Shown here one piece after another: positions 1-64,000 of a stretch of 64,000 nucleotides of DNA. This DNA is from an uncultured Saprospiraceae bacterium. GTDB taxonomy: Bacteria > Bacteroidota > Bacteroidia > Chitinophagales > Saprospiraceae. Positions within the stretch are counted from its first letter, which is position 1. The number at the start of each line of letters is the position of its first letter. The position numbers and the translations under genes are program-made. The stretch is from positions 124,001 to 188,000 of the forward strand of contig CALLPI010000001.1 of the NCBI GenBank assembly GCA_938015595.1. Reading direction: 5' to 3'. Under the pieces are notes generated by a model, which searched no databases, was not told the DNA's origin, and saw nothing but the letters and a program-made list of their open reading frames with translations.

Positions 1-389
1 GCCAGGATGAGTTCGCGGCTGGCGGATTCTTGGTCGGCCTGTTGGCGTAGTTGCAAGATATTGAGCAGTTTGTCCTTTACATTGGCAAAGTGGTTGCCAA
101 TAATTTGTGCGGCTTGCTCATGGCTGATGACATGGCCCAGGCGAAAGTAGCGCAACAAAGGCAGAAACACCCAGCCGCCAAGTGCTGCAAGGCTCACGCC
201 TATAAACGAAAATGCAAATGCTTTGCGCACGCCAGTGGGAAAGTAGAAATTGTACTCCAGCAGCGCTATGGCCAAATAGAGCACCAGGATGAGACTAGTG
301 CTGTAGAGCGCGCCGCGAATGAGCTGATTGACGTAATACTTGCGGATGAACTGATCCAACTTCTCTACCAACAATCTGTAGTTATCCAT
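1..389 (-). CDS. DUF4175-family membrane protein, N-terminal fragment
   Basis: The ATG is at 389 on the minus strand and the frame stays open to the window edge, so only about 129 N-terminal residues are visible. The start reads MDNYRLLVEKLDQFIRK, followed by a hydrophobic segment at residues 29-46 and another at 57-80. A cytosolic-looking helical stretch with HEQAAQIIG follows. This opening (short amphipathic N-terminus, paired membrane helices, then the 'A..IG..F..VKDKLLN' stretch) is what I know from the very long DUF4175 proteins of Bacteroidota, whose function is unknown. The family call rests on pattern memory of the N-terminus only. It is divergent from the sugar kinase gene. Confidence 0.6.
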   Translation of the reverse strand, partial: MDNYRLLVEKLDQFIRKYYVNQLIRGALYSTSLILVLYLAIALLEYNFYFPTGVRKAFAFSFIGVSLAALGGWVFLPLLRYFRLGHVISHEQAAQIIGNHFANVKDKLLNILQLRQQADQESASRELIL

Positions 390-523
390 CGGGCATTTTT
401 TAACTCAACCTTTCAAAAACTATCTAAGTCATCAAAAAGTTGACTGTCGGGCGAGTTTAACAATTCGGTCAAGCGCCAGAATTGTGCCATATTTGCAGCT
501 TCATTCATCTCAATAATCTGTAC

Positions 524-1447
524 ATGAGCTTACTAACTGTAGGAACTGTTGCCTTCGACGATATACATACCCCTTTTGGCTCGGCGCGCAACGCCATTGG
601 CGGTGCAGCTACCTATATCTCGCTGGCGGCTTCTTATTTTTGCAAAGATATCCGGCTGGTGTCGGTCATCGGCGACGACTTCCCCAAGGCCGAACTGGAA
701 CACCTCAGCCAACGCGGTGTGGACCTGGCAGGCCTCCAGGTGTGCCAAGGCCGGAAATCCTTCTTCTGGGCAGGGCGCTATCACAGCAACATGAATAGCC
801 GCGATACGCTGGATACTCAGCTCAATGTGCTGGCCGACTTTGACCCCGTGCTGCCAGGGCACTTCCGCCAGACACCTTTTGTAATGCTGGGCAACCTCAC
901 TCCGGCTGTGCAAATGCGCGTGCTGGACCAAATGGAGCAGCGCCCCCAGCTGGTAGCCCTCGATACTATGAACTTCTGGATGAATACCGCCATGGACGGG
1001 CTGCAGCAAGTACTCCGGCGCATCGATATCTTGACCGTGAACGACGAGGAAGCCCGACAACTTTCTGGTGAGTACTCGCTAGTGAAAGCAGCGCAGCGCA
1101 TCCACCAGATGGGGCCGCGCATTCTCATTATCAAAAAAGGCGAACACGGCGCTCTACTCTTTGAAGCCGACAGGGTGTTTTTTGCTCCGGCCTTACCACT
1201 GGCCGAAGTGGTGGATCCTACCGGCGCTGGCGATACCTTCGCTGGAGGCTTTATGGGGTATCTAGCCCAAACCGGCGATACCTCCTTCGACAACCTAAAA
1301 CGCGCTGTCATCTACGGCTCGGCCATGGCCTCGTTCTGCGTGGAAAAATTTAGCATCGAACGCCTGCGCCACCTCACCCATGCCGACATCCGCGAGCGCG
1401 TGGCGCAGTTTGTGCGCCTGGTGCATTTTGATGCTCGTCTGGATTGA
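524..1447 (+). CDS. PfkB-family carbohydrate kinase
   Basis: This 307-residue protein has the ribokinase/PfkB fold signatures. There is a glycine pair near the N-terminus (NAIGGAATYIS), and the C-terminal signature DPTGAGDTFAGGF at residues 231-243 contains the catalytic base Asp237 and the anion hole. It should phosphorylate a sugar or nucleoside with ATP in the cytosol, but the substrate cannot be read from the sequence. I chose the ATG at 524 rather than the TTG at 482, because the protein then starts directly with the first beta strand (MSLLTVGTVAFDDI) and a -7-like box (CATATTTG, 488-495) lies upstream. It is monocistronic and divergent from the DUF4175 gene. Confidence 0.9.
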   Translation: MSLLTVGTVAFDDIHTPFGSARNAIGGAATYISLAASYFCKDIRLVSVIGDDFPKAELEHLSQRGVDLAGLQVCQGRKSFFWAGRYHSNMNSRDTLDTQLNVLADFDPVLPGHFRQTPFVMLGNLTPAVQMRVLDQMEQRPQLVALDTMNFWMNTAMDGLQQVLRRIDILTVNDEEARQLSGEYSLVKAAQRIHQMGPRILIIKKGEHGALLFEADRVFFAPALPLAEVVDPTGAGDTFAGGFMGYLAQTGDTSFDNLKRAVIYGSAMASFCVEKFSIERLRHLTHADIRERVAQFVRLVHFDARLD

Positions 1448-1654
1448 AAAAACAGAAAAGACCTCCCGCCCCGCCGCTCAATAGAGTTTCTAAAACATAG
1501 GGACAACGACGCGGAATGCCAACCCATTGAGTGGTAGTCTGTCCCGACTTAGTGAAATGGACGCGGATACAATGCTCTGGTTTCCAGAATATTGCTTGCG
1601 CTTAGGCACAAGAGTGTTCTTGGCGGCATTCGCAGGCAAACAGCGCGGCTTGAC

Positions 1655-2188
1655 CTAAGACTTCTCCCCTATGAAATAATCCTCCTTGTGTTTGAACAGC
1701 ACATTGAAGGTGGTAAGACTGCCGTATATTTTGGTAATGTACTGCTGTAGGTTTACCTTTTCTTCGTCGTTGAGATGGCTGGCATTGATGCGCTGCTCCA
1801 TGACGCGCAGGCGGTCGCGGGTCATCACAATTTTGTGGAAGAAAGTTTCGATGGGCACTTCCTTTTCCTTAAGCCCTGGGTCACCAGGGCGTAGAATCAT
1901 AACGCCGCCCTTCCAGCGGTCGCCAAGGGGCACGTCTTCCTGGAGGGCATTGAAATTGCGCAGGATTTTGATCAGGGAGCGCTCTGCTTCGGTGTAGGTA
2001 ATGGCCTCCTGGGTAGGGATGGCTTCTATTACTTCCCACTTGTCGTATTCTTTACCTACTTGTTTGATGCCGTAGAGCATAAAAGCCACTTCATAGGCAG
2101 CAGCATGCAGGCGTATGATGACGCCGTCGCCATAGGCTGGATGCCGCACTCTGGAGCCTACGCCCATTAGTGATTTGGTATCTGTCAT
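1655..2188 (-). CDS. Conserved hypothetical protein with Tudor/SH3-like N-terminus
   Basis: This is a soluble 177-residue protein with no signal peptide or membrane segment. Residues 9-30 (VGSRVRHPAYGDGVII) resemble the small beta-barrel (Tudor/CarD-like) found at the C-terminus of UvrD/PcrA helicases and in RNA-polymerase-binding proteins, followed by a charged helical region. That similarity is my inference from the 'G-x-x-V-x-H-P-x-x-G-x-G' pattern. It has its own near-ideal promoter (TTTG-N19-TACTTTTG). I do not recognise a named family and assign no function. The 207 bp between it and the sugar kinase hold no gene I can support. Confidence 0.8.
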   Translation of the reverse strand: MTDTKSLMGVGSRVRHPAYGDGVIIRLHAAAYEVAFMLYGIKQVGKEYDKWEVIEAIPTQEAITYTEAERSLIKILRNFNALQEDVPLGDRWKGGVMILRPGDPGLKEKEVPIETFFHKIVMTRDRLRVMEQRINASHLNDEEKVNLQQYITKIYGSLTTFNVLFKHKEDYFIGEKS

Positions 2189-2236
2189 GGTATGCGAATG
2201 TGTACTTTTTTATACAAAAACTGAAGGTTGATGGAG

Positions 2237-2267
2237 CAAAAGTAGAGAAATTACAAGAGTAGACAAA
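2237..2267 (-). promoter_or_regulatory. Canonical Bacteroidota promoter
   Basis: On the minus strand the -33 element TTTG (2264-2267) and the -7 element TACTTTTG (2237-2244) are separated by exactly 19 bases, matching the sigma-ABfr consensus TTTG-N19-TAnnTTTG. Transcription would start near 2230 and run into the gene starting at 2188, leaving a leader of about 40 nt. Confidence 0.75.
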
Positions 2268-2314
2268 CAAGATGGCCGGTAGCTGAGGCGGCTGAATACA
2301 GGCTTGACGGCTGT

Positions 2315-3730
2315 TCAATTGGGTTGGTAATCCAGCTCTCCTTCCGAATGGGCAATAATAGTGGCCACGGCCATGTCGCCGGTGACGTTGGCCACAGTGC
2401 GGCACATGTCGAGGATGCGGTCTACCGGGAAGATGATGGCGATCCAAGCAGGATTTAGCCCCACGGACTGCAACACTATGATCATCATAATCAAGCCGGC
2501 ACTAGGTACGGCTGCCGAGCCTATGGAAGCCAAGGTAGCCGTGAGCACGATGGTGAGTTGCTGCGTCAGGGTGAGGTTCACCAGGTGCAACTGTGCCAGA
2601 AATACTACTGCCACTGCCTGGTATAGGCTAGTGCCATCCATATTGACCGTAGCGCCGATGGGCAGTACGAAGTTGGTTACAGTTTTGGACACACCCAGGT
2701 TGTCATGCACGCATTCCATCGTCACTGGTAGAGTGGCAGCGCTGGAGCTGGTGCTGAAGGCCAGAAACTGCGCCGGGCTGATGCGCCGAAAGAAAGCACC
2801 GTAGGAAATGCGCCGCACAAACACCAGGATGAGCGTAGGATAAAAAACAGCCACTAGCACAAATAGCCCGAATACCAGTACCAGAGAATAGGACAGCAGG
2901 CTTTTGAAGATTTCCAGCGCTTCGTCGAGCGTATTGGCCATTTTGGCTAGTACCCCAGCCATGAGGGCAAACACAAAAAACGGGGCGGCCTCCATGATCC
3001 ACTCCACCATTTTGAGAAACACTGCATTGGCGCCGTCCACTACATCGAGTACGGGCTTGACTAGGTCTCTGGGCAGAAACATAGTGACAATGCCGAAGAA
3101 CAAGGCAAAAAAGATGACCTGGAGCATGTTTTTGCCATCGGACAGCGCGGCAAAGATGTTGTCGGGCACTATGTCCACAAAGAATTGCAGCGGGCCAGAG
3201 GAGGTTACTGCCTCGGCAGCTTTCAGGCGTTTTTCTATGGTTTCGTTGCCGGCTTCTTGTTGCAACTGCTGCAGCGCCTCGCCAGCGTAGGCTGCGTAGC
3301 GGGGGTCCTTGCTGAAATTTTGGGCGTCGAGAATGCTTACGCCGGGTGTTTGCTGTACCCAGATTTCATACTTGATGCGGTTTTTGATACGCTGCTCTTC
3401 GGCGATGTACTTACCCGGCTGCAACACGTTGGCCAGCAATAGTCCTGTACTTACGGCAGTGACGGTGGTCAGTAGATAAGCCGCCAGCGTTTTGGCGCCC
3501 AGTCGCCCCAGTTTGGAGGGGTCGGGCAGGGTAGCAATGCCGCTGATAATAGAAAAGAGCACCAGAGGCACGGCAATGAACTTGAGCAAGCGAATGAATA
3601 TGGCGCCGAAGGGGTCTATCCAATTGAGCGTGAACTGATTCCAACCCCAGTGGATGGATACCAAAGAATACGCTATGCCGGCTACCAACCCCATAATAAT
3701 GCGCCAGTGCAGCGGGATGCGTTTTTTCAT
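2315..3730 (-). CDS. Dicarboxylate/amino acid:cation symporter (DAACS)
   Basis: This 471-residue polytopic inner-membrane protein belongs to the GltP/GltT/DctA family, which imports glutamate, aspartate or C4-dicarboxylates with Na+ or H+. Visible signatures are the serine-rich re-entrant loop (AFSTSSSAATLPVTMECV) and the motif ATVNMDGTSLYQAV in TM7. The start at 3730 (MKKRIPLHWRIIMGL) matches the usual family N-terminus. The frame stays open upstream but that extension shows no family similarity. A hydrophilic insertion of about 80 residues between TM3 and TM4 (around ISILDAQNFSKDPRYAAY) is typical of Bacteroidota members. It is divergent from accD. Substrate cannot be fixed by eye. Confidence 0.92.
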   Translation of the reverse strand: MKKRIPLHWRIIMGLVAGIAYSLVSIHWGWNQFTLNWIDPFGAIFIRLLKFIAVPLVLFSIISGIATLPDPSKLGRLGAKTLAAYLLTTVTAVSTGLLLANVLQPGKYIAEEQRIKNRIKYEIWVQQTPGVSILDAQNFSKDPRYAAYAGEALQQLQQEAGNETIEKRLKAAEAVTSSGPLQFFVDIVPDNIFAALSDGKNMLQVIFFALFFGIVTMFLPRDLVKPVLDVVDGANAVFLKMVEWIMEAAPFFVFALMAGVLAKMANTLDEALEIFKSLLSYSLVLVFGLFVLVAVFYPTLILVFVRRISYGAFFRRISPAQFLAFSTSSSAATLPVTMECVHDNLGVSKTVTNFVLPIGATVNMDGTSLYQAVAVVFLAQLHLVNLTLTQQLTIVLTATLASIGSAAVPSAGLIMMIIVLQSVGLNPAWIAIIFPVDRILDMCRTVANVTGDMAVATIIAHSEGELDYQPN

Positions 3731-3826
3731 ACTGCCGTGATTTTGGGTGCGAACAGGGGGGCAAGTTAGCCAATGCTGGGCAATTTCGGCCAAAAATATT
3801 GTTAGCGCGCTTTTCGGGCTTTTGCG

Positions 3827-3834
3827 TAACTTTG
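3827..3834 (+). promoter_or_regulatory. -7 box upstream of accD
   Basis: TAACTTTG is a perfect match to TAnnTTTG, 50 nt upstream of the accD ATG. I see no good TTTG at the expected -33 distance. Confidence 0.5.
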
Positions 3835-3883
3835 CATTCCCCTTATGTGCCTTTTTTTGTAAAGGGAAGAAAACCAAAGTAAT

Positions 3884-4780
3884 ATGGGTTGGTTCAAACG
3901 ACTCAAGGAAGGTATTCAAACCGCTACCCGCAACAAAAAGGAAGCGCCCGAAGGCCTGTGGTACCAGTGCAAACAGTGCAAGGCCACCTGTACCCGCAGA
4001 GAGCTGCGCGAGAACTTCCACAAATGCCCAAGTTGTAACTACCACGTGCGTATCGGCTCGCGCGATTACTTTGAGTTGCTCTTTGACACACAACCCGAAG
4101 AACTCTTCGGCGAGCTACGCTCTAAAGACATCCTCGGCTTTGTGGATCTCAAACCCTATGCTGACCGCTTGGCCGAAACCATGCGCAAAACTGAACTAAC
4201 CGACGCTATCACCGTAGCCAAAGGCAAAGTAAACAAGCGCCCCCTCGTGGTGGCGGCTATGGACTTCAATTTCATTGGCGGCTCCATGGGCTCCGTCATG
4301 GGCGAGAGAATCTCCCGCGCCGTAGATCACTGTCTGGAGCATCGCATCCCCCTGCTCATCATCTCCAAATCAGGCGGCGCGCGTATGATGGAATCAGCCT
4401 TCTCCCTCATGCAAATGGCCAAAACCTCTGCCAAACTTACCCTCATGGCTAAAGCCGGTATCCCCTACTTTTCCCTAATGACCGACCCTACCACCGGCGG
4501 CGTCACGGCATCCTTCGCTATGCTGGGTGACCTCAACTTCGCCGAACCCAACGCTCTCATCGGCTTTGCCGGGCCGCGCGTCATCAAGGAAACCATCAAA
4601 CGCGAACTACCTGAAGGCTTCCAAACCGCCGAGTCGCTCCTCGAAAATGGCTTTCTCGATTTCATCGTGGATCGCAAAGACCTCAAAGAGCGCATAAGTG
4701 ACTTGCTCACCCTCTTTGACAGCGCTGGTAATGGCGCCGTAGCTCAACCAATAGAGCAGGAGTCAGAAGAAGCCGGCTGA
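3884..4780 (+). CDS. accD: Acetyl-CoA carboxylase carboxyltransferase subunit beta
   Basis: This 298-residue protein is AccD, which with AccA transfers the carboxyl group from biotin carboxyl carrier protein to acetyl-CoA, the committed step of fatty acid synthesis. The N-terminal zinc ribbon is intact (Cys29/Cys32 and Cys48/Cys51), followed by the crotonase-like carboxyltransferase domain with SGGARMMESAFSLMQMAK and the oxyanion-hole glycine region TDPTTGGVTASFAMLGD. Length is normal for the family. AccA and the biotin subunits are not in this window. Its 3' end overlaps the convergent fkbM gene by 37 bp. Confidence 0.97.
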   Translation: MGWFKRLKEGIQTATRNKKEAPEGLWYQCKQCKATCTRRELRENFHKCPSCNYHVRIGSRDYFELLFDTQPEELFGELRSKDILGFVDLKPYADRLAETMRKTELTDAITVAKGKVNKRPLVVAAMDFNFIGGSMGSVMGERISRAVDHCLEHRIPLLIISKSGGARMMESAFSLMQMAKTSAKLTLMAKAGIPYFSLMTDPTTGGVTASFAMLGDLNFAEPNALIGFAGPRVIKETIKRELPEGFQTAESLLENGFLDFIVDRKDLKERISDLLTLFDSAGNGAVAQPIEQESEEAG

Positions 4781-5517
4781 GTAGAGCGCTGCTCAAACAC
4801 AAAATTATTCACGTAATCTGCAGCTGCCCAAAAGCGGCCGTCACCTGTTTTTTGGTGTATCGCAGGGTCAAACTCGCCCAGTGGCCGAAAGTACCCCCTG
4901 TGAAAAAAGTAGCCCTGGTAGCCCAGGTTTTCTAAAAAACCGAAAACATCCGCAATAGTACCGCCTGGAGGTTGATGCCTGGCTTCGCACTCTATTAGTA
5001 GTTTGGGTTTACAGGCTTCTAGCAAGCGCCGGCTACCTTCTAGCACATAGCGTTCGTGCCCTTCTACGTCAATTTTGATGAAGGTAGGCCGAATGCCGCG
5101 GTCAAGCAAGCAGGCGTCTAGTGTATCCACAGATACTTGGTACACAGTGCCGACTGTCTCCACGGCATTCAACGTAGCACCTGGCGACACCCCCGACGCA
5201 CCAACAGGTACATGTAGCGGCATCACGCCGGGTTTTGCCGACAAAGCCTTGTGCGCAAGGTGTACGTGCGTCCATCCCAAGCGACGCTGCATATCAGCCA
5301 AGTATTGGTATAGTGCAGGTTGTGGCTCAAAAGCATAGCAAGCTCCGCTATGCCCCGTGCGTTTTTGCATCCAGTACAAATAGCCGCCTTTGTGACAGCC
5401 TACGTCCACTGCTGTGTTGCCTGGTTGCAAGGCTTGCAAGATATAGCGGATTTCGGCGGGGTCCACCTTAAGGCGGTAACGCCAGGCGCGGTAGAGAAAT
5501 TTGAGGATGGGTAGCAT
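4744..5517 (-). CDS. FkbM-family methyltransferase
   Basis: This 257-residue protein has a Rossmann-type SAM-binding start (NTAVDVGCHKGGYLYWM) and the FkbM hallmark FIKIDVEGHERYVLEG. It probably O-methylates a sugar or small molecule, in keeping with the flippase just upstream. I chose the ATG at 5517 (MLPILKFLYRAWRYR). The frame stays open to an ATG at 5583, but those 22 extra codons are translated from repeat copy A and are not expected to be native. The 3' end overlaps accD tail to tail. The 102-bp gap to the flippase is filled mostly by repeat A. Confidence 0.88.
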   Translation of the reverse strand: MLPILKFLYRAWRYRLKVDPAEIRYILQALQPGNTAVDVGCHKGGYLYWMQKRTGHSGACYAFEPQPALYQYLADMQRRLGWTHVHLAHKALSAKPGVMPLHVPVGASGVSPGATLNAVETVGTVYQVSVDTLDACLLDRGIRPTFIKIDVEGHERYVLEGSRRLLEACKPKLLIECEARHQPPGGTIADVFGFLENLGYQGYFFHRGYFRPLGEFDPAIHQKTGDGRFWAAADYVNNFVFEQRSTQPASSDSCSIG

Positions 5518-5535
5518 GGATGTATCTTTTTTTTT

Positions 5536-5593
5536 ACTGAGCAACACCAAATTTTGTACATGATTTGCAGATGTTGTGTACAAAAAACTTGGC
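5536..5593 (-). repeat. Dispersed palindromic element, copy A
   Basis: Copy A of a five-member family described under findings. Read on the minus strand, the left arm GCCAAGTTTTTTGTACA is followed by the conserved centre ACATCTGCAAATCAT, the right arm GTACAAAATTTGG and the tail TGTTGCTCAGT. It has two extra T in the left arm, so it is 58 rather than 56 bp. The right arm carries two changes that would still pair as G-U in RNA. It lies 26 bp after the flippase stop and in the same orientation as the flippase transcript. A run of nine T lies just beyond it on the plus strand. Confidence 0.85.
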
Positions 5594-5619
5594 CAGTTGA
5601 AGGATATCTCCTTAGTTCA

Positions 5620-7137
5620 TTAACGCCTGCGCAACCTCAATATCCATGCCTGGGCACTATGCCATAGCGCGTTCAAATCTGCCGAAAGACGCAGCCCCAG
5701 TACTAAGGTGGCAAACAAAGCGGCCAAAGCACCCGAACGCAGTGCAACCATCACATAAGGATTACCAGTTCCGCCAGGCCACAGCATGTAAAACAGTAGC
5801 CCTAACCCAGCTCCTGTGAGCAAAGCGCCTAGCGTAGCTTTTGTAAAAGGTTGCAACCCCAGTTTGTACCATACCAGTGCTATTTTTGATGTACTGTAAA
5901 TGCTGATGGATGCCAGCGTAGCCAGTGCAGCCCCGGTAATGCCCAACTCTAGGGTGTAAATGAGCAGGTAGTTGAACACTACGTTCAGCCCGGCTAGCGC
6001 CAGCAAGAGGTAAAAGTTGAGTTGGTAATAAGGTGAGTAGGCCAGAATAGGGTGATTGATACCTGACCCCATGGTGATGAGCGATGCTGCGCCTAGTATC
6101 AGCACAATGTGCTTGCCAGAAGTGTAGCCAGCGCCATTGGGCATAATGCGGAAGAGGTCGTCCAGATTGAGCCAGATGAGTAAAAACAAGAAAATGCCTG
6201 CAATCAACTGATTGATGCTAGACTTGCGATACAGCAGCGCCACGTGCGTCAGGTCTTGCCGTTGTAGGGCATCTGCCGTGATGGGGGCGGCTATTTTTTC
6301 GAGCGAGCGCCGGGGTACATCAATCACATTGCCCATGTAGGCCACTATGCTGAAAATGCCCACTGACTCCAGGGCATTTTTTTCCACTAGCAAGCCGATC
6401 ATCACACGGTCAATCCAGGTGAGAAACCCAGCACTCATGGCGCTCAACATGCTGAATCCGGCAAAGCGCCCCATATCGTGCAGCAGGGGTCTGTTCAGAA
6501 ACTGCCGGTCGAAGCCCAGGCGCCACTGGCCCAGATACATCAGGTAGCCTATCATACCTAGCACTACCAGAGCATAAATGCCCACAAATGATACGGCAAA
6601 TCCTGTGAGCGTGAGTACGCCGTAAAACAGCAGTGCCGATACCAGCGCTGTACATACCTTCACTAGGAGGTTTTCCAGGGCAGTAGGCACAACAATGCGC
6701 AAGAAGTTTTTGGTGTAAGCTGCTAGTATGCTCATCAGGCTCAGCATCAGCGCTAGGGGCACCACCAGGTATCCATACTGTTGGATGAGTGGGTCTTGCT
6801 GTGCAAGATAGTGTTGTAGTGGCTTCCAGCAGGCTACCGCCAGCAACGCCAGCAAACTCCAGCCTGCCAGGGGCAGTGTCAGCAGCAGAGAGAGAAAGCC
6901 ATGGTGGTTGCCCGATTCGTCACGAAAACGAGGGAAGTAGCGCGTGGCTAGTTCGTTAGCGCCTAACCCTACCAACATAGATAGCAACATGCCTCCGCTT
7001 ACCAGAAAGTTGAACAAGCCCAGCTCTACCTTTTTCAGAAAGTAGGGGTATATCCATAGTACATTCACAGCCCCCAAGGCTACTCCTATGTAGGCCACTA
7101 TGCTGTCTTTGATGCCTTGTCGCTGGATGACACCCAT
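5620..7137 (-). CDS. Oligosaccharide/lipopolysaccharide flippase (MATE/Wzx-like)
   Basis: This 505-residue protein has about 14 hydrophobic segments and the family opening (MGVIQRQGIKDSIVAYIGVALGAVN), characteristic of Bacteroidota polysaccharide biosynthesis/flippase proteins of the MOP superfamily. It should move lipid-linked glycans across the inner membrane. Further family features are GANELATRYFPRF after TM2 and SAGFLTWIDRVMIGLL in the middle. The start lies 12 bp after the cyclase gene stop, so it is probably the last gene of a four-gene operon starting at 11144. The cargo is not evident. Confidence 0.88.
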   Translation of the reverse strand: MGVIQRQGIKDSIVAYIGVALGAVNVLWIYPYFLKKVELGLFNFLVSGGMLLSMLVGLGANELATRYFPRFRDESGNHHGFLSLLLTLPLAGWSLLALLAVACWKPLQHYLAQQDPLIQQYGYLVVPLALMLSLMSILAAYTKNFLRIVVPTALENLLVKVCTALVSALLFYGVLTLTGFAVSFVGIYALVVLGMIGYLMYLGQWRLGFDRQFLNRPLLHDMGRFAGFSMLSAMSAGFLTWIDRVMIGLLVEKNALESVGIFSIVAYMGNVIDVPRRSLEKIAAPITADALQRQDLTHVALLYRKSSINQLIAGIFLFLLIWLNLDDLFRIMPNGAGYTSGKHIVLILGAASLITMGSGINHPILAYSPYYQLNFYLLLALAGLNVVFNYLLIYTLELGITGAALATLASISIYSTSKIALVWYKLGLQPFTKATLGALLTGAGLGLLFYMLWPGGTGNPYVMVALRSGALAALFATLVLGLRLSADLNALWHSAQAWILRLRRR

Positions 7138-7149
7138 GCTTTTTGCAGT

Positions 7150-7782
7150 TCAACTTCTCAATACAGCCCGCACCGGTACGCCCTCTAAATCGCGTACGCG
7201 CAGAGGCAGGCAGAGCAACTCGTAGCTGCCTTGCGCTGCATCTAGGAGATTCAGGCTCTCGAGGATAACCACCTCGCGCTCCAGCAATACCACGTGGGTA
7301 TCAAAGGGATCGTCGTATAGTTGGATAGAGTGGCAATCAATACCTACCAACCAGATGCCTCGCTGTACTACCCAATGAGCAGCATCCAGTGTGAGGGCGC
7401 AAAAGTCATAACGGAAAGGCTGGTCAAAATCTTTCCAGTAGCGAGAGTTATCTGTTTTGCACAGTAGGCGGTGCGTATCTTTGGGGATGCCAGCGGCTTC
7501 AAGGTCTTCGGCAGCAATGCACTTCTTGCCGGTAAAATCAGCTACCCAGCAGGGGCCGATGAGCTTGTCCAATGGAATTTCATCGGTGCTAGCACCTTTG
7601 GGTAGGAAGTGCAAAGGCGCGTCAATGTGCGTGCCGGAGTGCACGTCTATGTACAACTGGCTTACGTTGGCTGCATCACCGTCGGCCAGGTTCATCACGC
7701 GTTCAATGTGCACAGGCTTGCTGCCGGGCCATAAGGGCAGGGCCGGATGTAGTGGCACGGAGATGTCAATGAGTCTGCTCAT
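7150..7782 (-). CDS. Cyclase/kynurenine-formamidase-like metal hydrolase
   Basis: This 210-residue protein carries the signature HSGTHIDAPLHF at residues 48-59, matching the family's HxGTHxDxPxHF metal-binding motif (His48, His52, Asp54, His58). Members hydrolyse amides such as N-formylkynurenine or act on polyketide and isatin rings. The length and N-terminal strand (LIDISVPLHPALPLWPG) fit the KynB/isatin hydrolase group. The substrate is unknown. No other kynurenine-pathway genes are visible. Its start overlaps the stop of the TIR/TPR/SDR gene by 4 bp, implying translational coupling. Confidence 0.85.
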   Translation of the reverse strand: MSRLIDISVPLHPALPLWPGSKPVHIERVMNLADGDAANVSQLYIDVHSGTHIDAPLHFLPKGASTDEIPLDKLIGPCWVADFTGKKCIAAEDLEAAGIPKDTHRLLCKTDNSRYWKDFDQPFRYDFCALTLDAAHWVVQRGIWLVGIDCHSIQLYDDPFDTHVVLLEREVVILESLNLLDAAQGSYELLCLPLRVRDLEGVPVRAVLRS

Positions 7783-10304
7783 TGGGGGCGTCCGCTTCGG
7801 TCTATGAGCATGGCACTGGCCTGCTGCGTGCCGCCAAGCACGATGTCTAGTATGTCCACGTGTGGGGGGCGATTCATGATGAAGTAAATGGCCTCGGCCA
7901 CGTCGCGCGCGTGCAAGGGCTGAAAGTCTTCGTAGATTTTGGCTCGCTGGGCATCGCCGTCGAAGCGCACCAGGGCAAACTCGGTTTCTTCTACATGCGC
8001 CGGGCTGATCTGGCTAACGCGCACGTTGTGGGTGTAGAGGTCTTGGCGCATGGATTTGGTAAGGGCATCCACGGCAAACTTAGTGGCGCAATATACATTG
8101 CCCTTGGGGTAGGTTTCCTTGCCGGCGGTAGAGCACACATTGATGATGTGCCCGCTGCGGCGGGCTACCATAGCAGGCGCTACAGCGCGCGTCATATAGA
8201 GCAAGCCTTTGATGTTGGTGTCAATCATTTCGTCCCAGTGTTCGAGGTGGCCTTCATGTATGAGGTTGAGCCCTTTGGCTTTGCCAGCGTTGTTGATGAG
8301 TACATCAATAGTAGCCCATTCTGAGGGCAAGTTGCTGATAGCTTGCTGTACGGCTTGGGCATCGCGCACGTCCAGTACGAGTGTGAGTACTTGGGTGCCG
8401 TATTCGGTTGCTAAGTGTGCTTGGAGTTCTTGCAGACGTTCGGCGCGACGGCCAGCAAGAATGAGGCGATACCCCTGCTCGGCTAATAACAATGCCGTAG
8501 CGCGGCCAATGCCCGAGGTGGCGCCAGTGATGAGTACTGTCTGGTGGGGTGCAGATGCTTTGGCTTCCATGAGTTGCTGCAACTCTGCTTCGCGTTCGCG
8601 CAGAAGATTTTCCAGGCGGTTGAGGTTTTCGCGCATTTCGGCCAGGGCTGATTGCTCTCGCTCAATGATTTCCGAGGCTCTGGTGCTGCGCTGGTTGCGA
8701 TGGTACTCAAAGGCCATATCGTTTTGTGGCGTTTTTAGCTCCGGGTTGTTGATCACGGCTTGCTGGTAGGCATTCCAGGCAGCCTCGGCATCTTGGCGGC
8801 GGTGGTAGAGCAATGCCAGGTCGTACCAGGCAAAGGGGTGGCCAGGCTCGAGTTGGAGCACGCGGTGTAGGATATCTTCGGCCAGGCTCTCGCTGCCGGC
8901 GTCGTTGTGCAACAGCGCGAGTTGGTAATGGGCGTCGGCGTTAGAAGCGTCTAGTGCAACAGCTTTTTCAAAGGCCTGCATTGCTTCGGTCAGTTCCTGT
9001 GGATAATGCCCTTGCAGCACCATACCCAGGCGATACCAGGCAGCGGAGTGTTTGGGGTTCAGGTGCAGCACCTTCTGATAGCAGGCTCTGGCTTTGGCAA
9101 AGTCGCCTTGGTACTCAGCTAGTTCGCCCAGCAGGAAGCGAGCATCGGTATGGTCAGGGTGGCTGTTTAGCAAGATTTCCAATTGGCGGGCCGCTTCAGG
9201 CATTTCGCTACCGTGTTGCGTCAGCATCCAGGCATAGCGATAGCGCAGGGCGTCTTCGTTGGGGTGTTCGTCAATAGCCTGGGCCAGCATAGCCAGGGCG
9301 TCAGCTTGCTGCCCCGAAGCGGCCAGGTGCATGCTTTCGCGGAGCGTTTGTTCCACTTTGGCTTGTATGGCGGCGGGGTCAGGCGCAGGGGCTTCTGCTA
9401 TGGTTGACGCTTCGACTTCCGCCGGAGCGGCATCGGCTGCTGGGAAGGGGGAGGAAGGTGTCTCAAAGTACTGCTCCACATCATGGGCCAGGCGGCTGAG
9501 GTCTTCCTCCGCCAGGCGTATGTCATCGGGGGTGGGTTGCTGGAGCAAGTCCATGCCTGGTATATCTTGTAGGTTGATGTGCGGCTCGGAGATGAGTTCT
9601 TCCATTTGCGCCTCGCTGAGGGGTTGGGGTTCTGGTTCTTCATCTGGAGCGGTGGTTTGCTTCTCTACCACAGGGGGTGGGTTATCGGCTTGGGGTTCAA
9701 CTGCGGGCGTTACAAAAGAAGTATAGCGCGCATCGCCCATAAACTCGAAGAAGCGCTGGTAGTTATGCTGGTATAGTGCTGACCATTCCACGCATTCGGC
9801 GCTGCGCAGCATGCGTAAGAACTCACCAATTTCGGAGGAGATGTCGCGCATGATGCGCAGGTGAGCGTTGAATCCTTCTTCGTCAATACCTTCGAGGTGT
9901 CTTTTCTGTCGGCGCACATCTAGATAGCGGTCTTGCCAGTAGTTGATGTACTGGATGATGTCGCTCACGCGCTCAAAGTGGGTGGGCACTGAGCGCCAGG
10001 CGCCGGTTTGTTCGTCCTGCGCCACGCCATCGGCCACTATGGGCAAGATGCGGTTGAACTGATTTTGCAAAAATCGAAGTGCACCGGCCATGGCCGAGGT
10101 GGACTTGAGCAGGTTGTCGGTGATGAGCAGGACGATTTGCCCCGGTAGGGCATCCAGGCGTTCGAAGAGCGGGGTTTCCGGCGTATCTCTATGGCTCACA
10201 ACGCGCAGAAACTGATAATCGGTAGTCTGAAGGTGTTGTGTGATTTGATCGGCCAGCGCAGCATTTTCAGCGCTGTAAGCCAAGATGACTTGTGGTTGGC
10301 TCAT
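7779..10304 (-). CDS. TIR-like / TPR / short-chain dehydrogenase fusion protein
   Basis: This single 841-residue frame joins three modules. Residues 1-120 look like a TIR/flavodoxin-like fold (VILAYSAENAALADQITQHL, then IVLLITDNLLKSTSAMAG), but the usual S-x-x-W-C-x-x-E catalytic stretch is absent. A helical part and a Pro/Glu-rich linker lead to about six TPR units (roughly 310-550), then a Glu/Arg-rich coiled coil (550-583). Residues 585-841 are a complete classical SDR: TGATSGIG (593-600), NNAG (671-674), Ser725, Tyr738 and Lys742, closest in feel to YdfG-type 3-hydroxyacid dehydrogenases. No stop or frameshift separates the modules. An internal ATG at 8570 could in principle make a free SDR. 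Its function is unknown. Confidence 0.85.
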   Translation of the reverse strand: MSQPQVILAYSAENAALADQITQHLQTTDYQFLRVVSHRDTPETPLFERLDALPGQIVLLITDNLLKSTSAMAGALRFLQNQFNRILPIVADGVAQDEQTGAWRSVPTHFERVSDIIQYINYWQDRYLDVRRQKRHLEGIDEEGFNAHLRIMRDISSEIGEFLRMLRSAECVEWSALYQHNYQRFFEFMGDARYTSFVTPAVEPQADNPPPVVEKQTTAPDEEPEPQPLSEAQMEELISEPHINLQDIPGMDLLQQPTPDDIRLAEEDLSRLAHDVEQYFETPSSPFPAADAAPAEVEASTIAEAPAPDPAAIQAKVEQTLRESMHLAASGQQADALAMLAQAIDEHPNEDALRYRYAWMLTQHGSEMPEAARQLEILLNSHPDHTDARFLLGELAEYQGDFAKARACYQKVLHLNPKHSAAWYRLGMVLQGHYPQELTEAMQAFEKAVALDASNADAHYQLALLHNDAGSESLAEDILHRVLQLEPGHPFAWYDLALLYHRRQDAEAAWNAYQQAVINNPELKTPQNDMAFEYHRNQRSTRASEIIEREQSALAEMRENLNRLENLLREREAELQQLMEAKASAPHQTVLITGATSGIGRATALLLAEQGYRLILAGRRAERLQELQAHLATEYGTQVLTLVLDVRDAQAVQQAISNLPSEWATIDVLINNAGKAKGLNLIHEGHLEHWDEMIDTNIKGLLYMTRAVAPAMVARRSGHIINVCSTAGKETYPKGNVYCATKFAVDALTKSMRQDLYTHNVRVSQISPAHVEETEFALVRFDGDAQRAKIYEDFQPLHARDVAEAIYFIMNRPPHVDILDIVLGGTQQASAMLIDRSGRPQ

Positions 10305-10307
10305 GTT

Positions 10308-11144
10308 TTATTGGTTGTTTTGTTGGTTTTTACCGGCTTGCCAAAGTGTTTTTACAGTATGGTTGATGCGCAATATACCGGCTATTTGGCCATTATCGCC
10401 CATTTTGCCTTCCATTAATACGGCATCCTTTCCGTCGAAAGAGGCTAAGTAGAGTTTTTTCGCCTGTACAGTGCCCTGTAGATATTCATAACGCTTGCCT
10501 TGCCATTCTAATATGCCAGACAGGTAATTTTCGCGCTGCGCTAGTCGTAGTATAGCATGCGAAGGAGCTTCTTCGCTCAGTTCCATGCCAACTTTCAAGT
10601 GCCAGGTGCCGCTCAAGTTGGCTGCGGGCGCTTTTTTCAGCGTAGTGAACAGATAGTCCTGCCCCTGCCGTGCTATCAGGGGGATGGATTGCATCTGCCC
10701 CTGGGTGTCCTGGTAAAACCAATGGCCCTCGAGAATTTTTTCTTCAAATACGCCGCGCAGGTAATTGGCCGTGCCCGGAAGGCGAATGGTCAGGGTGTCT
10801 TTGGCGGTGGCATAGTCTCTGCCCACGGTGTAATCCGAAAGCACAAGCGAGCTTGCGCCTAAAGACAAAGCAATGTAGAAACTATCAGGATGAGGGTAAG
10901 TCACTGAGAACAGGAAGGGCAGCTCTCCCTGGCTGACATCATCGTATTCCATACCCAGCTTTTCGGGCAGCGGCTTGCCTTTGGGATTGGGTGAGACAAA
11001 TACAGGCTCTATCTGGAGCACGCCGCGCCAGGTGCCTGGGGGCATTCCGGTGTAAGTAGTATCCATAACCAGACAGCCTGGGGCCAGCATTGCCCATAGC
11101 AGTGTAAAAATCGAAATTACCCGAACGGCATGCGGCATGACCAT
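10308..11144 (-). CDS. Hypothetical lipoprotein
   Basis: This 278-residue protein has a hydrophobic N-terminus ending in a lipobox (LAPGC), so it is probably lipid-anchored in the periplasm or outer membrane. The mature part repeats a beta-rich 'G.WRGVL / GTW.LKVG / YLRG.FE / YLSGILEW' pattern, which suggests two related beta modules. I recall a similar N-terminal region ahead of the thioredoxin domain in some Bacteroidota TlpA-like proteins, but no thioredoxin CxxC domain is present here. It starts a tight operon: the next gene starts 3 bp after its stop. Its role is unknown. Confidence 0.75.
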   Translation of the reverse strand: MVMPHAVRVISIFTLLWAMLAPGCLVMDTTYTGMPPGTWRGVLQIEPVFVSPNPKGKPLPEKLGMEYDDVSQGELPFLFSVTYPHPDSFYIALSLGASSLVLSDYTVGRDYATAKDTLTIRLPGTANYLRGVFEEKILEGHWFYQDTQGQMQSIPLIARQGQDYLFTTLKKAPAANLSGTWHLKVGMELSEEAPSHAILRLAQRENYLSGILEWQGKRYEYLQGTVQAKKLYLASFDGKDAVLMEGKMGDNGQIAGILRINHTVKTLWQAGKNQQNNQ

Positions 11145-11177
11145 GACAAAATAGAATTGACCACAGCATCAACAACG

Positions 11178-11185
11178 CAAAAGTA
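11178..11185 (-). promoter_or_regulatory. -7 box upstream of the lipoprotein operon
   Basis: On the minus strand TACTTTTG matches TAnnTTTG, about 35 nt upstream of the ATG at 11144. It lies just downstream of the susD terminator, so the lipoprotein operon appears to be its own transcription unit. Confidence 0.5.
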
Positions 11186-11193
11186 CATAAGGT

Positions 11194-11230
11194 TAAAAAA
11201 AAGCCCCTTGAGCACTTGGCTAAAGGGGCT
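11194..11230 (-). terminator. Intrinsic terminator after susD-like gene
   Basis: Read on the minus strand, AGCCCCTTT and AAGGGGCT form an 8-bp GC-rich stem (11223-11230 with 11202-11209), followed directly by a run of eight T (11194-11201). It ends the SusC-SusD transcript 27 bp after the SusD stop. Confidence 0.85.
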
Positions 11231-11257
11231 ACAAGAAAAAACGCTCTAAAAATGAAA

Positions 11258-12568
11258 TCAGATCGCAGGGTCTGGTGGTGTGTTGGGGTTGTTGTCCCGT
11301 TCGCGCAGCGGATACGGATAAAAGTTGCGATTGCGCTCGCCGCCTGGAGGAGCTGGACGCGCAAAGCGTCGGCTATCTTCCAGTTTCAGGCCTGACATGT
11401 AGAGTTCGATACAGCGGTTTCGGTAAATTTCTTGCAGTACGGCTGCCTGGGTTTGCTCGCCGCTGTATGCCGGCAGGTTGGCGTTCACCCCAAAAATATC
11501 GTTATTTTTGGTCAGCACTTTGTTTAGCTCGGCAATGGCGCCGTTAATGTCATTTTTGCGTGCCAATGCTTCGGCTTTGATGAGTAGTATTTCGCCGGGC
11601 AAAAACAGGGGAATTTCTTTGGTGTCGCTTGTAAAGAAGCCTTGTACCTTTACATTATTGAGCGGGTTGGCGCCCAGGTAGAAGGCAATGCGGCCGTCGT
11701 TGGCATCGGGAGCCAGCTCGCCTGTCAGGCCAAAGTTGTGCAGGCCGTCAAAGGTATTGTTGTTGACCAACGCCGTGCGGAACACAGGGTTTTGGTTTAG
11801 GGCGTCAAAGCGCCAGAAAGAGCGGCGGGTAAGGTTGACGCGATTGGCGGCTTCAATGGCCTTGTCGTTATTGCCCAGCATATTGTAGTAGCGAGCAAGC
11901 AGAGCGTTGCAGGCATCGGCGATGTTAATGTCAGTGCCTACCTTGCTGTTGAAATAGGCCGATGGCGGAGTAGCAGAGATGGCTGTTACGCCGGCTTCCA
12001 GCAGGGCGATGGCGTCTTGCAATGCCTGAGTGCGCGGTTTGAAAGTAGCGTACTTGCCGGCCAAGAAGTCAGCAGCGGTGGTAGGCTCAGTGGGTACTTG
12101 TTCCCAAAACTGGGCCATAGTGCCAATGGCCAAGGCCTTGAAGAAGTGGCCATATACGCGTACGGCAGTAGAGGTGGCAGGGTCGTTGATGTTGGCTGCA
12201 TTGTCAATGAGCAACTGGGCATTGGCCTTCACAATATTGAGGCTGGCCCACATATTTCCTACAAAAGCGTTAGAGTTGCCCAGCGTACCGCCGCCCGCTT
12301 CGAGGGCTGCCAGTTCTCCGTTGCCGGTGTTGATTACGTAAAGTTCGCGGGTAGAAAGACCATTGGCGGCCACCATGTTGTAAAGTGCGCCAGTAGCGCC
12401 TACTGAGTAAGAGCGCTTGATGCCTACAACCATACCTAGTAGGCCATCCACGCTGGTGAGTACGTCGTCGCTAGTGGCGGCATTGGGGTTGGTATATTCA
12501 CGTTCGCAGGCGCCGGTGAGTAGCAGCAGGGGCAGGAAGGCCAGTATGATAAGTTGTTTGGATTTCAT
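11258..12568 (-). CDS. SusD/RagB-family outer-membrane nutrient-binding lipoprotein
   Basis: This 436-residue lipoprotein has a signal peptide with lipobox LTGAC and the family opening EREYTNPNAAT, with TPR-like helices (NIVKANAQLLIDN; VYGHFFKALAIGTMAQFWEQVPT) and the C-terminal region FLPGEILLIKAEALARK. SusD proteins sit over a SusC channel and capture glycans or other oligomers. It follows the SusC gene by 40 bp on the same strand, forming the usual pair. No glycoside hydrolase is adjacent, so this pair does not look like a full polysaccharide utilisation locus and its substrate is open. Confidence 0.93.
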   Translation of the reverse strand: MKSKQLIILAFLPLLLLTGACEREYTNPNAATSDDVLTSVDGLLGMVVGIKRSYSVGATGALYNMVAANGLSTRELYVINTGNGELAALEAGGGTLGNSNAFVGNMWASLNIVKANAQLLIDNAANINDPATSTAVRVYGHFFKALAIGTMAQFWEQVPTEPTTAADFLAGKYATFKPRTQALQDAIALLEAGVTAISATPPSAYFNSKVGTDINIADACNALLARYYNMLGNNDKAIEAANRVNLTRRSFWRFDALNQNPVFRTALVNNNTFDGLHNFGLTGELAPDANDGRIAFYLGANPLNNVKVQGFFTSDTKEIPLFLPGEILLIKAEALARKNDINGAIAELNKVLTKNNDIFGVNANLPAYSGEQTQAAVLQEIYRNRCIELYMSGLKLEDSRRFARPAPPGGERNRNFYPYPLRERDNNPNTPPDPAI

Positions 12569-12608
12569 ATTGTTGAGTTTTTAAGTAGTCAAAATAGATG
12601 TGTCATAG

Positions 12609-15600
12609 TTAAAAGCGCGCGCCCAGGCGCAGTTGCATCATGCGCGGGATGGGTACGTTACCGAAGTCGTCGCCGCGCACGCGGTCGGTTTGGCCGGCAG
12701 AGTTGGTTTCCGGATCATAGCCTTTGTACTTGTCAATTGACAAGAGGTTGCGGCCTGCCAGAGTAATGTTGACGTTGTTGAACACGCGGCCAATACGGCC
12801 CAGGTCATAGCTGAGGCTGAGTTCGCGCAACTTGATGAATGAGCCGTCTTCCACGTGCTCTTCCTGAATACGCTCACCGGTGACACCGCCGGCAATGGAG
12901 GCTACGTATCCGCGCGGTACTTCGCCTTTGAGTTCTTTTTCTGCTAGTTCGCCCTGGCCTACATTGTTTTGGGTGATGCGATTCCAGTTGTACACATCAA
13001 AGCCCCACATAGCATCAAACTGTACGCGGAAGGAGAGTTTGCCCGCGCTAAGGTCAGAGGTGAAAGCGCCGAACCAGTCGGGGTTGGGGTCGCCGATGAT
13101 TTTGCGCAGTTGCGGTTTGGTTGCCACGGGCTGGCCGTCAGCGTTGCGGCTAGGAGTACCTTGTAGGATGGTGGTTTGGTCGCCGCGCTCGGGCTGAGCC
13201 AAGCCCTGCGAGGTGAGCAGCAGTGAGCCGTCGGGTTTGCGCGCGTAGTAGCGGCCGTAGAATATGCCATAGGGTTGGCCATTGATGGCGGCTTGCGTAC
13301 CATCACTGCCGCGCAGGAAGAGCACGCCAGCTAGGCCATTGACCTGATTGCGGTTGCGCGACCACATCAGCCCCAGGTTCCAGCGCACTTTGCTAGTAGC
13401 TATGGGCGCGCCTTGTAGCATGAGTTCAAGGCCTTTGTTGGTCATGGTGCCTTCGTTGGTCACGATAAAGTTGCCCCCCACGGTGGGCGGCAGTGGTCGG
13501 GTCAGGAGCAAGTCCTGGATATTTTGGTTGTATAAAGTGACGTTGAGGCCAATGCGGTTTTTGAGCAGGGCGACGTCGGCGCCAAATTCGATTTCGGTCA
13601 TGCGCTCCGGCTTTACATCTGGGTTGGCCAGCACAGTTGATGGCGTTACTGCAGTAAGGCCACCCAGTTGGGCTGTGACGTAGTTGTTGTATCGGTCGTA
13701 CGGGCCTATGCCGGTGAGGTTGCCCGCCTGGCCATAGCTAGCGCGCAGTTTCACTGAACTGAGCAGAGTAGCCAGGTTGCTGTCTTTCCAGTAATCGGAC
13801 AACAGCCAGGAGACGCTGGCCTTGGGGTAGAAGTTGGTCTGGTTCTTGGGCGAGAATGCGGAAGAACCATCAATGCGACCGGCTAAAGTAATGAAGACTT
13901 GTTCCTTATAGCCAAAAGTTTGCTGCAGGAAGTAGCCCCACACGCTGCGTTGGGTGATGCGTTGCACTGGGGGCGCAAAAAGGTTGGCAGCTGCTGAAAT
14001 AGTGCGTACAAAGGGAGCCAGGTCGCGGCCTTCCTGAGCAGCAAAGTGCGTGCGGTCGTTCTGAATTTGGTAGCCTGCTGTGGTGGTGGAGGTGAGCGCT
14101 TCGCCCAGTTCCTTGGTGTAGTTGATGGTAAGATCGTGGTTGAGCAGAGTCACGTTGCTGGTGGCCTGGCTGACGTAGCCATCGGGAAAGAAACTAGCAG
14201 CCACCCCTGCATAGGGCACACGCGGGCGAAACTCATTACCCACCAGCGAGTAGGTGTCGTAGCCTAAGATGGCATTGACCGTCATACCTTTAAATGGGTA
14301 TAGGTTGAGTTGTACATCGCCTATACTGCGGTTGGTGCGTTGCGTGATATCGAAGGTTTCAATGATGGTCAGAGGGTTCATGCGCACCAGTTCTACCTGT
14401 TTGAGATTGCCCACTGCATCGCGCTCGGTGATGTCCCATACATTATCCATTATGAACATGGTGCTGATAGGGCTGAAGAAATTATTGCCGTTGGGCAAGT
14501 CACGGCTATGGCTATAGTTGTAGGCAATGCCGGCAGATAGCGTAGCCCAGTCGGCCAGGGTTTGATTCAAGCGCAAACGACCGGTGTACTTGGTAAAGTT
14601 GGTGTTTTTGATGATGCCGTCGTTGTTGGTATAACCAAATGAAGCATAGTATTGGGTTTTGTCGCTGCCGCCGGTGATAGACAAGAAGTTTTCCGTACCG
14701 AAGGCGTTAGTAAACACTTCGTCCTGCATGTCGTAGCGCTTTACAGGATACTTGTCTATGATAAGCAGGCGGTTTACTGGGCCAACTTTTACAAATCTTA
14801 CTCCTTGTTGTACCAAGGTGGCCTCTGGTGGCCCCAGGTGCAAGATGGTGGTGAGGCGGTCCTGGTTGGTTTCCAGCCGGTCGTTGCCTTTGACACCAAA
14901 GCGCTCAGGATACTGGGTCATGAACACCTTCTTGCGCAACTGGCTCATGCTCATAGAGGTGCTGAACTCGATGTTGGGCTTGCCACTCTTGCCGCGCTTG
15001 GTGAAGATTTGCACCACGCCATTGGCCGCGCGCGAGCCGTAGAGAGCAGCGGCAGAAGCGCCGTTGATGACCTCAATGCGCTCAATGTCGGCGGGGTTGA
15101 TGTCCACCAAGCGGTTTTGGCCGGCGCGTAGGCCAGTAGACATGGCATCGGCGCTGAGGTTAATGACGTTGGTGGAGCTGTTGTCCACGATGACGCCATC
15201 CACTATATAGAGTGGGTCGGAAGAACCGTTGACGGAACTGGGGCCGCGCAGGCGCACCGAAATGCCGCCAGCAGGGTTGCCGTCATTTTGTGTAATCTGG
15301 GCGCCCATCACCTTGCCGCTCAGGGCTGCCAGGGTGTTCACTGTACCGGCATTGCTTAGGGAGCGGCCATCCACTACGCTGATGTTGTTGCCCAACTGTT
15401 TGCGCGTAGCAGTGGGCGAAGCGCCCGTTACTACCACTTGATCCAGGTCAAGAATATCAGTGTTAAGCTTTAGGTCTTTCACTATGGTAGTTGTAGAGGC
15501 GCCGAGCGATATCTTTTCCATGTAGGTAGAGTATCCTACATAGCTTACTTGCAAGGTGTAGGTTCCTTCGGTGAGCGCTGTGTTGAGTTCGTAATAACCA

Positions 15601-15779
15601 CGTACGTCGGTGATGGTACCAACGCGCACTTCAAGCAACTGAACTGTCACGCCAATGAGCGGTTCGCCCGCTTCGTCAGTTACAGTTCCTCGTAGGGTTA
15701 TGTTGGCTTTTTGAGCCAGGGCAAATAACGGAAGTGCAAAAAGCAAAGTCAGGGCAAGAAACTTCCGTTTGAGGTACAT
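12609..15779 (-). CDS. SusC/RagA-family TonB-linked outer-membrane protein
   Basis: This protein of about 1056 residues has a signal peptide, an N-terminal carboxypeptidase-regulatory-like domain (GTVTDEAGEPLIGVTVQL), the family plug signature around SVRLRGPSSVNGSSDPLYIVDGV, and a long beta-barrel ending in an aromatic residue (QLRLGARF). It forms the TonB-driven import channel for the substrate bound by the SusD partner. I prefer the ATG at 15779 (MYLKRKFLALTLL) to the one at 15788; both precede the same signal peptide. The gene is divergent from a DeoR-type regulator and shares a 180-bp control region with it. Confidence 0.95.
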   Translation of the reverse strand: MYLKRKFLALTLLFALPLFALAQKANITLRGTVTDEAGEPLIGVTVQLLEVRVGTITDVRGYYELNTALTEGTYTLQVSYVGYSTYMEKISLGASTTTIVKDLKLNTDILDLDQVVVTGASPTATRKQLGNNISVVDGRSLSNAGTVNTLAALSGKVMGAQITQNDGNPAGGISVRLRGPSSVNGSSDPLYIVDGVIVDNSSTNVINLSADAMSTGLRAGQNRLVDINPADIERIEVINGASAAALYGSRAANGVVQIFTKRGKSGKPNIEFSTSMSMSQLRKKVFMTQYPERFGVKGNDRLETNQDRLTTILHLGPPEATLVQQGVRFVKVGPVNRLLIIDKYPVKRYDMQDEVFTNAFGTENFLSITGGSDKTQYYASFGYTNNDGIIKNTNFTKYTGRLRLNQTLADWATLSAGIAYNYSHSRDLPNGNNFFSPISTMFIMDNVWDITERDAVGNLKQVELVRMNPLTIIETFDITQRTNRSIGDVQLNLYPFKGMTVNAILGYDTYSLVGNEFRPRVPYAGVAASFFPDGYVSQATSNVTLLNHDLTINYTKELGEALTSTTTAGYQIQNDRTHFAAQEGRDLAPFVRTISAAANLFAPPVQRITQRSVWGYFLQQTFGYKEQVFITLAGRIDGSSAFSPKNQTNFYPKASVSWLLSDYWKDSNLATLLSSVKLRASYGQAGNLTGIGPYDRYNNYVTAQLGGLTAVTPSTVLANPDVKPERMTEIEFGADVALLKNRIGLNVTLYNQNIQDLLLTRPLPPTVGGNFIVTNEGTMTNKGLELMLQGAPIATSKVRWNLGLMWSRNRNQVNGLAGVLFLRGSDGTQAAINGQPYGIFYGRYYARKPDGSLLLTSQGLAQPERGDQTTILQGTPSRNADGQPVATKPQLRKIIGDPNPDWFGAFTSDLSAGKLSFRVQFDAMWGFDVYNWNRITQNNVGQGELAEKELKGEVPRGYVASIAGGVTGERIQEEHVEDGSFIKLRELSLSYDLGRIGRVFNNVNITLAGRNLLSIDKYKGYDPETNSAGQTDRVRGDDFGNVPIPRMMQLRLGARF

Positions 15780-15851
15780 GAGCATCATAAAGTCATCTGT
15801 TTAAATTAAAATTAATGGAATTTTGCAACATAGTTAGGCAATGTATTTGAC

Positions 15852-15881
15852 ACTGCAAAGAAAAACTTGATTTTTTGCAGT
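15852..15881. promoter_or_regulatory. Inverted repeat in the susC/deoR control region
   Basis: ACTGCAAA (15852-15859) and TTTGCAGT (15874-15881) are perfect inverted half-sites whose centres are 22 bp apart, about two helical turns. The pair lies between the divergent susC and deoR starts. It could be the operator of the DeoR protein, possibly overlapping the susC -33 region (CTTTG on the minus strand). This is an inference from position and symmetry only. Confidence 0.4.
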
Positions 15882-15961
15882 ATTTTGCGAGAAAAGCCAT
15901 CAGATTCAAGTTAATTACGTTTATTTGAGATGTTTTTTGCAATGTTTAGCCAGCTTTAGCC

Positions 15962-16711
15962 ATGCTCAAAGAAGAAAGACAGTCACTTATCCTGCGCGAA
16001 GTCAACATCCACAACAAGGTACTGCTCTCCGACTTGAGCCTCAAACTGGACGTATCGGAAGATACTGTGCGCCGCGATTTGCAGGAGCTTTCTGAGGCCG
16101 GCAAAATCATCAAGGTGCGCGGTGGTGCGCTGTCCAAGTCGTACCAGATGTACTCCTACCGCGAAAACGACATCTATGCCTACCAGGAAAAAACCGTCAT
16201 TGCCGGTAAGGTCGTCAGTTTGCTGCGCGACGGCATGCTAGTGCTCATCAGCGGTGGCTCTACCAACCTGGAGATAGCCCGCATCTTGCCGCCAGACTTG
16301 CGCGTGACCTTTCTCACCATCAGCCTCTCTACGGCTATGCAACTTCTGGATCACCCCAACAGCGATGTGATCTTCATCGGCGGCCAATTGTCCAAAACGG
16401 CTCGCATCAGTGTAGGCGGGGAGGTAGTGCACGCCCTGCAACAAGTGCGCCCCGACCTGTGCATCATGGGTACTAACGGCCTGGATGCTGTGGCTGGCAT
16501 CACCGATTCCGATTGGGAAGTAGTTACTGTCAAAAAAGCCATGATTCGCGCTTCTCAAAAGGTGCTGGTGCACGCCATTGCCGAAAAGCTCAACTCAGTG
16601 CAGAAAATCAAAGTCTGCGGATTGGACGAACTTGACATCCTTGTCACAGAGCTAAGCCCTGAGAATGATGTATTGGTGCCTTACCGGCAGGCCGGCTTGG
16701 AACTAATATAG
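15962..16711 (+). CDS. DeoR/GlpR-family transcriptional regulator
   Basis: This 249-residue protein has the N-terminal DeoR winged helix-turn-helix (MLKEERQSLILREV, then DLSLKLDVSEDTVRRDL at about residues 25-41). It is followed by the DeoR sensor domain with the sugar-phosphate-binding motif LISGGSTNLEIARIL and the GTNGLD / GITDSDWEVVTVKKAMI region. DeoR proteins usually repress sugar catabolic genes and are released by a phosphorylated sugar. Divergence from the SusC-SusD operon suggests it controls that operon and itself, an unusual regulator for a Sus pair, which is more often under ECF sigma/anti-sigma or hybrid two-component control. Confidence 0.93.
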   Translation: MLKEERQSLILREVNIHNKVLLSDLSLKLDVSEDTVRRDLQELSEAGKIIKVRGGALSKSYQMYSYRENDIYAYQEKTVIAGKVVSLLRDGMLVLISGGSTNLEIARILPPDLRVTFLTISLSTAMQLLDHPNSDVIFIGGQLSKTARISVGGEVVHALQQVRPDLCIMGTNGLDAVAGITDSDWEVVTVKKAMIRASQKVLVHAIAEKLNSVQKIKVCGLDELDILVTELSPENDVLVPYRQAGLELI

Positions 16712-16758
16712 CTCGTGGTGTACAAAATGTTTGTATATATTTTTGTATAGAGAATCCG

Positions 16759-16766
16759 TAACTTTG
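16759..16766 (+). promoter_or_regulatory. -7 box upstream of small ORF
   Basis: TAACTTTG matches TAnnTTTG, with a T-rich stretch containing TTTG/TTTTG just upstream but at non-standard distance. Predicted transcription start is about 30 nt before the ATG at 16802. Confidence 0.45.
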
Positions 16767-16801
16767 TTGCTGTGCTGGTCAACCACCATGTCGCCTGTAC
16801 A

Positions 16802-17200
16802 ATGGAAAAATTGCACGCACTCAAATTTAGCAAAAATGCCTGGGACGCTATAGCCTATGGCAGTGCCTTCCTGCTCCTGTTGCAGGCTAACATCTTTGTA
16901 GCGGAAACCACTTTTCAGAAAATAGCCGAGCAGAGCATCCTTCCTGTTGCCCTCACGTCATTGACCAGCGGCAGCAAAGCCAGCCTGCTGCCTTACCTGC
17001 CTTTCAGTACGGAGGTAGCCATGGCCGACTTGCGCAAGGTCAATCCCTGTATTGAAGTTGTAGCTGCTTCTTTCATCAACTGCCATGGAGCAGCCCAGTG
17101 CTGCAAAGGGCGCCTAAAGCGCATATGTATACCTCGACTCGCCAAGTTTTGTGTACAACATCTGCAAATCATGTACAAAACTTGGCGTTGCTCAGTGTAA
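16802..17200 (+). CDS. Doubtful small hypothetical protein
   Basis: This 132-residue frame starts MEKLHALKFSKNAWDAIAYG, has one hydrophobic stretch (SAFLLLLQANIFVAE) and ends in a cysteine-rich tail. A good -7 box upstream argues that the region is transcribed. Against it, roughly the last 30 codons are translated from repeat copy B and its flank, and I recognise no family. It may be a real gene whose 3' end was replaced by insertion of the repeat, or a fortuitous frame. Confidence 0.35.
   Translation: MEKLHALKFSKNAWDAIAYGSAFLLLLQANIFVAETTFQKIAEQSILPVALTSLTSGSKASLLPYLPFSTEVAMADLRKVNPCIEVVAASFINCHGAAQCCKGRLKRICIPRLAKFCVQHLQIMYKTWRCSV
17141..17196 (+). repeat. Dispersed palindromic element, copy B
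   Basis: This is the best-preserved copy of the family. The arm GCCAAGTTTTGTGTACA, centre ACATCTGCAAATCA, arm TGTACAAAACTTGGC and tail GTTGCTCAGT give a perfect 12-bp stem (GCCAAGTTTTGT with ACAAAACTTGGC). The left flank (TGTATACCTCGACTC) is shared with copy C. It lies 68 bp before the hypD start and in the same direction. Confidence 0.9.
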
Positions 17201-17264
17201 AGAACTTTCGTAGCCCAGCGCCGCTTCTCCCGCTGGTGTTTTGGAATGATAAATCATCTGTGCC

Positions 17265-18365
17265 ATGAAGTACCTGGACGAATATAGAGACCCAGATCTG
17301 GTGATGCAATACGCTAAGGAGATTTGCCGTACCGTCACCCGCCCTTGGACTCTTATGGAAGTATGCGGTGGCCAGACGCACAGCCTGGTCAAAAACGGGC
17401 TACTACAACTCCTGCCGGATACACTGCAGATGGTGCATGGCCCGGGTTGTCCGGTGTGCGTCACTCCCTTGCATCTCATAGACCAAGCCGTATATCTGGC
17501 CGAAGAGCAGGGCGTCATCCTGTGTTCTTACGGCGACATGCTGCGCGTGCCTGGTTCTCGGCGTAGTTTGCTGGAGAGCAAAGCTCGCGGGGCAGATGTG
17601 CGCATTCTTTACTCACCTCTGGAAGCCGTGCAGATTGCCGCCCAAAATCCCGGGCGCGAGGTGGTTTTCTTTGCCGTGGGGTTTGAAACCACTGCGCCGG
17701 CCAATGCCCTGTCGGTGCTACATGCCCATCGAAGCGGTGTGCGCAACTACTCCATTCTGGCCTCTCACGTACTAGTGCCGCCTGCTATCGAAGCGGTTAT
17801 GAACGACGAAGACACTGCTATACAGGGTTTCCTGGCCGCTGGCCACGTATGCACCGTCATGGGGCTAGCCGAATACTATCCTCTGGTAGAGCGCTACAAA
17901 ATCCCCATTGTCGTTACAGGTTTTGAACCCACCGACCTTCTGCAGGGCATTCTGATGGCGGTGCAACAATTAGAACGCGGCGAATACTGCCTACAAAACC
18001 AGTACAGCCGGGTAGTACGTCCCGAAGGCAACCCCCAGGCGCGCCACGTCATTGAAACGGTATTTGAAGTAGCTGACCGCGAGTGGCGCGGCATCGGCCT
18101 CATTCCAAAGAGTGGCTATGAGGTACGCACAGCATTTGCCCAGTACGATGCCCGCTGCAAGTTTGAAATATCGCTCGACAAGGCACCCGAAAACACCGAG
18201 TGCATATCCGGACTGGTACTCAAAGGCATCAAAAAGCCATACGAGTGCTCGCAGTTTGGCAAAAAATGCACGCCACAAACGCCACTGGGTGCACCCATGG
18301 TGTCGAGTGAGGGTGCGTGCGCTGCTTATTATCACTACGCCGGCACAACACAAATGACCTCCTGA
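17265..18365 (+). CDS. hypD: Hydrogenase maturation protein HypD
   Basis: This 366-residue protein is a complete HypD, the iron-sulfur scaffold that with HypC carries the Fe(CN)2CO group during assembly of [NiFe]-hydrogenase. Key residues are intact: CGGQTH with Cys34 and His39, GPGCPVC with Cys62 and Cys65, and four C-terminal cysteines for the [4Fe-4S] cluster (in TECIS, YECSQ, KKCTP and GACAA). No other hyp gene or hydrogenase subunit is in the window, although hyp genes usually cluster. The gene is bracketed by repeat copies B and C in the same orientation, suggesting it could have arrived as a unit. Confidence 0.95.
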   Translation: MKYLDEYRDPDLVMQYAKEICRTVTRPWTLMEVCGGQTHSLVKNGLLQLLPDTLQMVHGPGCPVCVTPLHLIDQAVYLAEEQGVILCSYGDMLRVPGSRRSLLESKARGADVRILYSPLEAVQIAAQNPGREVVFFAVGFETTAPANALSVLHAHRSGVRNYSILASHVLVPPAIEAVMNDEDTAIQGFLAAGHVCTVMGLAEYYPLVERYKIPIVVTGFEPTDLLQGILMAVQQLERGEYCLQNQYSRVVRPEGNPQARHVIETVFEVADREWRGIGLIPKSGYEVRTAFAQYDARCKFEISLDKAPENTECISGLVLKGIKKPYECSQFGKKCTPQTPLGAPMVSSEGACAAYYHYAGTTQMTS

Positions 18366-18383
18366 CCATGTATGCTTCGAATC

Positions 18384-18439
18384 GCCAAGTTCTGTGTACA
18401 ATATCTGTAAATCATACACAAGACTTGGCGTTGCTCAGT
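18384..18439 (+). repeat. Dispersed palindromic element, copy C
   Basis: Fifty of 56 positions match copy B by hand alignment, in the same orientation, 18 bp after the hypD stop. The left flank (TGTATGCTTCGAATC) also matches copy B, so similarity extends to about 72 bp. The stem has one mismatch and one G-U-type pair. Confidence 0.88.
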
Positions 18440-18696
18440 GTAGGTCAGCTATTGGCTTCTCCTGGCGTTGCTGTCAATGCTTTCGTGCAGCCACTGTGGC
18501 AGTGCCTGGTGGAGGGGAGATGCAGCCCCCGGTCTGGCACTTACCACTGACTTGTGCAGTTATTACCACAGAGGAGTCTATGAGGATATGTAGATTCGGG
18601 GTATAATCCGTGTAAGGAGCTAGCTCATTTTGCTGAGTATCTTGACCATACTTTTTTAAAACAGCCAGGGCAACTAACACACAATTCAAAAAACAC
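18440..18696. other. Intergenic region without a supported gene
   Basis: Between repeat C and the glycosyltransferase promoter I see no coding signal in any frame: short frames only, and none resembles a known protein. It contains a small palindrome, GAGCTAGCTC, near 18618, with no clear function. Confidence 0.5.
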
Positions 18697-18704
18697 TACC
18701 TTTG
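18697..18704 (+). promoter_or_regulatory. -7 box upstream of the glycosyltransferase
   Basis: TACCTTTG matches TAnnTTTG and lies 25 nt before the ATG at 18729, a distance typical of Bacteroidota genes. No TTTG is seen at -33. Confidence 0.55.
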
Positions 18705-18728
18705 TGGTGCTAAATACTTCGCAATACA

Positions 18729-20333
18729 ATGTCCATTATGGCTATCGTCGCTTTAGCGACTTACACAGGCGCGTTGTCCTTCATTACGCTCTACTGTTTA
18801 TTGCAGTTTGACCTGCTTTACCACTACAAAAAACACCAGAAAACTCATGCTAATGCTGCGGCCCCGATTCTGCCAGAACCAGCTAAGGCGGCTCAACCAG
18901 TAAAGCAAATGGCTGTGGCTGGCGATATAGCTGAATATTCTGCCGCCTTCGACCTATCTGCCAATGGCGCCGATGCGCCTGCATCTACTCAGGAATACCC
19001 TTTCGTCACCGTACAATTGCCGCTGTACAACGAAATGTACGTGGCCGAGCGCCTCATTGACTGCATTGCGCAGTTTGACTATCCCAAAGACCGCTTCGAG
19101 ATACATGTACTGGACGACTCTACCGACGAAACCTGTGACATTGTGCGATGCAAGGTAGAAGCCTACCAGGCCCAAGGGCTACAAATTGAGCAAATCATCC
19201 GCCCCAATCGCCAGGGCTACAAAGCCGGCGCTCTTAAGGAAGGGATGAAGGTGGCGCGCGGGGAGTTTATTGCCATTTTTGACGCGGACTTTCTGCCGCG
19301 TCCAGACTTTCTAAGGCGCACCATCCCATACTTCCAAAACCCAGAGGTGGGTGTAGTACAAACCCGCTGGGAACACCTCAACGAAAACTATTCGCTACTC
19401 ACGCGCCTGCAGGCACTTCAGCTCAATGTGCACTTCACGGTAGAGCAGCGCGGGCGCATGGCCGCTGGTATGTTATTGCAATTCAACGGTACGGCAGGTG
19501 TGTGGCGTCGTCAAGCCATAGAGGATGCTGGTGGTTGGGAAGCTGACACTCTTACCGAAGACTTTGACCTAAGCATACGCGCCCAGCTCAAAGGCTGGAA
19601 AATCCACTACCTGGAAGAAGTTGGCTCACCGGCGGAGTTGCCCGTGGAGGTGAACGCTCTCAAGTCGCAGCAGTTTCGCTGGATGAAAGGAGGCGCTGAA
19701 ACTGCCAAAAAAATGATGCCCATTGTATGGCGTTCACCGCTCAGTTTCTGGAAAAAATTGCACGCTACCATGCACCTGTTGGGTAGCACTACATTCGTAT
19801 TTGTGCTGATAGCCTCTGTGGCCAGTGTGCCGCTGCTATACAGCCTGAGCGCGCTGGTTGCTGCTGGCTTTAACAAAAACGCATTTGCCTACTTCATGGT
19901 AGGGTTGCTCTCTATCATCTCCATTTACTACGTAGCCAACCTACAATCTGCTGCCCAGCGCAAGGACGAAACTAGGGTGCAAGGACTTGTGCGTTTCGTG
20001 CTGCATTTCCCTTTATTTCTGTCGCTTTCCATGGGTATGGCGCTGCACAACTCCTGGGCGGTTATCCAGGGCTACATGGGCAAAAAATCAGCCTTTGTAC
20101 GCACGCCCAAGTTCAACATCGTAGATAAGAAGGAGCAAGTGAAAAGCAAATACGTAGTCAAAAAACTAGAATGGACTACCATAGGAGAGGGGCTGCTGGC
20201 CTTGTATTTTGCAGGGGCAGTAGCACTTGGGTTTTATCTTCAAAATACAACCTTTTTGGTCTTCCACCTAATGCTTGCTTTCGGATACGGTATAATTTTC
20301 TTCTACACGCTAAAACACAGGAGATTAGCATAG
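18729..20333 (+). CDS. Membrane glycosyltransferase family 2 (cellulose-synthase-like)
   Basis: This 534-residue protein has an N-terminal membrane helix, a GT2 catalytic domain and three to four C-terminal membrane helices. Catalytic features in order are VTVQLPLYNE, LDDSTDET, the metal-binding DAD in IAIFDADFLPR, the base region TEDFDLSIRAQ and QQFRW (the QxxRW motif of processive synthases). Such proteins make a polysaccharide or glycolipid (glucan, mannan or ceramide type) at the inner membrane. No PilZ domain is seen, and a linker rich in Ala and Pro separates the first helix from the catalytic domain. Product cannot be fixed. Confidence 0.92.
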   Translation: MSIMAIVALATYTGALSFITLYCLLQFDLLYHYKKHQKTHANAAAPILPEPAKAAQPVKQMAVAGDIAEYSAAFDLSANGADAPASTQEYPFVTVQLPLYNEMYVAERLIDCIAQFDYPKDRFEIHVLDDSTDETCDIVRCKVEAYQAQGLQIEQIIRPNRQGYKAGALKEGMKVARGEFIAIFDADFLPRPDFLRRTIPYFQNPEVGVVQTRWEHLNENYSLLTRLQALQLNVHFTVEQRGRMAAGMLLQFNGTAGVWRRQAIEDAGGWEADTLTEDFDLSIRAQLKGWKIHYLEEVGSPAELPVEVNALKSQQFRWMKGGAETAKKMMPIVWRSPLSFWKKLHATMHLLGSTTFVFVLIASVASVPLLYSLSALVAAGFNKNAFAYFMVGLLSIISIYYVANLQSAAQRKDETRVQGLVRFVLHFPLFLSLSMGMALHNSWAVIQGYMGKKSAFVRTPKFNIVDKKEQVKSKYVVKKLEWTTIGEGLLALYFAGAVALGFYLQNTTFLVFHLMLAFGYGIIFFYTLKHRRLA

Positions 20334-20356
20334 TCAGCCAGTAGTAGATAGCACAA

Positions 20357-20383
20357 CCTTTGCGTTCCTTTGCGCCCTTTGCC
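20357..20383 (+). repeat. Short CCTTTGCG tandem motif
   Basis: Three degenerate copies of CCTTTGCG (20357-20364, 20367-20374, then CCCTTTGCC at 20375-20383) lie 24 bp after the glycosyltransferase stop. It is a small simple-sequence tract, and no gene overlaps it. Confidence 0.6.
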
Positions 20384-20435
20384 TTCTCTGTACAGAGACT
20401 AGTGTGAAAACTGCTGTCTTTTTTGCTATAAACCA

Positions 20436-20463
20436 GCAAAGTGTGTCATTTGCAGCACTTTGC
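20436..20463. other. Hairpin with 8-bp perfect stem
   Basis: GCAAAGTG (20436-20443) pairs with CACTTTGC (20456-20463) around a 12-nt loop. It has no T-run after it, so it is not a standard terminator. It lies between the glycosyltransferase and the gldF-region genes and could act in mRNA processing or as a protein site. Confidence 0.4.
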
Positions 20464-20516
20464 ATATTCCGTGTAAAAGACTTCTGCTGTTTGTGCGTTT
20501 TGGCAAGAAAAGCAAC

Positions 20517-21188
20517 ATGAAAAATAGGCTCCATATTCTATTGGCTTTGTATAGTTGGGCTGCTGTGGTGCAAGGGCAATCAGAAGACAGCGTGCTGGTG
20601 ACCAAAAACTTCAGGTTTCACGATGGTGTGTACGCTACGTTTGCCGATTTTCAGCGCAACCGGCCCACATGGCTATGGGATAGCCTGTACGCCGTATGCG
20701 TGACCAACCCACAAACCTTCCTGACACAGGTAGAGTACATCAAACAATTGGATGGAGAAGAAATACCATTGGACAGCATCTGGGGGCTGGCCATTGGCGG
20801 CATACCTTATGTGCGCTTGCCCAGAGGCGCTACGCCCAAACCGCTAACTGCCTTTGCCGGCCTGCGGCTGCGGGGCATTATATGCTACTACGCTTACGAA
20901 GATATGGAAGAGCGCACCTACGAAATTCAGGCGTACAACCCCGTAACAGGAGCGCCTTTTCGAAAGGGCAAGGTAAAAAACAAGGAGCCGGTGCGCAAGG
21001 AATTTATGCTACACTTTCTCAGTGGCAAAATCGAAGAGTTTACACAAGCGAATCTAGTAGCCTGGATAGCTGACGATGTGCGACTGGCCGAGGCCATCGC
21101 CTCCCTATCTGAATCTGAGCTGGAGGAAAAACTGTTTAAAGGCTTGCTTATCTATGTGGACCGCTACCCGGTATTCACCCTTAAATGA
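20517..21188 (+). CDS. Hypothetical exported protein upstream of gldF
   Basis: This 223-residue protein has a signal peptide (MKNRLHILLALYSWAAVVQG, then Gln-Ser) and no further membrane segment, so it is probably periplasmic. It contains KNFRFHDGVYATFADFQRN, a stretch I recall from uncharacterised Bacteroidota proteins, but no known domain. Its stop overlaps the gldF start by 4 bp (ATGA), so it is translationally coupled to gldF-gldG. A link to gliding or type IX secretion is only suggested by that context. Confidence 0.75.
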   Translation: MKNRLHILLALYSWAAVVQGQSEDSVLVTKNFRFHDGVYATFADFQRNRPTWLWDSLYAVCVTNPQTFLTQVEYIKQLDGEEIPLDSIWGLAIGGIPYVRLPRGATPKPLTAFAGLRLRGIICYYAYEDMEERTYEIQAYNPVTGAPFRKGKVKNKEPVRKEFMLHFLSGKIEEFTQANLVAWIADDVRLAEAIASLSESELEEKLFKGLLIYVDRYPVFTLK

Positions 21189-21931
21189 CGTTTTGGCTTA
21201 TGTGGAGTATTTTTGGTAAGGAAATTTCGGCGTTTTTCAGCTCCCTCATCGGCTATGTAGTGGTGGGCTTATTCTTGCTAGTTACGGGGCTGGTATTGTT
21301 TGTGTGGCCGCAAACCAGCCTACTGGACAGCAACTACGCTTCACTGGACCAACTCTTCGACATGGCGCCCATGATTTTCACGTTTCTCATTCCGGCCATT
21401 ACTATGCGCATGTTTGCCGAAGAGAATCAAACTGGCACCATTGAACTGCTGGCCACCCGCCCTCTGCGCGATACCGATATTGTGCTGGGAAAGTTTCTGG
21501 CAGCTTTTGCGCTGGCGGCTATCGCGCTGCTGCCTACGCTGTTGTACTACGTCACTGTGTATCAGCTGGGTGCCCCTAAGGGCAACCTGGACTCCGGCGC
21601 CATTGCAGGTTCGTATATCGGGCTGCTATTGCTGGCGGCGGCGTTCACAGCGGTAGGGCTACTCGCCTCAGCACTGAACAACAATCAGATTGTGGCCTTC
21701 CTCTCGGCGGCGTTCTTGTGTTTTTTGCTGCACTGGGGCTTTGATCTGTTCAGCGCGCTGCCAGTATTCACCGGCAAATGGGATGCCTTGATCCAGTCGT
21801 TGGGCATGAATGCGCACTACCTCTCCATCAGCCGAGGAGTGGTAGACAGCCGCGACGTCGTATATTTTATCTCCATAGTGGTGGTATTTCTGGCATTTAC
21901 TGCTGCGGCTATTAATCGTCATAAGTGGTAA
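21185..21931 (+). CDS. gldF: Gliding-associated ABC transporter permease GldF
   Basis: This 248-residue protein has six membrane helices. It has the ABC-2-type permease features TFLIPAITMRMFAEENQTGTIELL and LLATRPLRDTDIVLGKFL, which are characteristic of GldF. In Flavobacterium GldA, GldF and GldG form an ABC transporter needed for gliding. No gldA ATPase gene lies here, so it must be elsewhere if the transporter works. It is followed by gldG after 27 bp. Confidence 0.93.
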   Translation: MTFWLMWSIFGKEISAFFSSLIGYVVVGLFLLVTGLVLFVWPQTSLLDSNYASLDQLFDMAPMIFTFLIPAITMRMFAEENQTGTIELLATRPLRDTDIVLGKFLAAFALAAIALLPTLLYYVTVYQLGAPKGNLDSGAIAGSYIGLLLLAAAFTAVGLLASALNNNQIVAFLSAAFLCFLLHWGFDLFSALPVFTGKWDALIQSLGMNAHYLSISRGVVDSRDVVYFISIVVVFLAFTAAAINRHKW

Positions 21932-21958
21932 TACTAGCTGATTTTCAAAGTAACGCAC

Positions 21959-23692
21959 ATGACCAAAATATTTCAGAACAAGGTCCAGACCCTCATTTCC
22001 CTTGCCCTGCTTGTGGCGGTGGTAGTGCTTGTCAATATACTGGCCAATGCCCGCTTTGGCGATGTGGCGCTCTATGGGCATATTGACCTCACTGGTGATC
22101 AACGCTTTACGCTCTCCAAAGGCACAAAAAAACTACTCAAAGGCGTGGATGATGTGCTCTTTGTGCGCGTGCTGCTGGACGGCGAGTTCCCGGCGGGTTT
22201 CAAGCGCTTGCAAAACTCTACACGCGAGATGTTGGCCAAGTTTCGCAGTGAAAACCGCAATATCGAATTTGAGTTTGAAGACCCCTCCAAGGGCAGCGTG
22301 GAGGCCGTGAACAACCGCCGCAAGCAACTGGCCGAAGAAGGCATACGCCCCATCAACCTGCGCTTGAAAGATAAGCAGGGTACTTCTGAAAAACTCATCT
22401 ACCCCTATGCCCAGGTGTTTTACAAAAACCGCAGCATTACCGTAAACCTCCTAGAAAACGAAGTGCCCGGCGTACCCCCCGAAATCATCCTCAACAACTC
22501 TATTGGCTTGCTGGAGTACAAGTTTGCCAATGCCATTCAAAAAATGAACACCATAGCTAAGCCGGTCATCATGTTTAGTACTGGTCAGGGCGAACTTCAG
22601 CCCATCGAAACAGCTGACCTGGAAAAGTCCCTGGCGCCGTTCTACGACATTGGCCGCCTCGACCTGGACAGCATGTCTTACATCCCGAAGGAGGTGGCCG
22701 CCTTGATGGTGGCCAAGCCGCGCTTTCCTTTCTCGGAAAAGTCCAAATTCAAAATTGACCAGTACGTCATGAATGGCGGCAAGGTGCTCTGGATGATAGA
22801 CGCCCTACGCGTGGATATGGACAGCCTGCGCAATCGCGACCGATATCTCGCCACCGAGTACGAGCTCAACCTGGATGACCTGCTGTTCCGATACGGCGTG
22901 CGCATTCAAAATGATTTGGTGCTGGACTTCATGTCTAGCGGCATTCAGCTCGTGACGGGCATCGTGGGCAACGCACCACAGTTTGACTACTTCCGCTATC
23001 CGTACCACCTTGTAGTACTCTCGCGCAGCCAACACCCCATTGTCAAAAGCCTGAACGGAGTCAACTTGTTTTTTGCCAGTTCTTTGGATACGATCAAGAC
23101 AAAAACCCAAGTACACAAAACCATCTTGCTGGAATCCTCCCGGCGCAGCCGCAGGCAAAAATCACCCATCACGATGGACTTTGAGTTTCTGCGCTACGAG
23201 CTGGACTCCACTAAGTTTAACATACCCCATCTGCCCATTGCCGTGCTGTTGGAGGGCACGTTTCCCTCCCTGTACGAAAATCGGGTGAGCAAAGACATGC
23301 TCGATATGCTTGGACAACTCAACCGCCCCTTCCTCACCCAAAGTCAGCCTACACGTATGATTGTAATAGCTGACGGTGACGTAGCCAAAAATAAGGTGAA
23401 CCTCCAGCGCATGTCATATAGCCCTCTGGGCTACAACGAAGTAGATCGCTACTTGTACGCCAACAAAGATTTTGTCATTAACTGCCTTGAGTACCTGCTC
23501 GATACAGAGGGAGTGTTGGAGGCGCGCAGCCGCGAGGTGAAGCTCCGCTTGCTGGACACGCCCAGCGCACAGGGGCAAAAGCCGTGGTGGCAGGCCTTCA
23601 ATATTGGTTTGCCGCTGGCCTTGCTAGCCTTGGTAGGCTGGTTGTACAACGGGTGGCGCCGACGCAAGTACGGCCAGATAAACGCAGCGTAG
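21959..23692 (+). CDS. gldG: Gliding-associated ABC transporter substrate-binding protein GldG
   Basis: This 577-residue protein has an N-terminal membrane helix (LISLALLVAVVVLVNILAN) and the characteristic DLTGDQRFTLSKGTKKLLK. It then has a large extracytoplasmic domain (TEYELNLDDLLFRYGVRI) and a C-terminal membrane helix (FNIGLPLALLALVGWLYN) ending in basic residues. This architecture defines GldG. It is the last gene of the three-gene unit from 20517 and converges on the Mrp gene with a gap of about 20 bp. Confidence 0.94.
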   Translation: MTKIFQNKVQTLISLALLVAVVVLVNILANARFGDVALYGHIDLTGDQRFTLSKGTKKLLKGVDDVLFVRVLLDGEFPAGFKRLQNSTREMLAKFRSENRNIEFEFEDPSKGSVEAVNNRRKQLAEEGIRPINLRLKDKQGTSEKLIYPYAQVFYKNRSITVNLLENEVPGVPPEIILNNSIGLLEYKFANAIQKMNTIAKPVIMFSTGQGELQPIETADLEKSLAPFYDIGRLDLDSMSYIPKEVAALMVAKPRFPFSEKSKFKIDQYVMNGGKVLWMIDALRVDMDSLRNRDRYLATEYELNLDDLLFRYGVRIQNDLVLDFMSSGIQLVTGIVGNAPQFDYFRYPYHLVVLSRSQHPIVKSLNGVNLFFASSLDTIKTKTQVHKTILLESSRRSRRQKSPITMDFEFLRYELDSTKFNIPHLPIAVLLEGTFPSLYENRVSKDMLDMLGQLNRPFLTQSQPTRMIVIADGDVAKNKVNLQRMSYSPLGYNEVDRYLYANKDFVINCLEYLLDTEGVLEARSREVKLRLLDTPSAQGQKPWWQAFNIGLPLALLALVGWLYNGWRRRKYGQINAA

Positions 23693-23712
23693 CAGTTGGG
23701 GCTGGCTATCCG

Positions 23713-24807
23713 TCAGGATTGTACGTGCACCACCTGAGTAGGCGCTAGCATCTCGTTGCGCACAGCCACTTGTCGGGCGGTATTTTGGGCTACCTGCATG
23801 AATGCCTCGGTGGTGATGCGGTCTTGCCCCAACACAGCAGGCGTGCCGCGGTCGCTCGATTCGCGGATGCCCTGCACCAGTGGAATTTGCCCGAGCAGTA
23901 CAGTTTGCCCCAGGTGTGCCAGTTTTTTGCCACCGCCCTGGCCAAAGATGTAGTACTTGTTTTCGGGTAGTTCGGTAGGCGTAAACCAAGCCATATTTTC
24001 TACTACGCCCAAAATGGGGACATTAACCGAGGGCAGCAAAAACATATTCATGGCCTTGATGGCATCAATGACAGCGACCTCCTGTGGCGTAGTGACCATG
24101 ACAGCGCCAGTGACGGGTACGGTTTGCACCAGGCTGAGTTGAATATCGCCGGTGCCGGGGGGTAAATCCACGATGAGATAGTCCAATTCCGGCCAGATGC
24201 ACTCCTGGAAGAACTGTTTGACAATAGCCGAAAGGCGTGGGCCGCGCAGCACTACCGCTTGCTCCGGCTCCACAATGAAGCCAATAGAGATGACGTAGAG
24301 GCCATAGGCCTCCAGCGGGGTCATTTTGGGTTGGCCATACACCTCGCGTATTTTGGGGCGCTGCCCTTGCAGCCCCAGCATGGTGGGGATACTGGGGCCG
24401 TACAAGTCGGCATCCATGAGGCCTACACGGGCACCCAGTTGCTTTAGCCCCAGTGCCAGGTTGACCGCTACGGTAGACTTGCCCACGCCGCCTTTGCCCG
24501 AGGCCACTGCTATGATGTTGTGAATGTGTGGTGTGGGGCTTGTAGTCTGTTGTGCTTGCGGGGTGCGCGCTACGGTATGTACATTCACATTGGCCTCAGG
24601 GTAGAGCGCTTGTACTGCCTGGATACAGGCAAAGTTGAGTTCGGCCTTGTGTGTAGTGTTGAGCGAGGGGAGCTCCAGCACAAAATTAATGTTGTTGCCG
24701 TCAGTTTCCACCTGGCGCACCATGTTCATACTCACGATGTCCTGGCCAGTTTGCGGGTCCATTACGGTAGCCAGGGCTTTTACAATTTGTATTTTGTCGA
24801 AGTTCAT
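23713..24807 (-). CDS. Mrp/NBP35-family iron-sulfur carrier ATPase
   Basis: This 364-residue protein has an N-terminal MIP18/DUF59-type domain (residues 1-80) and a deviant Walker A P-loop GKGGVGKS at 104-111. It also has MDADLYGPSIPTMLG and DLPPGTGDIQLSL, all typical of Mrp/ApbC proteins that carry and hand over Fe-S clusters. The C-terminal CxxC that bridges the cluster in enterobacterial ApbC is not present; the corresponding stretch reads NMAWFTPTELPENKYYIFG. The start at 24807 (MNFDKIQIVKALATV) fits the family; upstream codons to 24891 do not. Confidence 0.93.
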   Translation of the reverse strand: MNFDKIQIVKALATVMDPQTGQDIVSMNMVRQVETDGNNINFVLELPSLNTTHKAELNFACIQAVQALYPEANVNVHTVARTPQAQQTTSPTPHIHNIIAVASGKGGVGKSTVAVNLALGLKQLGARVGLMDADLYGPSIPTMLGLQGQRPKIREVYGQPKMTPLEAYGLYVISIGFIVEPEQAVVLRGPRLSAIVKQFFQECIWPELDYLIVDLPPGTGDIQLSLVQTVPVTGAVMVTTPQEVAVIDAIKAMNMFLLPSVNVPILGVVENMAWFTPTELPENKYYIFGQGGGKKLAHLGQTVLLGQIPLVQGIRESSDRGTPAVLGQDRITTEAFMQVAQNTARQVAVRNEMLAPTQVVHVQS

Positions 24808-24902
24808 GGCGGTTTGAAAATGTGAGTGCGTGGCAACTTTTACCACGTAGCCAAACAACCGGTCACTGCGCCGGAATGTTTGATGGAACAAATAACTTTT
24901 TT

Positions 24903-25766
24903 ATGAAAGAGAAAATCCTGGGCGATATTGAAGTGCAGCACCTGGCGCTTTTCTTTGGGGTATTGATGGCTACCTTTCTGGTAGCATGGCTGTTCAATCG
25001 CTTGTTCACCCGTTTTATTCAGAAGTCATCATTGATCATAAAAAACGACCCCACCAACTACCAGTTTCTCCGGCATTTTATCCGAGCTATTATCTACATC
25101 GTCGGATTTAGCATTGCGGTATATATGATGCCGCCACTCAGAGCCATAGCCGGCTCTGTCCTGGCGGGTGCTGGTATCTTGGCGGTAGCAGTTGGTTTCG
25201 CCTCGCAAAATGCCTTGAGCAACCTTATCAGTGGGGTGTTTATCATCTTGTTCAAACCCTTTCGGGTGAACGACCGCCTGCGCATTCGCGATACCTTGGC
25301 TGGCATAGTAGAGGACATCACCCTGCGGCATACCGTCATTCGCGACTTTGAGAACCGTCGCATCATCATTCCCAACTCAGTGATGAATCAGGAAATCATT
25401 ATCAATGCCGACTTCCAGGATGACAATATCTGCCGCTGGGTAGAGCTGGGCATTAGCTATTACTCTGATATTGACAAAGCCAAAGCTATCATCAAGGAAG
25501 AAGCCATCAAACACCCCTTGCATATTGACGTGCGCACCCCAAAGGATATCGCCGAGGGCAAGGAAGACGTAGTAGTACGTGTATTGTCGTTAGGCGAGTA
25601 CTCAGTAAACCTACGCGCCTATGTATGGGCCGACAATCAAGCCAATGCTTTCATCATGGGCTGCGACCTTCTAGAGTCCATCAAAAAGCGCTTCGATGCT
25701 GAAGGTATTGAAATTCCGTTCCCGTATCATAATGTGATTCATCATCAATCCAAGGAGAAGCCGTAA
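24903..25766 (+). CDS. Small-conductance mechanosensitive channel, MscS family
   Basis: This 287-residue inner-membrane protein has three membrane helices. The pore-lining TM3 is AGAGILAVAVGFASQNALSN, followed by GVFIILFKPFRVNDRLRI and the beta-domain loop IIIPNSVMNQEIIIN. The family opens on membrane tension to release solutes after osmotic downshock. The start at 24903 gives a normal-length protein; upstream codons look unrelated. Repeat copy D starts 30 bp after the stop. Confidence 0.95.
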   Translation: MKEKILGDIEVQHLALFFGVLMATFLVAWLFNRLFTRFIQKSSLIIKNDPTNYQFLRHFIRAIIYIVGFSIAVYMMPPLRAIAGSVLAGAGILAVAVGFASQNALSNLISGVFIILFKPFRVNDRLRIRDTLAGIVEDITLRHTVIRDFENRRIIIPNSVMNQEIIINADFQDDNICRWVELGISYYSDIDKAKAIIKEEAIKHPLHIDVRTPKDIAEGKEDVVVRVLSLGEYSVNLRAYVWADNQANAFIMGCDLLESIKKRFDAEGIEIPFPYHNVIHHQSKEKP

Positions 25767-25795
25767 GGCATATCCTCGCATTGGGGCTGAAATAT

Positions 25796-25851
25796 ACTGA
25801 GCAACGCTAAGTTTTGTGCATGATTTACAGATGTGGTGCACGAAACTTGGC
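25796..25851 (-). repeat. Dispersed palindromic element, copy D
   Basis: Read on the minus strand, 50 of 56 positions match copy B. Its inner arm bases have changed to GTGC and GCAC, which still pair, so a 14-nt arm with two mismatches is kept. It lies just after mscS and points the opposite way to that gene. Confidence 0.88.
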
Positions 25852-25914
25852 AAGTCAAATTGTAGCCTTTTGCCGTCATTATGCGCTCATACCCTGCCTA
25901 AGGGTTACTAAGCA

Positions 25915-26280
25915 TCAGACCTCTCCCGTCTGCCCGAGTACTACTTGAATCATCAACGACTTGCCAAAACGTCGCAGATGATACATAAAAACAGGACACG
26001 GGCATAACTCATACACATAGCAGGTCTTGTCTACTTTTTTATTTGAAGTCACTCCTGTTGACTTTCCGTGCATCCAGATGGGCAGTCTGTACATTGCGTA
26101 CGCTTGTGTTTTGGGTAAATGTAGCGCTTTCAACAGTACAACAGCAGTATTTTCAAGTGTTGTGCCGTCCCGACATGATGCTGTGCAGAGGAGGGCAACC
26201 GGAGCACTAGCATACAGGGGAGGAGTACTGTTGTGATACACCACAGGCGCATTTAGCAGAAACAGAATTACAAGTCGCAA
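25915..26280 (-). CDS. Possible small exported protein
   Basis: This 121-residue frame begins MRLVILFLLNAPVVYHNS, a weak signal-peptide-like stretch, and ends with a cysteine-bearing tail (DKTCYVYELCPCPVFMYH). It is the only substantial frame in the 560-bp gap between mscS and the diaphorase gene, and it is divergent from the latter. No family is recognised and codon use gives no clear support, so it may be spurious. Confidence 0.3.
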   Translation of the reverse strand: MRLVILFLLNAPVVYHNSTPPLYASAPVALLCTASCRDGTTLENTAVVLLKALHLPKTQAYAMYRLPIWMHGKSTGVTSNKKVDKTCYVYELCPCPVFMYHLRRFGKSLMIQVVLGQTGEV

Positions 26281-26326
26281 TAATTTTTTATTTTAGCGTT
26301 CGATTTCTTAACCAAATAAACCGCCC

Positions 26327-28027
26327 ATGTCCAGAAACCTTACCGCGCTGGCGGCTCGCAAAGGCAAGGGATTGACCAACAATCTCTTCGAGCGCATTGC
26401 CAACCTGGCTCAGGAAAACGGCACCACCGACAAGGAGGCTATGGCTCGCCTGGCTGACGAGTTTCTTATCGGCAAGGCCAACGTATATGGTACGGCTTCG
26501 TTTTACGACTTCACCAGGGCTGAAAACCAGGGCAAAAAAGTATATGTGTGTAGTGGCAGCGCCTGTCTGCTGGCAGGCACGCAGGATGCTGTGCGGGCAG
26601 AATTATCGAAGCACTTTCAGCCCCACGAAATTGGTGAAATGTGCTGCCTCGGCCGTTGCCACGAAAACAGCGCCTTTCACTTGGGCGGGCAGAATTATTC
26701 CGCCAAATCTGCTGTCGAGATCGCCCAGATCATTAGCGGTGCACTTACTGACAGCATAGATGACTATCACGTAGCCCATATTGGTACGCCCATTCTCACG
26801 GGGCAGTTTCCGGCTTTAGACAAGTGCAGGGCTGCTATTGCCGCTATGTTCAAGGCAGGGCCGGAGGCGTTGTTGCAAGCCATCAAGACCTCTGGGCTTC
26901 GGGGTAGGGGAGGCGCCGGCTTCCCCATGGCATTCAAGTTGGAGGCTTGTCGTAAGGCGCCCGGTACACCCAGATTCATCGTGTGCAATGCCGATGAAGG
27001 CGACCCTGGCGCGTTTTCCGACCGCTACCTCATGGAACATCGCCCTTTCGCTGTGTTGCTCGGCATGCTCATCGCTGGCTATGCTGCCGAAGCGGAGTGC
27101 GGCGTCATCTACATCCGAGCGGAGTACCCAGAGTCGGTAGCTATCATCCAGGAGGCCATCCAGGCGCTCACCGAAGCCGGCCTGAACGGCGACAATCTGC
27201 TTGGCAGCGATTTCGGCTTCCATTTCAAACTCATTAAAGCACAGGGAGCTTACATCTGTGGTGAAGAAACGGCTCTGTTGCAATCTATCGAGGGCAAGCG
27301 CCCCGAAGTAAGGGTGCGGCCTCCATACCCTGCCCAGGAAGGCCTCTTTGGCAAACCCACTGTGGTCAATAACGTGGAAACCCTGGCCAACCTGTACTTT
27401 ATCCTTACCGAAGGTGGCGAGGCTTTTGCTCAAATTGGTACGCAGCAATCCACAGGCACCAAGTTACTCTCGTTGGATAGCTCTTTCCGCCGCCCTGGTC
27501 TTTATGAAGTGGACATGGGTACGCCTCTGGCTAAAGCCATACAGACGCTCGGTGGCGGCTTCCGAAGGCCGGTCAAAGCGCTACACATCGGCGGGCCATT
27601 GGGCGGCCTCGTACCTGTGCACAAAATCTCTGATCTGACCATTGATTTTGAATCTTTTGCCCAGGAGGGCTTCCTATTAGGTCATGCTTCTATTGTAGGC
27701 ATACCAGAGGAGTACCCGATGGTGCAGTATTTGGAGCACTTGTTTGCCTTCACCGCGCATGAGAGTTGCGGCAAGTGTTTCCCATGCCGAATAGGCTCAG
27801 TGCGCGGCAAGGAGATGCTACAAAAAGCCCAGAGCGAATCGTACAAAATTGATTGGGAGTTGTTTAATGACTTAATAGAAACCCTAGCCAAGGGGTCGCT
27901 GTGTGCGCTCGGCGGGGGCATTCCACTGCCAGTTAGGAATGCGTTGGCGTATTTTAAGGAAGAGTTGAAGCCATTTTTCAGTGCATACGGTACAGGGCGC
28001 ATAAGTGCTGGAGCAATGCCAGGATAG
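26327..28027 (+). CDS. Fused NuoE/NuoF-type diaphorase subunit (FdsG-FdsB-like)
   Basis: This 566-residue protein joins a NuoE/FdsG-like thioredoxin-fold [2Fe-2S] domain to a NuoF/FdsB/HoxF-like domain. The first has Cys75-x4-Cys80 and Cys107-x3-Cys111. The second has GLRGRGGAGFPMAFK, NADEGDPGAFSDRYLME for FMN/NADH and the N3-type [4Fe-4S] motif ESCGKCFPCR plus SLCALGG. It would pass electrons between formate dehydrogenase and NAD+. The partner at 28503 is a formate dehydrogenase alpha chain, so I prefer that role over complex I or hydrogenase. It is bracketed by repeat copies D and E in the same orientation. Confidence 0.9.
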   Translation: MSRNLTALAARKGKGLTNNLFERIANLAQENGTTDKEAMARLADEFLIGKANVYGTASFYDFTRAENQGKKVYVCSGSACLLAGTQDAVRAELSKHFQPHEIGEMCCLGRCHENSAFHLGGQNYSAKSAVEIAQIISGALTDSIDDYHVAHIGTPILTGQFPALDKCRAAIAAMFKAGPEALLQAIKTSGLRGRGGAGFPMAFKLEACRKAPGTPRFIVCNADEGDPGAFSDRYLMEHRPFAVLLGMLIAGYAAEAECGVIYIRAEYPESVAIIQEAIQALTEAGLNGDNLLGSDFGFHFKLIKAQGAYICGEETALLQSIEGKRPEVRVRPPYPAQEGLFGKPTVVNNVETLANLYFILTEGGEAFAQIGTQQSTGTKLLSLDSSFRRPGLYEVDMGTPLAKAIQTLGGGFRRPVKALHIGGPLGGLVPVHKISDLTIDFESFAQEGFLLGHASIVGIPEEYPMVQYLEHLFAFTAHESCGKCFPCRIGSVRGKEMLQKAQSESYKIDWELFNDLIETLAKGSLCALGGGIPLPVRNALAYFKEELKPFFSAYGTGRISAGAMPG

Positions 28028-28115
28028 GAATAAAAAAATGAATTTACGGCAAAGTCTGGGTTCGAGAACTTGGATACAGAAAATGGGCAATTGCTCTTGT
28101 TTGTGAGCTTTTTAT

Positions 28116-28171
28116 ACTGATCAACGCCGAGGTTTATGCATGATTTACAGATGCTGTGTACAAAACTTGGC
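28116..28171 (-). repeat. Dispersed palindromic element, copy E
   Basis: Read on the minus strand, 47 of 56 positions match copy B. It is the most diverged copy, with several arm mismatches, but the centre (CATCTGTAAATCATG) is kept. Its left flank (TTGTACTTCGGCTC) resembles that of B and C. It lies 88 bp after the diaphorase gene and separates it from the formate dehydrogenase alpha gene. Confidence 0.82.
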
Positions 28172-28502
28172 GAGCCGAAGTACAACATCATAAACACCTT
28201 GCATGCAAAAAGTTATTTCGGTTTACTGACCTAATTCGTAGCCGTGGTATGAGCATACTTGATAACATCACTGAAAAAAGGGGCACTTTCAAGGGGCAGC
28301 AGTCACTTTTGCCATGTGCTAGGACGAATGCCCTGAGGCCACTGATATTATTACAGTTCTTTTGCTGAAGGCAAATCTCGTCGCAATGAAACCCAAAAAA
28401 ATCCACGCTTCAGCTGCCTCAACATTTTGAGTAAAAGAATCCGGGCAATACAATAACTCCTCAAAAATACACTCTATGCTCTACGCTTAAAAACCGCTGA
28501 TC
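28172..28502. other. Intergenic region between formate dehydrogenase subunit genes
   Basis: No gene is supported here. Frames of 70 codons or so exist on both strands but none resembles a protein family. I looked for a molybdenum-cofactor riboswitch pattern and saw none. The spacing is odd for two subunits of one enzyme, which are usually translationally coupled. Confidence 0.5.
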
Positions 28503-31238
28503 ATGATCGCAACCGTCCAAACCAAAGAACCCGCCGTAGCCGTCAAAATGGCCTTCATCAACGGCAAACCCTATGAAATGCGCGAGGGCGAAACCATTCT
28601 CACTTTCCTCAAGCGTCATTTGGGTGAGAAACATATACCTACCCTCTGCGACGCTCCAAATTTGGAACCCTTTGGCGCATGCCGCGTGTGTAGCGTGGAG
28701 ATAGCCCGCCAAGGCAATGGCACGCCGAAAACCGTGGCCTCCTGCCACACCCCCATCGAGGAGGGGTTGATGATCTATCCCGACTCTGAAAGCGTGCTGA
28801 AACTGCGCCGCAACCTCATAGAACTAGTACTCACTGACCACCCCCTCGACTGCCTCACCTGCGAGGTCAATGGCAACTGCGAGTTGCAAGACGTAGCCGC
28901 TAAAGTGGGCATCCGTAAGGTACGCTACCCAGAAGGCAAAACACATTTAGATCGACCCAAAGACCTCAGCCACCCCTACATGACCTCCGACCTCTCCAAG
29001 TGCATCATGTGCTACCGATGTGTACGCGCCTGCGACGAAGTACAAGGCCAACTGGTACTCAGCGTGGCAGGCCGTGGTTTCGACAGCAAGATCATCAAGG
29101 GTATGGATCAGTCCTTCTTTGATTCAGACTGCGTGTCTTGCGGCGCTTGTGCGCAGGCCTGCCCCACCTCAGCCATCAGCGATATTTATGAATCTAAGTC
29201 GGTAGTGGCCCACAAAAAGGTGCGCACCGTGTGCACCTACTGCGGTGTAGGCTGCAACCTGGAGGTAAAGGTGAACGGCGGCAAAGTCATGGCCATACAA
29301 GCGCCCTGGGATGCGGAAGTCAACGCTGGACACACCTGCCTCAAGGGGCGCTATGCCTTCTCCTTCTACAAGCACCCCGAGCGTTTGCAGTATCCCATGA
29401 TGCGCAAGAATGGGCAGTTGGAGCGTGTCACCTGGGACGAAGCGTATGACTACTTGGCTAAGCGCCTCATCGAGATTAAGGAAAAGTATGGCGGCGACGC
29501 TATTGCTGGCATCAGCAGCAGCCGTTGTACCAACGAGGAGAACTACCTCATGCAGAAGATGATACGTGCTTGTTTTGGTACCAACAACATAGACGGCTGT
29601 GCCCGCGTATGTCACTCACCGACAGCTTTGGGTATGCAGCGCACCTTCGGCACCGGAGCGGCTACCAACTCCATCGCCGATCTTAAACACACCGATTGCA
29701 TCCTCATCATCGGCGCCAACCCTACCGCCGGCCACCCCGTCACAGGGGCCAAGCTCAAGCAAAAAGCGATGAAGGGTACGCCACTTATTGTAATAGACCC
29801 CCGCCGCACCGAAATAGCTAAGTATGCCACCCACCACCTGCAACTGCGCCCCGGTACCAACGTAGCCGTGCTGAACATGATGCTCTACTACATCATCCAG
29901 GAAGGGCTAATGGACAAAGACTTCATCGCACAGCGCACTGAGGGCTTCGATGAATTCCGCGAAGGCATCCTTAGCCTAAATATTGACGAATTGGAGGCCG
30001 TCTCTGGCGTGCCGCGCGAGCAGGCCAAAGCTGCTGCCATTACTTATGCCACGGCCAAAACAGCTATGGCCTTTCACGGCCTCGGCGTTACGGAGCACTA
30101 TCAGGGCACCTATGCTGTGATGCTCATCGCCGACTTGGCTATGATCACTGGCAATGTGGGCAAGCCAGGTTGTGGCGTCAATCCACTGCGCGGCCAAAAC
30201 AACGTACAAGGTATGGCTGACATGGGCGCGCAACCCTATCAGGGCGCTGGTTACTTGGACGTAACCGACCCAGCCGTGCGCGCCACCTACGAGGCATTTT
30301 ATGGCGCGCCCATAAGCGACAGGGTGGGCTACACTATACCCGAAATGTACGATGCTGCCCTGGCTGGTAAGCTCAAAGCCCTATGGGTGATGGGCGAAGA
30401 CATGGCTCAAAGCGACCCCAATACCCATCATGTAGTAAAAGCCCTCTCCTCGCTCGAACTCTTGATAGTGCAGGAAATCTTCATGACTGAAACCGCTAAG
30501 CTGGCCCACGTGGTACTCCCTGGTGCTACCTTCCTCGAAAAAGAAGGTACCTTCACTAACGGCGAACGCCGCATCCAGCGCGTGCAAAAGGTAGTAGAGC
30601 CCATTGGCGAGAGCAAACCCGATGGTCAAATCATAGTGGAGATGATGAACCGCCTCGGCTATCCGCAGCAGCCCTACACCGCCAAGGGTATTCTGGAGGA
30701 AATCAGCCAGATCGTGCCCTTTTTCGCTGGTGTCCGCTGGGACGAACTAGGCAACAACGGTAAGCAATGGCCTGTACTCCCCGACGGTACGGATACCAAA
30801 ATCCTGCACCAAGGTGCGTTCAAGCGCGGCAAAGGCCGCTTCGTCTTCCGCGAATACGTGGAAACCCGAGAAATCATAGACTATGCACAGGATTATCCCT
30901 TCATCCTCACTACCAACCGCGTACTCGAGCAGTATAACGCCGGTACTATGACGCGCCGCACACCCAATGTACAAATCGTACACGAAGACGTACTGCTCAT
31001 CAACCCCCAGGACGCCCGCTCCAGGCATATCTCTAACGGCGATTGGGTGCGCATCGAAAGTGCCCGCGGTGAGTGCAAGGTAAAAGCCCGACTTAGCAAT
31101 GAGGTGAAGCCCGGTATTCTTAGCACTACCTTCCACTTTCCGGAACTAATGGTGAACAACGTCACCTCTGACGTACATGACAGCATTGCCAAGTGCCCGG
31201 AGTACAAGGTGGTAAGTGTGAGAATTGAAAAAGTGTAA
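28503..31238 (+). CDS. NAD-linked formate dehydrogenase, molybdopterin alpha subunit
   Basis: This 911-residue protein has a NuoG-like N-terminus: [2Fe-2S] cysteines 49, 60, 63 and 81, a His113/Cys117/Cys120/Cys126 cluster, and two ferredoxin-type [4Fe-4S] clusters (167-177 and 210-220). The FdhF-type catalytic part follows, with a [4Fe-4S] at 244, 247, 251 and 279. The sequence CARVCHSP puts the catalytic metal ligand at Cys370 (cysteine, not selenocysteine) followed by His371. It oxidises formate to CO2, or the reverse, on a bis-MGD molybdenum or tungsten centre. FdhD and FdsD accessory genes are not adjacent. Confidence 0.93.
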   Translation: MIATVQTKEPAVAVKMAFINGKPYEMREGETILTFLKRHLGEKHIPTLCDAPNLEPFGACRVCSVEIARQGNGTPKTVASCHTPIEEGLMIYPDSESVLKLRRNLIELVLTDHPLDCLTCEVNGNCELQDVAAKVGIRKVRYPEGKTHLDRPKDLSHPYMTSDLSKCIMCYRCVRACDEVQGQLVLSVAGRGFDSKIIKGMDQSFFDSDCVSCGACAQACPTSAISDIYESKSVVAHKKVRTVCTYCGVGCNLEVKVNGGKVMAIQAPWDAEVNAGHTCLKGRYAFSFYKHPERLQYPMMRKNGQLERVTWDEAYDYLAKRLIEIKEKYGGDAIAGISSSRCTNEENYLMQKMIRACFGTNNIDGCARVCHSPTALGMQRTFGTGAATNSIADLKHTDCILIIGANPTAGHPVTGAKLKQKAMKGTPLIVIDPRRTEIAKYATHHLQLRPGTNVAVLNMMLYYIIQEGLMDKDFIAQRTEGFDEFREGILSLNIDELEAVSGVPREQAKAAAITYATAKTAMAFHGLGVTEHYQGTYAVMLIADLAMITGNVGKPGCGVNPLRGQNNVQGMADMGAQPYQGAGYLDVTDPAVRATYEAFYGAPISDRVGYTIPEMYDAALAGKLKALWVMGEDMAQSDPNTHHVVKALSSLELLIVQEIFMTETAKLAHVVLPGATFLEKEGTFTNGERRIQRVQKVVEPIGESKPDGQIIVEMMNRLGYPQQPYTAKGILEEISQIVPFFAGVRWDELGNNGKQWPVLPDGTDTKILHQGAFKRGKGRFVFREYVETREIIDYAQDYPFILTTNRVLEQYNAGTMTRRTPNVQIVHEDVLLINPQDARSRHISNGDWVRIESARGECKVKARLSNEVKPGILSTTFHFPELMVNNVTSDVHDSIAKCPEYKVVSVRIEKV

Positions 31239-31435
31239 ACATGGCCCCAGATTTGTCGGCCGGAAGTTTTTCTGCGCAAACAAGTCATCTGGGCTCATTT
31301 CTGAGGCGTCTTTTTAGCTTGCTCAGGTAAGAGAGAGTGTGTGGGGGTTAACCTCCCTACCATGCCTCGTATGCTGTGTTGTGCACTCTTGTGATAAAGC
31401 ATACCTTGGGCGTTGGTACTTCGCTAAGCTGCCGC

Positions 31436-31804
31436 TCACCCCTGCCCCTTCCCTGACGAAAACCGCCCAGGCGGAGCAATAGCCTTGAGTTCGCCCCACT
31501 TTTCTGTCTGGCCGTTGGCGCGATACACTATGGCACCTTTGGGGGTGTAGCCGGCCTTTTCCACCAGGCTATTGATCTCCGAAAATTGCAATTGCCGTTT
31601 AGTGGGCATGCTGAAGACCAATTTGCCGGTTTTGTAGTCCACTTTTACTTCCGATATGCCTTTCAGACCATTGAACTTGCTCTCGAGACCTTTGGCGCAC
31701 ATCGGGCAAGTGAGTCCTTCCACATACACGGTAAAGCGATCGGCCTGTGCAGAAACGTACCACGCTCCCAATACACAGATTATCCAAATAATAAATGTTT
31801 TCAT
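31436..31804 (-). CDS. Exported heavy-metal-associated (HMA) domain protein
   Basis: This 122-residue protein has a signal peptide (MKTFIIWIICVLGAWYVSA) and one HMA domain with the metal-binding loop GLTCPMCAKGLE. Copper or another soft metal would be bound by the two cysteines. The exported location suggests a periplasmic chaperone or sensor. The ATG at 31804 is preferred because it starts the signal peptide. It is not adjacent to the metal efflux operon at 50644-56740. The 197 bp before it (31239-31435) hold nothing I can name. Confidence 0.88.
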   Translation of the reverse strand: MKTFIIWIICVLGAWYVSAQADRFTVYVEGLTCPMCAKGLESKFNGLKGISEVKVDYKTGKLVFSMPTKRQLQFSEINSLVEKAGYTPKGAIVYRANGQTEKWGELKAIAPPGRFSSGKGQG

Positions 31805-31979
31805 ATTTTGAGACATTTGGTAGCCATTTTCGCATGCTCAAGAGCCACGAGCTGAGGGCTATGAGCTACTGGGCGGGGGTGTTTTGCCAGGAAAATAAAT
31901 ATGCACTGGATGCTTACTATACATCATATGGTAGGAAGGTAAATTTTACATTAGAAAAACTCCTTCTTCTAGTCTCCCC

Positions 31980-32019
31980 CAGTCTCTCAGTTTCAAAGTC
32001 ACACAGCCTCAAAATCTCA
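31980..32019 (-). repeat. Degenerate octamer tandem (TGAGACTK), copy 1
   Basis: Five 8-bp units run without interruption on the plus strand: CAGTCTCT, CAGTTTCA, AAGTCACA, CAGCCTCA and AAATCTCA. The last unit contains the stop codon of the exonuclease gene (minus strand TGA, 32017-32019). A second tract with the same phase relation lies at 46532-46555. Confidence 0.65.
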
Positions 32020-32562
32020 ATACCTCCATACATCCAAATAACACACAAACAACTTTGCCAGGTTTTCCGCATCTGAAATTCCCCTGTGATACGTGCCCTC
32101 AAAACTAAGCCCCTCCACTTCTATAGCATGACGTAAGCTACGGGTTCGGTGCAGGCGCTTGATTTCGTGGTACTGCTCTTTGAGGTTTATGTGCGGCTCC
32201 ACCCAGTCATAGTCCATGCGATGCAGTTTACAGTCCTGGATGAGCATGCGCTTATCGAAGCCACCCCAGGAGCATAGCAGGTAATCTTCGTCGTTGTGTA
32301 CGCCGATCCAGTCCATAAAGCGCTCGCAAACTTTGGGGAAGGTAGCTGCCCTGTTGATGTCCACTTGCGTGATGGTGGTCAATTTCTGGCAAAAGGGCGA
32401 CAACTGCGGATGAATTACCGGCTTGACGAAGCTATTGAAGCGATCTTGCTCCTCGCCGTATTCATCCAGTTTGAGTGCACCAATCTCAATGATTTCCTGC
32501 ACCATCTGGGGAGGTCGAAATTCCCAGCACGTAGCTTCCAGGTCAAATATAATGAAGGTCAT
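32017..32562 (-). CDS. DEDDh 3'-5' exonuclease (ERI-1/KapD-like)
   Basis: This 181-residue protein has the exonuclease I motif FDLEATCW (Asp and Glu ligands), the motif II region with DYLLCSWGGFDKRML, and motif III HRGISDAENLAKL (His and Asp). That is the pattern of the ERI-1/3'hExo subgroup of DnaQ-like nucleases, which trim RNA 3' ends or act in DNA metabolism. It follows the acyltransferase gene by 21 bp and is probably the last gene of the engB unit. Its stop codon lies in an octamer repeat. Confidence 0.9.
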   Translation of the reverse strand: MTFIIFDLEATCWEFRPPQMVQEIIEIGALKLDEYGEEQDRFNSFVKPVIHPQLSPFCQKLTTITQVDINRAATFPKVCERFMDWIGVHNDEDYLLCSWGGFDKRMLIQDCKLHRMDYDWVEPHINLKEQYHEIKRLHRTRSLRHAIEVEGLSFEGTYHRGISDAENLAKLFVCYLDVWRY

Positions 32563-32583
32563 GGCGCATCTGTTGATATCGGT

Positions 32584-34299
32584 TCAGTCTTCTTCTCCGG
32601 CTTCTACTTCTTCCATGGGGCGCTTGTGCCATTCAATGCACTGCTCCAGCCCAAAGGTAGAAAGGCGGTTGTGATAAAAAAACAACAGGTGAAAACTATC
32701 GCTCACGATATCACCTTTTTTATTGAATTTCAGCGGTTTATCTACGTGATAGACGCCCAGGTTCTTGATGCCATGCTGCACGATTTCTTCTGGCGACCAT
32801 CGAATCTGCTCGGCTAGTTGGATGTCGCCTTCTTCGCACATAGCAATGAGGCGTTGTTGCAACTGCGCGATCACATCATAGAGCGTATCGCGCGGGAAGA
32901 TATAGTCTTCGCAAGGTAAGCGGAGGATGCCATAAAGGTCGAGGCGTTGGTTTTGACGTCGTAGGAGCTGAAAGGCGGCAAACGCGGTGAGGTGGCTGCT
33001 AAGTACTACATTATCTTTATGGTAGCGCTCTACGATATGCTCCGCCAGGATTTTGGTATATTCGCTTTCGCGCTGCAGGTCTTCAGTCACGGTATCGCCA
33101 TCGAGGAAGTATTCGCGCACGTCAATGAGGTTGCCATGCTGGTCGTAGCTGCGGCCTTCGGCATCTACCGGATTGCCCAGCACATCCATAGGCCTGCCGA
33201 AGGTCACAGTGATGTCGCTGCTTTGAGAAAAAAACTGCCAGGTAAACTTAAGCAGTTGTCTAAGATTGTAAAAGTCGTCTTGGCTGCGCATGTAGCGTTC
33301 TTTGCCGGCTTGGCGCAAGTGTTGCTCAATGAGAAACGGCGCCTCCAGTACAAAGTGGTAGCCCAGTATAGCCGGTACGATAAAGACTTTAGTAAGCTCT
33401 CCTCTTTGGTACAGCGCCCTTTGCGCCTCTACGGCAGTACCCAGTAGCCCCATTTTTAGCTTGGTTTCAAGGGCACCAGAGCGCGAGCGCGTCCCACCTG
33501 GAAAAAACAGGCTGTTGACGCCTCGCTGGATACTCAGGTTGGACATACTTTTGAGCGTTTCTAGGTAGATAGGATTCTTCTTGCGGCGGTCTACCCGATA
33601 GGCGCCGAGCCGGTTCATGAAGTAAGCAGCATATCCGGTATTGTACAGGTTTAGCCCGGCACCATAAGAGAAGGAAGGCAAGCCGGCAAAAGTATCCATG
33701 GCGTAGCCAATGAGGATGGAATCCAGGTTGCTAAAATGAGTAGGCGTCACCACCACTGTGCCTTTGTCAAAAAGACTGCGTACCACTTCCACATAGCCAG
33801 TCACCATCATGCGGTCTTGCAGGCGGTGTTTGCTGCCAAAGATGCTTCCGCCAGCGGCGGTGTTGAGCAGCCGGGTGAAGAAAAGGGTCAAAAAACGGCG
33901 GGCAAACAAAAACGTAGTCTTGCGAAAAGTACCCACAATCTCCTCTGCATAGCGATGCAGGATCAACCTGAGCAGCTCCTCGTTGTTGTGAGCAGCTTCT
34001 TCAGCGGGTTTATCCAGCGAGTGCTCCACGAGGCGCCTGCGGATGCGTCGCCAAAACTGCCGTTCGTTGGGCGGGTCCACCTTCCAGGGTTCTTCCTTGA
34101 TGCGAATGCGCTCCTGAAACACCGTCTTGGAAATCATATCCGTCACTTCGGCAGGCGAGTGCATGAGCAGGCGTTGCAGCGTAAACTGCTCTACCTCTGC
34201 CACAAACTGGCGCCGGTCTTCGCTGAGCTTGTAGATGGGCCAGTCCTCAATTTCGGGTTTGATATGTGGATAAATACGGCTACCTGACATGGCAAACAA
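32584..34299 (-). CDS. PlsB-like glycerol-3-phosphate/lysophosphatidate acyltransferase
   Basis: This 571-residue protein has the acyltransferase block I HFSNLDS (H-x4-D), block II-like GAYRVDRRKK and block III FFPGGTRSRSG. Length and flanking helical regions resemble PlsB/GPAT rather than short PlsC. It would acylate glycerol-3-phosphate or a related acceptor during phospholipid synthesis at the membrane. Block III normally reads FPEGTRS or VEGGRSR; here the glutamate is replaced by glycine, which I believe is common in Bacteroidota homologues but could not check. A second ATG at 34290 is equally possible. It lies between engB and the exonuclease. Confidence 0.88.
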   Translation of the reverse strand: MFAMSGSRIYPHIKPEIEDWPIYKLSEDRRQFVAEVEQFTLQRLLMHSPAEVTDMISKTVFQERIRIKEEPWKVDPPNERQFWRRIRRRLVEHSLDKPAEEAAHNNEELLRLILHRYAEEIVGTFRKTTFLFARRFLTLFFTRLLNTAAGGSIFGSKHRLQDRMMVTGYVEVVRSLFDKGTVVVTPTHFSNLDSILIGYAMDTFAGLPSFSYGAGLNLYNTGYAAYFMNRLGAYRVDRRKKNPIYLETLKSMSNLSIQRGVNSLFFPGGTRSRSGALETKLKMGLLGTAVEAQRALYQRGELTKVFIVPAILGYHFVLEAPFLIEQHLRQAGKERYMRSQDDFYNLRQLLKFTWQFFSQSSDITVTFGRPMDVLGNPVDAEGRSYDQHGNLIDVREYFLDGDTVTEDLQRESEYTKILAEHIVERYHKDNVVLSSHLTAFAAFQLLRRQNQRLDLYGILRLPCEDYIFPRDTLYDVIAQLQQRLIAMCEEGDIQLAEQIRWSPEEIVQHGIKNLGVYHVDKPLKFNKKGDIVSDSFHLLFFYHNRLSTFGLEQCIEWHKRPMEEVEAGEED

Positions 34300-34338
34300 T
34301 TTTTAGGGTACATATACAACCCTCAGCGCCTTCCCTTC

Positions 34339-34941
34339 TCATGGCTGGCATTGGGCACTAACTTGCGCAATAAACGCCAGCAATTCCTGCCGCCCGGTTC
34401 GCTTGATGGCTGAGCTGACAAACTCCTGCGGTAGCTGGTTCCAGTGCTCTAGCAGAGCAGCTCGTATGGCCGCCAGATTAGCTTCGAGCCTAGGGGCGCT
34501 CAAGCGGTCGGTTTTGGTGTAAACAATGACAAAGGGCAATTGCCGCTCGCCCAACCAATTGATGAACTCAATGTCGAGCGTCTGGGGCGGTATGTTGGCG
34601 TCAATGAGTACAAAAGTACAGGCCAACTGCTGGCGGCGCATCAAGTAGCCTTGGATCATGATCTCCCACTTTCGGCGGTTGGTCTTGGAGGTACGGGCAT
34701 AACCATAGCCGGGTAAGTCCACTAGATACCAGTCGTTGTTGATGAGGAAGAAGTTGATGGTTTGCGTTTTGCCGGGCTTGCCCGAGGTCAGCGCCAATTC
34801 TTTGCGCCCAGTGATAAGGTTGATCAAAGATGACTTGCCTACGTTGGAGCGTCCGATGAAGGCAAACTCGCAGCGAGTATCTTTGGGGCAGCTGCTCTCC
34901 GACGGAAAGCTGCCTTTGTACTCTGCTTGATAGATTTCCAT
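34339..34941 (-). CDS. engB: Ribosome biogenesis GTPase YihA/YsxC
   Basis: This 200-residue GTPase has G1 GRSNVGKSS, G3 DLPGYGYA, G4 TKTD and the family stretch GKTQTINFFLIN. The family assists 50S subunit assembly. Length is normal. It is the first gene of a probable engB-acyltransferase-exonuclease operon (gaps of 39 and 21 bp) and is divergent from the sensor kinase gene, with an 18-bp palindrome between the two. Confidence 0.96.
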   Translation of the reverse strand: MEIYQAEYKGSFPSESSCPKDTRCEFAFIGRSNVGKSSLINLITGRKELALTSGKPGKTQTINFFLINNDWYLVDLPGYGYARTSKTNRRKWEIMIQGYLMRRQQLACTFVLIDANIPPQTLDIEFINWLGERQLPFVIVYTKTDRLSAPRLEANLAAIRAALLEHWNQLPQEFVSSAIKRTGRQELLAFIAQVSAQCQP

Positions 34942-35029
34942 TTCGCTTCAACCATTTTCAACGCGGCAACCTACGCACGGCGTGTGGTATTTAGGATTGG
35001 CGCTGCGCTCAACAATATGCAAAGCTATT

Positions 35030-35047
35030 CACTTTTGTGCAAAAGTG
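35030..35047. promoter_or_regulatory. 18-bp perfect palindrome between engB and sensor kinase
   Basis: CACTTTTG-TG-CAAAAGTG is a perfect inverted repeat with a 2-bp spacer, lying between two divergent genes. This is a typical size for a dimeric regulator site, and the half-site contains TTTTG, so it might overlap promoters. No regulator can be assigned. Confidence 0.45.
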
Positions 35048-35180
35048 CGGCAAAATAGCAGGCTCAACAACAATACCTCATACTCTGCCAACGCTGGCGT
35101 CTGCTTTCACAGCATAATATGGTATGCTGAAAAACAAGCAGCCTCTTTCATTCGTTAACATTTGGTACGACAGCCGCCAA

Positions 35181-36731
35181 ATGAACAAGAAGTACATCTA
35201 TGCCGTCATCGGATTAATGAGCGCCGCCGTTATTGGCGTATTCTGGGTACAGATGGACCTGATCCGAACCGCCATCAAAGAAAATGAAGTCAAATTTGAC
35301 AAGGATGTCTTCGATGCGCTCAACTCCGCAGCGCTGCGCCTGGAAACTGAAGAAAAACTGGAAATCTTTAACCAGTACTTCAATGGGTTTGTAGCCAACT
35401 ATTATAACACCGGCGACACATTGGTCCAGGAAGTTGCCAACCCAGGCTCCATGCTTCAGGCCCCATACTTGCTCAGCATCCGCGGCGAGCAACTACTGGC
35501 ACAACTATCGCAGGATGTCCAATACGAACCCTGTGACTGCGCCAAGTGTGTCAAGGAGCGCAGCGAGAAATACCGCAATATGGTTTCTTTTGTTAGGCAA
35601 CAGGATGTACAGGCGCTGCCCCTGGCCGAACGTATCAAAAGAGAAAAACTGCGTAGCGTGCTCCAGCAAGAACTGGTCAACCACGGCATACAAATTCCCT
35701 ACCACTACGGCTTGTTTGCTTCGAGCAGCAACAGCTTCATCCTGGTGGATGATCGCTACGTGGTAGAGGAGTCCGGCCCCCGCGAGACCCTACCTGGCTA
35801 TGCTAACCTCTACAACTCTAAATATTTCGTGCATCTGTTTCCTAACGAGACGCCCGCACCGGGCCGCCTTTTTATTCACTTTCCTACGCGCTCCGAGTTT
35901 GTGGGGCGCAGCGTATTGCCCAACTTTATTGGTGCCCTGGTTTTCATACTCATTATCCTGTGTTGTTTTGGATATACCGTGCTGGTCATCTTCAATCAGA
36001 AAAAACTTTCGGAGATGAAGAACGACTTCATCAACAACATGACCCATGAGTTTAAAACGCCTATTGCCACCATCTCCCTGGCCGCCGATTCCATCAGTAA
36101 CCCCCTCATCAGCAGCAGCCCAGAGAAAGTGCAAAGATTTGCCAACATAATAAAACAGGAAAATAAGCGTATGAATAACCAGGTAGAGAAAGTATTGCAA
36201 ATGGCGCTCATTGACCGGCGCGAATTTGCGCTCCACCTGGCTGAGGTCAACCTACACGAAGTCATTCAGCAAGCGCTGGCCAACTTCAGCATACGGGTAG
36301 AGCAACGCCAGGGAACTCTGCTAAGCAAACTGGATGCTACCCAGCCCATAGTGCAGGGAGACGCCGCGCACATCGCTAATATCATCCACAACTTGCTGGA
36401 CAACGCTGAAAAGTATTCGCCCGAAAACCCGCATATCACCGTGCTGACGCAAAATGTGCAAGGCGGCGTAGAAGTAACCGTACAAGATAAAGGCATAGGC
36501 ATGACCAAAGAGGCTCGCAAACACATCTTCGACAAGTTCTATCGCGTGCATACCGGCGACGTCCACGACGTCAAGGGGTTTGGCCTCGGCCTTAGCTATG
36601 TGAAAGCCATCATCACCGCCCACAAGGGCGCCATAGACGTGAAGAGCGAGCCGGGTAAAGGCAGCAGTTTTACACTCTTTTTCCCCTTCGAGGTAGAAGC
36701 CAGTGCCAATAAATCACTGAAAATGAATTGA
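35181..36731 (+). CDS. Two-component sensor histidine kinase
   Basis: This 516-residue protein has TM1 (residues 6-26), a large extracytoplasmic sensor region, TM2 near 250-275, a HisKA domain with phospho-acceptor His289 in MTHEFKTP, and an HATPase domain with IIHNLLDNAEKYS, DKGIGM and GFGLGLSYV. It resembles RprX-type kinases of Bacteroidota. The sensor part contains a tight cysteine group CDCAKC (Cys118, Cys120, Cys123) that could bind metal or report redox state. The ATG at 35181 starts TM1 directly; the upstream extension to 35124 is not membrane-like. It is followed by its response regulator after 21 bp. Confidence 0.93.
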   Translation: MNKKYIYAVIGLMSAAVIGVFWVQMDLIRTAIKENEVKFDKDVFDALNSAALRLETEEKLEIFNQYFNGFVANYYNTGDTLVQEVANPGSMLQAPYLLSIRGEQLLAQLSQDVQYEPCDCAKCVKERSEKYRNMVSFVRQQDVQALPLAERIKREKLRSVLQQELVNHGIQIPYHYGLFASSSNSFILVDDRYVVEESGPRETLPGYANLYNSKYFVHLFPNETPAPGRLFIHFPTRSEFVGRSVLPNFIGALVFILIILCCFGYTVLVIFNQKKLSEMKNDFINNMTHEFKTPIATISLAADSISNPLISSSPEKVQRFANIIKQENKRMNNQVEKVLQMALIDRREFALHLAEVNLHEVIQQALANFSIRVEQRQGTLLSKLDATQPIVQGDAAHIANIIHNLLDNAEKYSPENPHITVLTQNVQGGVEVTVQDKGIGMTKEARKHIFDKFYRVHTGDVHDVKGFGLGLSYVKAIITAHKGAIDVKSEPGKGSSFTLFFPFEVEASANKSLKMN

Positions 36732-36752
36732 ATACTTGAAAAAATAAAACCA

Positions 36753-37475
36753 ATGACAAACAACCGGATACTACTGGTAGAAGACGATCAAAATTTTGGA
36801 GATGTATTGCGCTCTTACTTGGAAATGCATGGCTACAATGTAAAACTGGCCACCGACGGCCTCATGGGTGCTGAAATATTCAAAAAAGAGCAGTTCGACA
36901 TCTGCATCCTCGATGTTATGATGCCCAAGAAAGACGGCTTTACTCTTGGTAAGGAAATCCGCGACAGAGACCCTGATGTGCCCATCATCTTCCTGACTGC
37001 CAAAACCATGAAGGAAGACGTCATCAAGGGATTCAAACTGGGCGCCGACGACTACATCTCCAAGCCTTTCAATTCCGAAGAGCTCCTCTACCGCATACAG
37101 GCCATCCTCAAACGCTCCACTCCTAAAACTGACGCCAGAGACGAAATCAAAGAATTTACTATTGGCAGGTACCACTTCAATTACCCATTGCGCATACTTT
37201 CTTACAACCTGGGCGGCCCCGACGAAGAAAAGTTCAAACTCTCACCCAAAGAAGCCCAACTCCTGCGCATGTTTGCCCTGCACGTCAATGATATACTGCC
37301 CCGTGCTACCGCGCTCAGCGAAATCTGGGGCCAGGACGACTACTTCACCGCCCGCAGCATGGACGTGTTTATCACCAAGCTGCGCAAGTACCTGCGCCTG
37401 GACGAAAATATCGAAATCGTCAACATCCATGGCAACGGGTTTCAGTTGCTGGTCAAAGCCCAGGAAAAGGTGTAG
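36753..37475 (+). CDS. OmpR/PhoB-family response regulator (RprY-like)
   Basis: This 240-residue protein has a receiver domain with the acidic pair Glu10/Asp11, phospho-acceptor Asp54 in CILDVMMPKKDG and Lys in YISKPFN. A winged-helix DNA-binding domain follows (LSPKEAQLLRMFALHVND, SMDVFITKLRKYLRLDENIEIVNIHGNGFQL). It pairs with the kinase just upstream. Targets are unknown. Confidence 0.95.
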   Translation: MTNNRILLVEDDQNFGDVLRSYLEMHGYNVKLATDGLMGAEIFKKEQFDICILDVMMPKKDGFTLGKEIRDRDPDVPIIFLTAKTMKEDVIKGFKLGADDYISKPFNSEELLYRIQAILKRSTPKTDARDEIKEFTIGRYHFNYPLRILSYNLGGPDEEKFKLSPKEAQLLRMFALHVNDILPRATALSEIWGQDDYFTARSMDVFITKLRKYLRLDENIEIVNIHGNGFQLLVKAQEKV

Positions 37476-37654
37476 CTGTGTCTCGCCTCATCCCAAAACA
37501 TTGGTACCTGATGGAGCTGTCACGGATGTACAAATGACCTCTGATACCCGCGCCCATCGTCGAAAGCTTGCAAGTAGGAGTAGATGGCGCCCATCTCAAA
37601 TCAGGTACTTGGCAGGTTCCTCCTCACCCAAACTTGCACTCGTTTTAATACCCC

Positions 37655-37684
37655 ACTCGCACACCGTTCACTCCTCGTGCGAGT
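37655..37684. other. Inverted repeat in the 294-bp gap after the response regulator
   Basis: ACTCGCAC (37655-37662) and GTGCGAGT (37677-37684) are perfect 8-bp inverted repeats with a 14-nt loop and no following T-run. The rest of the gap (37476-37744) holds no gene I can support. Confidence 0.4.
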
Positions 37685-37744
37685 CATCCTGCAGAGTTTC
37701 GTTTAGCCAGCGAATACAGTACCCCAAAAAAAGACAATAACCTT

Positions 37745-37752
37745 TACTTTTG
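37745..37752 (+). promoter_or_regulatory. -7 box upstream of the ArnT-like gene
   Basis: TACTTTTG matches TAnnTTTG and sits 17 nt before the predicted TTG start at 37770, which implies a leader of only about 10 nt. This supports the TTG start over any later ATG. Confidence 0.5.
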
Positions 37753-37769
37753 CTGTCAAAACACTGCAC

Positions 37770-39431
37770 TTGCCTACACAAGACCGACACTACGCCTGGG
37801 GCATAGCTCTGCTAGGAGCGCTGTTCTTCTTGCCCTTCTTAGGCGGAGTACACCTTTTTGACTGGGACGAAATCAACTTTGCCGAAGCTGCCCGTGAGAT
37901 GCTGGTACGCGACGACTACCTACGGGTGCACATCAATTTTCAGCCCTTTTGGGAGAAACCACCTTTTTTCTTCTGGCTGCAAGCGCTGGCTATGCGCGCG
38001 TTAGGTGTAGGCGAGTATGCGGCTCGCTTGCCCAATGCCATTTGTGGCATTATCACGTTGGTGGCGTTGTTTCTCATCGGTAGGCGCCTGCACTCCGCCA
38101 GGTTGGGGCTATACTGGGCTGGGGCTTACTTGGGCTCTGTATTGCCGTTTTTGTATTTCAAGTCTGGTATTATTGACCCCTGGTTCAACCTGTTCATTTT
38201 CTTGGGATTGTACTATTTCGTGCAAGGTTATTGGAATAGCCAGGAAGCCCGGGCTGGCTGTGCGTGGCGGCAGGTGGCGGTAGGGGGGCTGTACATTGGG
38301 CTGGGCATGCTCACCAAAGGCCCGGTGGCGCTTTTGGTAGTTGGGCTGGTCATAGCCGTGTATCAGGCGGTGTATGGCCGGTTTCGGCTCTTGGTGAGTG
38401 TAGGGCAATTCATGGGCTTTTTGCTAGCTTCGCTGGTGGTAGGCGCTGCCTGGCTGGGGCTGGAAACCTGGAAAAACGGCGATTGGTTTGTACGCGAGTT
38501 TTTTGCCTATCAATACCGCCTGTTTAGCACGCCCGATGCAGGGCACAAGGGCTTTCCGGGCTATCACGCCGTAGTATTGCTGCTGGGTTGCTTTCCGTTT
38601 TCCGTTTTTGCTGTGCGCGCCTTGTGGCGGGCACCCGACACGCCGTCTGCACAGGCTAATGACTTTTTGCGTTGGATGAAGATATTATTTTGGGTGGTGC
38701 TCATTCTGTTTTCTGTGGTGCAGTCCAAAATTGTGCACTACTCATCACTGGCTTATTTCCCCATTACTTATCTGGCAGCATATACTTGGGAGAACGTCTA
38801 TCAAGGCCAGCTATCCCTATCAGGCTGGATGAAGGCACTGCTATGGGGTATTGGCAGCCTCTGGATACTGGTTTGTGTTGCGCTGCCAGTACTGGGGCTT
38901 CACCCCGAACTTATACACCCTTGGCTGCAAGACCCCTTTGCACAGGCCAACCTGGAGGCGGAGGTGTACTGGAGCGGGTGGGAGTTTCTTCCAGGATTGG
39001 TGTTGTTGGCGGTGCTCATAGGCTTTACGTATCTGAACAAACGAGGGCGCTATGCGAAAGCCTACGCTGCACTTTCGCTGGGCGGAGCAGTATTTGTATG
39101 GCTAGCATTGGTGTTTTACGTCAAGCGGGTAGAGGGCTATTCCCAGCGGGCAGCAGTGGAGTTTTGCAAGCAGCGGGCACAGGAGGACTGCTACATCGTG
39201 ACGTACGCCTACAAGTCTTACGCGCACTTGTTCTATGCAGCCAAACAACCGCCCACTGACGTACGCAGCTACGACAAAGAATGGCTGTTGCACGGCCAGG
39301 ATGTGGATAAAGCAGTGTATGTCATGTCTAAAATACACCGCGCCTCCGAGTTGGAAGCCATGCCGCATCTGGAAAAAATCGGTGCCCGAAACGGATTCGT
39401 GTTCTTCCGTCGAAAAGACTTGGCTCACTGA
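37770..39431 (+). CDS. ArnT-like membrane glycosyltransferase (GT39/GT83-type)
   Basis: This 553-residue polytopic protein has an acidic motif right after the first membrane helix, LFDWDEINFAEAAREM, the catalytic signature of ArnT/PMT-type transferases that use lipid-phosphate sugars. GVGEYAARLPNAI and LTKGPVALLV support the family. It should add a sugar from a polyprenyl-phosphate donor on the periplasmic face. The first in-frame ATG would cut into the catalytic motif, so I take the TTG at 37770, which a nearby -7 box supports. xseA follows after 22 bp. Confidence 0.88.
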   Translation: MPTQDRHYAWGIALLGALFFLPFLGGVHLFDWDEINFAEAAREMLVRDDYLRVHINFQPFWEKPPFFFWLQALAMRALGVGEYAARLPNAICGIITLVALFLIGRRLHSARLGLYWAGAYLGSVLPFLYFKSGIIDPWFNLFIFLGLYYFVQGYWNSQEARAGCAWRQVAVGGLYIGLGMLTKGPVALLVVGLVIAVYQAVYGRFRLLVSVGQFMGFLLASLVVGAAWLGLETWKNGDWFVREFFAYQYRLFSTPDAGHKGFPGYHAVVLLLGCFPFSVFAVRALWRAPDTPSAQANDFLRWMKILFWVVLILFSVVQSKIVHYSSLAYFPITYLAAYTWENVYQGQLSLSGWMKALLWGIGSLWILVCVALPVLGLHPELIHPWLQDPFAQANLEAEVYWSGWEFLPGLVLLAVLIGFTYLNKRGRYAKAYAALSLGGAVFVWLALVFYVKRVEGYSQRAAVEFCKQRAQEDCYIVTYAYKSYAHLFYAAKQPPTDVRSYDKEWLLHGQDVDKAVYVMSKIHRASELEAMPHLEKIGARNGFVFFRRKDLAH

Positions 39432-39453
39432 TACGCTCAAACTCGTAATCGCC

Positions 39454-40713
39454 ATGCGCGCTCAACAAGCCGTCACGCTGTTTCAACTGCAAGAACACAT
39501 CCGCCGGGTGCTGGCGCTCAACCTACCCGACGCCCTGTGGATTGAAGCGGAAATAGCACAGGTAAGCCTAGCACGAGGGCACTATTTCCTTTCTCTCGTG
39601 CAAAAAGACGCCGACAACTCAGAACCCCGAGCTGCCGCCGAGGCTGTGATATGGCAGAGCCCAATGGCTACTATACGCCAAAAACTTGGCCCAACAACGC
39701 TCAGCGACCTTCTCCACGAAGGTGTCCAGTTGCGCTTCAAGGCTCATGTGGACTACCACGAGCGCTACGGCCTCAAACTCATCATAGAAGACATAGACCC
39801 TGCCTATACCTACGGACTGCTGGAGTTGCAGCGCCGCGAAATACTAGAGCGCCTGCGCCGAGAGGGGCATCTGGAACGCAACGCCCTTGTGCCCTTGCCG
39901 CCCGTGTTGCAGCGCATCGCACTGGTGGCCTCAGAGCAAGCCGCTGGTCTGCAGGATTTTATACAGCACCTCGCACAAAATCCCTACGGCTATTGCTTCT
40001 ATTGGAAGCTTTTTCCAACGCTGGTACAAGGCCAACAAGCCGAGATAGAGATCACCAAGCGATTGGCAGAAATTGCTCGGCGTAAGGCAGACTTCGACTG
40101 CATCATCTTATTGCGAGGAGGCGGCTCGCGCCTTGACCTCAGCGCTTTCGACAGCTACGCCATTGCCAAGGCCATAGCCGAGCATCCGCTGCCTGTGCTC
40201 ACCGGTATTGGTCACGAAACCGACGAATCCCTCGCCGACCTTTGTGCCCATACCTCCCTGAAAACCCCCACAGCAGCAGCGGAGTTTCTCATCCATCGGC
40301 ATTTGCATTTTGAAAGCGAACTGCTCGGCCTGGCTCGTGCATACCAGTCAGAAGCTCGTCAGGTAGTTCGTCAACATCAAGCTGATGTTGAGCAACTCCA
40401 ACAGTTGGCGCTACGCCATTGCCAGTACATCCTTCAGCAACAAACCTATGCCCTGACAATGGCCCAAGCTCAGGCAAAACAACTCCTCGAGGGTACACTG
40501 CAACGCCACGTGCAGCAGTTGGAAGCCTGGAATAACCTGAGCCTGCAACTGCATCCGAGTACCACGCTGCAACGAGGCTTCACACTCACCACAAAGGATG
40601 GCCAATCTGTGACACACAGTAGTCAACTCCAACCCGGCGACCTGCTGCACACCTTGTTTCAGGATGGTGTAGTTGCCAGCCAGGTAACTCAAGTAAATCC
40701 AGATAAGATATGA
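39454..40713 (+). CDS. xseA: Exodeoxyribonuclease VII large subunit
   Basis: This 419-residue protein has the N-terminal OB-fold (VTLFQLQEHIRRVLALNLPDALWIEAEIAQ), the catalytic region ILLRGGGSRLDLSAFDSYAIAKAI, GIGHETDESLADLCAHTSLKTPTAAAEFLI, and a Gln-rich coiled coil towards the C-terminus (about residues 295-370). ExoVII degrades single-stranded DNA in both directions. The ATG at 39454 aligns with the family start; the open frame upstream overlaps the previous gene and is not conserved. It overlaps xseB by 4 bp. Confidence 0.96.
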   Translation: MRAQQAVTLFQLQEHIRRVLALNLPDALWIEAEIAQVSLARGHYFLSLVQKDADNSEPRAAAEAVIWQSPMATIRQKLGPTTLSDLLHEGVQLRFKAHVDYHERYGLKLIIEDIDPAYTYGLLELQRREILERLRREGHLERNALVPLPPVLQRIALVASEQAAGLQDFIQHLAQNPYGYCFYWKLFPTLVQGQQAEIEITKRLAEIARRKADFDCIILLRGGGSRLDLSAFDSYAIAKAIAEHPLPVLTGIGHETDESLADLCAHTSLKTPTAAAEFLIHRHLHFESELLGLARAYQSEARQVVRQHQADVEQLQQLALRHCQYILQQQTYALTMAQAQAKQLLEGTLQRHVQQLEAWNNLSLQLHPSTTLQRGFTLTTKDGQSVTHSSQLQPGDLLHTLFQDGVVASQVTQVNPDKI

Positions 40714-40904
40714 AAAGAACTGCCTTCTCCTATGAAGACGCCATGGCCGAACTCCGCCAAATTTTGCAACAATTGCAGCAGGGGCAGGTCAATATGGATC
40801 AACTAGCACAGCAGGCGCGCCGTGCTGCCGAACTCATCCGCCAGTGCCAGGAACACCTGCGTCGCACACAAGAAGAGGTAGATGCCTTGTTCCCTGAAGG
40901 ATAA
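40710..40904 (+). CDS. xseB: Exodeoxyribonuclease VII small subunit
   Basis: This 64-residue helical protein matches XseB (FSYEDAMAELRQILQQLQQGQVNMDQL ... LIRQCQEHL). It stabilises the XseA subunit. The start overlaps the xseA stop (ATGA), indicating coupled translation. Confidence 0.93.
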   Translation: MKRTAFSYEDAMAELRQILQQLQQGQVNMDQLAQQARRAAELIRQCQEHLRRTQEEVDALFPEG

Positions 40905-40917
40905 TCTCTTACCTTTG
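40887..40917 (+). promoter_or_regulatory. Promoter of the c-type cytochrome gene
   Basis: TTG (40887-40889), a 20-base spacer and TACCTTTG (40910-40917) give good Bacteroidota promoter geometry. It starts inside the 3' end of xseB and would initiate about 20 nt before the ATG at 40947. Confidence 0.6.
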
Positions 40918-40946
40918 CTATCGAACTAAAATGCTGCCTGACAAAT

Positions 40947-41372
40947 ATGCTAAAACACAACCTTCGCCTTGTACTCGCAGGCATCGGCATAGTAGCCGCT
41001 ATTTCTTGCCTGGCATTCGTTTTTCCAATAGCTGAGCAAAGTACTTCTGACAAGGATAGCGAACTCTCCTTGCTCATGCGCAACATGTACACCGACGCAG
41101 TCAACATGCGTACCGCTGTGAAAAAGCGCCAAAAGCCTGTACCTGCCGTGCCGCATGAGCAGATACTCACCGCGGCTGCTTCTGACCCCGCAAAGGTTGC
41201 TGCTCCGACCTATACCACTTTTGCGCAGGCTTATCTCAAAGCGCTCAAGGCACTGCAAGAAGGCACCCCTAAGCAGCGCCCGGCCTTGTACAAAGCGCTC
41301 ATAGATCAATGCATGGACTGCCACACCTCGTTTTGCCCAGGGCCGAAGATGCTCATCAAAAATCTGTATTGA
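40947..41372 (+). CDS. Exported mono-heme c-type cytochrome
   Basis: This 141-residue protein has an N-terminal signal or anchor (LRLVLAGIGIVAAISCLAFVF) and a single heme motif CMDCH close to the C-terminus, followed by TSFCPGPKMLIKNLY. A C-terminal heme in an alpha-helical protein resembles class II (cytochrome c' type) architecture. It would carry electrons or bind small gases in the periplasm; the partner is unknown. It converges on acpH with a 17-bp overlap. Confidence 0.82.
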   Translation: MLKHNLRLVLAGIGIVAAISCLAFVFPIAEQSTSDKDSELSLLMRNMYTDAVNMRTAVKKRQKPVPAVPHEQILTAAASDPAKVAAPTYTTFAQAYLKALKALQEGTPKQRPALYKALIDQCMDCHTSFCPGPKMLIKNLY

Positions 41373-41964
41373 CACCTCGCGAACGGCCAGCTCTGAGTGC
41401 CGCTACATGTGCCATGGCCTCAGGAAAAAACACCACAAATTGCTGGCTCAGCGCCTCGTAATGCTCGCGAAGGCTCTCTAAGCCGTTTTCCAAAAATTCA
41501 GGCCGGCTCACTATTTTTTGCAATTGCAACAGGGTGAAGGCAATGCCAGATTCGTACTGATACTGCATGAGCCAATCATTGGTAATCATGCTTGGCAGGC
41601 GGCGCTGCAGCACTGGGGGTAGGTCGTCCAGGCGGCGTTCAAGTACTTGATACATCTGCACCGTAAACTCGCGCAGAGGCGTATCGCAAAATTGCGCCCA
41701 GTGATGCGACAACAAGGCATCTGAAAGTACATCCCATACCACGCCGGCGTATTTACCGTGAGCAGGCCGCAACAGCGCAACGCCCTCCCGTACCAGCGGA
41801 TGATGATCAGTGAAAAAATCTATGCGGCGATGCAACAAAATGCCCTGCCGAATGCGCTCCGGGTACAGGTTCAGGTGCCGGTTGCGCACAAAGTCGCCTA
41901 TGAAGTTGCCCAGCAGCAGGTCTTCATCATCAGGAACGAGCAACAAATGAGCCAGGCAATTCAT
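41356..41964 (-). CDS. acpH: Acyl carrier protein phosphodiesterase (DUF479)
   Basis: This 202-residue protein has the family opening MNCLAHLLL, then LLLGNFIGDFVR and the HRRIDFFTDHHPLV metal-binding stretch of the HD-like phosphodiesterase AcpH. It removes phosphopantetheine from acyl carrier protein. Length fits. Biochemical activity in Bacteroidota members is inferred from the E. coli enzyme. Confidence 0.88.
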   Translation of the reverse strand: MNCLAHLLLVPDDEDLLLGNFIGDFVRNRHLNLYPERIRQGILLHRRIDFFTDHHPLVREGVALLRPAHGKYAGVVWDVLSDALLSHHWAQFCDTPLREFTVQMYQVLERRLDDLPPVLQRRLPSMITNDWLMQYQYESGIAFTLLQLQKIVSRPEFLENGLESLREHYEALSQQFVVFFPEAMAHVAALRAGRSRGVNTDF

Positions 41965-41971
41965 AAAAAAC

Positions 41972-41979
41972 TATCTTTG
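41972..41979 (+). promoter_or_regulatory. -7 box upstream of ychF
   Basis: TATCTTTG matches TAnnTTTG, 56 nt upstream of the ychF ATG, in the 63-bp space between the divergent acpH and ychF genes. Confidence 0.5.
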
Positions 41980-42027
41980 CGCCGCTTTCCAAAACATGAA
42001 TCATCAAAATCCAAATAAAATAAAAAT

Positions 42028-43131
42028 ATGGGCCTCAAGTGCGGTATTGTCGGGCTGCCCAACGTGGGCAAATCTACGCTTTTTAATGCACTCACCTCTG
42101 CCAAAGCGCTGGCTGCCAACTATCCTTTTGCCACCAAAGACCCCAACCTCGGTGTCATCACCGTGCCGGACCCCCGGCTCGACAAACTGGCCGAACTCGT
42201 CAAGCCCCAGCGCGTAGTACCTGCTACCATTGACATCCTCGACATTGCCGGCCTCATCAAAGGTGCCAGCCAGGGCGAAGGCCTCGGCAACCAGTTTCTG
42301 GCCAACATCCGCGAAGTGGACGCTATCCTACATGTCGTGCGCTGCTTCAAAGACGACAACGTCGTGCATGTAGATGGTGACGTAAACCCCGTGCGCGATA
42401 AAGAAGTCATTGATACCGAACTTATCCTCAAAGATATAGAGACTACCGAAAAACGCTTAGATAAAGTGCGTAAGGCTGCTCGCGTAGGCGATAAAGACGC
42501 CGCTAAAGAACTCGTGATCGGCGAGAGGATCATGGCTCACCTCCAGGCGGGCAAACCCGTCCGCACTCTTGAGTTGGAGGAAGAAGAGGCTGCTTACCTG
42601 CGCAGCATGTTTCTGCTTACTGCCAAGCCTATCCTGTATGTGTGTAACGTGGACGAAAAATCCGCTGTCCATGGCAATACCTATACTGAGGTATTCCGGC
42701 AGACTCTGGCTCAGGACGAACCCGACGCCGAGGTGCTGCTTATCAGCGCCGAAATTGAGGCCCAGATAGCTGAACTGGAAAGCCCGGAGGAGCGCATGAT
42801 GTTTCTGGAAGACATGGGCTTGCATGAACCAGGTGTCAATCGGCTCATTCGTGCTGCCTATCACTTGCTCGACCTCATTACCTACTTCACCGCCGGCGAC
42901 AAGGAAGTACGCGCCTGGACCATTCATCGCGGCGATAAAGCACCTGCTGCTGCCGGCGTTATCCACTCTGATTTTGAGAGGGGCTTTATCCGCGCCGAAG
43001 TTATCAAGTACAATGACTACGTGCATTACGGTTCAGAGCACGCCGTGAAGGAAGCGGGCAAAATGCGCGTAGAGGGCAAGGAGTACGTAGTAGAAGACGG
43101 CGACGTGATGCACTTCCGGTTCAATGTGTAG
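42028..43131 (+). CDS. ychF: Redox-regulated ATPase YchF (Obg-like ATPase)
   Basis: This 367-residue protein has P-loop GLPNVGKST, switch region DIAGLIKGASQGEGLGNQFL, the YchF-specific NVDEKS in place of the GTPase NKxD, and a C-terminal TGS domain (TYFTAGDKEVRAWTIHRG). YchF binds ribosomes and hydrolyses ATP rather than GTP. Length and start are standard. Confidence 0.97.
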   Translation: MGLKCGIVGLPNVGKSTLFNALTSAKALAANYPFATKDPNLGVITVPDPRLDKLAELVKPQRVVPATIDILDIAGLIKGASQGEGLGNQFLANIREVDAILHVVRCFKDDNVVHVDGDVNPVRDKEVIDTELILKDIETTEKRLDKVRKAARVGDKDAAKELVIGERIMAHLQAGKPVRTLELEEEEAAYLRSMFLLTAKPILYVCNVDEKSAVHGNTYTEVFRQTLAQDEPDAEVLLISAEIEAQIAELESPEERMMFLEDMGLHEPGVNRLIRAAYHLLDLITYFTAGDKEVRAWTIHRGDKAPAAAGVIHSDFERGFIRAEVIKYNDYVHYGSEHAVKEAGKMRVEGKEYVVEDGDVMHFRFNV

Positions 43132-43151
43132 GCCACCTTGGGGTAGCAAAG

Positions 43152-43237
43152 TGCCCGGAGCGGGAGTCGAACCCGCACGGCCGTTTATGGCCACAGGATT
43201 TTAAGTCCTGCGTGTCTACCGATTCCACCACCCGGGC
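43152..43237 (-). tRNA. tRNA-Leu (anticodon UAA)
   Basis: Read on the minus strand, the 86-nt sequence has an acceptor stem GCCCGGG with TCCGGGC, discriminator A, D-arm GGTGGAATCGGTAGACAC and anticodon stem-loop CAGGA-CTTAAAA-TCCTG (anticodon TAA). It also has a long variable arm (TGGCCATAAACGGCC) typical of leucine tRNA and T-arm GCGGGTTCGACTCCCGC. CCA is not encoded. Confidence 0.95.
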
Positions 43238-43259
43238 AAATGGGTATGAATTTCATTTA

Positions 43260-43267
43260 CAAAGGTA
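43260..43267 (-). promoter_or_regulatory. -7 box upstream of tRNA-Leu
   Basis: On the minus strand TACCTTTG lies 22 bp before the tRNA 5' end, at the right distance for its promoter. Confidence 0.5.
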
Positions 43268-43415
43268 TCAACTTTTGGTATATGGAGTCAAGAGGAGGAA
43301 GAAGGAAAAAGGAAAAATCAGCTCGCCTGAACAACTTTCGTTTTGTGCAGGCGGCACACATTCGTGTCTGTGCGACAAAAATATGGCCTCAAATCCGGAA
43401 TGCTGAAAGCCGGAT

Positions 43416-43940
43416 TCATACTTGTCGGGGTCTTTTGAACACTGGCACAGTAGAACATGGTTCTCCAAACATTATACTCTGGGCGTAAGGTTGTAGTTTG
43501 CGGGTGAGTTCTACGTAGGCAGCAGGGGGCACGGGTTTGTCGCTGCAGCCTTTAATGACGATGCGCTGCCCTGCGTACTGTGCAGCGTCGAGTTGAGCCA
43601 GCGCGCGCAGGAAAGCCGCCTTGTAGTAGGCTTCTGCATCGCCCTGAAAGACGTCGGCGGCATATGGGGTGGCGTTGGCGGCTACTAGCATGTAAGCCCA
43701 CAGCGGAATGATGGCGTCGGCAGAGCAGTAGGTGAGCAATATTTTGCCTCTGTACTGCGTCCAGTCGTGGTTTTTGAGGGCTTCGCGAAAGTCTTTTTCT
43801 TTGAGAACCAAGCCCATAAAAAGATAGTCCTTTAGGTCAAATACTGCAGGTTCTCCCTCAGGAAAAAACTGCTCCAGATTGAGGGTGACCAAGCCGCTCT
43901 GTGCCACCCGGTTGATTAAAGTATTGTCCGGTGTTTCCAT
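43416..43940 (-). CDS. DUF2480-family protein
   Basis: This 174-residue soluble protein begins METPDNTLINRVAQSGLVTLNLE and contains DLKDYLFMGLVLKEKDFREALK and IVIKGCSDKPVPPAAYVEL, the DUF2480 pattern found across Bacteroidota. Function is unknown. An ATG four codons upstream (43952) is possible. It follows scpB by about 30 bp. Confidence 0.88.
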   Translation of the reverse strand: METPDNTLINRVAQSGLVTLNLEQFFPEGEPAVFDLKDYLFMGLVLKEKDFREALKNHDWTQYRGKILLTYCSADAIIPLWAYMLVAANATPYAADVFQGDAEAYYKAAFLRALAQLDAAQYAGQRIVIKGCSDKPVPPAAYVELTRKLQPYAQSIMFGEPCSTVPVFKRPRQV

Positions 43941-43969
43941 GTGTTGTAACATTGGTTGGGCTACTTGGC

Positions 43970-44542
43970 TCAGGCTGTCTCTTCTGCTTCCGCCTGGCCG
44001 ATTTGCTGCTCCGGTTCTCTGAATTCCTTGAGTTGTGGCAGGTCTTTGAGGCTCTTGAGGCCAAAGTAGTCCATAAACTTCTGCCCGACACCGTACAACA
44101 AAGGCCTGCCAGGGCCGTCACTGCGCCCCACAATAGAAACAAGTTCTTTTTCCAATAGTTTTTGTAAGGCGTAGTCGCAATTGACGCCGCGAATGCGCTC
44201 CATGTCGGCCTTGGACACCGGCTGCTTGTATGCTATGATGGAGAGGGTTTCCAGAGCTGCTCGCGAGAGTCGTCGCTGCATGATCTGTTTGAGAAAAGCG
44301 CCTACCGTAGCGTGATAAGCAGCCTTGGTCATAAACTGGTAGCCACCGGCAATTTCTACCACTTCAAAGGCGAAGGCGTCGTCCTGGTAGCGGTTTTTGA
44401 GTTGTACAATGGCTGCTTCCAGTACTAACTCCTGAAACCGCAAGCCGAATACTTCTTCGAGTGCGTTTTGAATCTCCACCAAGCTGATGGGCTGCTCGGC
44501 GGTGAAAATCAAGCTTTCAATATGCTGGGCGAGGTAATCCAC
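43970..44542 (-). CDS. scpB: Segregation and condensation protein B
   Basis: This 190-residue protein has paired winged-helix domains (HIESLIFTAEQPISLVEIQNAL; RLSRAALETLSIIAYKQPVSKADMERIRGVNCDYAL) and GRSDGPGRPLLYGVGQKFMDYFGL. ScpB bridges ScpA and SMC in chromosome condensation. ScpA is not adjacent. It ends in an acidic/Gln-rich tail. Confidence 0.95.
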   Translation of the reverse strand: MDYLAQHIESLIFTAEQPISLVEIQNALEEVFGLRFQELVLEAAIVQLKNRYQDDAFAFEVVEIAGGYQFMTKAAYHATVGAFLKQIMQRRLSRAALETLSIIAYKQPVSKADMERIRGVNCDYALQKLLEKELVSIVGRSDGPGRPLLYGVGQKFMDYFGLKSLKDLPQLKEFREPEQQIGQAEAEETA

Positions 44543-44583
44543 GGCGGGGTGTATTTTTCTTAGGTAAGATACGTGGATTTGGG

Positions 44584-46404
44584 TTATCCCGCTTGCACCG
44601 ACAGCGCAGCGTTCTTGGCGCGTTTGCGCTCGTGTTCTTTGAGCAATATCTTGCGCAGGCGGATAGACTTGGGCGTGACTTCTACATACTCATCTTCCTG
44701 GATGTATTCAAGGGCTTCTTCCAAGCTGAACTTGATGGGCGGCGTGAGACGTATTTTCTCATCCGAGCCAGAAGCGCGTATGTTGGTCAGTTTTTTAGTC
44801 TTAGTTAGGTTTACTACCAGATCGCCGGGCCGGGAGTTTTCGCCCACTACCTGGCCTTCGTACACCTCTTCGCCGGGTTCGACAAAGAAACTGCCGCGCT
44901 CTTGCAGGTTGAAGATGCTGTAGGGGATGGCTGTACCGGTTTCCATACTGATAAGTGAGCCATTGATACGCCCGGGCACTTCGCCTTTGTAGGGCTGAAA
45001 TTCTTTGAAGCGGTGCGTCATAATAGCCTCGCCCTGGGTAGCGGTGAGCATCTGGCTGCGCAGGCCAATGATGCCGCGCGAGGGGATTTCCAACTGTAGG
45101 ATGGCACGCTCATTGCGGGTAGTCATACTCAGCAAGATGCCCCGGCGCCGCGTCACCATGTCAATGGCTACACCCGCCATTTGCTCTGGCAGGTCAATAG
45201 TCATTTCCTCTATGGGTTCGTGTACCTCACCATTGATCTCTTTGAGGATGACCTGAGGCTGGCCAATTTGTAGTTCATAGCCTTCGCGGCGCATGGTTTC
45301 GATGAGCACCGAGATGTGCAGCACACCTCGACCAAAGACGTTGAAAGTTTCGGCTTGGTCGGTGGGTTGCACGCGCAAGGCCAGGTTTCTCTCCAGTTCG
45401 CGTTCCAGGCGCTCTTTGAGGTGGCGAGAGGTAACGAACTTGCCCTCCTTGCCAAAGAAGGGCGAGTCGTTGATGGTGAACACCATGCTGATGGTGGGTT
45501 CGTCTACGGCAATGCGGGCCATGCCTTCGGGGTTGTCGGGGTCGGCTACGGTGTCGCCAATTTCGAAGCCGTCCAAGCCAGTGATGGCACAGATTTCGCC
45601 GGCAGACACTTGCTCGACCTTAACTTTTTCAAAGCCCTCAAAAGTAAACAGGCCGCGAATCTTACTTTTGGCGATTTCGCCGTCTTTTTTGATAAGTGCT
45701 ACTTGCTGGCCATCGCGCAGGCTGCCGCGGTAGAGCCGGCCGATGGCTATGCGGCCTATGTAGTTGGAGTAGTCTAGCGAGGTAATGAGCATCTGAGTAG
45801 AGCCTTCGGCCACCACTGGCGGCTGTATGTGCTCTATGATGGCATCAAGTAGGGGGGTGATGTCGGTAGTGGGTGTGCGCCAGTCGTGCCCCATCCAGTT
45901 TTGCTTAGCTGAGCCGAAGAGCACGGGGAAGTCCAGTTGCTGCTCAGTGGCGCCAAGGCTAAACATGAGGTCAAAAACGGCTTCGTGAGCTTCGTCAGGG
46001 GTGCAGTTGGGTTTATCCACTTTGTTGATGACTACAATAGGTTTTAGTCCCAGTTCAATGGCTTTTTGCAGCACAAAACGCGTTTGGGGCATGGGGCCTT
46101 CAAAGGCGTCCACCAAAAGTAATACGCCGTCGGCCATATTGAGCACTCGCTCTACCTCACCACCGAAATCGGCGTGGCCAGGCGTGTCTATAATGTTGAT
46201 CTTGAACCCCTTGTAGGTGATGGCTACGTTTTTGGCCAAGATGGTGATGCCACGCTCGCGTTCCAGATCGTTGTTGTCCAAGATAAGTTCGCCAGGCGTT
46301 TCATGCTCTTTGAATAGCCTTCCGGCCAGCAGCATTTTGTCTACTAGGGTGGTTTTGCCATGGTCCACGTGGGCTATGATGGCTACGTTTCTAATGTTCA
46401 GCAT
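44584..46404 (-). CDS. typA: Translational GTPase TypA/BipA
   Basis: This 606-residue ribosome-binding GTPase has G1 [10 protein letters not shown], switch [24 protein letters not shown], domain II, and the C-terminal BipA-specific domain ([33 protein letters not shown]). BipA aids ribosome assembly and stress adaptation. The ATG at 46404 ([17 protein letters not shown]) fits the family and lies 20 bp after a -7 box; the frame upstream to 46443 overlaps that promoter. Confidence 0.96.
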
Positions 46405-46424
46405 GGGCGTTTTTGAATTGCGCG

Positions 46425-46432
46425 CAAAGGTA
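46425..46432 (-). promoter_or_regulatory. -7 box upstream of typA
   Basis: On the minus strand TACCTTTG matches TAnnTTTG and ends 20 nt before the typA ATG at 46404. Confidence 0.55.
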
Positions 46433-46531
46433 CGCATTCCCAACCGAATAGCCCGGGTTATTTTAATCAGTCATTTCCTAGAAATTTTGGGCATAAAGTG
46501 CGAGGCACCGAGCCCTCGTTTCCCCGTCTTC

Positions 46532-46555
46532 TTATCTCAAAGTCACACAGTCTCA
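46532..46555 (-). repeat. Degenerate octamer tandem (TGAGACTK), copy 2
   Basis: Units TTATCTCA, AAGTCACA and CAGTCTCA (plus strand) match copy 1 at 31980-32019. As there, the final TCA is the stop codon of the adjacent minus-strand gene (46553-46555). Confidence 0.6.
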
Positions 46556-49500
46556 AAAACCTCCCCCCCGCCCTGGCGTGTAAGGTGCTCCTGCTCGTTC
46601 CAGTTTTTCTTCCAGCATTTTCAAGTCAGACTGGGCGGTACGGATGCGTTCTTGTAGAGATTTGAACTCTTCAGCAGCTATGCGAAGCGCCTCTCGGTGC
46701 GACTGCGTGGGTGCAGAGGTACTACCCCACATTTCGTTGGTCAGCCAGTTCATGCGCGAGTATACTGGCATGGGCGCATCTTTGTCTAGGGCGGTAGCGA
46801 TTTGGTCGCCGTACATAGCTTTGTTGATGTCGTACATTTGGGTTTCGAGAGCCTTGAGGTCTTTGAGCAGTTCGTCTTTGGGCAGGTTCACAGCAAAGAT
46901 AGCCTTGCGAATGTGCTGTATGCGGTTGCTCATTTCATTGAAGGCAGAGGAAGCCCCTGACACCGTGCGCTGCAGCTCTTGTGCCTGGCGCTGGAAGTTG
47001 ACCAAGTCGCGGCGATCTTCAGCTTCGAGCGTAACACCGCCTAGGCTGCGCAGTTTGAAGGGTTGGGGGGCGACGAGTTCGCGAAGGTGTCCTTTGGTGC
47101 TCAGGGAAAGCGATACGGTGTAGTCGCCTGGCATGGCCAATACGCCCTGGTCGGGGTTGGCAAAGGGGTTGTCAAAAGCTGGCGGCAGCAAGCGTATAGG
47201 ATTTATGCTGGGGTAGCGCCCATCCCACGTAATGCGTTTTAAGCCTTTGCTCACGTTAGTTTTGAGTTCGCGTACAATCTGGCCGCTGAGGTCTCGTATG
47301 GTCAGCAGCAGGTAGGGTTCTTCTTCCCGTTGTTCGGCTTCGAGTTCTTCGTATGTGGGGTAGCGGATGGGTTCACCTTTTTTGATTTTTTCTTTTTCTT
47401 CTTCCTGGCGTTTTTGCTTGAGGGTTTTCACTTCATCCCGAATGTAATAGGTGAAGGTGACGCCCACAGGTGGGTTGGGTGCGGTATAGAAAGCATGACC
47501 TTGGAAAGACTTACCCCGCAGGCCGTAGGGCATACTTTCGTGGTAAATCAGCCCGTCCTTGACAGGGAAAATTTGGGCTTCCGCCGCAAGATTATCCTTC
47601 TTCAAAGCACGCAAGGGCGAGTAGTCGTCCAGTATGTAAAACCCTCGGCCAAAGGTAGCCAATACCAGGTCGTTCTCCCGTTTTTGTATAGCCATATCCC
47701 GTACGGCAATCGTGGGTAGGCCTGCCTTGAGAGCTTTCCAGTAGGCGCCTCCATCCACGCTGAAAAAGCAGCCAAACTCCGTACCGACAAACAGCAAGTC
47801 CTTATCCACGTGGTCTTCGGCAATGGAATATACTGAGCCACGCTCTGGCAAATTATTGGCTATGGGCTTCCAGGTGCGGCCTTTGTCGGTGCTTTTATAG
47901 AGGTAGGGCTTGAAGTCGCCGTACTTATGGTGATTGAAAGCAGCATATACTACATTGGCATCGTGCTGAGAAGCCAGCAGGTAGTTGACGTAGGTACGCT
48001 CGGGCACACCGGGTATGTTGTTACAGTCAATTTTTGTCCAATTGCGGCCGCCGTCTTCGGTCACGTGGATGAGGCCATCGTCGGAGCCAGCATACAGGAT
48101 ATTGGCATCTAGCGGGCTTTCGTGAAAGGCTACCAGATTGCCATAAGGCGAGGTGCTTTGGTTTTTAGCCACGGCATCAATACTCTGGACGCGCCCCATC
48201 ACTGGCAGGGTATTGCGGTCCAATTGGCGGGTGAGGTCGGGGCTGATGGCCGTCCAGGAGTTGCCATAGTCGTCGCTGCGAAACACCTTGTTGGCGGCAA
48301 AGTATAGGCGCTGATCCACGTGGGCAGAGGTCATCAGGGGGGCGTCCCAGTTCCAACGGTACTCATTCTCTCCCTTTCCGGGTTTGGGTTGAATGCCTAC
48401 GGCCTCGCCGCTCTGGCGGTCGTAGCGCACCAGCACGCCGTATTGTGCCTGTGCGTACACGATGTTGGGGTTTTTGGGGTCTATGGCCGACTCAAAGCCG
48501 TCGCCGCCATTGGTTACAAACCAGTCAGAGTTGGCTATACCATGGGTGTTGCGTGTGCGCGAGGGTCCGCCCAGACTGAAGTTGTCTTGCGTGCCGCCAT
48601 ATACGTAGTAGAAGGGTAGAGAGTTGTCCACAGCTACTTTGTAAAACTGCGTGACCGGAAGGTTGCCTTTGAATGCCCAGGTTTTGGCGGCGTCAAAACT
48701 CTCGTAAATGCCACCGTCGCAGCCTGCCAGGTAATAATCAGGGTCTTGAGGATCTATCCACAAGGAGTGGTTGTCCACGTGTTTGAACTCCTCGCCCAGC
48801 ATGGCAAAGGTCTTACCGCCGTCGCGGCTTACCTGTATCCATACATCCATGGAGAAGACGACGTCCGGGTTGTGCGGGTGCACCACGATTTCGCTGTAGT
48901 AATTGCCAGAGGTATTGTAGCTGGAGCGCCGTTCCCAACTGGCGCCTCTGTTGGTGCTGCGGTAAAAACCACCTTTGCCTTGTGCGGCCTCCACTATGGC
49001 GTAGAGCACCTCTGGATCAGAGGGCGCCATGGCTAGCCCAATGCGGCCCATATCTACCGTAGGTAGGCCAGCGTTGATTTTTTCCCAGGTTTGGCCGCCA
49101 TCCTTGCTGCGCCAGATGCTACTGCCTGGGCCGCCACTTACGTAGGTGAACACATGTCGTCTTCGTTGATGCGATGCGGCGTACAGCACATCTGGGTTGC
49201 GGGGATCCATGAGCATATCGCTCACGCCAGTGTGTTCGTCTATAGTCAACACGGCTTGCCAGGTTTTACCACCGTCAGTGGTTTTGTACACGCCGCGCTC
49301 GCCGCCTTCTTTCCATAGCGGGCCAATGGCGGCTACGTACACTACATCAGAGTTGCGGGGGTCTATGAGGATTTTGCCGATGTGCTCGGAGGTTTTTAGC
49401 CCCATGTTTTTCCAGGTTTTGCCGCCGTCTTCCGATTTATACACGCCGTCGCCATAGGCTACGGAGCGCTGGTTGTTGTTTTCGCCTGTGCCTACCCAAA

Positions 49501-49864
49501 CTACGTTAGGGTTGTTGGGGTCAATGCTAACGCAACCTATGGAGTACGAACCCTGCGCATCAAAGAGTGGTTCATAGGTGGTGCCGGCGTTTTCTGTTTT
49601 CCATATGCCTCCCGAAGCTACAGCCACGTAGTAGGTGCTGCGGCGCTGAGGATGCACGGCAATGTCGGCAATACGACCAGAAGTTACTGCTGGGCCAATG
49701 CATCTAAAGGTAAGCCCGCTCACGGGTATTTTTTCCAGAAAGTGTTCGGGTTTGGTTTCCTTGGCAGCTTGTGGTGCAGTTGTGGCTGGCTTTTTCTGGG
49801 CGCTGGTCATGGTAGCCAAGCCCAGCAGGATAGCAGTCAGTATAAATAGTAGGAGTGGTTTCAT
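46553..49864 (-). CDS. Exported sortilin/BNR-type beta-propeller protein
   Basis: This 1103-residue protein has a signal peptide (MKPLLLFILTAILLGLATMTSA) and many Asp-box repeats (SEDGGKTW, TTDGGKTW, SKDGGQTW, TEDGGRNW) spread over the first 750 residues. These form VPS10/sortilin-like ten-bladed propellers. The C-terminal 300 residues are mixed, with a Lys/Glu-rich stretch (KQKRQEEEKEKIKKGEPI) and helical segments. Such proteins are often annotated as glycosyl hydrolases, but no catalytic residues can be shown. It is probably secreted or surface-bound. The stop lies in an octamer repeat. Confidence 0.88.
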   Translation of the reverse strand: MKPLLLFILTAILLGLATMTSAQKKPATTAPQAAKETKPEHFLEKIPVSGLTFRCIGPAVTSGRIADIAVHPQRRSTYYVAVASGGIWKTENAGTTYEPLFDAQGSYSIGCVSIDPNNPNVVWVGTGENNNQRSVAYGDGVYKSEDGGKTWKNMGLKTSEHIGKILIDPRNSDVVYVAAIGPLWKEGGERGVYKTTDGGKTWQAVLTIDEHTGVSDMLMDPRNPDVLYAASHQRRRHVFTYVSGGPGSSIWRSKDGGQTWEKINAGLPTVDMGRIGLAMAPSDPEVLYAIVEAAQGKGGFYRSTNRGASWERRSSYNTSGNYYSEIVVHPHNPDVVFSMDVWIQVSRDGGKTFAMLGEEFKHVDNHSLWIDPQDPDYYLAGCDGGIYESFDAAKTWAFKGNLPVTQFYKVAVDNSLPFYYVYGGTQDNFSLGGPSRTRNTHGIANSDWFVTNGGDGFESAIDPKNPNIVYAQAQYGVLVRYDRQSGEAVGIQPKPGKGENEYRWNWDAPLMTSAHVDQRLYFAANKVFRSDDYGNSWTAISPDLTRQLDRNTLPVMGRVQSIDAVAKNQSTSPYGNLVAFHESPLDANILYAGSDDGLIHVTEDGGRNWTKIDCNNIPGVPERTYVNYLLASQHDANVVYAAFNHHKYGDFKPYLYKSTDKGRTWKPIANNLPERGSVYSIAEDHVDKDLLFVGTEFGCFFSVDGGAYWKALKAGLPTIAVRDMAIQKRENDLVLATFGRGFYILDDYSPLRALKKDNLAAEAQIFPVKDGLIYHESMPYGLRGKSFQGHAFYTAPNPPVGVTFTYYIRDEVKTLKQKRQEEEKEKIKKGEPIRYPTYEELEAEQREEEPYLLLTIRDLSGQIVRELKTNVSKGLKRITWDGRYPSINPIRLLPPAFDNPFANPDQGVLAMPGDYTVSLSLSTKGHLRELVAPQPFKLRSLGGVTLEAEDRRDLVNFQRQAQELQRTVSGASSAFNEMSNRIQHIRKAIFAVNLPKDELLKDLKALETQMYDINKAMYGDQIATALDKDAPMPVYSRMNWLTNEMWGSTSAPTQSHREALRIAAEEFKSLQERIRTAQSDLKMLEEKLERAGAPYTPGRGGGF

Positions 49865-49909
49865 TAGTTGTGCGTTTATTTGTGCGAGTCAAAATTAAAA
49901 AAATCAATA

Positions 49910-50638
49910 TTGAAGCAGTCATTTCATGTATATTCTTGGTGTTGGGCACTGGCAGGCCTGCTATGGATGACCTGGCCAACCGAGCATGTCTGGGCACAAA
50001 ACCCTGGCGAGGTATCAGGAGCAACCGCCGTGAATTTTGCCTTGCAGGTTGGCCCCATTTTTCCCAGCCGTCTGTTCAGGGTGCGCAACAATGCGGAGAC
50101 GGTCAATGGCATCACCTATGCTATTCAGCCCGATGTGGGTGTGCAACTCGGTGGCTTGGCTGTATTTCACCTGGGCAATCGCTGGCAAGTACACGGTGGC
50201 CTTACCTTGCTCATTCGCGGCTACCAAGTATCTGCTGATGACGGCGAGGAGCGCCTGAGCCTTCATCTCAATACTACCTTGTACGAGCTGCCCGTGCAGA
50301 TTGCTTACTACCAGCCCCTCGCCCAGCGTGCATACCTCACTCTCGGTACAGGCGTGCTTTTTCAGTCTTTGCCCAGCAACCTGCGCGTGCGCAACCCCCG
50401 CCTCGATGTGTTCTCCATCAAGCGCGCCTTTGCTGTGCCAGCTTCACTGACTACAGCTGGCCTGGAAATTCAGCGCAAGAACAAGGGCGGGTACTTCGTA
50501 GGCATCTCCTACTGCGTTACGCCCTTTCCGCTGTACGATACTAGTTTTAAGGCTACATTCAACAGTACCGACAATTTTCACAACCTGGCGCATATCGGCG
50601 ACTATTTCGGCGTGGTACTGCGGTACTACTTAGACTGA
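49910..50638 (+). CDS. Outer-membrane beta-barrel protein (porin/PorT-like)
   Basis: This protein of about 242 residues has a signal peptide (LKQSFHVYSWCWALAGLLWM ... VWAQ) and alternating hydrophobic strands ending in GVVLRYYLD, typical of small 8-stranded barrels in Bacteroidota. There is no ATG before the signal peptide; I take the TTG at 49910, and another TTG at 49868 is possible, so the exact start is uncertain. It is divergent from the propeller gene and convergent with the efflux operon (gap of 5 bp). Role unknown. Confidence 0.75.
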   Translation: MKQSFHVYSWCWALAGLLWMTWPTEHVWAQNPGEVSGATAVNFALQVGPIFPSRLFRVRNNAETVNGITYAIQPDVGVQLGGLAVFHLGNRWQVHGGLTLLIRGYQVSADDGEERLSLHLNTTLYELPVQIAYYQPLAQRAYLTLGTGVLFQSLPSNLRVRNPRLDVFSIKRAFAVPASLTTAGLEIQRKNKGGYFVGISYCVTPFPLYDTSFKATFNSTDNFHNLAHIGDYFGVVLRYYLD

Positions 50639-50643
50639 AGCAG

Positions 50644-51816
50644 CTACTCTTCTACCTCAATGCCTGCGCCCTGTGCCGACACGTAGTATGCCCCCTTGGT
50701 AGCCACGCGGGCGCTGGCAGGTATGTCCTCCAGTGGTTGCACGGCTATGTAGCCTTTTTGAATGCTACCTGTTTGTACGGCTATTTTTCGGAACCAATAC
50801 CCCTCCTGGTTCTTTCGCTCCAGTACGAAGATGTATTCGCCGTCACTTTCGCGCACTACAGCCTCCCGAGGCAGTGTGCTTACCGGCTTTAGCCCTTCGA
50901 TATGTATGTGCGCCTGCAGATATACGCCGGCTACCAGCCCTTCTGGTGCTTTGCCCTTCCAGTGCGCCAGGGCACGTAGAGTTTTGCGTTCGGGGTTCAG
51001 GCTGCCATCTATACTGGTAATGTAAGCCTCGAAGGTACGCGAGGTGTCGCCAGCAAAGTGTAGTTTGACTGGCATGCCTGTGCGAAGGTGTGGCACATCT
51101 TTTTCGAATACGTAAATGACTGGCTGCACCCGGCTGTAGTCGGCTATGTGGCAGAGGGCGTCGCCAGCTTTGAGAGCCGCACCTGGGCCTGCCAACAACT
51201 GCGTGACGGTGCCATCTGTAGGAGCGCGCAGGGATACTTGCGTTTTCAGTTGGGTGGCTGAAATCTGCTCGGGGTCTATCTGCAACTGGCGCAGTTTGGC
51301 GGCTAGCACTGCCAGGGTGCTTTGGGCTTCCCGCCAGTCGGCCTGGGCTTTTTCCAGGTTTCGGGCAGCGGTGGCATTTTCGGCGGCCAGGCTGGTATAG
51401 CGCTCGTATTCTGCCTTGAGGAAGGCCAGGCGTTCTTTGGTTTGCAGCCATTCCTGCTGCATGTCCAGCAGGTTGGGCTTATGCAGCATAGCCAATACCT
51501 CGCCTTTGCGCACGCGTTGGTTGAGCGACACCCGAAGCTCCGATACAATACCATCGGTAGTGGTGCTTGCCGTAGCCAGGTATTCGGGGCTTAGAAATAT
51601 CTCGGCGTTGGCCATAATGTAGTTTTCTATGGAGCGATCGCTGAAGCTATCCAGTTCGATGCCTGCCTGGGTATATTGTGCTTCGGTGAGGAGGATCAAC
51701 TCGTCAGATGTGTCTTGTGGCGGCGGAGCGTTTTTAGAGGTATATTCAGTACGACTGCCGCAGGTGCTAAGCATGCCCAGCAGACCAAGGTATATGGTAG
51801 CAAGGTGCAATTTCAT
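50644..51816 (-). CDS. RND efflux periplasmic adaptor (CusB/CzcB family)
   Basis: This 390-residue lipoprotein has lipobox LSTC and the membrane-fusion-protein order: a beta-barrel start, biotinyl-lipoyl half-motifs (DGIVSELRVSLNQRVRKGEVLAML; LRAPTDGTVTQLLAGPGAALKAGDAL) around a helical hairpin, and a C-terminal barrel. It links the RND pump at 53070 to the TolC protein at 51866. It is the last gene of the operon. Confidence 0.93.
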   Translation of the reverse strand: MKLHLATIYLGLLGMLSTCGSRTEYTSKNAPPPQDTSDELILLTEAQYTQAGIELDSFSDRSIENYIMANAEIFLSPEYLATASTTTDGIVSELRVSLNQRVRKGEVLAMLHKPNLLDMQQEWLQTKERLAFLKAEYERYTSLAAENATAARNLEKAQADWREAQSTLAVLAAKLRQLQIDPEQISATQLKTQVSLRAPTDGTVTQLLAGPGAALKAGDALCHIADYSRVQPVIYVFEKDVPHLRTGMPVKLHFAGDTSRTFEAYITSIDGSLNPERKTLRALAHWKGKAPEGLVAGVYLQAHIHIEGLKPVSTLPREAVVRESDGEYIFVLERKNQEGYWFRKIAVQTGSIQKGYIAVQPLEDIPASARVATKGAYYVSAQGAGIEVEE

Positions 51817-51865
51817 GGCGTATTCGCATTTTTAAGAGTGAAGTAAAAGTGCCAGGTGCTGCAGG

Positions 51866-53092
51866 TCATCTTCCCGTCAGCAGGCGTAGTTCGATGATGG
51901 TCATATTCAGGCCAAAGAGGTTTTCCAGATAATCCAACTCTATTTGGATAGCTTGTTCGGCGGCCTGGGCAAACTCCACGAAGTTGGAAGTGCCAGCCCG
52001 ATAGTTTAGCACGGCATTACGTAGCAATTCATTAGCTAGCGCTTTACCGCGGTTTTCATAGTAGTCTAACTGTATTTCGTACTTTTCTTGCTCGTGCAGC
52101 AAGTGTGCCATTTCGTTGCGCTGCCGTAGTAGTTCGGTTTGGTATTGAGCTTGCACTGCTAGCAGATTAGCACCTGCGGCTTCGCTCAAGGATTTGAGGT
52201 GGCCGGTAGCTAAGGGTAGCCGCATTTGAACCTGCCAGCCCGGGTAGACCAGGCCATTGGGCATAAACTGTACCGACAGCCCTCCGCCAAATACTGGCGC
52301 TCGCCTAGCCTGAAGGGTATTCTGCTCAGCTTCGGCTACCCCTATGGCAGCTCTGTAATAACGTGAGTGCGCCGAGTTTTCTACTAGTATAGTATCGTTT
52401 ATCGAAAACGACATGCGCTCAAACGACTGCACTACAGGCTCGACTGGCTCGGCCAACCCCAGGAATTGCCTCAGTACAATGTAGTCAAAGGCTATCTCAT
52501 GATTGGTAGTTTCCAATGCCAGCCTGATTTGTATGGCTTTGTCTTCGAGCGCCAACTTTTCTGCCAGCGAAGCCTCGCCGGTCTCGTATCTTCGGCGAGC
52601 CACTACGGCTACTGTTTGGTACAAACTGTCCAAACGGCGGTACAACTGCGCTTTGCTCTGTATGTAACTCAGGTGCTGGTATAGTTCTCTGACTGACTTG
52701 AGCAATTGCTGTTGCGTAGCGCTCAAGTTGGCTTCAGCCATAGCTTTCTGGCGCTGGTAGTACAGCCGCTGCGCCTCGGTAAGCCTGCGCACCGGTAGGC
52801 TCTGGTTAAATCCAAATGCTGTAGTGCCAAACATGCCGTAGTCTGGGTCGGCGGTAATATTGTGGTAAAGCTCCGTAGGCTCCCATACTTTGCTGGCGCC
52901 TTCCTTCAAGGCTTTTTCTTGTACTTGCCATTGGGCGCCGCGCACCGAGGGATGATTGTGACGTATCTGTTCAATAGCTTGCTCTTCGGTAAGGGTTATT
53001 TGCGCCCACAATTGGGACGACGGCTGCCACAGCGCACCAGCCAATCCGAGCCCCAAGGTTAGAATGGATTTATGCTTCAGACGCCATTTCAT
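51866..53092 (-). CDS. TolC-family outer-membrane efflux protein (CzcC-like)
   Basis: This 408-residue protein has a signal peptide (KSILTLGLGLAGALWQ) and the paired long helical hairpins of TolC proteins (LTEEQAIEQIRHNHPSVRGAQ; YENRGKALANELLRNAVLNYRAGTSNFVEFAQA). It forms the outer-membrane exit duct. The ATG at 53092 starts the signal peptide and overlaps the RND pump stop by 23 bp, indicating coupling. Confidence 0.92.
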   Translation of the reverse strand: MKWRLKHKSILTLGLGLAGALWQPSSQLWAQITLTEEQAIEQIRHNHPSVRGAQWQVQEKALKEGASKVWEPTELYHNITADPDYGMFGTTAFGFNQSLPVRRLTEAQRLYYQRQKAMAEANLSATQQQLLKSVRELYQHLSYIQSKAQLYRRLDSLYQTVAVVARRRYETGEASLAEKLALEDKAIQIRLALETTNHEIAFDYIVLRQFLGLAEPVEPVVQSFERMSFSINDTILVENSAHSRYYRAAIGVAEAEQNTLQARRAPVFGGGLSVQFMPNGLVYPGWQVQMRLPLATGHLKSLSEAAGANLLAVQAQYQTELLRQRNEMAHLLHEQEKYEIQLDYYENRGKALANELLRNAVLNYRAGTSNFVEFAQAAEQAIQIELDYLENLFGLNMTIIELRLLTGR

Positions 53093-56000
53093 CGTTTTGG
53101 TTTTTAGTTTGAAAAAATAAGGCATACAGCACCGGTAACACCACCAATGTGAGCAGCGTGGAAGTGACTAACCCGCCAATGACTACCGTAGCTAGTGGGC
53201 GTTGTACTTCAGCACCAGCCCCACGCGACAGCATCATGGGCAAAAAACCCAGCGAGGCTACGGCTGCTGTGGCCAGCACAGGGCGCAGGCGCGTCAGTGC
53301 ACCCTGCATCACCCGCTCGCATACATCGGCCACACCCTGTTTTTCCAGTTGGTTGAAGTAAGCGATTAGCACAATACCATTGAGCACAGCTATACCAAAC
53401 AGGGCGATGAAGCCTACACCCGCTGAAATGGAGAAAGGCATGCCTCGCACTAGCAGTGCAAATACGCCGCCCGCAGCCGCCAGTGGAATGGCCGTGAAAA
53501 TGAGTAGGCCTTCTTTAACGGAGTGGAAGGTCAGGTACAGCAACACAAAAATGAGGAACAAGGCTACGGGCAGCGCTACCGATAGCCGTGCTTTGGCAGC
53601 CTGCAGATTCTCGAATTGCCCGCCATAAGATATTGTGTAGCCGGCCGGTAAGCGCAAGCGGCTTTCTAGCGTGGCGCGTACTGCTCCTACAGCGCTTTCT
53701 ACGTCTCTGCCACGTACATTGGCACCCACCACTATGCGCCGACGGCCATCGTCGCGGCTGATTTGTGCTGCCCCCGGCCGAAAACTTACCTCCGCCACCT
53801 CCGATAGCGGAATGACCTGCCCACTCGGCGTGTGTACCGGCAGCCGGCGCACATCGTTGATGTGACTGCGGGCGTCGGCATCCAGACGCACCACCAGGTC
53901 GTAGCGCCGCTCCTGTTCAAAAACCGCCCCTGCGGCCGCTCCGGCAAATGCTGCACGGATAACGAAGTTCAGCTCATGCACGCTCAATCCATAGCGCGCT
54001 ACGCGGTCGTAGTCGTAGCGCACTACTATTTGGGGTAAGCCCTCTATTTGCTCCACCTTGACATCCTCCACGCCTGCAATCGGTTCCATGAGGCGGGCTA
54101 CCTGGTGGCCTAACTTAGCCAATACTTCGAGGTCTTCACCAAATATTTTTACTGCAATGTCCGAGCGTACCCCTGTCATCATCTCGTCAAAACGCATCTT
54201 AATGGGCTGTGTAAACTCAAAGGCCATACCCGGTACCTGGTGTACGACTTCTTCTATTTGTGCTATCAATTCTTCCTTGGTGGAAACCTTTGTCCACTCT
54301 GATTTGTCTTTGAGCAGAATAATGTTGTCAGCGGTCTCAATAGACATGGGGTCGGTGGGAATTTCAGCCGAGCCGATTTTGGAAATGACCTGGTCCACTT
54401 CGTCGGGGAAATGCTCCAGTATCAGCTTTTGTACTAGCCGGTGGCTTTCCAGCGTCTGTGTCAGCGAAGTGCCGGGGCGTAAAAAGCCGTGCATCATGAT
54501 GTCGCCTTCGTCCAGCGTAGGAATGAACTCTCCGCCCATGCGCCAGAATATGGCGATGCTCAGCCCAAAAACCAATGCGGCAGCAATCAGCACGGTTTTG
54601 GGCCACTTCAGCGCTAGGCTTAGCGTTGGGGCGTACAGGCGTTTGATGCTGTCCACCAAGCGATCGGCCATGCTGTGGGCAGTAGTGATACGGCGGCTTA
54701 GGAACATCGCCGAGATGGCTGGCACGTATGTTACCGATAGTAATAGCGCCCCTATGAGAGCAAAAGATATGGTTTGCGCCATCGGCAGAAACATCTTGCC
54801 CTCGATACCCGATAGGCTCCATATCGGCAAATAAACAATAAGAATGATGATGACGCCAAATACCGAGGAGCGCATCACGCCGCTGGCCGCTGTACCCACC
54901 TGCCTGTCCATCTCGGCGGCGGTTAAGTAGCGGCTGCCATCGCTGGCTCTTGCTATGGCTTGCACCCCCAGGTAGTGCAGGGTGGCTTCTACTACAATTA
55001 CCGCTCCGTCCACGATCAGCCCGAAGTCAATAGCACCTAACGACATAAGATTGGCGCTCACGCCAAACAAATGCATCATGCACACTGCAAAGAGCATGGA
55101 CAGCGGAATGACCGAAGCAATGATTAGTCCTGCTCGTAGATTGCCTAACAGTAGCACCAGCACAAACACCACAATCAGAGCGCCTTCAGTCAAATTATTG
55201 CGCACAGTTTGTAGGGTGCGGGCTACCAGTTTCTCCCTGTCCAGGAAGGTTACGATGGTCACGCCTTCTGGTAGTGATTTTTTGATTTCTTCCAGGCGGG
55301 TCTTCACGCGGCGCACTACGCGGGCAGCATTTTCGCCCTTGAGCATCATAACAATGCCCAGCACTATTTCGCCCGAGGCATTGTGGCTTACCGCTCCGTA
55401 TCGCAGGGCGTGGCCAGTGCGCACTTCGCCTATGTCGCCTATGGTCAGCGGTAGGCTACCATTGTGACGCACCACTATTTTTTTGATGTCTTCCACCGAG
55501 TGTACTAAGCCTTCGCTCCTTATGAAATAGGCATTGTTGGCATGCTCAATGTATGCACCGCCGGTATTTTCGTTGGCATTCTCCAGCGCCATGAATACTT
55601 CCTGAATACTAATGTTCATGCTGCGCAGGCGCTCTGGCGACAAGGCTACCTCGTATTGCTTAAGGTGTCCGCCAAAGCTGTTTACCTCTACCACACCCGG
55701 AATACCGGCTAGTTGCCGCTTCACAATCCAATCCTGAATACTGCGTAGCTCAGTAGAGCTGTATCGGTGTTCATAGCCGGGCATTGGCTCTATACGGTAG
55801 TGCAAAATTTCGCCCAGGCCCGTAGAAATGGGTGCCAGTTCTGGCGTACCAAAGCCAGCCGGAATCTGTTCTTGTGCCTGCTTTAGTTTTTCGCCAATGA
55901 GTTGGCGGGCCAGATAGGGGCTAATGTCCTCTCTGAATACTACAGTGATAACGCTCAGTCCAAAGCGCGAAATAGAGCGCAATTCTACTACCCCAGGGAT

Positions 56001-56225
56001 ACTGCGCACGGCAAATTCCACCGGGGTAGTCACAAATTGCTCCACTTCCTGGGTGGCCAAGGTGGGGCTTATGGTCAGTATTTGTACTTGATTATTGGTA
56101 ATATCGGGAATGGCGTCTATGGGCAGTTGGGTGAAGGCGTAGATCCCCGCACCAATCAAGATTGCGGTGCAAAAACCTACTATCACCTTATACTTTATAG
56201 ACCGCCGTATGATGGCGTCTAACAT
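53070..56225 (-). CDS. Heavy-metal RND efflux pump (CusA/CzcA family)
   Basis: This 1051-residue inner-membrane pump has 12 membrane helices and two large periplasmic loops. TM4 reads GAIDFGLIVDGAVIVVE, the DFGxxxDGA pattern that marks divalent-cation (Zn/Co/Ni, CzcA) HME pumps rather than Cu/Ag CusA pumps. The N-terminus (YAFTQLPIDAIPDITNNQVQ) is standard for the family. Substrate class is therefore inferred as divalent metal. A small His-rich gene precedes it in the same operon. Confidence 0.95.
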   Translation of the reverse strand: MLDAIIRRSIKYKVIVGFCTAILIGAGIYAFTQLPIDAIPDITNNQVQILTISPTLATQEVEQFVTTPVEFAVRSIPGVVELRSISRFGLSVITVVFREDISPYLARQLIGEKLKQAQEQIPAGFGTPELAPISTGLGEILHYRIEPMPGYEHRYSSTELRSIQDWIVKRQLAGIPGVVEVNSFGGHLKQYEVALSPERLRSMNISIQEVFMALENANENTGGAYIEHANNAYFIRSEGLVHSVEDIKKIVVRHNGSLPLTIGDIGEVRTGHALRYGAVSHNASGEIVLGIVMMLKGENAARVVRRVKTRLEEIKKSLPEGVTIVTFLDREKLVARTLQTVRNNLTEGALIVVFVLVLLLGNLRAGLIIASVIPLSMLFAVCMMHLFGVSANLMSLGAIDFGLIVDGAVIVVEATLHYLGVQAIARASDGSRYLTAAEMDRQVGTAASGVMRSSVFGVIIILIVYLPIWSLSGIEGKMFLPMAQTISFALIGALLLSVTYVPAISAMFLSRRITTAHSMADRLVDSIKRLYAPTLSLALKWPKTVLIAAALVFGLSIAIFWRMGGEFIPTLDEGDIMMHGFLRPGTSLTQTLESHRLVQKLILEHFPDEVDQVISKIGSAEIPTDPMSIETADNIILLKDKSEWTKVSTKEELIAQIEEVVHQVPGMAFEFTQPIKMRFDEMMTGVRSDIAVKIFGEDLEVLAKLGHQVARLMEPIAGVEDVKVEQIEGLPQIVVRYDYDRVARYGLSVHELNFVIRAAFAGAAAGAVFEQERRYDLVVRLDADARSHINDVRRLPVHTPSGQVIPLSEVAEVSFRPGAAQISRDDGRRRIVVGANVRGRDVESAVGAVRATLESRLRLPAGYTISYGGQFENLQAAKARLSVALPVALFLIFVLLYLTFHSVKEGLLIFTAIPLAAAGGVFALLVRGMPFSISAGVGFIALFGIAVLNGIVLIAYFNQLEKQGVADVCERVMQGALTRLRPVLATAAVASLGFLPMMLSRGAGAEVQRPLATVVIGGLVTSTLLTLVVLPVLYALFFQTKNQNDEMASEA

Positions 56226-56332
56226 GAGAAATAAGTTTGCAAGAAAAAAATGGAGAGAGTCACGGTGTACTATTGCCCACAGCAGAGTTGCCTGGGCTTG
56301 GCATTCGGCTTTAGTAGCAGCCGATAGAGGGG

Positions 56333-56740
56333 CTACGCCAACCGGGGAGGTTGCCAGATACCCCGAGCCAACAACGATGACACTGGGTCGTCTTCGTTAG
56401 GCATAGGCGCTGGTGATTTCATCAGGCATGGGCTCAGATGCCATTCGCTACCTGCTAGCAACGCCAATACGTGATATCCGTAAGCTGCAGCATGAGTATG
56501 ACCAGGCATCTCCTTGCCGGGCAATTGGTCATGATCATGCTCGTGGGCATGCTCGGCAAAGGATATACCATAGTGCAACTTTAGAAAACCATATAACGAC
56601 AACTCAGGATTAACAGCCTTGTGCTCAGCATAGTGCGTCAGCAGAGCCGGCAACTTGCCTAACTCCGCCTTAATTATAGATGGCACTATGCCTACGTAGG
56701 CGTACAGCCCTAGTAGCGATATGGCAATGACTGACTTCAC
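56333..56740 (-). CDS. Small His-rich protein at the head of the metal efflux operon
   Basis: This protein of about 135 residues begins (from a GTG at 56740) KSVIAISLLGLYAYVGIVPSIIK, a membrane helix or signal, and carries a metal-binding-like cluster HAHEHDHD, then HTHAAAYGYH. It lies 107 bp before the RND pump gene on the same strand. I infer a metal-sensing or chaperone role from composition and position. An ATG exists at 56803, but its N-terminal extension precedes the hydrophobic start. Confidence 0.7.
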   Translation of the reverse strand: MKSVIAISLLGLYAYVGIVPSIIKAELGKLPALLTHYAEHKAVNPELSLYGFLKLHYGISFAEHAHEHDHDQLPGKEMPGHTHAAAYGYHVLALLAGSEWHLSPCLMKSPAPMPNEDDPVSSLLARGIWQPPRLA

Positions 56741-56933
56741 GTGGCAAAAGTCTGTATTTATGACTACATTTGCAACATGAAAGTTTAATTTGGCGTCTGG
56801 CAACTTGTTTTGGTCGAATTAAACCAGCGTCTCGTTCCGGTGCAGCCCAATTTTGTGGCAAAAAAAATCGTTTCGCGTTGAGCATTACCCCAAAGGTGGC
56901 CCAATGGATTGATTAATTATTAAAAAACAATTC

Positions 56934-57593
56934 ATGGAAAACAATATCTCAGCAGAACGCAGCAAGCACGCTGAAACGGTCATTCGCAATCACGTGCTCT
57001 GGTCTATGGGTGCGGGCTTCATTCCTGTGCCTGTGGCCGATATTTTTGCTGTCAGTGCTTTGCAACTGGATATGATCCGGCAACTATGCCGAGTGTATAA
57101 TGTAGACTTCGCCGAAACCCAGGGCAAGGCTGTTGTCAGCGCCCTCACCAGCAGTACCCTGGCTAAAGTGGGTGCACGCAGCTTGCTCAAAATCATCCCT
57201 GGCTTAGGCCAACTCATAGGCGGCGTAGCGTCTTCTATCTTTAATGGTGCTTCTACCTACGCACTGGGCGAAGTATTCAAAAAACACTTTGAATCTGGCG
57301 GCACTATCCTCGACTTTGATACCGAGCGCCTCAAAAAACTCTATCACGAAAAATTCGAAAAAGGCAAAAAGATAGCCGAACAACTCCGGAAGGAGCAAGA
57401 GGCTAAAAAAGCCGCCGAAAGTGCTAAGTCCCCCACAGAAACGCTTACCCAGCCTGGAATGCCCCAGAGCGGCCCAGCTCCGGAGTCTGCCATCGTACAA
57501 AAACTCAAGGAACTGGCCGAACTCAAAAACCAGGGCATTATCACAGATGAAGAGTTTGAGCAGATGAAAAAACGCGTGTTGGAGGCTTTTTGA
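56934..57593 (+). CDS. DUF697-like protein with C-terminal SHOCT domain
   Basis: This 219-residue protein has a glycine-rich hydrophobic N-terminal domain (WSMGAGFIPVPVADIFAVSALQLDMIRQL; RSLLKIIPGLGQLIGGVASSI) resembling the DUF697/YcjF group. A Lys/Glu-rich linker follows, then a C-terminal SHOCT module (VQKLKELAELKNQGIITDEEF). SHOCT domains are short oligomerisation or membrane-protein-processing modules. Function is unknown. It has no obvious operon partner; the ribosomal operon follows after 330 bp. Confidence 0.82.
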   Translation: MENNISAERSKHAETVIRNHVLWSMGAGFIPVPVADIFAVSALQLDMIRQLCRVYNVDFAETQGKAVVSALTSSTLAKVGARSLLKIIPGLGQLIGGVASSIFNGASTYALGEVFKKHFESGGTILDFDTERLKKLYHEKFEKGKKIAEQLRKEQEAKKAAESAKSPTETLTQPGMPQSGPAPESAIVQKLKELAELKNQGIITDEEFEQMKKRVLEAF

Positions 57594-57808
57594 CAAGGCC
57601 TGCACTTGTGTGGCCTAGCACTGTCCACTCTCCACTGATTTTGGATAACCAAAAATTTTCATTGTTCTCTCTGCTGCTCCCTTGGTGCAATACGACTACT
57701 GTACGCGCATGCACATTAATTTATTTGGCGTCTGACAGTAAGCACCATAAAAGCTATGCTCCTATTGGGGCATTCCGCCTTCTGTGCGAAAAAAATTTTT
57801 CTTTTGGC

Positions 57809-57840
57809 TTGGTTATTTGGAAGTACAGTGCGTACCTTTG
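57809..57840 (+). promoter_or_regulatory. Promoter of the rpsL-rpsG-fusA operon
   Basis: TTGG (57809-57812), a 20-base spacer and TACCTTTG (57833-57840) give strong geometry. The leader of about 75 nt holds a small hairpin (GGCAT at 57858 with ATGCC at 57879) that could be involved in regulation. The rest of 57594-57808 has nothing I recognise. Confidence 0.65.
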
Positions 57841-57923
57841 CACTCGCTTCTTGAAAAGGCATGTCCTTCCAAGTAGCAATGCCAAGAAAATCAATGTTTT
57901 TCAACTGCATAGAAAAAAGACGT

Positions 57924-58328
57924 ATGCCTACTATCAACCAATTGGTGCGTCATGGAAGGGAAAAAGTAGTGGTCAAGAGCAAGTCTCGCGCCTTGGATGC
58001 CTGCCCCCAGAAGCGCGGGGTATGCACAAAGGTATATACAACCACCCCCAAGAAGCCCAACTCTGCGCTGCGCAAGGTAGCTAAAGTGCGCCTTACCAAT
58101 CAGATTGAGGTCATTGCTTACATACCCGGCGAAGGGCATAAGTTACAAGAGCACTCCATCGTGCTGGTGGCTGGCGGCCGGGTCAAGGACCTCCCCGGCG
58201 TTCGCTACACCATTGTACGGGGTGCGCTTGATACCACTGGCGTGGAAAACCGTCGCAAGAGCCGCTCGCTCTACGGTACTAAACGTCCAAAAGCTGGACA
58301 AGCCCCCGCCACGAAAGGGAAGAAATAA
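57924..58328 (+). CDS. rpsL: 30S ribosomal protein S12
   Basis: This 134-residue protein begins [14 protein letters not shown] and contains the universal motifs [12 protein letters not shown] and [17 protein letters not shown]. The lysines where streptomycin-resistance changes usually occur are present, so the sequence looks wild type. The extra C-terminal basic tail ([11 protein letters not shown]) is usual. The ATG at 57924 is correct; the upstream frame is leader. Confidence 0.98.
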
Positions 58329-58365
58329 TTTTCTGCAGGCATCATTTATATACGTTTTTGCCAAC

Positions 58366-58836
58366 ATGAGAAAAAGAAAACCAAAAGCAAGAGTCATTGT
58401 GCCGGATCCCCGATATGGCGATCCCATGGTCACTCAATTTGTAAATAACCTGATGTGGGAAGGTAAAAAGAGCACCGCGTTTGACATTTTCTACAGTGCC
58501 ATGCAACTCGTATCGCAGCGCACCAACGTAGAAGACGCACACGCCGTATGGAAAAAAGCGCTCAACAATGTAATGCCGCAAGTGGAAGTGCGCAGCCGGC
58601 GCATTGGTGGTGCTACTTTCCAGATCCCTACGGAAATCCGAGCCAAGCGCAAAGTATCCATCGGGATGAAATGGCTCATCAAGTTTGCCCGTCAGCGCAG
58701 TGGCAAAGGCATGGCCGACCGCCTGGCTGCCGAGATCATAGCCGCTAGCAAAGGTGAAGGTGCTGCAGTAAAACGCAAGGAAGACATGCACAAAATGGCA
58801 GAAGCCAACCGTGCTTTTGCTCACTTCAAAGTATAA
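58366..58836 (+). CDS. rpsG: 30S ribosomal protein S7
   Basis: This 156-residue protein begins [25 protein letters not shown] and has [26 protein letters not shown], both universal S7 signatures. S7 nucleates 30S head assembly. It is in the usual str-operon order between rpsL and fusA. Confidence 0.97.
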
Positions 58837-58878
58837 ACCTGTTCAAGCCGCGATAACCATTATTTTCTCTATTCAGCC

Positions 58879-61014
58879 ATGAGCAAAGATCTTAGATTCA
58901 CCCGCAACATAGGCATCGCTGCCCACATTGATGCCGGTAAGACTACCACTACCGAGCGCATCCTGTATTACACAGGCCTTACGCACAAAATTGGCGAAGT
59001 ACACGAAGGCGCCGCCACCATGGACTGGATGGAGCAAGAACAGGAGCGCGGTATCACCATCACTGCGGCAGCCACCAAAACCGCCTGGCGCTGGAAAGAC
59101 CAAGACTACGTGGTCAACATTATTGACACCCCTGGCCACGTGGACTTTACCGTGGAGGTAAACCGCTCCTTGCGCGTGCTTGATGGCCTGGTTTTCCTCT
59201 TCTGTGCAGTGTCTGGCGTAGAACCCCAATCAGAAACCAACTGGCGTCTGGCCGACAACTACAAGGTGCCCCGCATTGGGTTCGTCAATAAAATGGACCG
59301 CTCTGGTGCCGACTTCTTTAACGTAGTGAATGATGTACGCACCAAGCTTGGCTCCAACGCTATTCCTCTTCAAGTGCCCATCGGCTCGGAAGAGAAATTC
59401 CGCGGTGTGGTGGATCTCATCACCAACGAAGCCATCATTTGGAACGAGCACGATAAAGGCATGACCTACGAAGTGATTCCTATCCCGGATGACCTTAAGG
59501 ATACTGTAACCGAATGGCGCACTAAGCTGGTGGAAGAAGTAGCTGTGTATGACGAAGCCCTCATGGAGAAGTTCTTCGAAGATCCAGATTCCATCTCCCC
59601 TGACGAAATGCGCGCCGCTATTCGTGCCGCTGTAATAGACATGAAGTTCGTGCCCATGATGTGCGGTACGGCCTTCAAGAACAAAGGCGTGCAAGCTGTG
59701 CTCGACGCCGTGTGTGCTTTCTTGCCTTCTCCAGTGGACGTAGAGGCTGTCAAAGGCATCAATCCTAAAACTGATGCAGAGGAAGTACGCAAACCTTCGG
59801 TGAACGAACCCTTCGCAGCCCTCGCTTTCAAGATCGCCACCGACCCCTACGTAGGGCGCCTCGCTTTCATGCGCGTCTATTCTGGTGCTCTGGATGCTGG
59901 CTCCTATGTCTATAATACTCGTACCGACAGCAAAGAGCGCATATCCCGTCTCTACCAGATGCACGCCAACAAACAAAATCCCATTGACCGCGTAGAGGCT
60001 GGCGATATTGCTGCCGCTGTCGGCTTCAAAGACATCCGCACCGGCGATACACTCTGCGATATCGAAAAGCCTATTGTACTGGAAAGTATGACTTTCCCTG
60101 AGCCAGTGATCGCTATCGCTGTAGAACCTAAGTCGCAAAAAGAACTTGATAAGCTCGGTATGGCCTTGGCCAAACTTGCCGAAGAAGACCCCACCTTCCG
60201 CGTAAAATATGACGAAGATACCAACCAGACAGTCATTAGCGGCATGGGCGAGCTACACCTCGAAATCATCGTAGACCGCTTGCGCCGGGAGTTTAAAGTA
60301 GAATGCAACCAAGGTGCTCCGCAAGTAAACTACAAAGAAGCCCTCACAGCTTCTGTTACGCACCGCGAACGCCTCAAGAAACAAACTGGTGGTGCAGGTC
60401 TGTTTGCCGATATGGAATTCGAACTCGGTCCTGCAGACCCCGAATTCCTGGAAAGTGAAGAGTTCAAATCTGGTAAGACCAAGCTCCAGTTTATCTGGGG
60501 CATCGTGGGTGGTGCTATTGACAAAAACTACATGAAGCCCATTCAGGATGGCTTCAAAGCTATGATGGACAACGGTATCCTTGCGGGCTACTCTATGGAC
60601 AGCATGAAAGTGCGCGTGTACGACGGCTCCATGCACCCCGTGGACTCCAAACCTATAGCTTTCGAACTCTGTGCAAAGGAAGGTTTTCGGGCTGCAGCAC
60701 CCAAAGCCCGCCCTGTGCTCATGGAGCCTATCATGAAGTTGGAAGTGGTGACACCCGAAGAATACGTCGGCCCAGTCATTGGCGACCTCAATCGCCGCCG
60801 TGGCCTGCCCAAAGGCCAAGAGCCGCGTATTGGCGGTGCCATCGTTATCCAGGCGGAAGTGCCCCTCTCTGAAATGTTCGGCTATGTGACCCAACTTCGT
60901 ACTATCACTTCTGGCCGGGCTAGTTCCACCATGGAGTTCTCTCACTACGCAGAAGCTCCAGCTGGCGTAGCTAAAGAAGTAATTGAAAAGGCCAAAGGTT
61001 TGGCTAAAGTATAA
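58879..61014 (+). CDS. fusA: Elongation factor G
   Basis: This 711-residue protein has G1 [16 protein letters not shown]3 [16 protein letters not shown] and the five-domain EF-G layout ending [19 protein letters not shown] drives translocation on the ribosome. Length is normal for a canonical elongation factor. It is followed by a strong terminator-like hairpin. Confidence 0.98.
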
Positions 61015-61023
61015 AAAATCAGG

Positions 61024-61060
61024 GCGTTGTCGAATATATTGATCGGCAACGCTTCTTTTT
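61024..61060 (+). terminator. Intrinsic terminator between fusA and rpsJ
   Basis: GCGTTGTCGA pairs with TGATCGGCAACGC (stem of about ten pairs including one G-T, loop about nine nt), followed by TTCTTTTT and more T-rich sequence. It ends only 16 bp before the rpsJ ATG, so it would terminate or attenuate transcription entering rpsJ. Confidence 0.7.
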
Positions 61061-61075
61061 AAAATTTTTTTAGGC

Positions 61076-61384
61076 ATGAATCAAAAGATCAGAATCAAAC
61101 TTCGTTCTTACGACCACAACTTAGTGGACAAGTCAACGGAGAAGATCGTTAAGACGGTTCGCAACAGCGGCGCTGTAGTGACTGGCCCGATTCCGCTGCC
61201 CACCGAGAAGCAAGTGTTCACCGTGCTCCGTTCTCCGCACGTCAACAAAAAATCTCGGGAGCAGTTCCAGTTGCGCACACATAAGCGTCTTATCGAGATT
61301 TATACGCCCACCCAAAAGACAGTGGACGCGCTTTCCAAGTTGGAATTGCCCAGTGGTGTGGATATCCAGGTGAAGTTGGCGTGA
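61076..61384 (+). CDS. rpsJ: 30S ribosomal protein S10
   Basis: This 102-residue protein begins [25 protein letters not shown] and has the S10 motifs [27 protein letters not shown]. It is part of the 30S head and of transcription antitermination complexes. It is separated from rplC by 216 bp, which is unusual for the S10 operon. Confidence 0.97.
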
Positions 61385-61460
61385 TCTTTTATTCTCAAGT
61401 TTACTGACAAAGCACCTTCGCGGGTCGCATTTGTGCAGAAGTAAAATCGATTGTTGGCCT

Positions 61461-61501
61461 CTTGTCTGCTAGACGCGCTCCAATCAGTGCTAAAAGACAA
61501 G
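61461..61501 (+). other. Inverted repeat in the rpsJ-rplC gap
   Basis: CTTGTCT (61461-61467) and AGACAAG (61495-61501) flank a 27-nt stretch upstream of the rplC promoter, with no T-run after it. It could be part of a structured 3' end of rpsJ mRNA. Function not shown. Confidence 0.35.
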
Positions 61502-61546
61502 GCAAACGGCTGCATATCGGCCTCTTACCTCGAAGTCGAGATGCGT

Positions 61547-61554
61547 TACTTTTG
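61547..61554 (+). promoter_or_regulatory. -7 box upstream of rplC
   Basis: TACTTTTG matches TAnnTTTG and lies 46 nt before the rplC ATG. It indicates a separate promoter for rplC-rplD-rplW-rplB. Confidence 0.5.
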
Positions 61555-61600
61555 TCGGCACGCGCGTAGGTCATCTGGTATATTAAAAACATAATTACCG

Positions 61601-62227
61601 ATGAATGGGATTATCGGCAAAAAATTGGGAATGACCAGCGTGTACGACAGCGCAGGTCGCAATGTAGCCTGCACCGTCATTGAGGCAGGGCCATGCGTAG
61701 TCACCCAGGTCAAAACAGACGAAACGGATGGCTACTTCGCCATTCAGATGGGGTTCGGCGAGGCTAAAGCTAAAAATACGCCTAAGCCTATGTTGGGGCA
61801 CTTCGAAAAAGCCAAAACCGGCCCCAAGCGTGAGGTGGTAGAATTTCGCGACTTCAATATCGTCTCTAAATCCTTGGGCGATCTGGTCAAAGTGGACGAA
61901 GTGTTCAAGGAAGGGGATAAAGTCAGCGCTATAGGTACTTCCAAAGGTAAAGGCTTCCAGGGCGTAGTCAAGCGCCATGGTTTCGGAGGGGTAGGGGGTG
62001 CTACTCACGGTCAGCACAATCGTATGCGTGCTCCTGGCTCCATCGGCGCGTCTTCTTTCCCGTCTAAAGTATTCAAAGGTATGCGTATGGCCGGCCGCGA
62101 TGGCGGCGACCGCGTCAAAATTCGCAATCTCCAGGTGGTCAAGATTTTTCCTGAGCAGAATCTGATCCTGGTCAAGGGGGCAATACCTGGCCACAACGGC
62201 TCTTTTGTTATTCTTGAAAAAAAGTAA
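61601..62227 (+). CDS. rplC: 50S ribosomal protein L3
   Basis: This 208-residue protein begins [21 protein letters not shown] and contains the L3 signature [13 protein letters not shown] and [15 protein letters not shown]. It binds 23S rRNA near the peptidyl-transferase centre. Confidence 0.97.
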
Positions 62228-62231
62228 ATCA

Positions 62232-62864
62232 ATGGCCATGACACTCGAAGTTCTCAATACAGAAGGCCAGCCCACGGGTAGAACCGTCGAATTACCGGCA
62301 CACATCTTTGGCATCGAACCCAACGAACACGTGGTTTACCTGGCAGTCAAGCAATATCTGGCCAATCAACGCCAAGGTACACACAAGGCCAAAGAGCGCA
62401 GCGAGATAAGCGGCTCCACACGCAAGTTGCACCGCCAAAAAGGAACCGGTGGCTCTCGCAAAGGCGATATCAACAACCCGCTTTACCACGGCGGTGCCCG
62501 CGTATTTGGCCCTCGTCCGCGCGACTACAGTCAGAAACTCAACAAGAAGGTCAAGCGGCTGGCTCGCTTGTCGGCCTTGTCTAGCAAAGCAGCCAACGGG
62601 CAAATTCTCGTTGTAGAGGATTTCTCCTTTGATGTGCCCAAGACTAAAGCCTACAAAGGTCTGCTTAACAAACTCAGTGTAGCCGACCGCAAAACGCTAG
62701 TGGTCACTGCCGAACACGATCCCGTGTTGTACCTGTCGGGGCGCAATCTGCAGGAATCTTCCGTGATGCGCGCATCCGACCTCAATACCTATGAAATTCT
62801 CAAAGCCCAGACGCTCATCTTGAGCGAAGGTGCCCTAGAAAAAATCAAACAATCCTTTGCCTGA
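62232..62864 (+). CDS. rplD: 50S ribosomal protein L4
   Basis: This 210-residue protein has the L4 loop region QKGTGGSRKGDINNPLYHGGARVFGPRPRDYS and the LNKKVKRLARLSALSSKA segment. In E. coli L4 also represses its own operon. It follows rplC by 4 bp. An ATG two codons later (62238) is possible. Confidence 0.96.
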   Translation: MAMTLEVLNTEGQPTGRTVELPAHIFGIEPNEHVVYLAVKQYLANQRQGTHKAKERSEISGSTRKLHRQKGTGGSRKGDINNPLYHGGARVFGPRPRDYSQKLNKKVKRLARLSALSSKAANGQILVVEDFSFDVPKTKAYKGLLNKLSVADRKTLVVTAEHDPVLYLSGRNLQESSVMRASDLNTYEILKAQTLILSEGALEKIKQSFA

Positions 62865-62906
62865 CACTGCATCGGCCTTACGCCGGGCTTCAAAACGATA
62901 TAAATC

Positions 62907-63203
62907 ATGGGAAAGTTAGTGCTCATCAAGCCGGTGCTCAGCGAAAAAGCGGAGCGGCTCTCCGAAAAGCGCCAGCAGTACACCTTCATTGTGGACCGCA
63001 AGGTAAATAAGTTGGAGATCAAAAAAGCGGTGGAGGCCATGTACAATGTCAATGTAGAATCGGTGAACACCGCCGTCATACCTGGCAAGATCAAGTCTCG
63101 CAATACCAAAACGGGCATTGTGCGTGGTCGCAAGCCAGCCTACAAGAAGGCTTTCGTTACGCTGATTAAAGGAGAAGAAATTGATTTATACGGCAACATT
63201 TGA
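62907..63203 (+). CDS. rplW: 50S ribosomal protein L23
   Basis: This 98-residue protein begins MGKLVLIKPVLSEKAERLSEKRQQYTF and has the family motif DRKVNKLEIKKAVEAMYNV. L23 lies at the exit tunnel and docks trigger factor and SRP. Confidence 0.96.
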   Translation: MGKLVLIKPVLSEKAERLSEKRQQYTFIVDRKVNKLEIKKAVEAMYNVNVESVNTAVIPGKIKSRNTKTGIVRGRKPAYKKAFVTLIKGEEIDLYGNI

Positions 63204-63250
63204 TACGCTGGCTTTCCACTGGCGTCCAAATTGTATAAAAACGCTATCCA

Positions 63251-64000
63251 ATGGCAGTTAAAAAATATAATCCGGTCACTCCTGGTACGCGCTTCCGAAT
63301 CGCCAATGCCTTTGCGGAAGTCACTACTGACAAGCCAGAGAAAAGCTTGTTGGCGCCCATCAAGAAATCAGGCGGGCGCAACAGCAGCGGCCACCTGACC
63401 ATGCGCCAGCGTGGCGGAGGCCACAAGCGTCGCTACCGCATCATAGATTTCAAGCGCAACAAAGACGGCGTGCCGGCTACAGTGCAAACCATAGAATACG
63501 ATCCCAACCGCTCTGCTTTCATCGCGTTGCTCCAGTACGAAGATGGGGAGAAGCGCTACATCATTGCGCCCAATGGCCTCAAAGTAGGCGCCAAGCTCAT
63601 GTCCGGCCCGGGCGTAGCCCCCACGTTGGGCAACACCCTGCTGCTGAGCGAAGTACCACTGGGTGCAGAAATCCATGCTATTGAGATGCACCCAGGCAAA
63701 GGCGCAGCCCTGGCTCGTAGCGCCGGCACCTATGCTGTACTCACCGGCCGCGAAGGTAAGTATGCCTCTATCCGGCTCCCGTCAGGCGAACTCCGCCGCA
63801 TCCTACTCGCTTGCCGAGCTACCATAGGCGTAGCTTCTAATCCTGACCATAGCTTGGTGGTGTCCGGCAAGGCTGGACGCAGCCGTTGGTTAGGCCGTCG
63901 GCCCCGCGTACGCGGCGTAGCCATGAACCCCGTGGATCACCCTATGGGTGGCGGCGAAGGTCGCGCCTCCGGCGGGCATCCGCGCAACCGCAATGGCAAA
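63251..64000 (+). CDS. rplB: 50S ribosomal protein L2, partial at window end
   Basis: The frame opens with [16 protein letters not shown] and runs to the window edge (250 codons). It contains the L2 signatures [28 protein letters not shown] and [18 protein letters not shown] with the conserved functional histidine near its end. Only about the last 25 residues are missing. Confidence 0.96.

Follow-up and report, generated by a model that had tools for sequence, protein, structure and literature searches.

In bacteria, TIR domains are known above all as immune effectors that consume NAD, and the locus described here raises the question of what such a domain is doing at the head of one long protein that ends in a short-chain dehydrogenase/reductase (SDR). 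The protein is encoded in the window, by which we mean the whole 64,000-nucleotide stretch of Saprospiraceae DNA that was analysed. Judging from comparisons of sequences and models, we think it on balance probable that a TIR–TPR module, once catalytic, was domesticated to scaffold or regulate a core reductase, probably NADP-dependent, giving a lineage-specific fusion.

A single frame with five parts

The initial annotation had described one 841-codon frame without a break, stating no strand. The frame lies on the minus strand and runs unbroken from 10304 to 7779 (841 amino acids plus the stop), and the opposite, plus strand of 7779-10304 contains many stops. The proposed order of parts (TIR-like, linker, TPR, long helix, SDR) is confirmed by Pfam matches, AlphaFold2 models and homologues. 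The features, with the two neighbouring genes, are:

7779..10304, minus strand: TIR-like/linker/TPR/long helix/SDR fusion protein, 841 aa, start at 10304
9720..10304, minus strand: TIR fold, residues 1-136, with helical extension, residues 137-195 (AlphaFold2, PDB matches, TIR_2)
9387..9707, minus strand: disordered Pro/Glu-rich linker, residues about 200-306 (pLDDT mostly <50)
8709..9377, minus strand: about six TPRs, residues 310-532 (Pfam TPR models, helix pairs)
8559..8702, minus strand: single long helix, possible coiled coil, residues 535-582 (pLDDT 50-71, low)
7782..8543, minus strand: YdfG-like SDR, residues 588-841, with Ser725, Tyr738 and Lys742 (PF00106, NCBIfam, structures)
7150..7782, minus strand: cyclase/arylformamidase-like gene (PF04199, 95 bits; TIGR03035, 158 bits, cut-off 223)
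10308..11144, minus strand: lipoprotein-like gene, the conserved upstream neighbour (278 aa, lacking the thioredoxin-like C-terminus of longer relatives)

A chance join or an assembly error can be ruled out, since homologues and the loci of a wider scan carry the identical order. It was found in 20 of the 22 homologues fetched from relatives, the remaining two ending at contig edges (23 were found besides the window; the twenty-third, G306, is cut to a 119-aa frame by a contig end and stands outside this count), and in 63 of the 80 loci of the wider scan, which covered the best 80 of 100 relatives. These loci are mostly titled Saprospiraceae or near kin, and named isolates with the fusion are Lewinella cohaerens, Phaeodactylibacter xiamenensis, Phaeodactylibacter luteus and Flavilitoribacter nigricans. 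The fourth match in a phylum sample (L052) proved to be a Schlafen/AlbA-TIR protein rather than a TIR–TPR–SDR fusion, and was excluded from the alignments.

The middle of the protein is largely as first described. The Pro/Glu-rich linker is modelled as disordered and has a mean pairwise identity of 20.6% (20 rows); a candidate motif within it, D-[IVL]-P-[GDE], occurs in 31 of 64 and hence is not family-wide. Several Pfam TPR models score over their cut-offs, and the full-length model contains six helix pairs at 310-519 plus one short helix, in agreement with the six or so repeats proposed. For the suggested coiled coil, a long helix is indeed modelled, but with low pLDDT, so that coiling is only possible; the helix varies in length among homologues, with 17.8% mean pairwise identity.

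The C-terminal part is a classical short-chain dehydrogenase/reductase, complete as had been claimed. PF00106 matches residues 588-776 with 194 bits, TGATSGIG (for TGxxxGIG) and NNAG are present together with the Ser-Tyr-Lys residues, and across the fused SDRs the catalytic residues are almost invariant (Ser 73/73, Tyr 72/73, Lys 73/73). The best NCBIfam match is to the YdfG model NF007829, with 242 bits, short of the equivalog cut-off of 411; a lone SDR from the family (L133) scores 237 bits against the same model. Past the second strand, Arg619 (73/73 fused rows) is followed by Arg620 (71/73), a pair that would presumably suit NADP. We infer that this part of the fusion is probably active as an NADP(H)-dependent reductase for small hydroxy or oxo acids.

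The TIR-like head and its catalytic position

The fusion N-terminus belongs to the TIR domain superfamily, although the window copy itself falls under the curated cut-off: taken alone it matches PF13676 with E 0.0025 and 18.8 bits (cut-off 28), and the fusion was absent from the matches of a PF13676 search of its own genome. The homology rests on its homologues and its fold, since 21 of 23 homologous N-termini match TIR_2 at E <=1 (best 3e-7), the N-terminal family profile matches MyD88 TIR chains with E 1.5e-5, and the AlphaFold2 model of the N-terminal part, a structure prediction of the kind that the initial annotation had proposed as a check on its TIR-like reading, shows a TIR fold plus helical extension at pLDDT 94.7, with TIR domains as the top structural matches. 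In VIA-align the TIR rows rank first, headed by 3h16_D (Z 10.3, rmsd 2.7, 121 aligned), with receiver domains still reaching Z ~7. Foldseek gave a single PDB match below E 0.001, a flax TIR, with many non-TIR rows beneath it.

As had been noted, the window copy lacks the glutamate of the NADase motif: Gly74 occupies its place in the S-x-x-C-x-x-E stretch. With the glutamate gone, NAD+ cleavage by this TIR part is unlikely. Across 86 family rows (including one duplicate, L153 = L126), nine keep the glutamate and 77 are without it. Seven of the nine fall in a single clade, and some members of the family may therefore still be catalytic TIRs. Unfused TIR relatives carry the glutamate in 11 of 12 cases (6/6 in a first set, 5/6 in a second), the first six aligning to the family with an HHalign probability of 98.9 (E 1.8e-17).

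Could the head nevertheless bind nucleotides, or act as an NADase, through other residues, and so gate the SDR directly by NAD(P) status? The preserved fold with its high model confidence, and a fusion partner that is itself a dinucleotide enzyme, speak for such gating. However, the residues that replace the glutamate across the family are diverse (G, Q, R, N, K, D, H), as expected for a released active site, and the two residues that are invariant in the N-terminal alignment, Tyr119 and Trp123, both lie in helix 113-136, away from the glutamate site, so we regard this gating as unlikely.

Lone, split and fused states of the locus

Of 60 relatives, 51 gave SDR matches at E <=1e-40 (48 with one match, three with two); within the family the SDR sits in a long frame or, in 11 genomes, forms a lone short frame. 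Of the 11 family loci that lack the fusion, 10 have the lone SDR immediately after the same lipoprotein-like gene, the exception being L141, which has no lipoprotein neighbour; thus, the TIR–TPR part stands in place between the two. One clade of four genomes carries lipoprotein, TIR–TPR and SDR as three consecutive genes; TIR–TPR and SDR are there in different frames, and the long helix is missing. In L108 the TIR–TPR part is present and the SDR was undetected, and L146, a relative of the same order, has an unfused TIR–TPR that keeps the glutamate.

The split clade nests among fused rows in the SDR tree and the TIR tree (99*). The tests do not reject a single origin of the fused and split rows (p-AU 0.966), nor a single clade of the lone rows (0.954); non-rejection is by itself no proof of a clade. 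The quick SDR tree, which omits SDR pieces of <200 aa or <200 bits, leaves lone against fused rows unresolved, and trees that group either all lone rows or the fused with the split rows have better likelihoods; its branching is therefore trusted solely for where the split clade falls, a position that recurs in the TIR tree. The comparison of gain with loss of TIR–TPR draws on four outgroup rows and on quick trees of weak resolution, none of them the best found. The TIR tree carries long-branch warnings and has three rows without the glutamate (L144, L116 and L108) among its early branches as well, so the 'early' position of the glutamate-bearing clade is only apparent.

The upstream neighbour is conserved. 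Its stop codon is separated from the fusion ATG by 3 bases, and among the best 80 of 100 relatives it ends within 500 bases upstream at 66 of the 73 loci with room (seven of the 80, without 1.3 kb upstream, were left out). A thioredoxin-like WCPNC occurs in 59 of 60 upstream copies of 430-470 aa, both long copies scanned have AhpC-TSA/Redoxin Pfam matches, and in one copy the DsbE and TlpA models scored below cut-off. The gene is without its thioredoxin-like part in the genus of the window and possibly in a few more; given this and L141, thioredoxin chemistry is not essential to the unit. On the other side, the arylformamidase-like start overlaps the fusion stop by 4 bases. Among the loci searched, this gene adjoins the fusion only in the window's genus, and is therefore placed outside the conserved unit. 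A nicotinamide theme drawn from it was dropped for the same reason; the same genome also encodes a tryptophan dioxygenase, a kynureninase and two PF04199 genes.

It is conceivable that the TIR–TPR arm was joined by chance and is simply tolerated, the SDR acting like its lone orthologue. Lone SDRs at the same locus manage without the arm, the long helix and linker are variable, and one clade underwent fission. Against this, many genera retain the TIR and TPR parts, whose pairwise identity averages 34-36%, Tyr119 and Trp123 do not vary among the rows aligned, and the post-fission TIR–TPR gene still adjoins the SDR gene; we consider neutral accretion distinctly improbable.

Possible roles and relation to known systems

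The initial annotation had raised a defence-island context, which finds little support. Many homologues share a chromosomal neighbourhood of housekeeping-type genes. A PADLOC scan of the fusion and three neighbour proteins placed none of them in a known anti-phage family: the fusion gave one weak match, to a PrimPol model over the TPR/long-helix region (E 1.7e-4, 18.4 bits), and the three neighbours gave none. Searches of plasmid and phage collections with the fusion N-terminus returned no matches; a distant TIR relative with the glutamate was found on one viral contig. An anti-phage effector, in which the TIR would deplete NAD+ or make an ADP-ribose signal and the SDR would sense redox state or restore nucleotides, can draw on that viral relative, on the catalytic type of the unfused TIRs and on the few family rows that keep the glutamate, but is highly improbable given the missing glutamate in the window and 77 of 86 rows, the recurrent housekeeping-type neighbours and these database results.

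The reading that we prefer, domestication as a scaffold or regulator, would begin in the Saprospiraceae with capture of a TIR–TPR module in place, between the lipoprotein-like gene and the gene of a YdfG-like SDR, which is mostly present in one copy, the fusion then being passed on vertically. The head would descend from catalytic-type TIRs and, as the glutamate has mostly been lost, would most likely serve in assembly or ligand binding. Binding of a client protein would fall to the TPR arm, and the flexible linker would allow head and arm to position or gate the SDR. Loss of the NAD-destroying residue in most copies makes the domain look like a reused immune part, and the absence of the glutamate likewise favours the earlier suggestion of a scaffolding or sensing role, as opposed to NADase activity. 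A more specific version, in which self-assembly or nucleotide binding by an immune-type TIR switches or clusters a core NADP-dependent redox enzyme, we put forward only as a doubtful possibility. If true, a metabolic redox switch would have been made from an immune part, beside a thioredoxin-like lipoprotein gene, and the glutamate-bearing, apparently early-branching clade would display the catalytic ancestor.

A TIR–TPR module is tied to a metabolic reductase at one locus across a bacterial family. As unfused, split and fused states all survive, with the catalytic glutamate mainly in one clade and lost elsewhere, the locus provides a natural series in which to follow the conversion of an immune enzyme domain into a regulatory or scaffolding one.

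No description of the TIR–TPR–SDR architecture was found in the literature searched, most subscription papers lying outside its scope, and within that literature the earlier remark that no system with this order is known holds. The nearest described arrangement is that of the group 6 TIRs, which have an N-terminal TIR followed by TPRs, as in the fusion, and are described as mainly actinobacterial in PMC7075850, a text in which the word 'dehydrogenase' is absent; the fusion differs by its C-terminal SDR. Non-enzymatic scaffolds such as MyD88, whose sequence is the one in the PDB that the N-terminal profile matches best, show a TIR fold without an NADase role, whereas here the TIR is fused to a metabolic enzyme and its scaffold role is our inference. 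The upstream gene resembles TlpA/DsbE-type thiol-disulfide proteins in its AhpC-TSA/Redoxin matches and WCPNC, but adds an N-terminal region of ~280 residues, which makes up the whole of the window copy. The best solved relatives of the fusion SDR are the YdfG and YMR226C enzymes (3asu, 2nwq, 3rku), alignable over about 236-245 residues and having in common with it the Ser-Tyr-Lys residues and a [TS]EF-x-x-VR[FY] stretch. Escherichia coli YdfG is named 3-hydroxy acid dehydrogenase and serves, with malonic semialdehyde, for making 3-HP, according to PMC12455653. Relative to YdfG, whose equivalog cut-off it does not reach, the fusion carries an N-terminal TIR–TPR arm in addition.

Architecture and distribution of the fusion

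The TIR-TPR-SDR fusion is encoded as a single frame:

10304 down to 7779, minus strand: fusion protein, 841 aa

Pfam and NCBIfam place TPRs in the middle of the protein and a classical SDR at residues 588–829, for which the nearest solved structures are 3asu, 2nwq and yeast YMR226C (3rku). The TIR-like N-terminus proposed in the initial annotation was borne out. Taken alone, the window N-terminus scores below the cut-off for TIR_2; among 23 homologous N-termini, 21 match this family at E values up to 1 (best 3e-7), and a profile built from all 23 matches the MyD88 TIR at 1.5e-5. The AlphaFold2 model of the N-terminus has a pLDDT of 94.7 and its top VIA-align rows are TIR domains, namely Paracoccus PdTIR (Z 10.3, rmsd 2.7, 121 aligned), Brucella TcpB (Z 10.2, 2.8, 125), RPS4/RRS1 (Z 10.0, 3.4, 148) and BtTir (Z 9.9, 3.0, 125). 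Receiver domains reach a Z of about 7 against the same model, so the TIR assignment draws on sequence as well as fold. In the model of the whole protein (pLDDT 79, pTM 0.37) a disordered linker (200–306) is followed by six helix pairs of the TPRs, one long helix (535–582) and the SDR; the placement of these domains relative to one another is not trustworthy.

With its own genome counted, the window N-terminus found a match in 24 of 60 relatives and in 4 of 296 genomes drawn across the phylum. One of the latter was rejected as unrelated: L052, from another family of the class, joins a Schlafen/AlbA domain to a TIR domain (8284–9513, plus strand). Of the 23 further matches in relatives, 22 were fetched; 20 have a single frame for TIR, TPRs and SDR, and the other two are truncated by contig ends. 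Within the order, the 23-row profile found a match in 59 of 298 genomes; 52 of these match at ≤2.4e-18, and all 52 are from the window's family. A GTDB contig scan, from which the best 80 of 100 relatives were kept, shares several identical assemblies with the relatives set. The titles of these 80 are mostly Saprospiraceae, with Phaeodactylibacter, Lewinella, Flavilitoribacter, some unplaced Chitinophagales and Bacteroidota, and plain 'bacterium'. Among them 63 loci have the single frame, 10 end at contig ends and seven differ: four have split genes, L103 has a TIR gene adjoining a TPR-SDR gene, L089 has TPRs below threshold and L108 lacks the SDR. A further member, L144, has TIR and SDR with no TPRs detected.

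Fate of the TIR glutamate

The catalytic glutamate of S-x-x-C-x-x-E, reported missing at the outset, is indeed replaced by Gly in the window copy. It is kept in 15 of 92 rows (9 of the 86 from the family and all six from unfused relatives), the remainder having G, Q, R, N, D, K, H and other residues. In the TIR tree, seven of the nine family rows with Glu group with a single Asp row as one clade (98*). The order-wide profile search gave 12 unfused matches, of which six are in the 92-row set. These six show clear homology to the fusion family and include the TIR-TPR protein L146, from the window's order. Of the other six, read separately, five have the glutamate and L172 lacks the entire stretch, giving 11 of 12. 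Unlike this residue, the SDR active site is intact in nearly all copies. The family's TIR may derive from defence-type TIRs, with which a similar SDNYLKSRNCMFE stretch in L167, a TIR from a viral contig, is consistent.

Other TIR proteins were noticed. L147–L150, unfused and of the same family, keep the glutamate and have a probable membrane segment and a C-terminal domain that is, at a guess, conjugation TraM-like. Two more, L002 and L004, lie at G000:C1:88467-100055 in the window's own genome, about 24–36 kb before the window on the same contig; L002, as read from its sequence, combines a TIR domain and repeats with a likely membrane segment and a formylglycine-enzyme-like part.

The locus and its fused, split and lone states

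Genes of note around the fusion in the window are:

10308-11144, minus strand: lipoprotein-like gene; with the fusion it is kept as the N-terminal region, the thioredoxin-like part of longer relatives being missing
7150-7782, minus strand: arylformamidase-like cyclase gene, 4-base overlap with the fusion's stop
1655-2188, minus strand: 177-aa protein, no Pfam family over cut-off, weak UvrD-tudor match

The lipoprotein-like gene, the fusion's immediate upstream neighbour, is present in 73 of the best 80 loci. Counted separately over the 73 loci with enough sequence upstream, it ends less than 500 bases away on the same strand in 66. Long copies are about 440 aa; 59 of 60 contain WCPNC, 40 of 60 satisfy a crude lipobox pattern, and in both of those scanned an AhpC-TSA/Redoxin domain forms the C-terminal part. 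The gene in the window's genus is the N-terminal part alone (271–289 aa), and short complete frames also occur at loci L059, L066, L090 and L103. Farther upstream, in counts over the same 80 loci, 54 of which have at least 6.2 kb upstream, are the 177-aa protein (43), what is probably a dicarboxylate/amino-acid symporter (35), a putative accD (22) and probably hemE (21), the last three named from sequence. The window order is rearranged, because its 177-aa, putative symporter and putative accD genes sit beyond the unit's 3' side (1655–4780), after a putative flippase and methyltransferase gene. Among the loci searched, the window's genus alone has the cyclase gene beside the fusion; the window's genome also encodes tryptophan dioxygenase and kynureninase. 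Homologues had been suggested for a defence-island check; recurrent chromosomal neighbours were found, and the locus resembles a fixed site on the chromosome, not a defence island.

Searched by itself, the SDR part has matches at E≤1e-40 in 51 of the 60 relatives, one in each of 48 and two in each of three. Eleven genomes of the window's family have a lone short SDR frame, in ten (L133–L140, L142 and L143; the exception is L141) directly 3' of the lipoprotein-like gene. With the same models, that gene was not found at four outgroup-family loci. At four loci of a single clade, lipoprotein, TIR-TPR and SDR are three consecutive genes, with 8–11 bases from the TIR-TPR stop codon to the earliest possible SDR start, in a different frame. 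Sequencing error is opposed by this frame difference and by the absent long helix. The split clade nests among fused rows in both trees (SDR 91–94, TIR 99*), and thus the split state arose by fission of a fused gene. Neither fused plus split rows as one clade (p-AU 0.966) nor lone rows as one clade (p-AU 0.954) was rejected, which does not establish either clade.

Possible mechanism and known systems

The conserved architecture and locus, the intact SDR residues and the loss of the TIR glutamate in most members are the observed basis for a mechanism. An Arg pair after the second strand of an SDR indicates NADP preference, and by this sign the fusion's SDR would prefer NADP; its YdfG relatives, matched below the equivalog cut-off, suggest a hydroxy- or oxo-acid substrate. 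The TIR may be an assembly or ligand-binding head, and the TPRs an arm binding a client protein. If its lipid signal is real, the lipoprotein would be outside the cytoplasm and therefore a functional rather than a physical partner.

No description of the TIR-TPR-SDR combination, of where it is placed or of its range of states turned up in the literature searched. The components are known separately: an excerpt of PMC7075850 has TIR-TPR proteins as group 6 TIRs, one of PMC7282519 has non-enzymatic TIR scaffolds, and YdfG-group SDRs, to which the fusion's SDR part is related below the equivalog cut-off, are likewise known.
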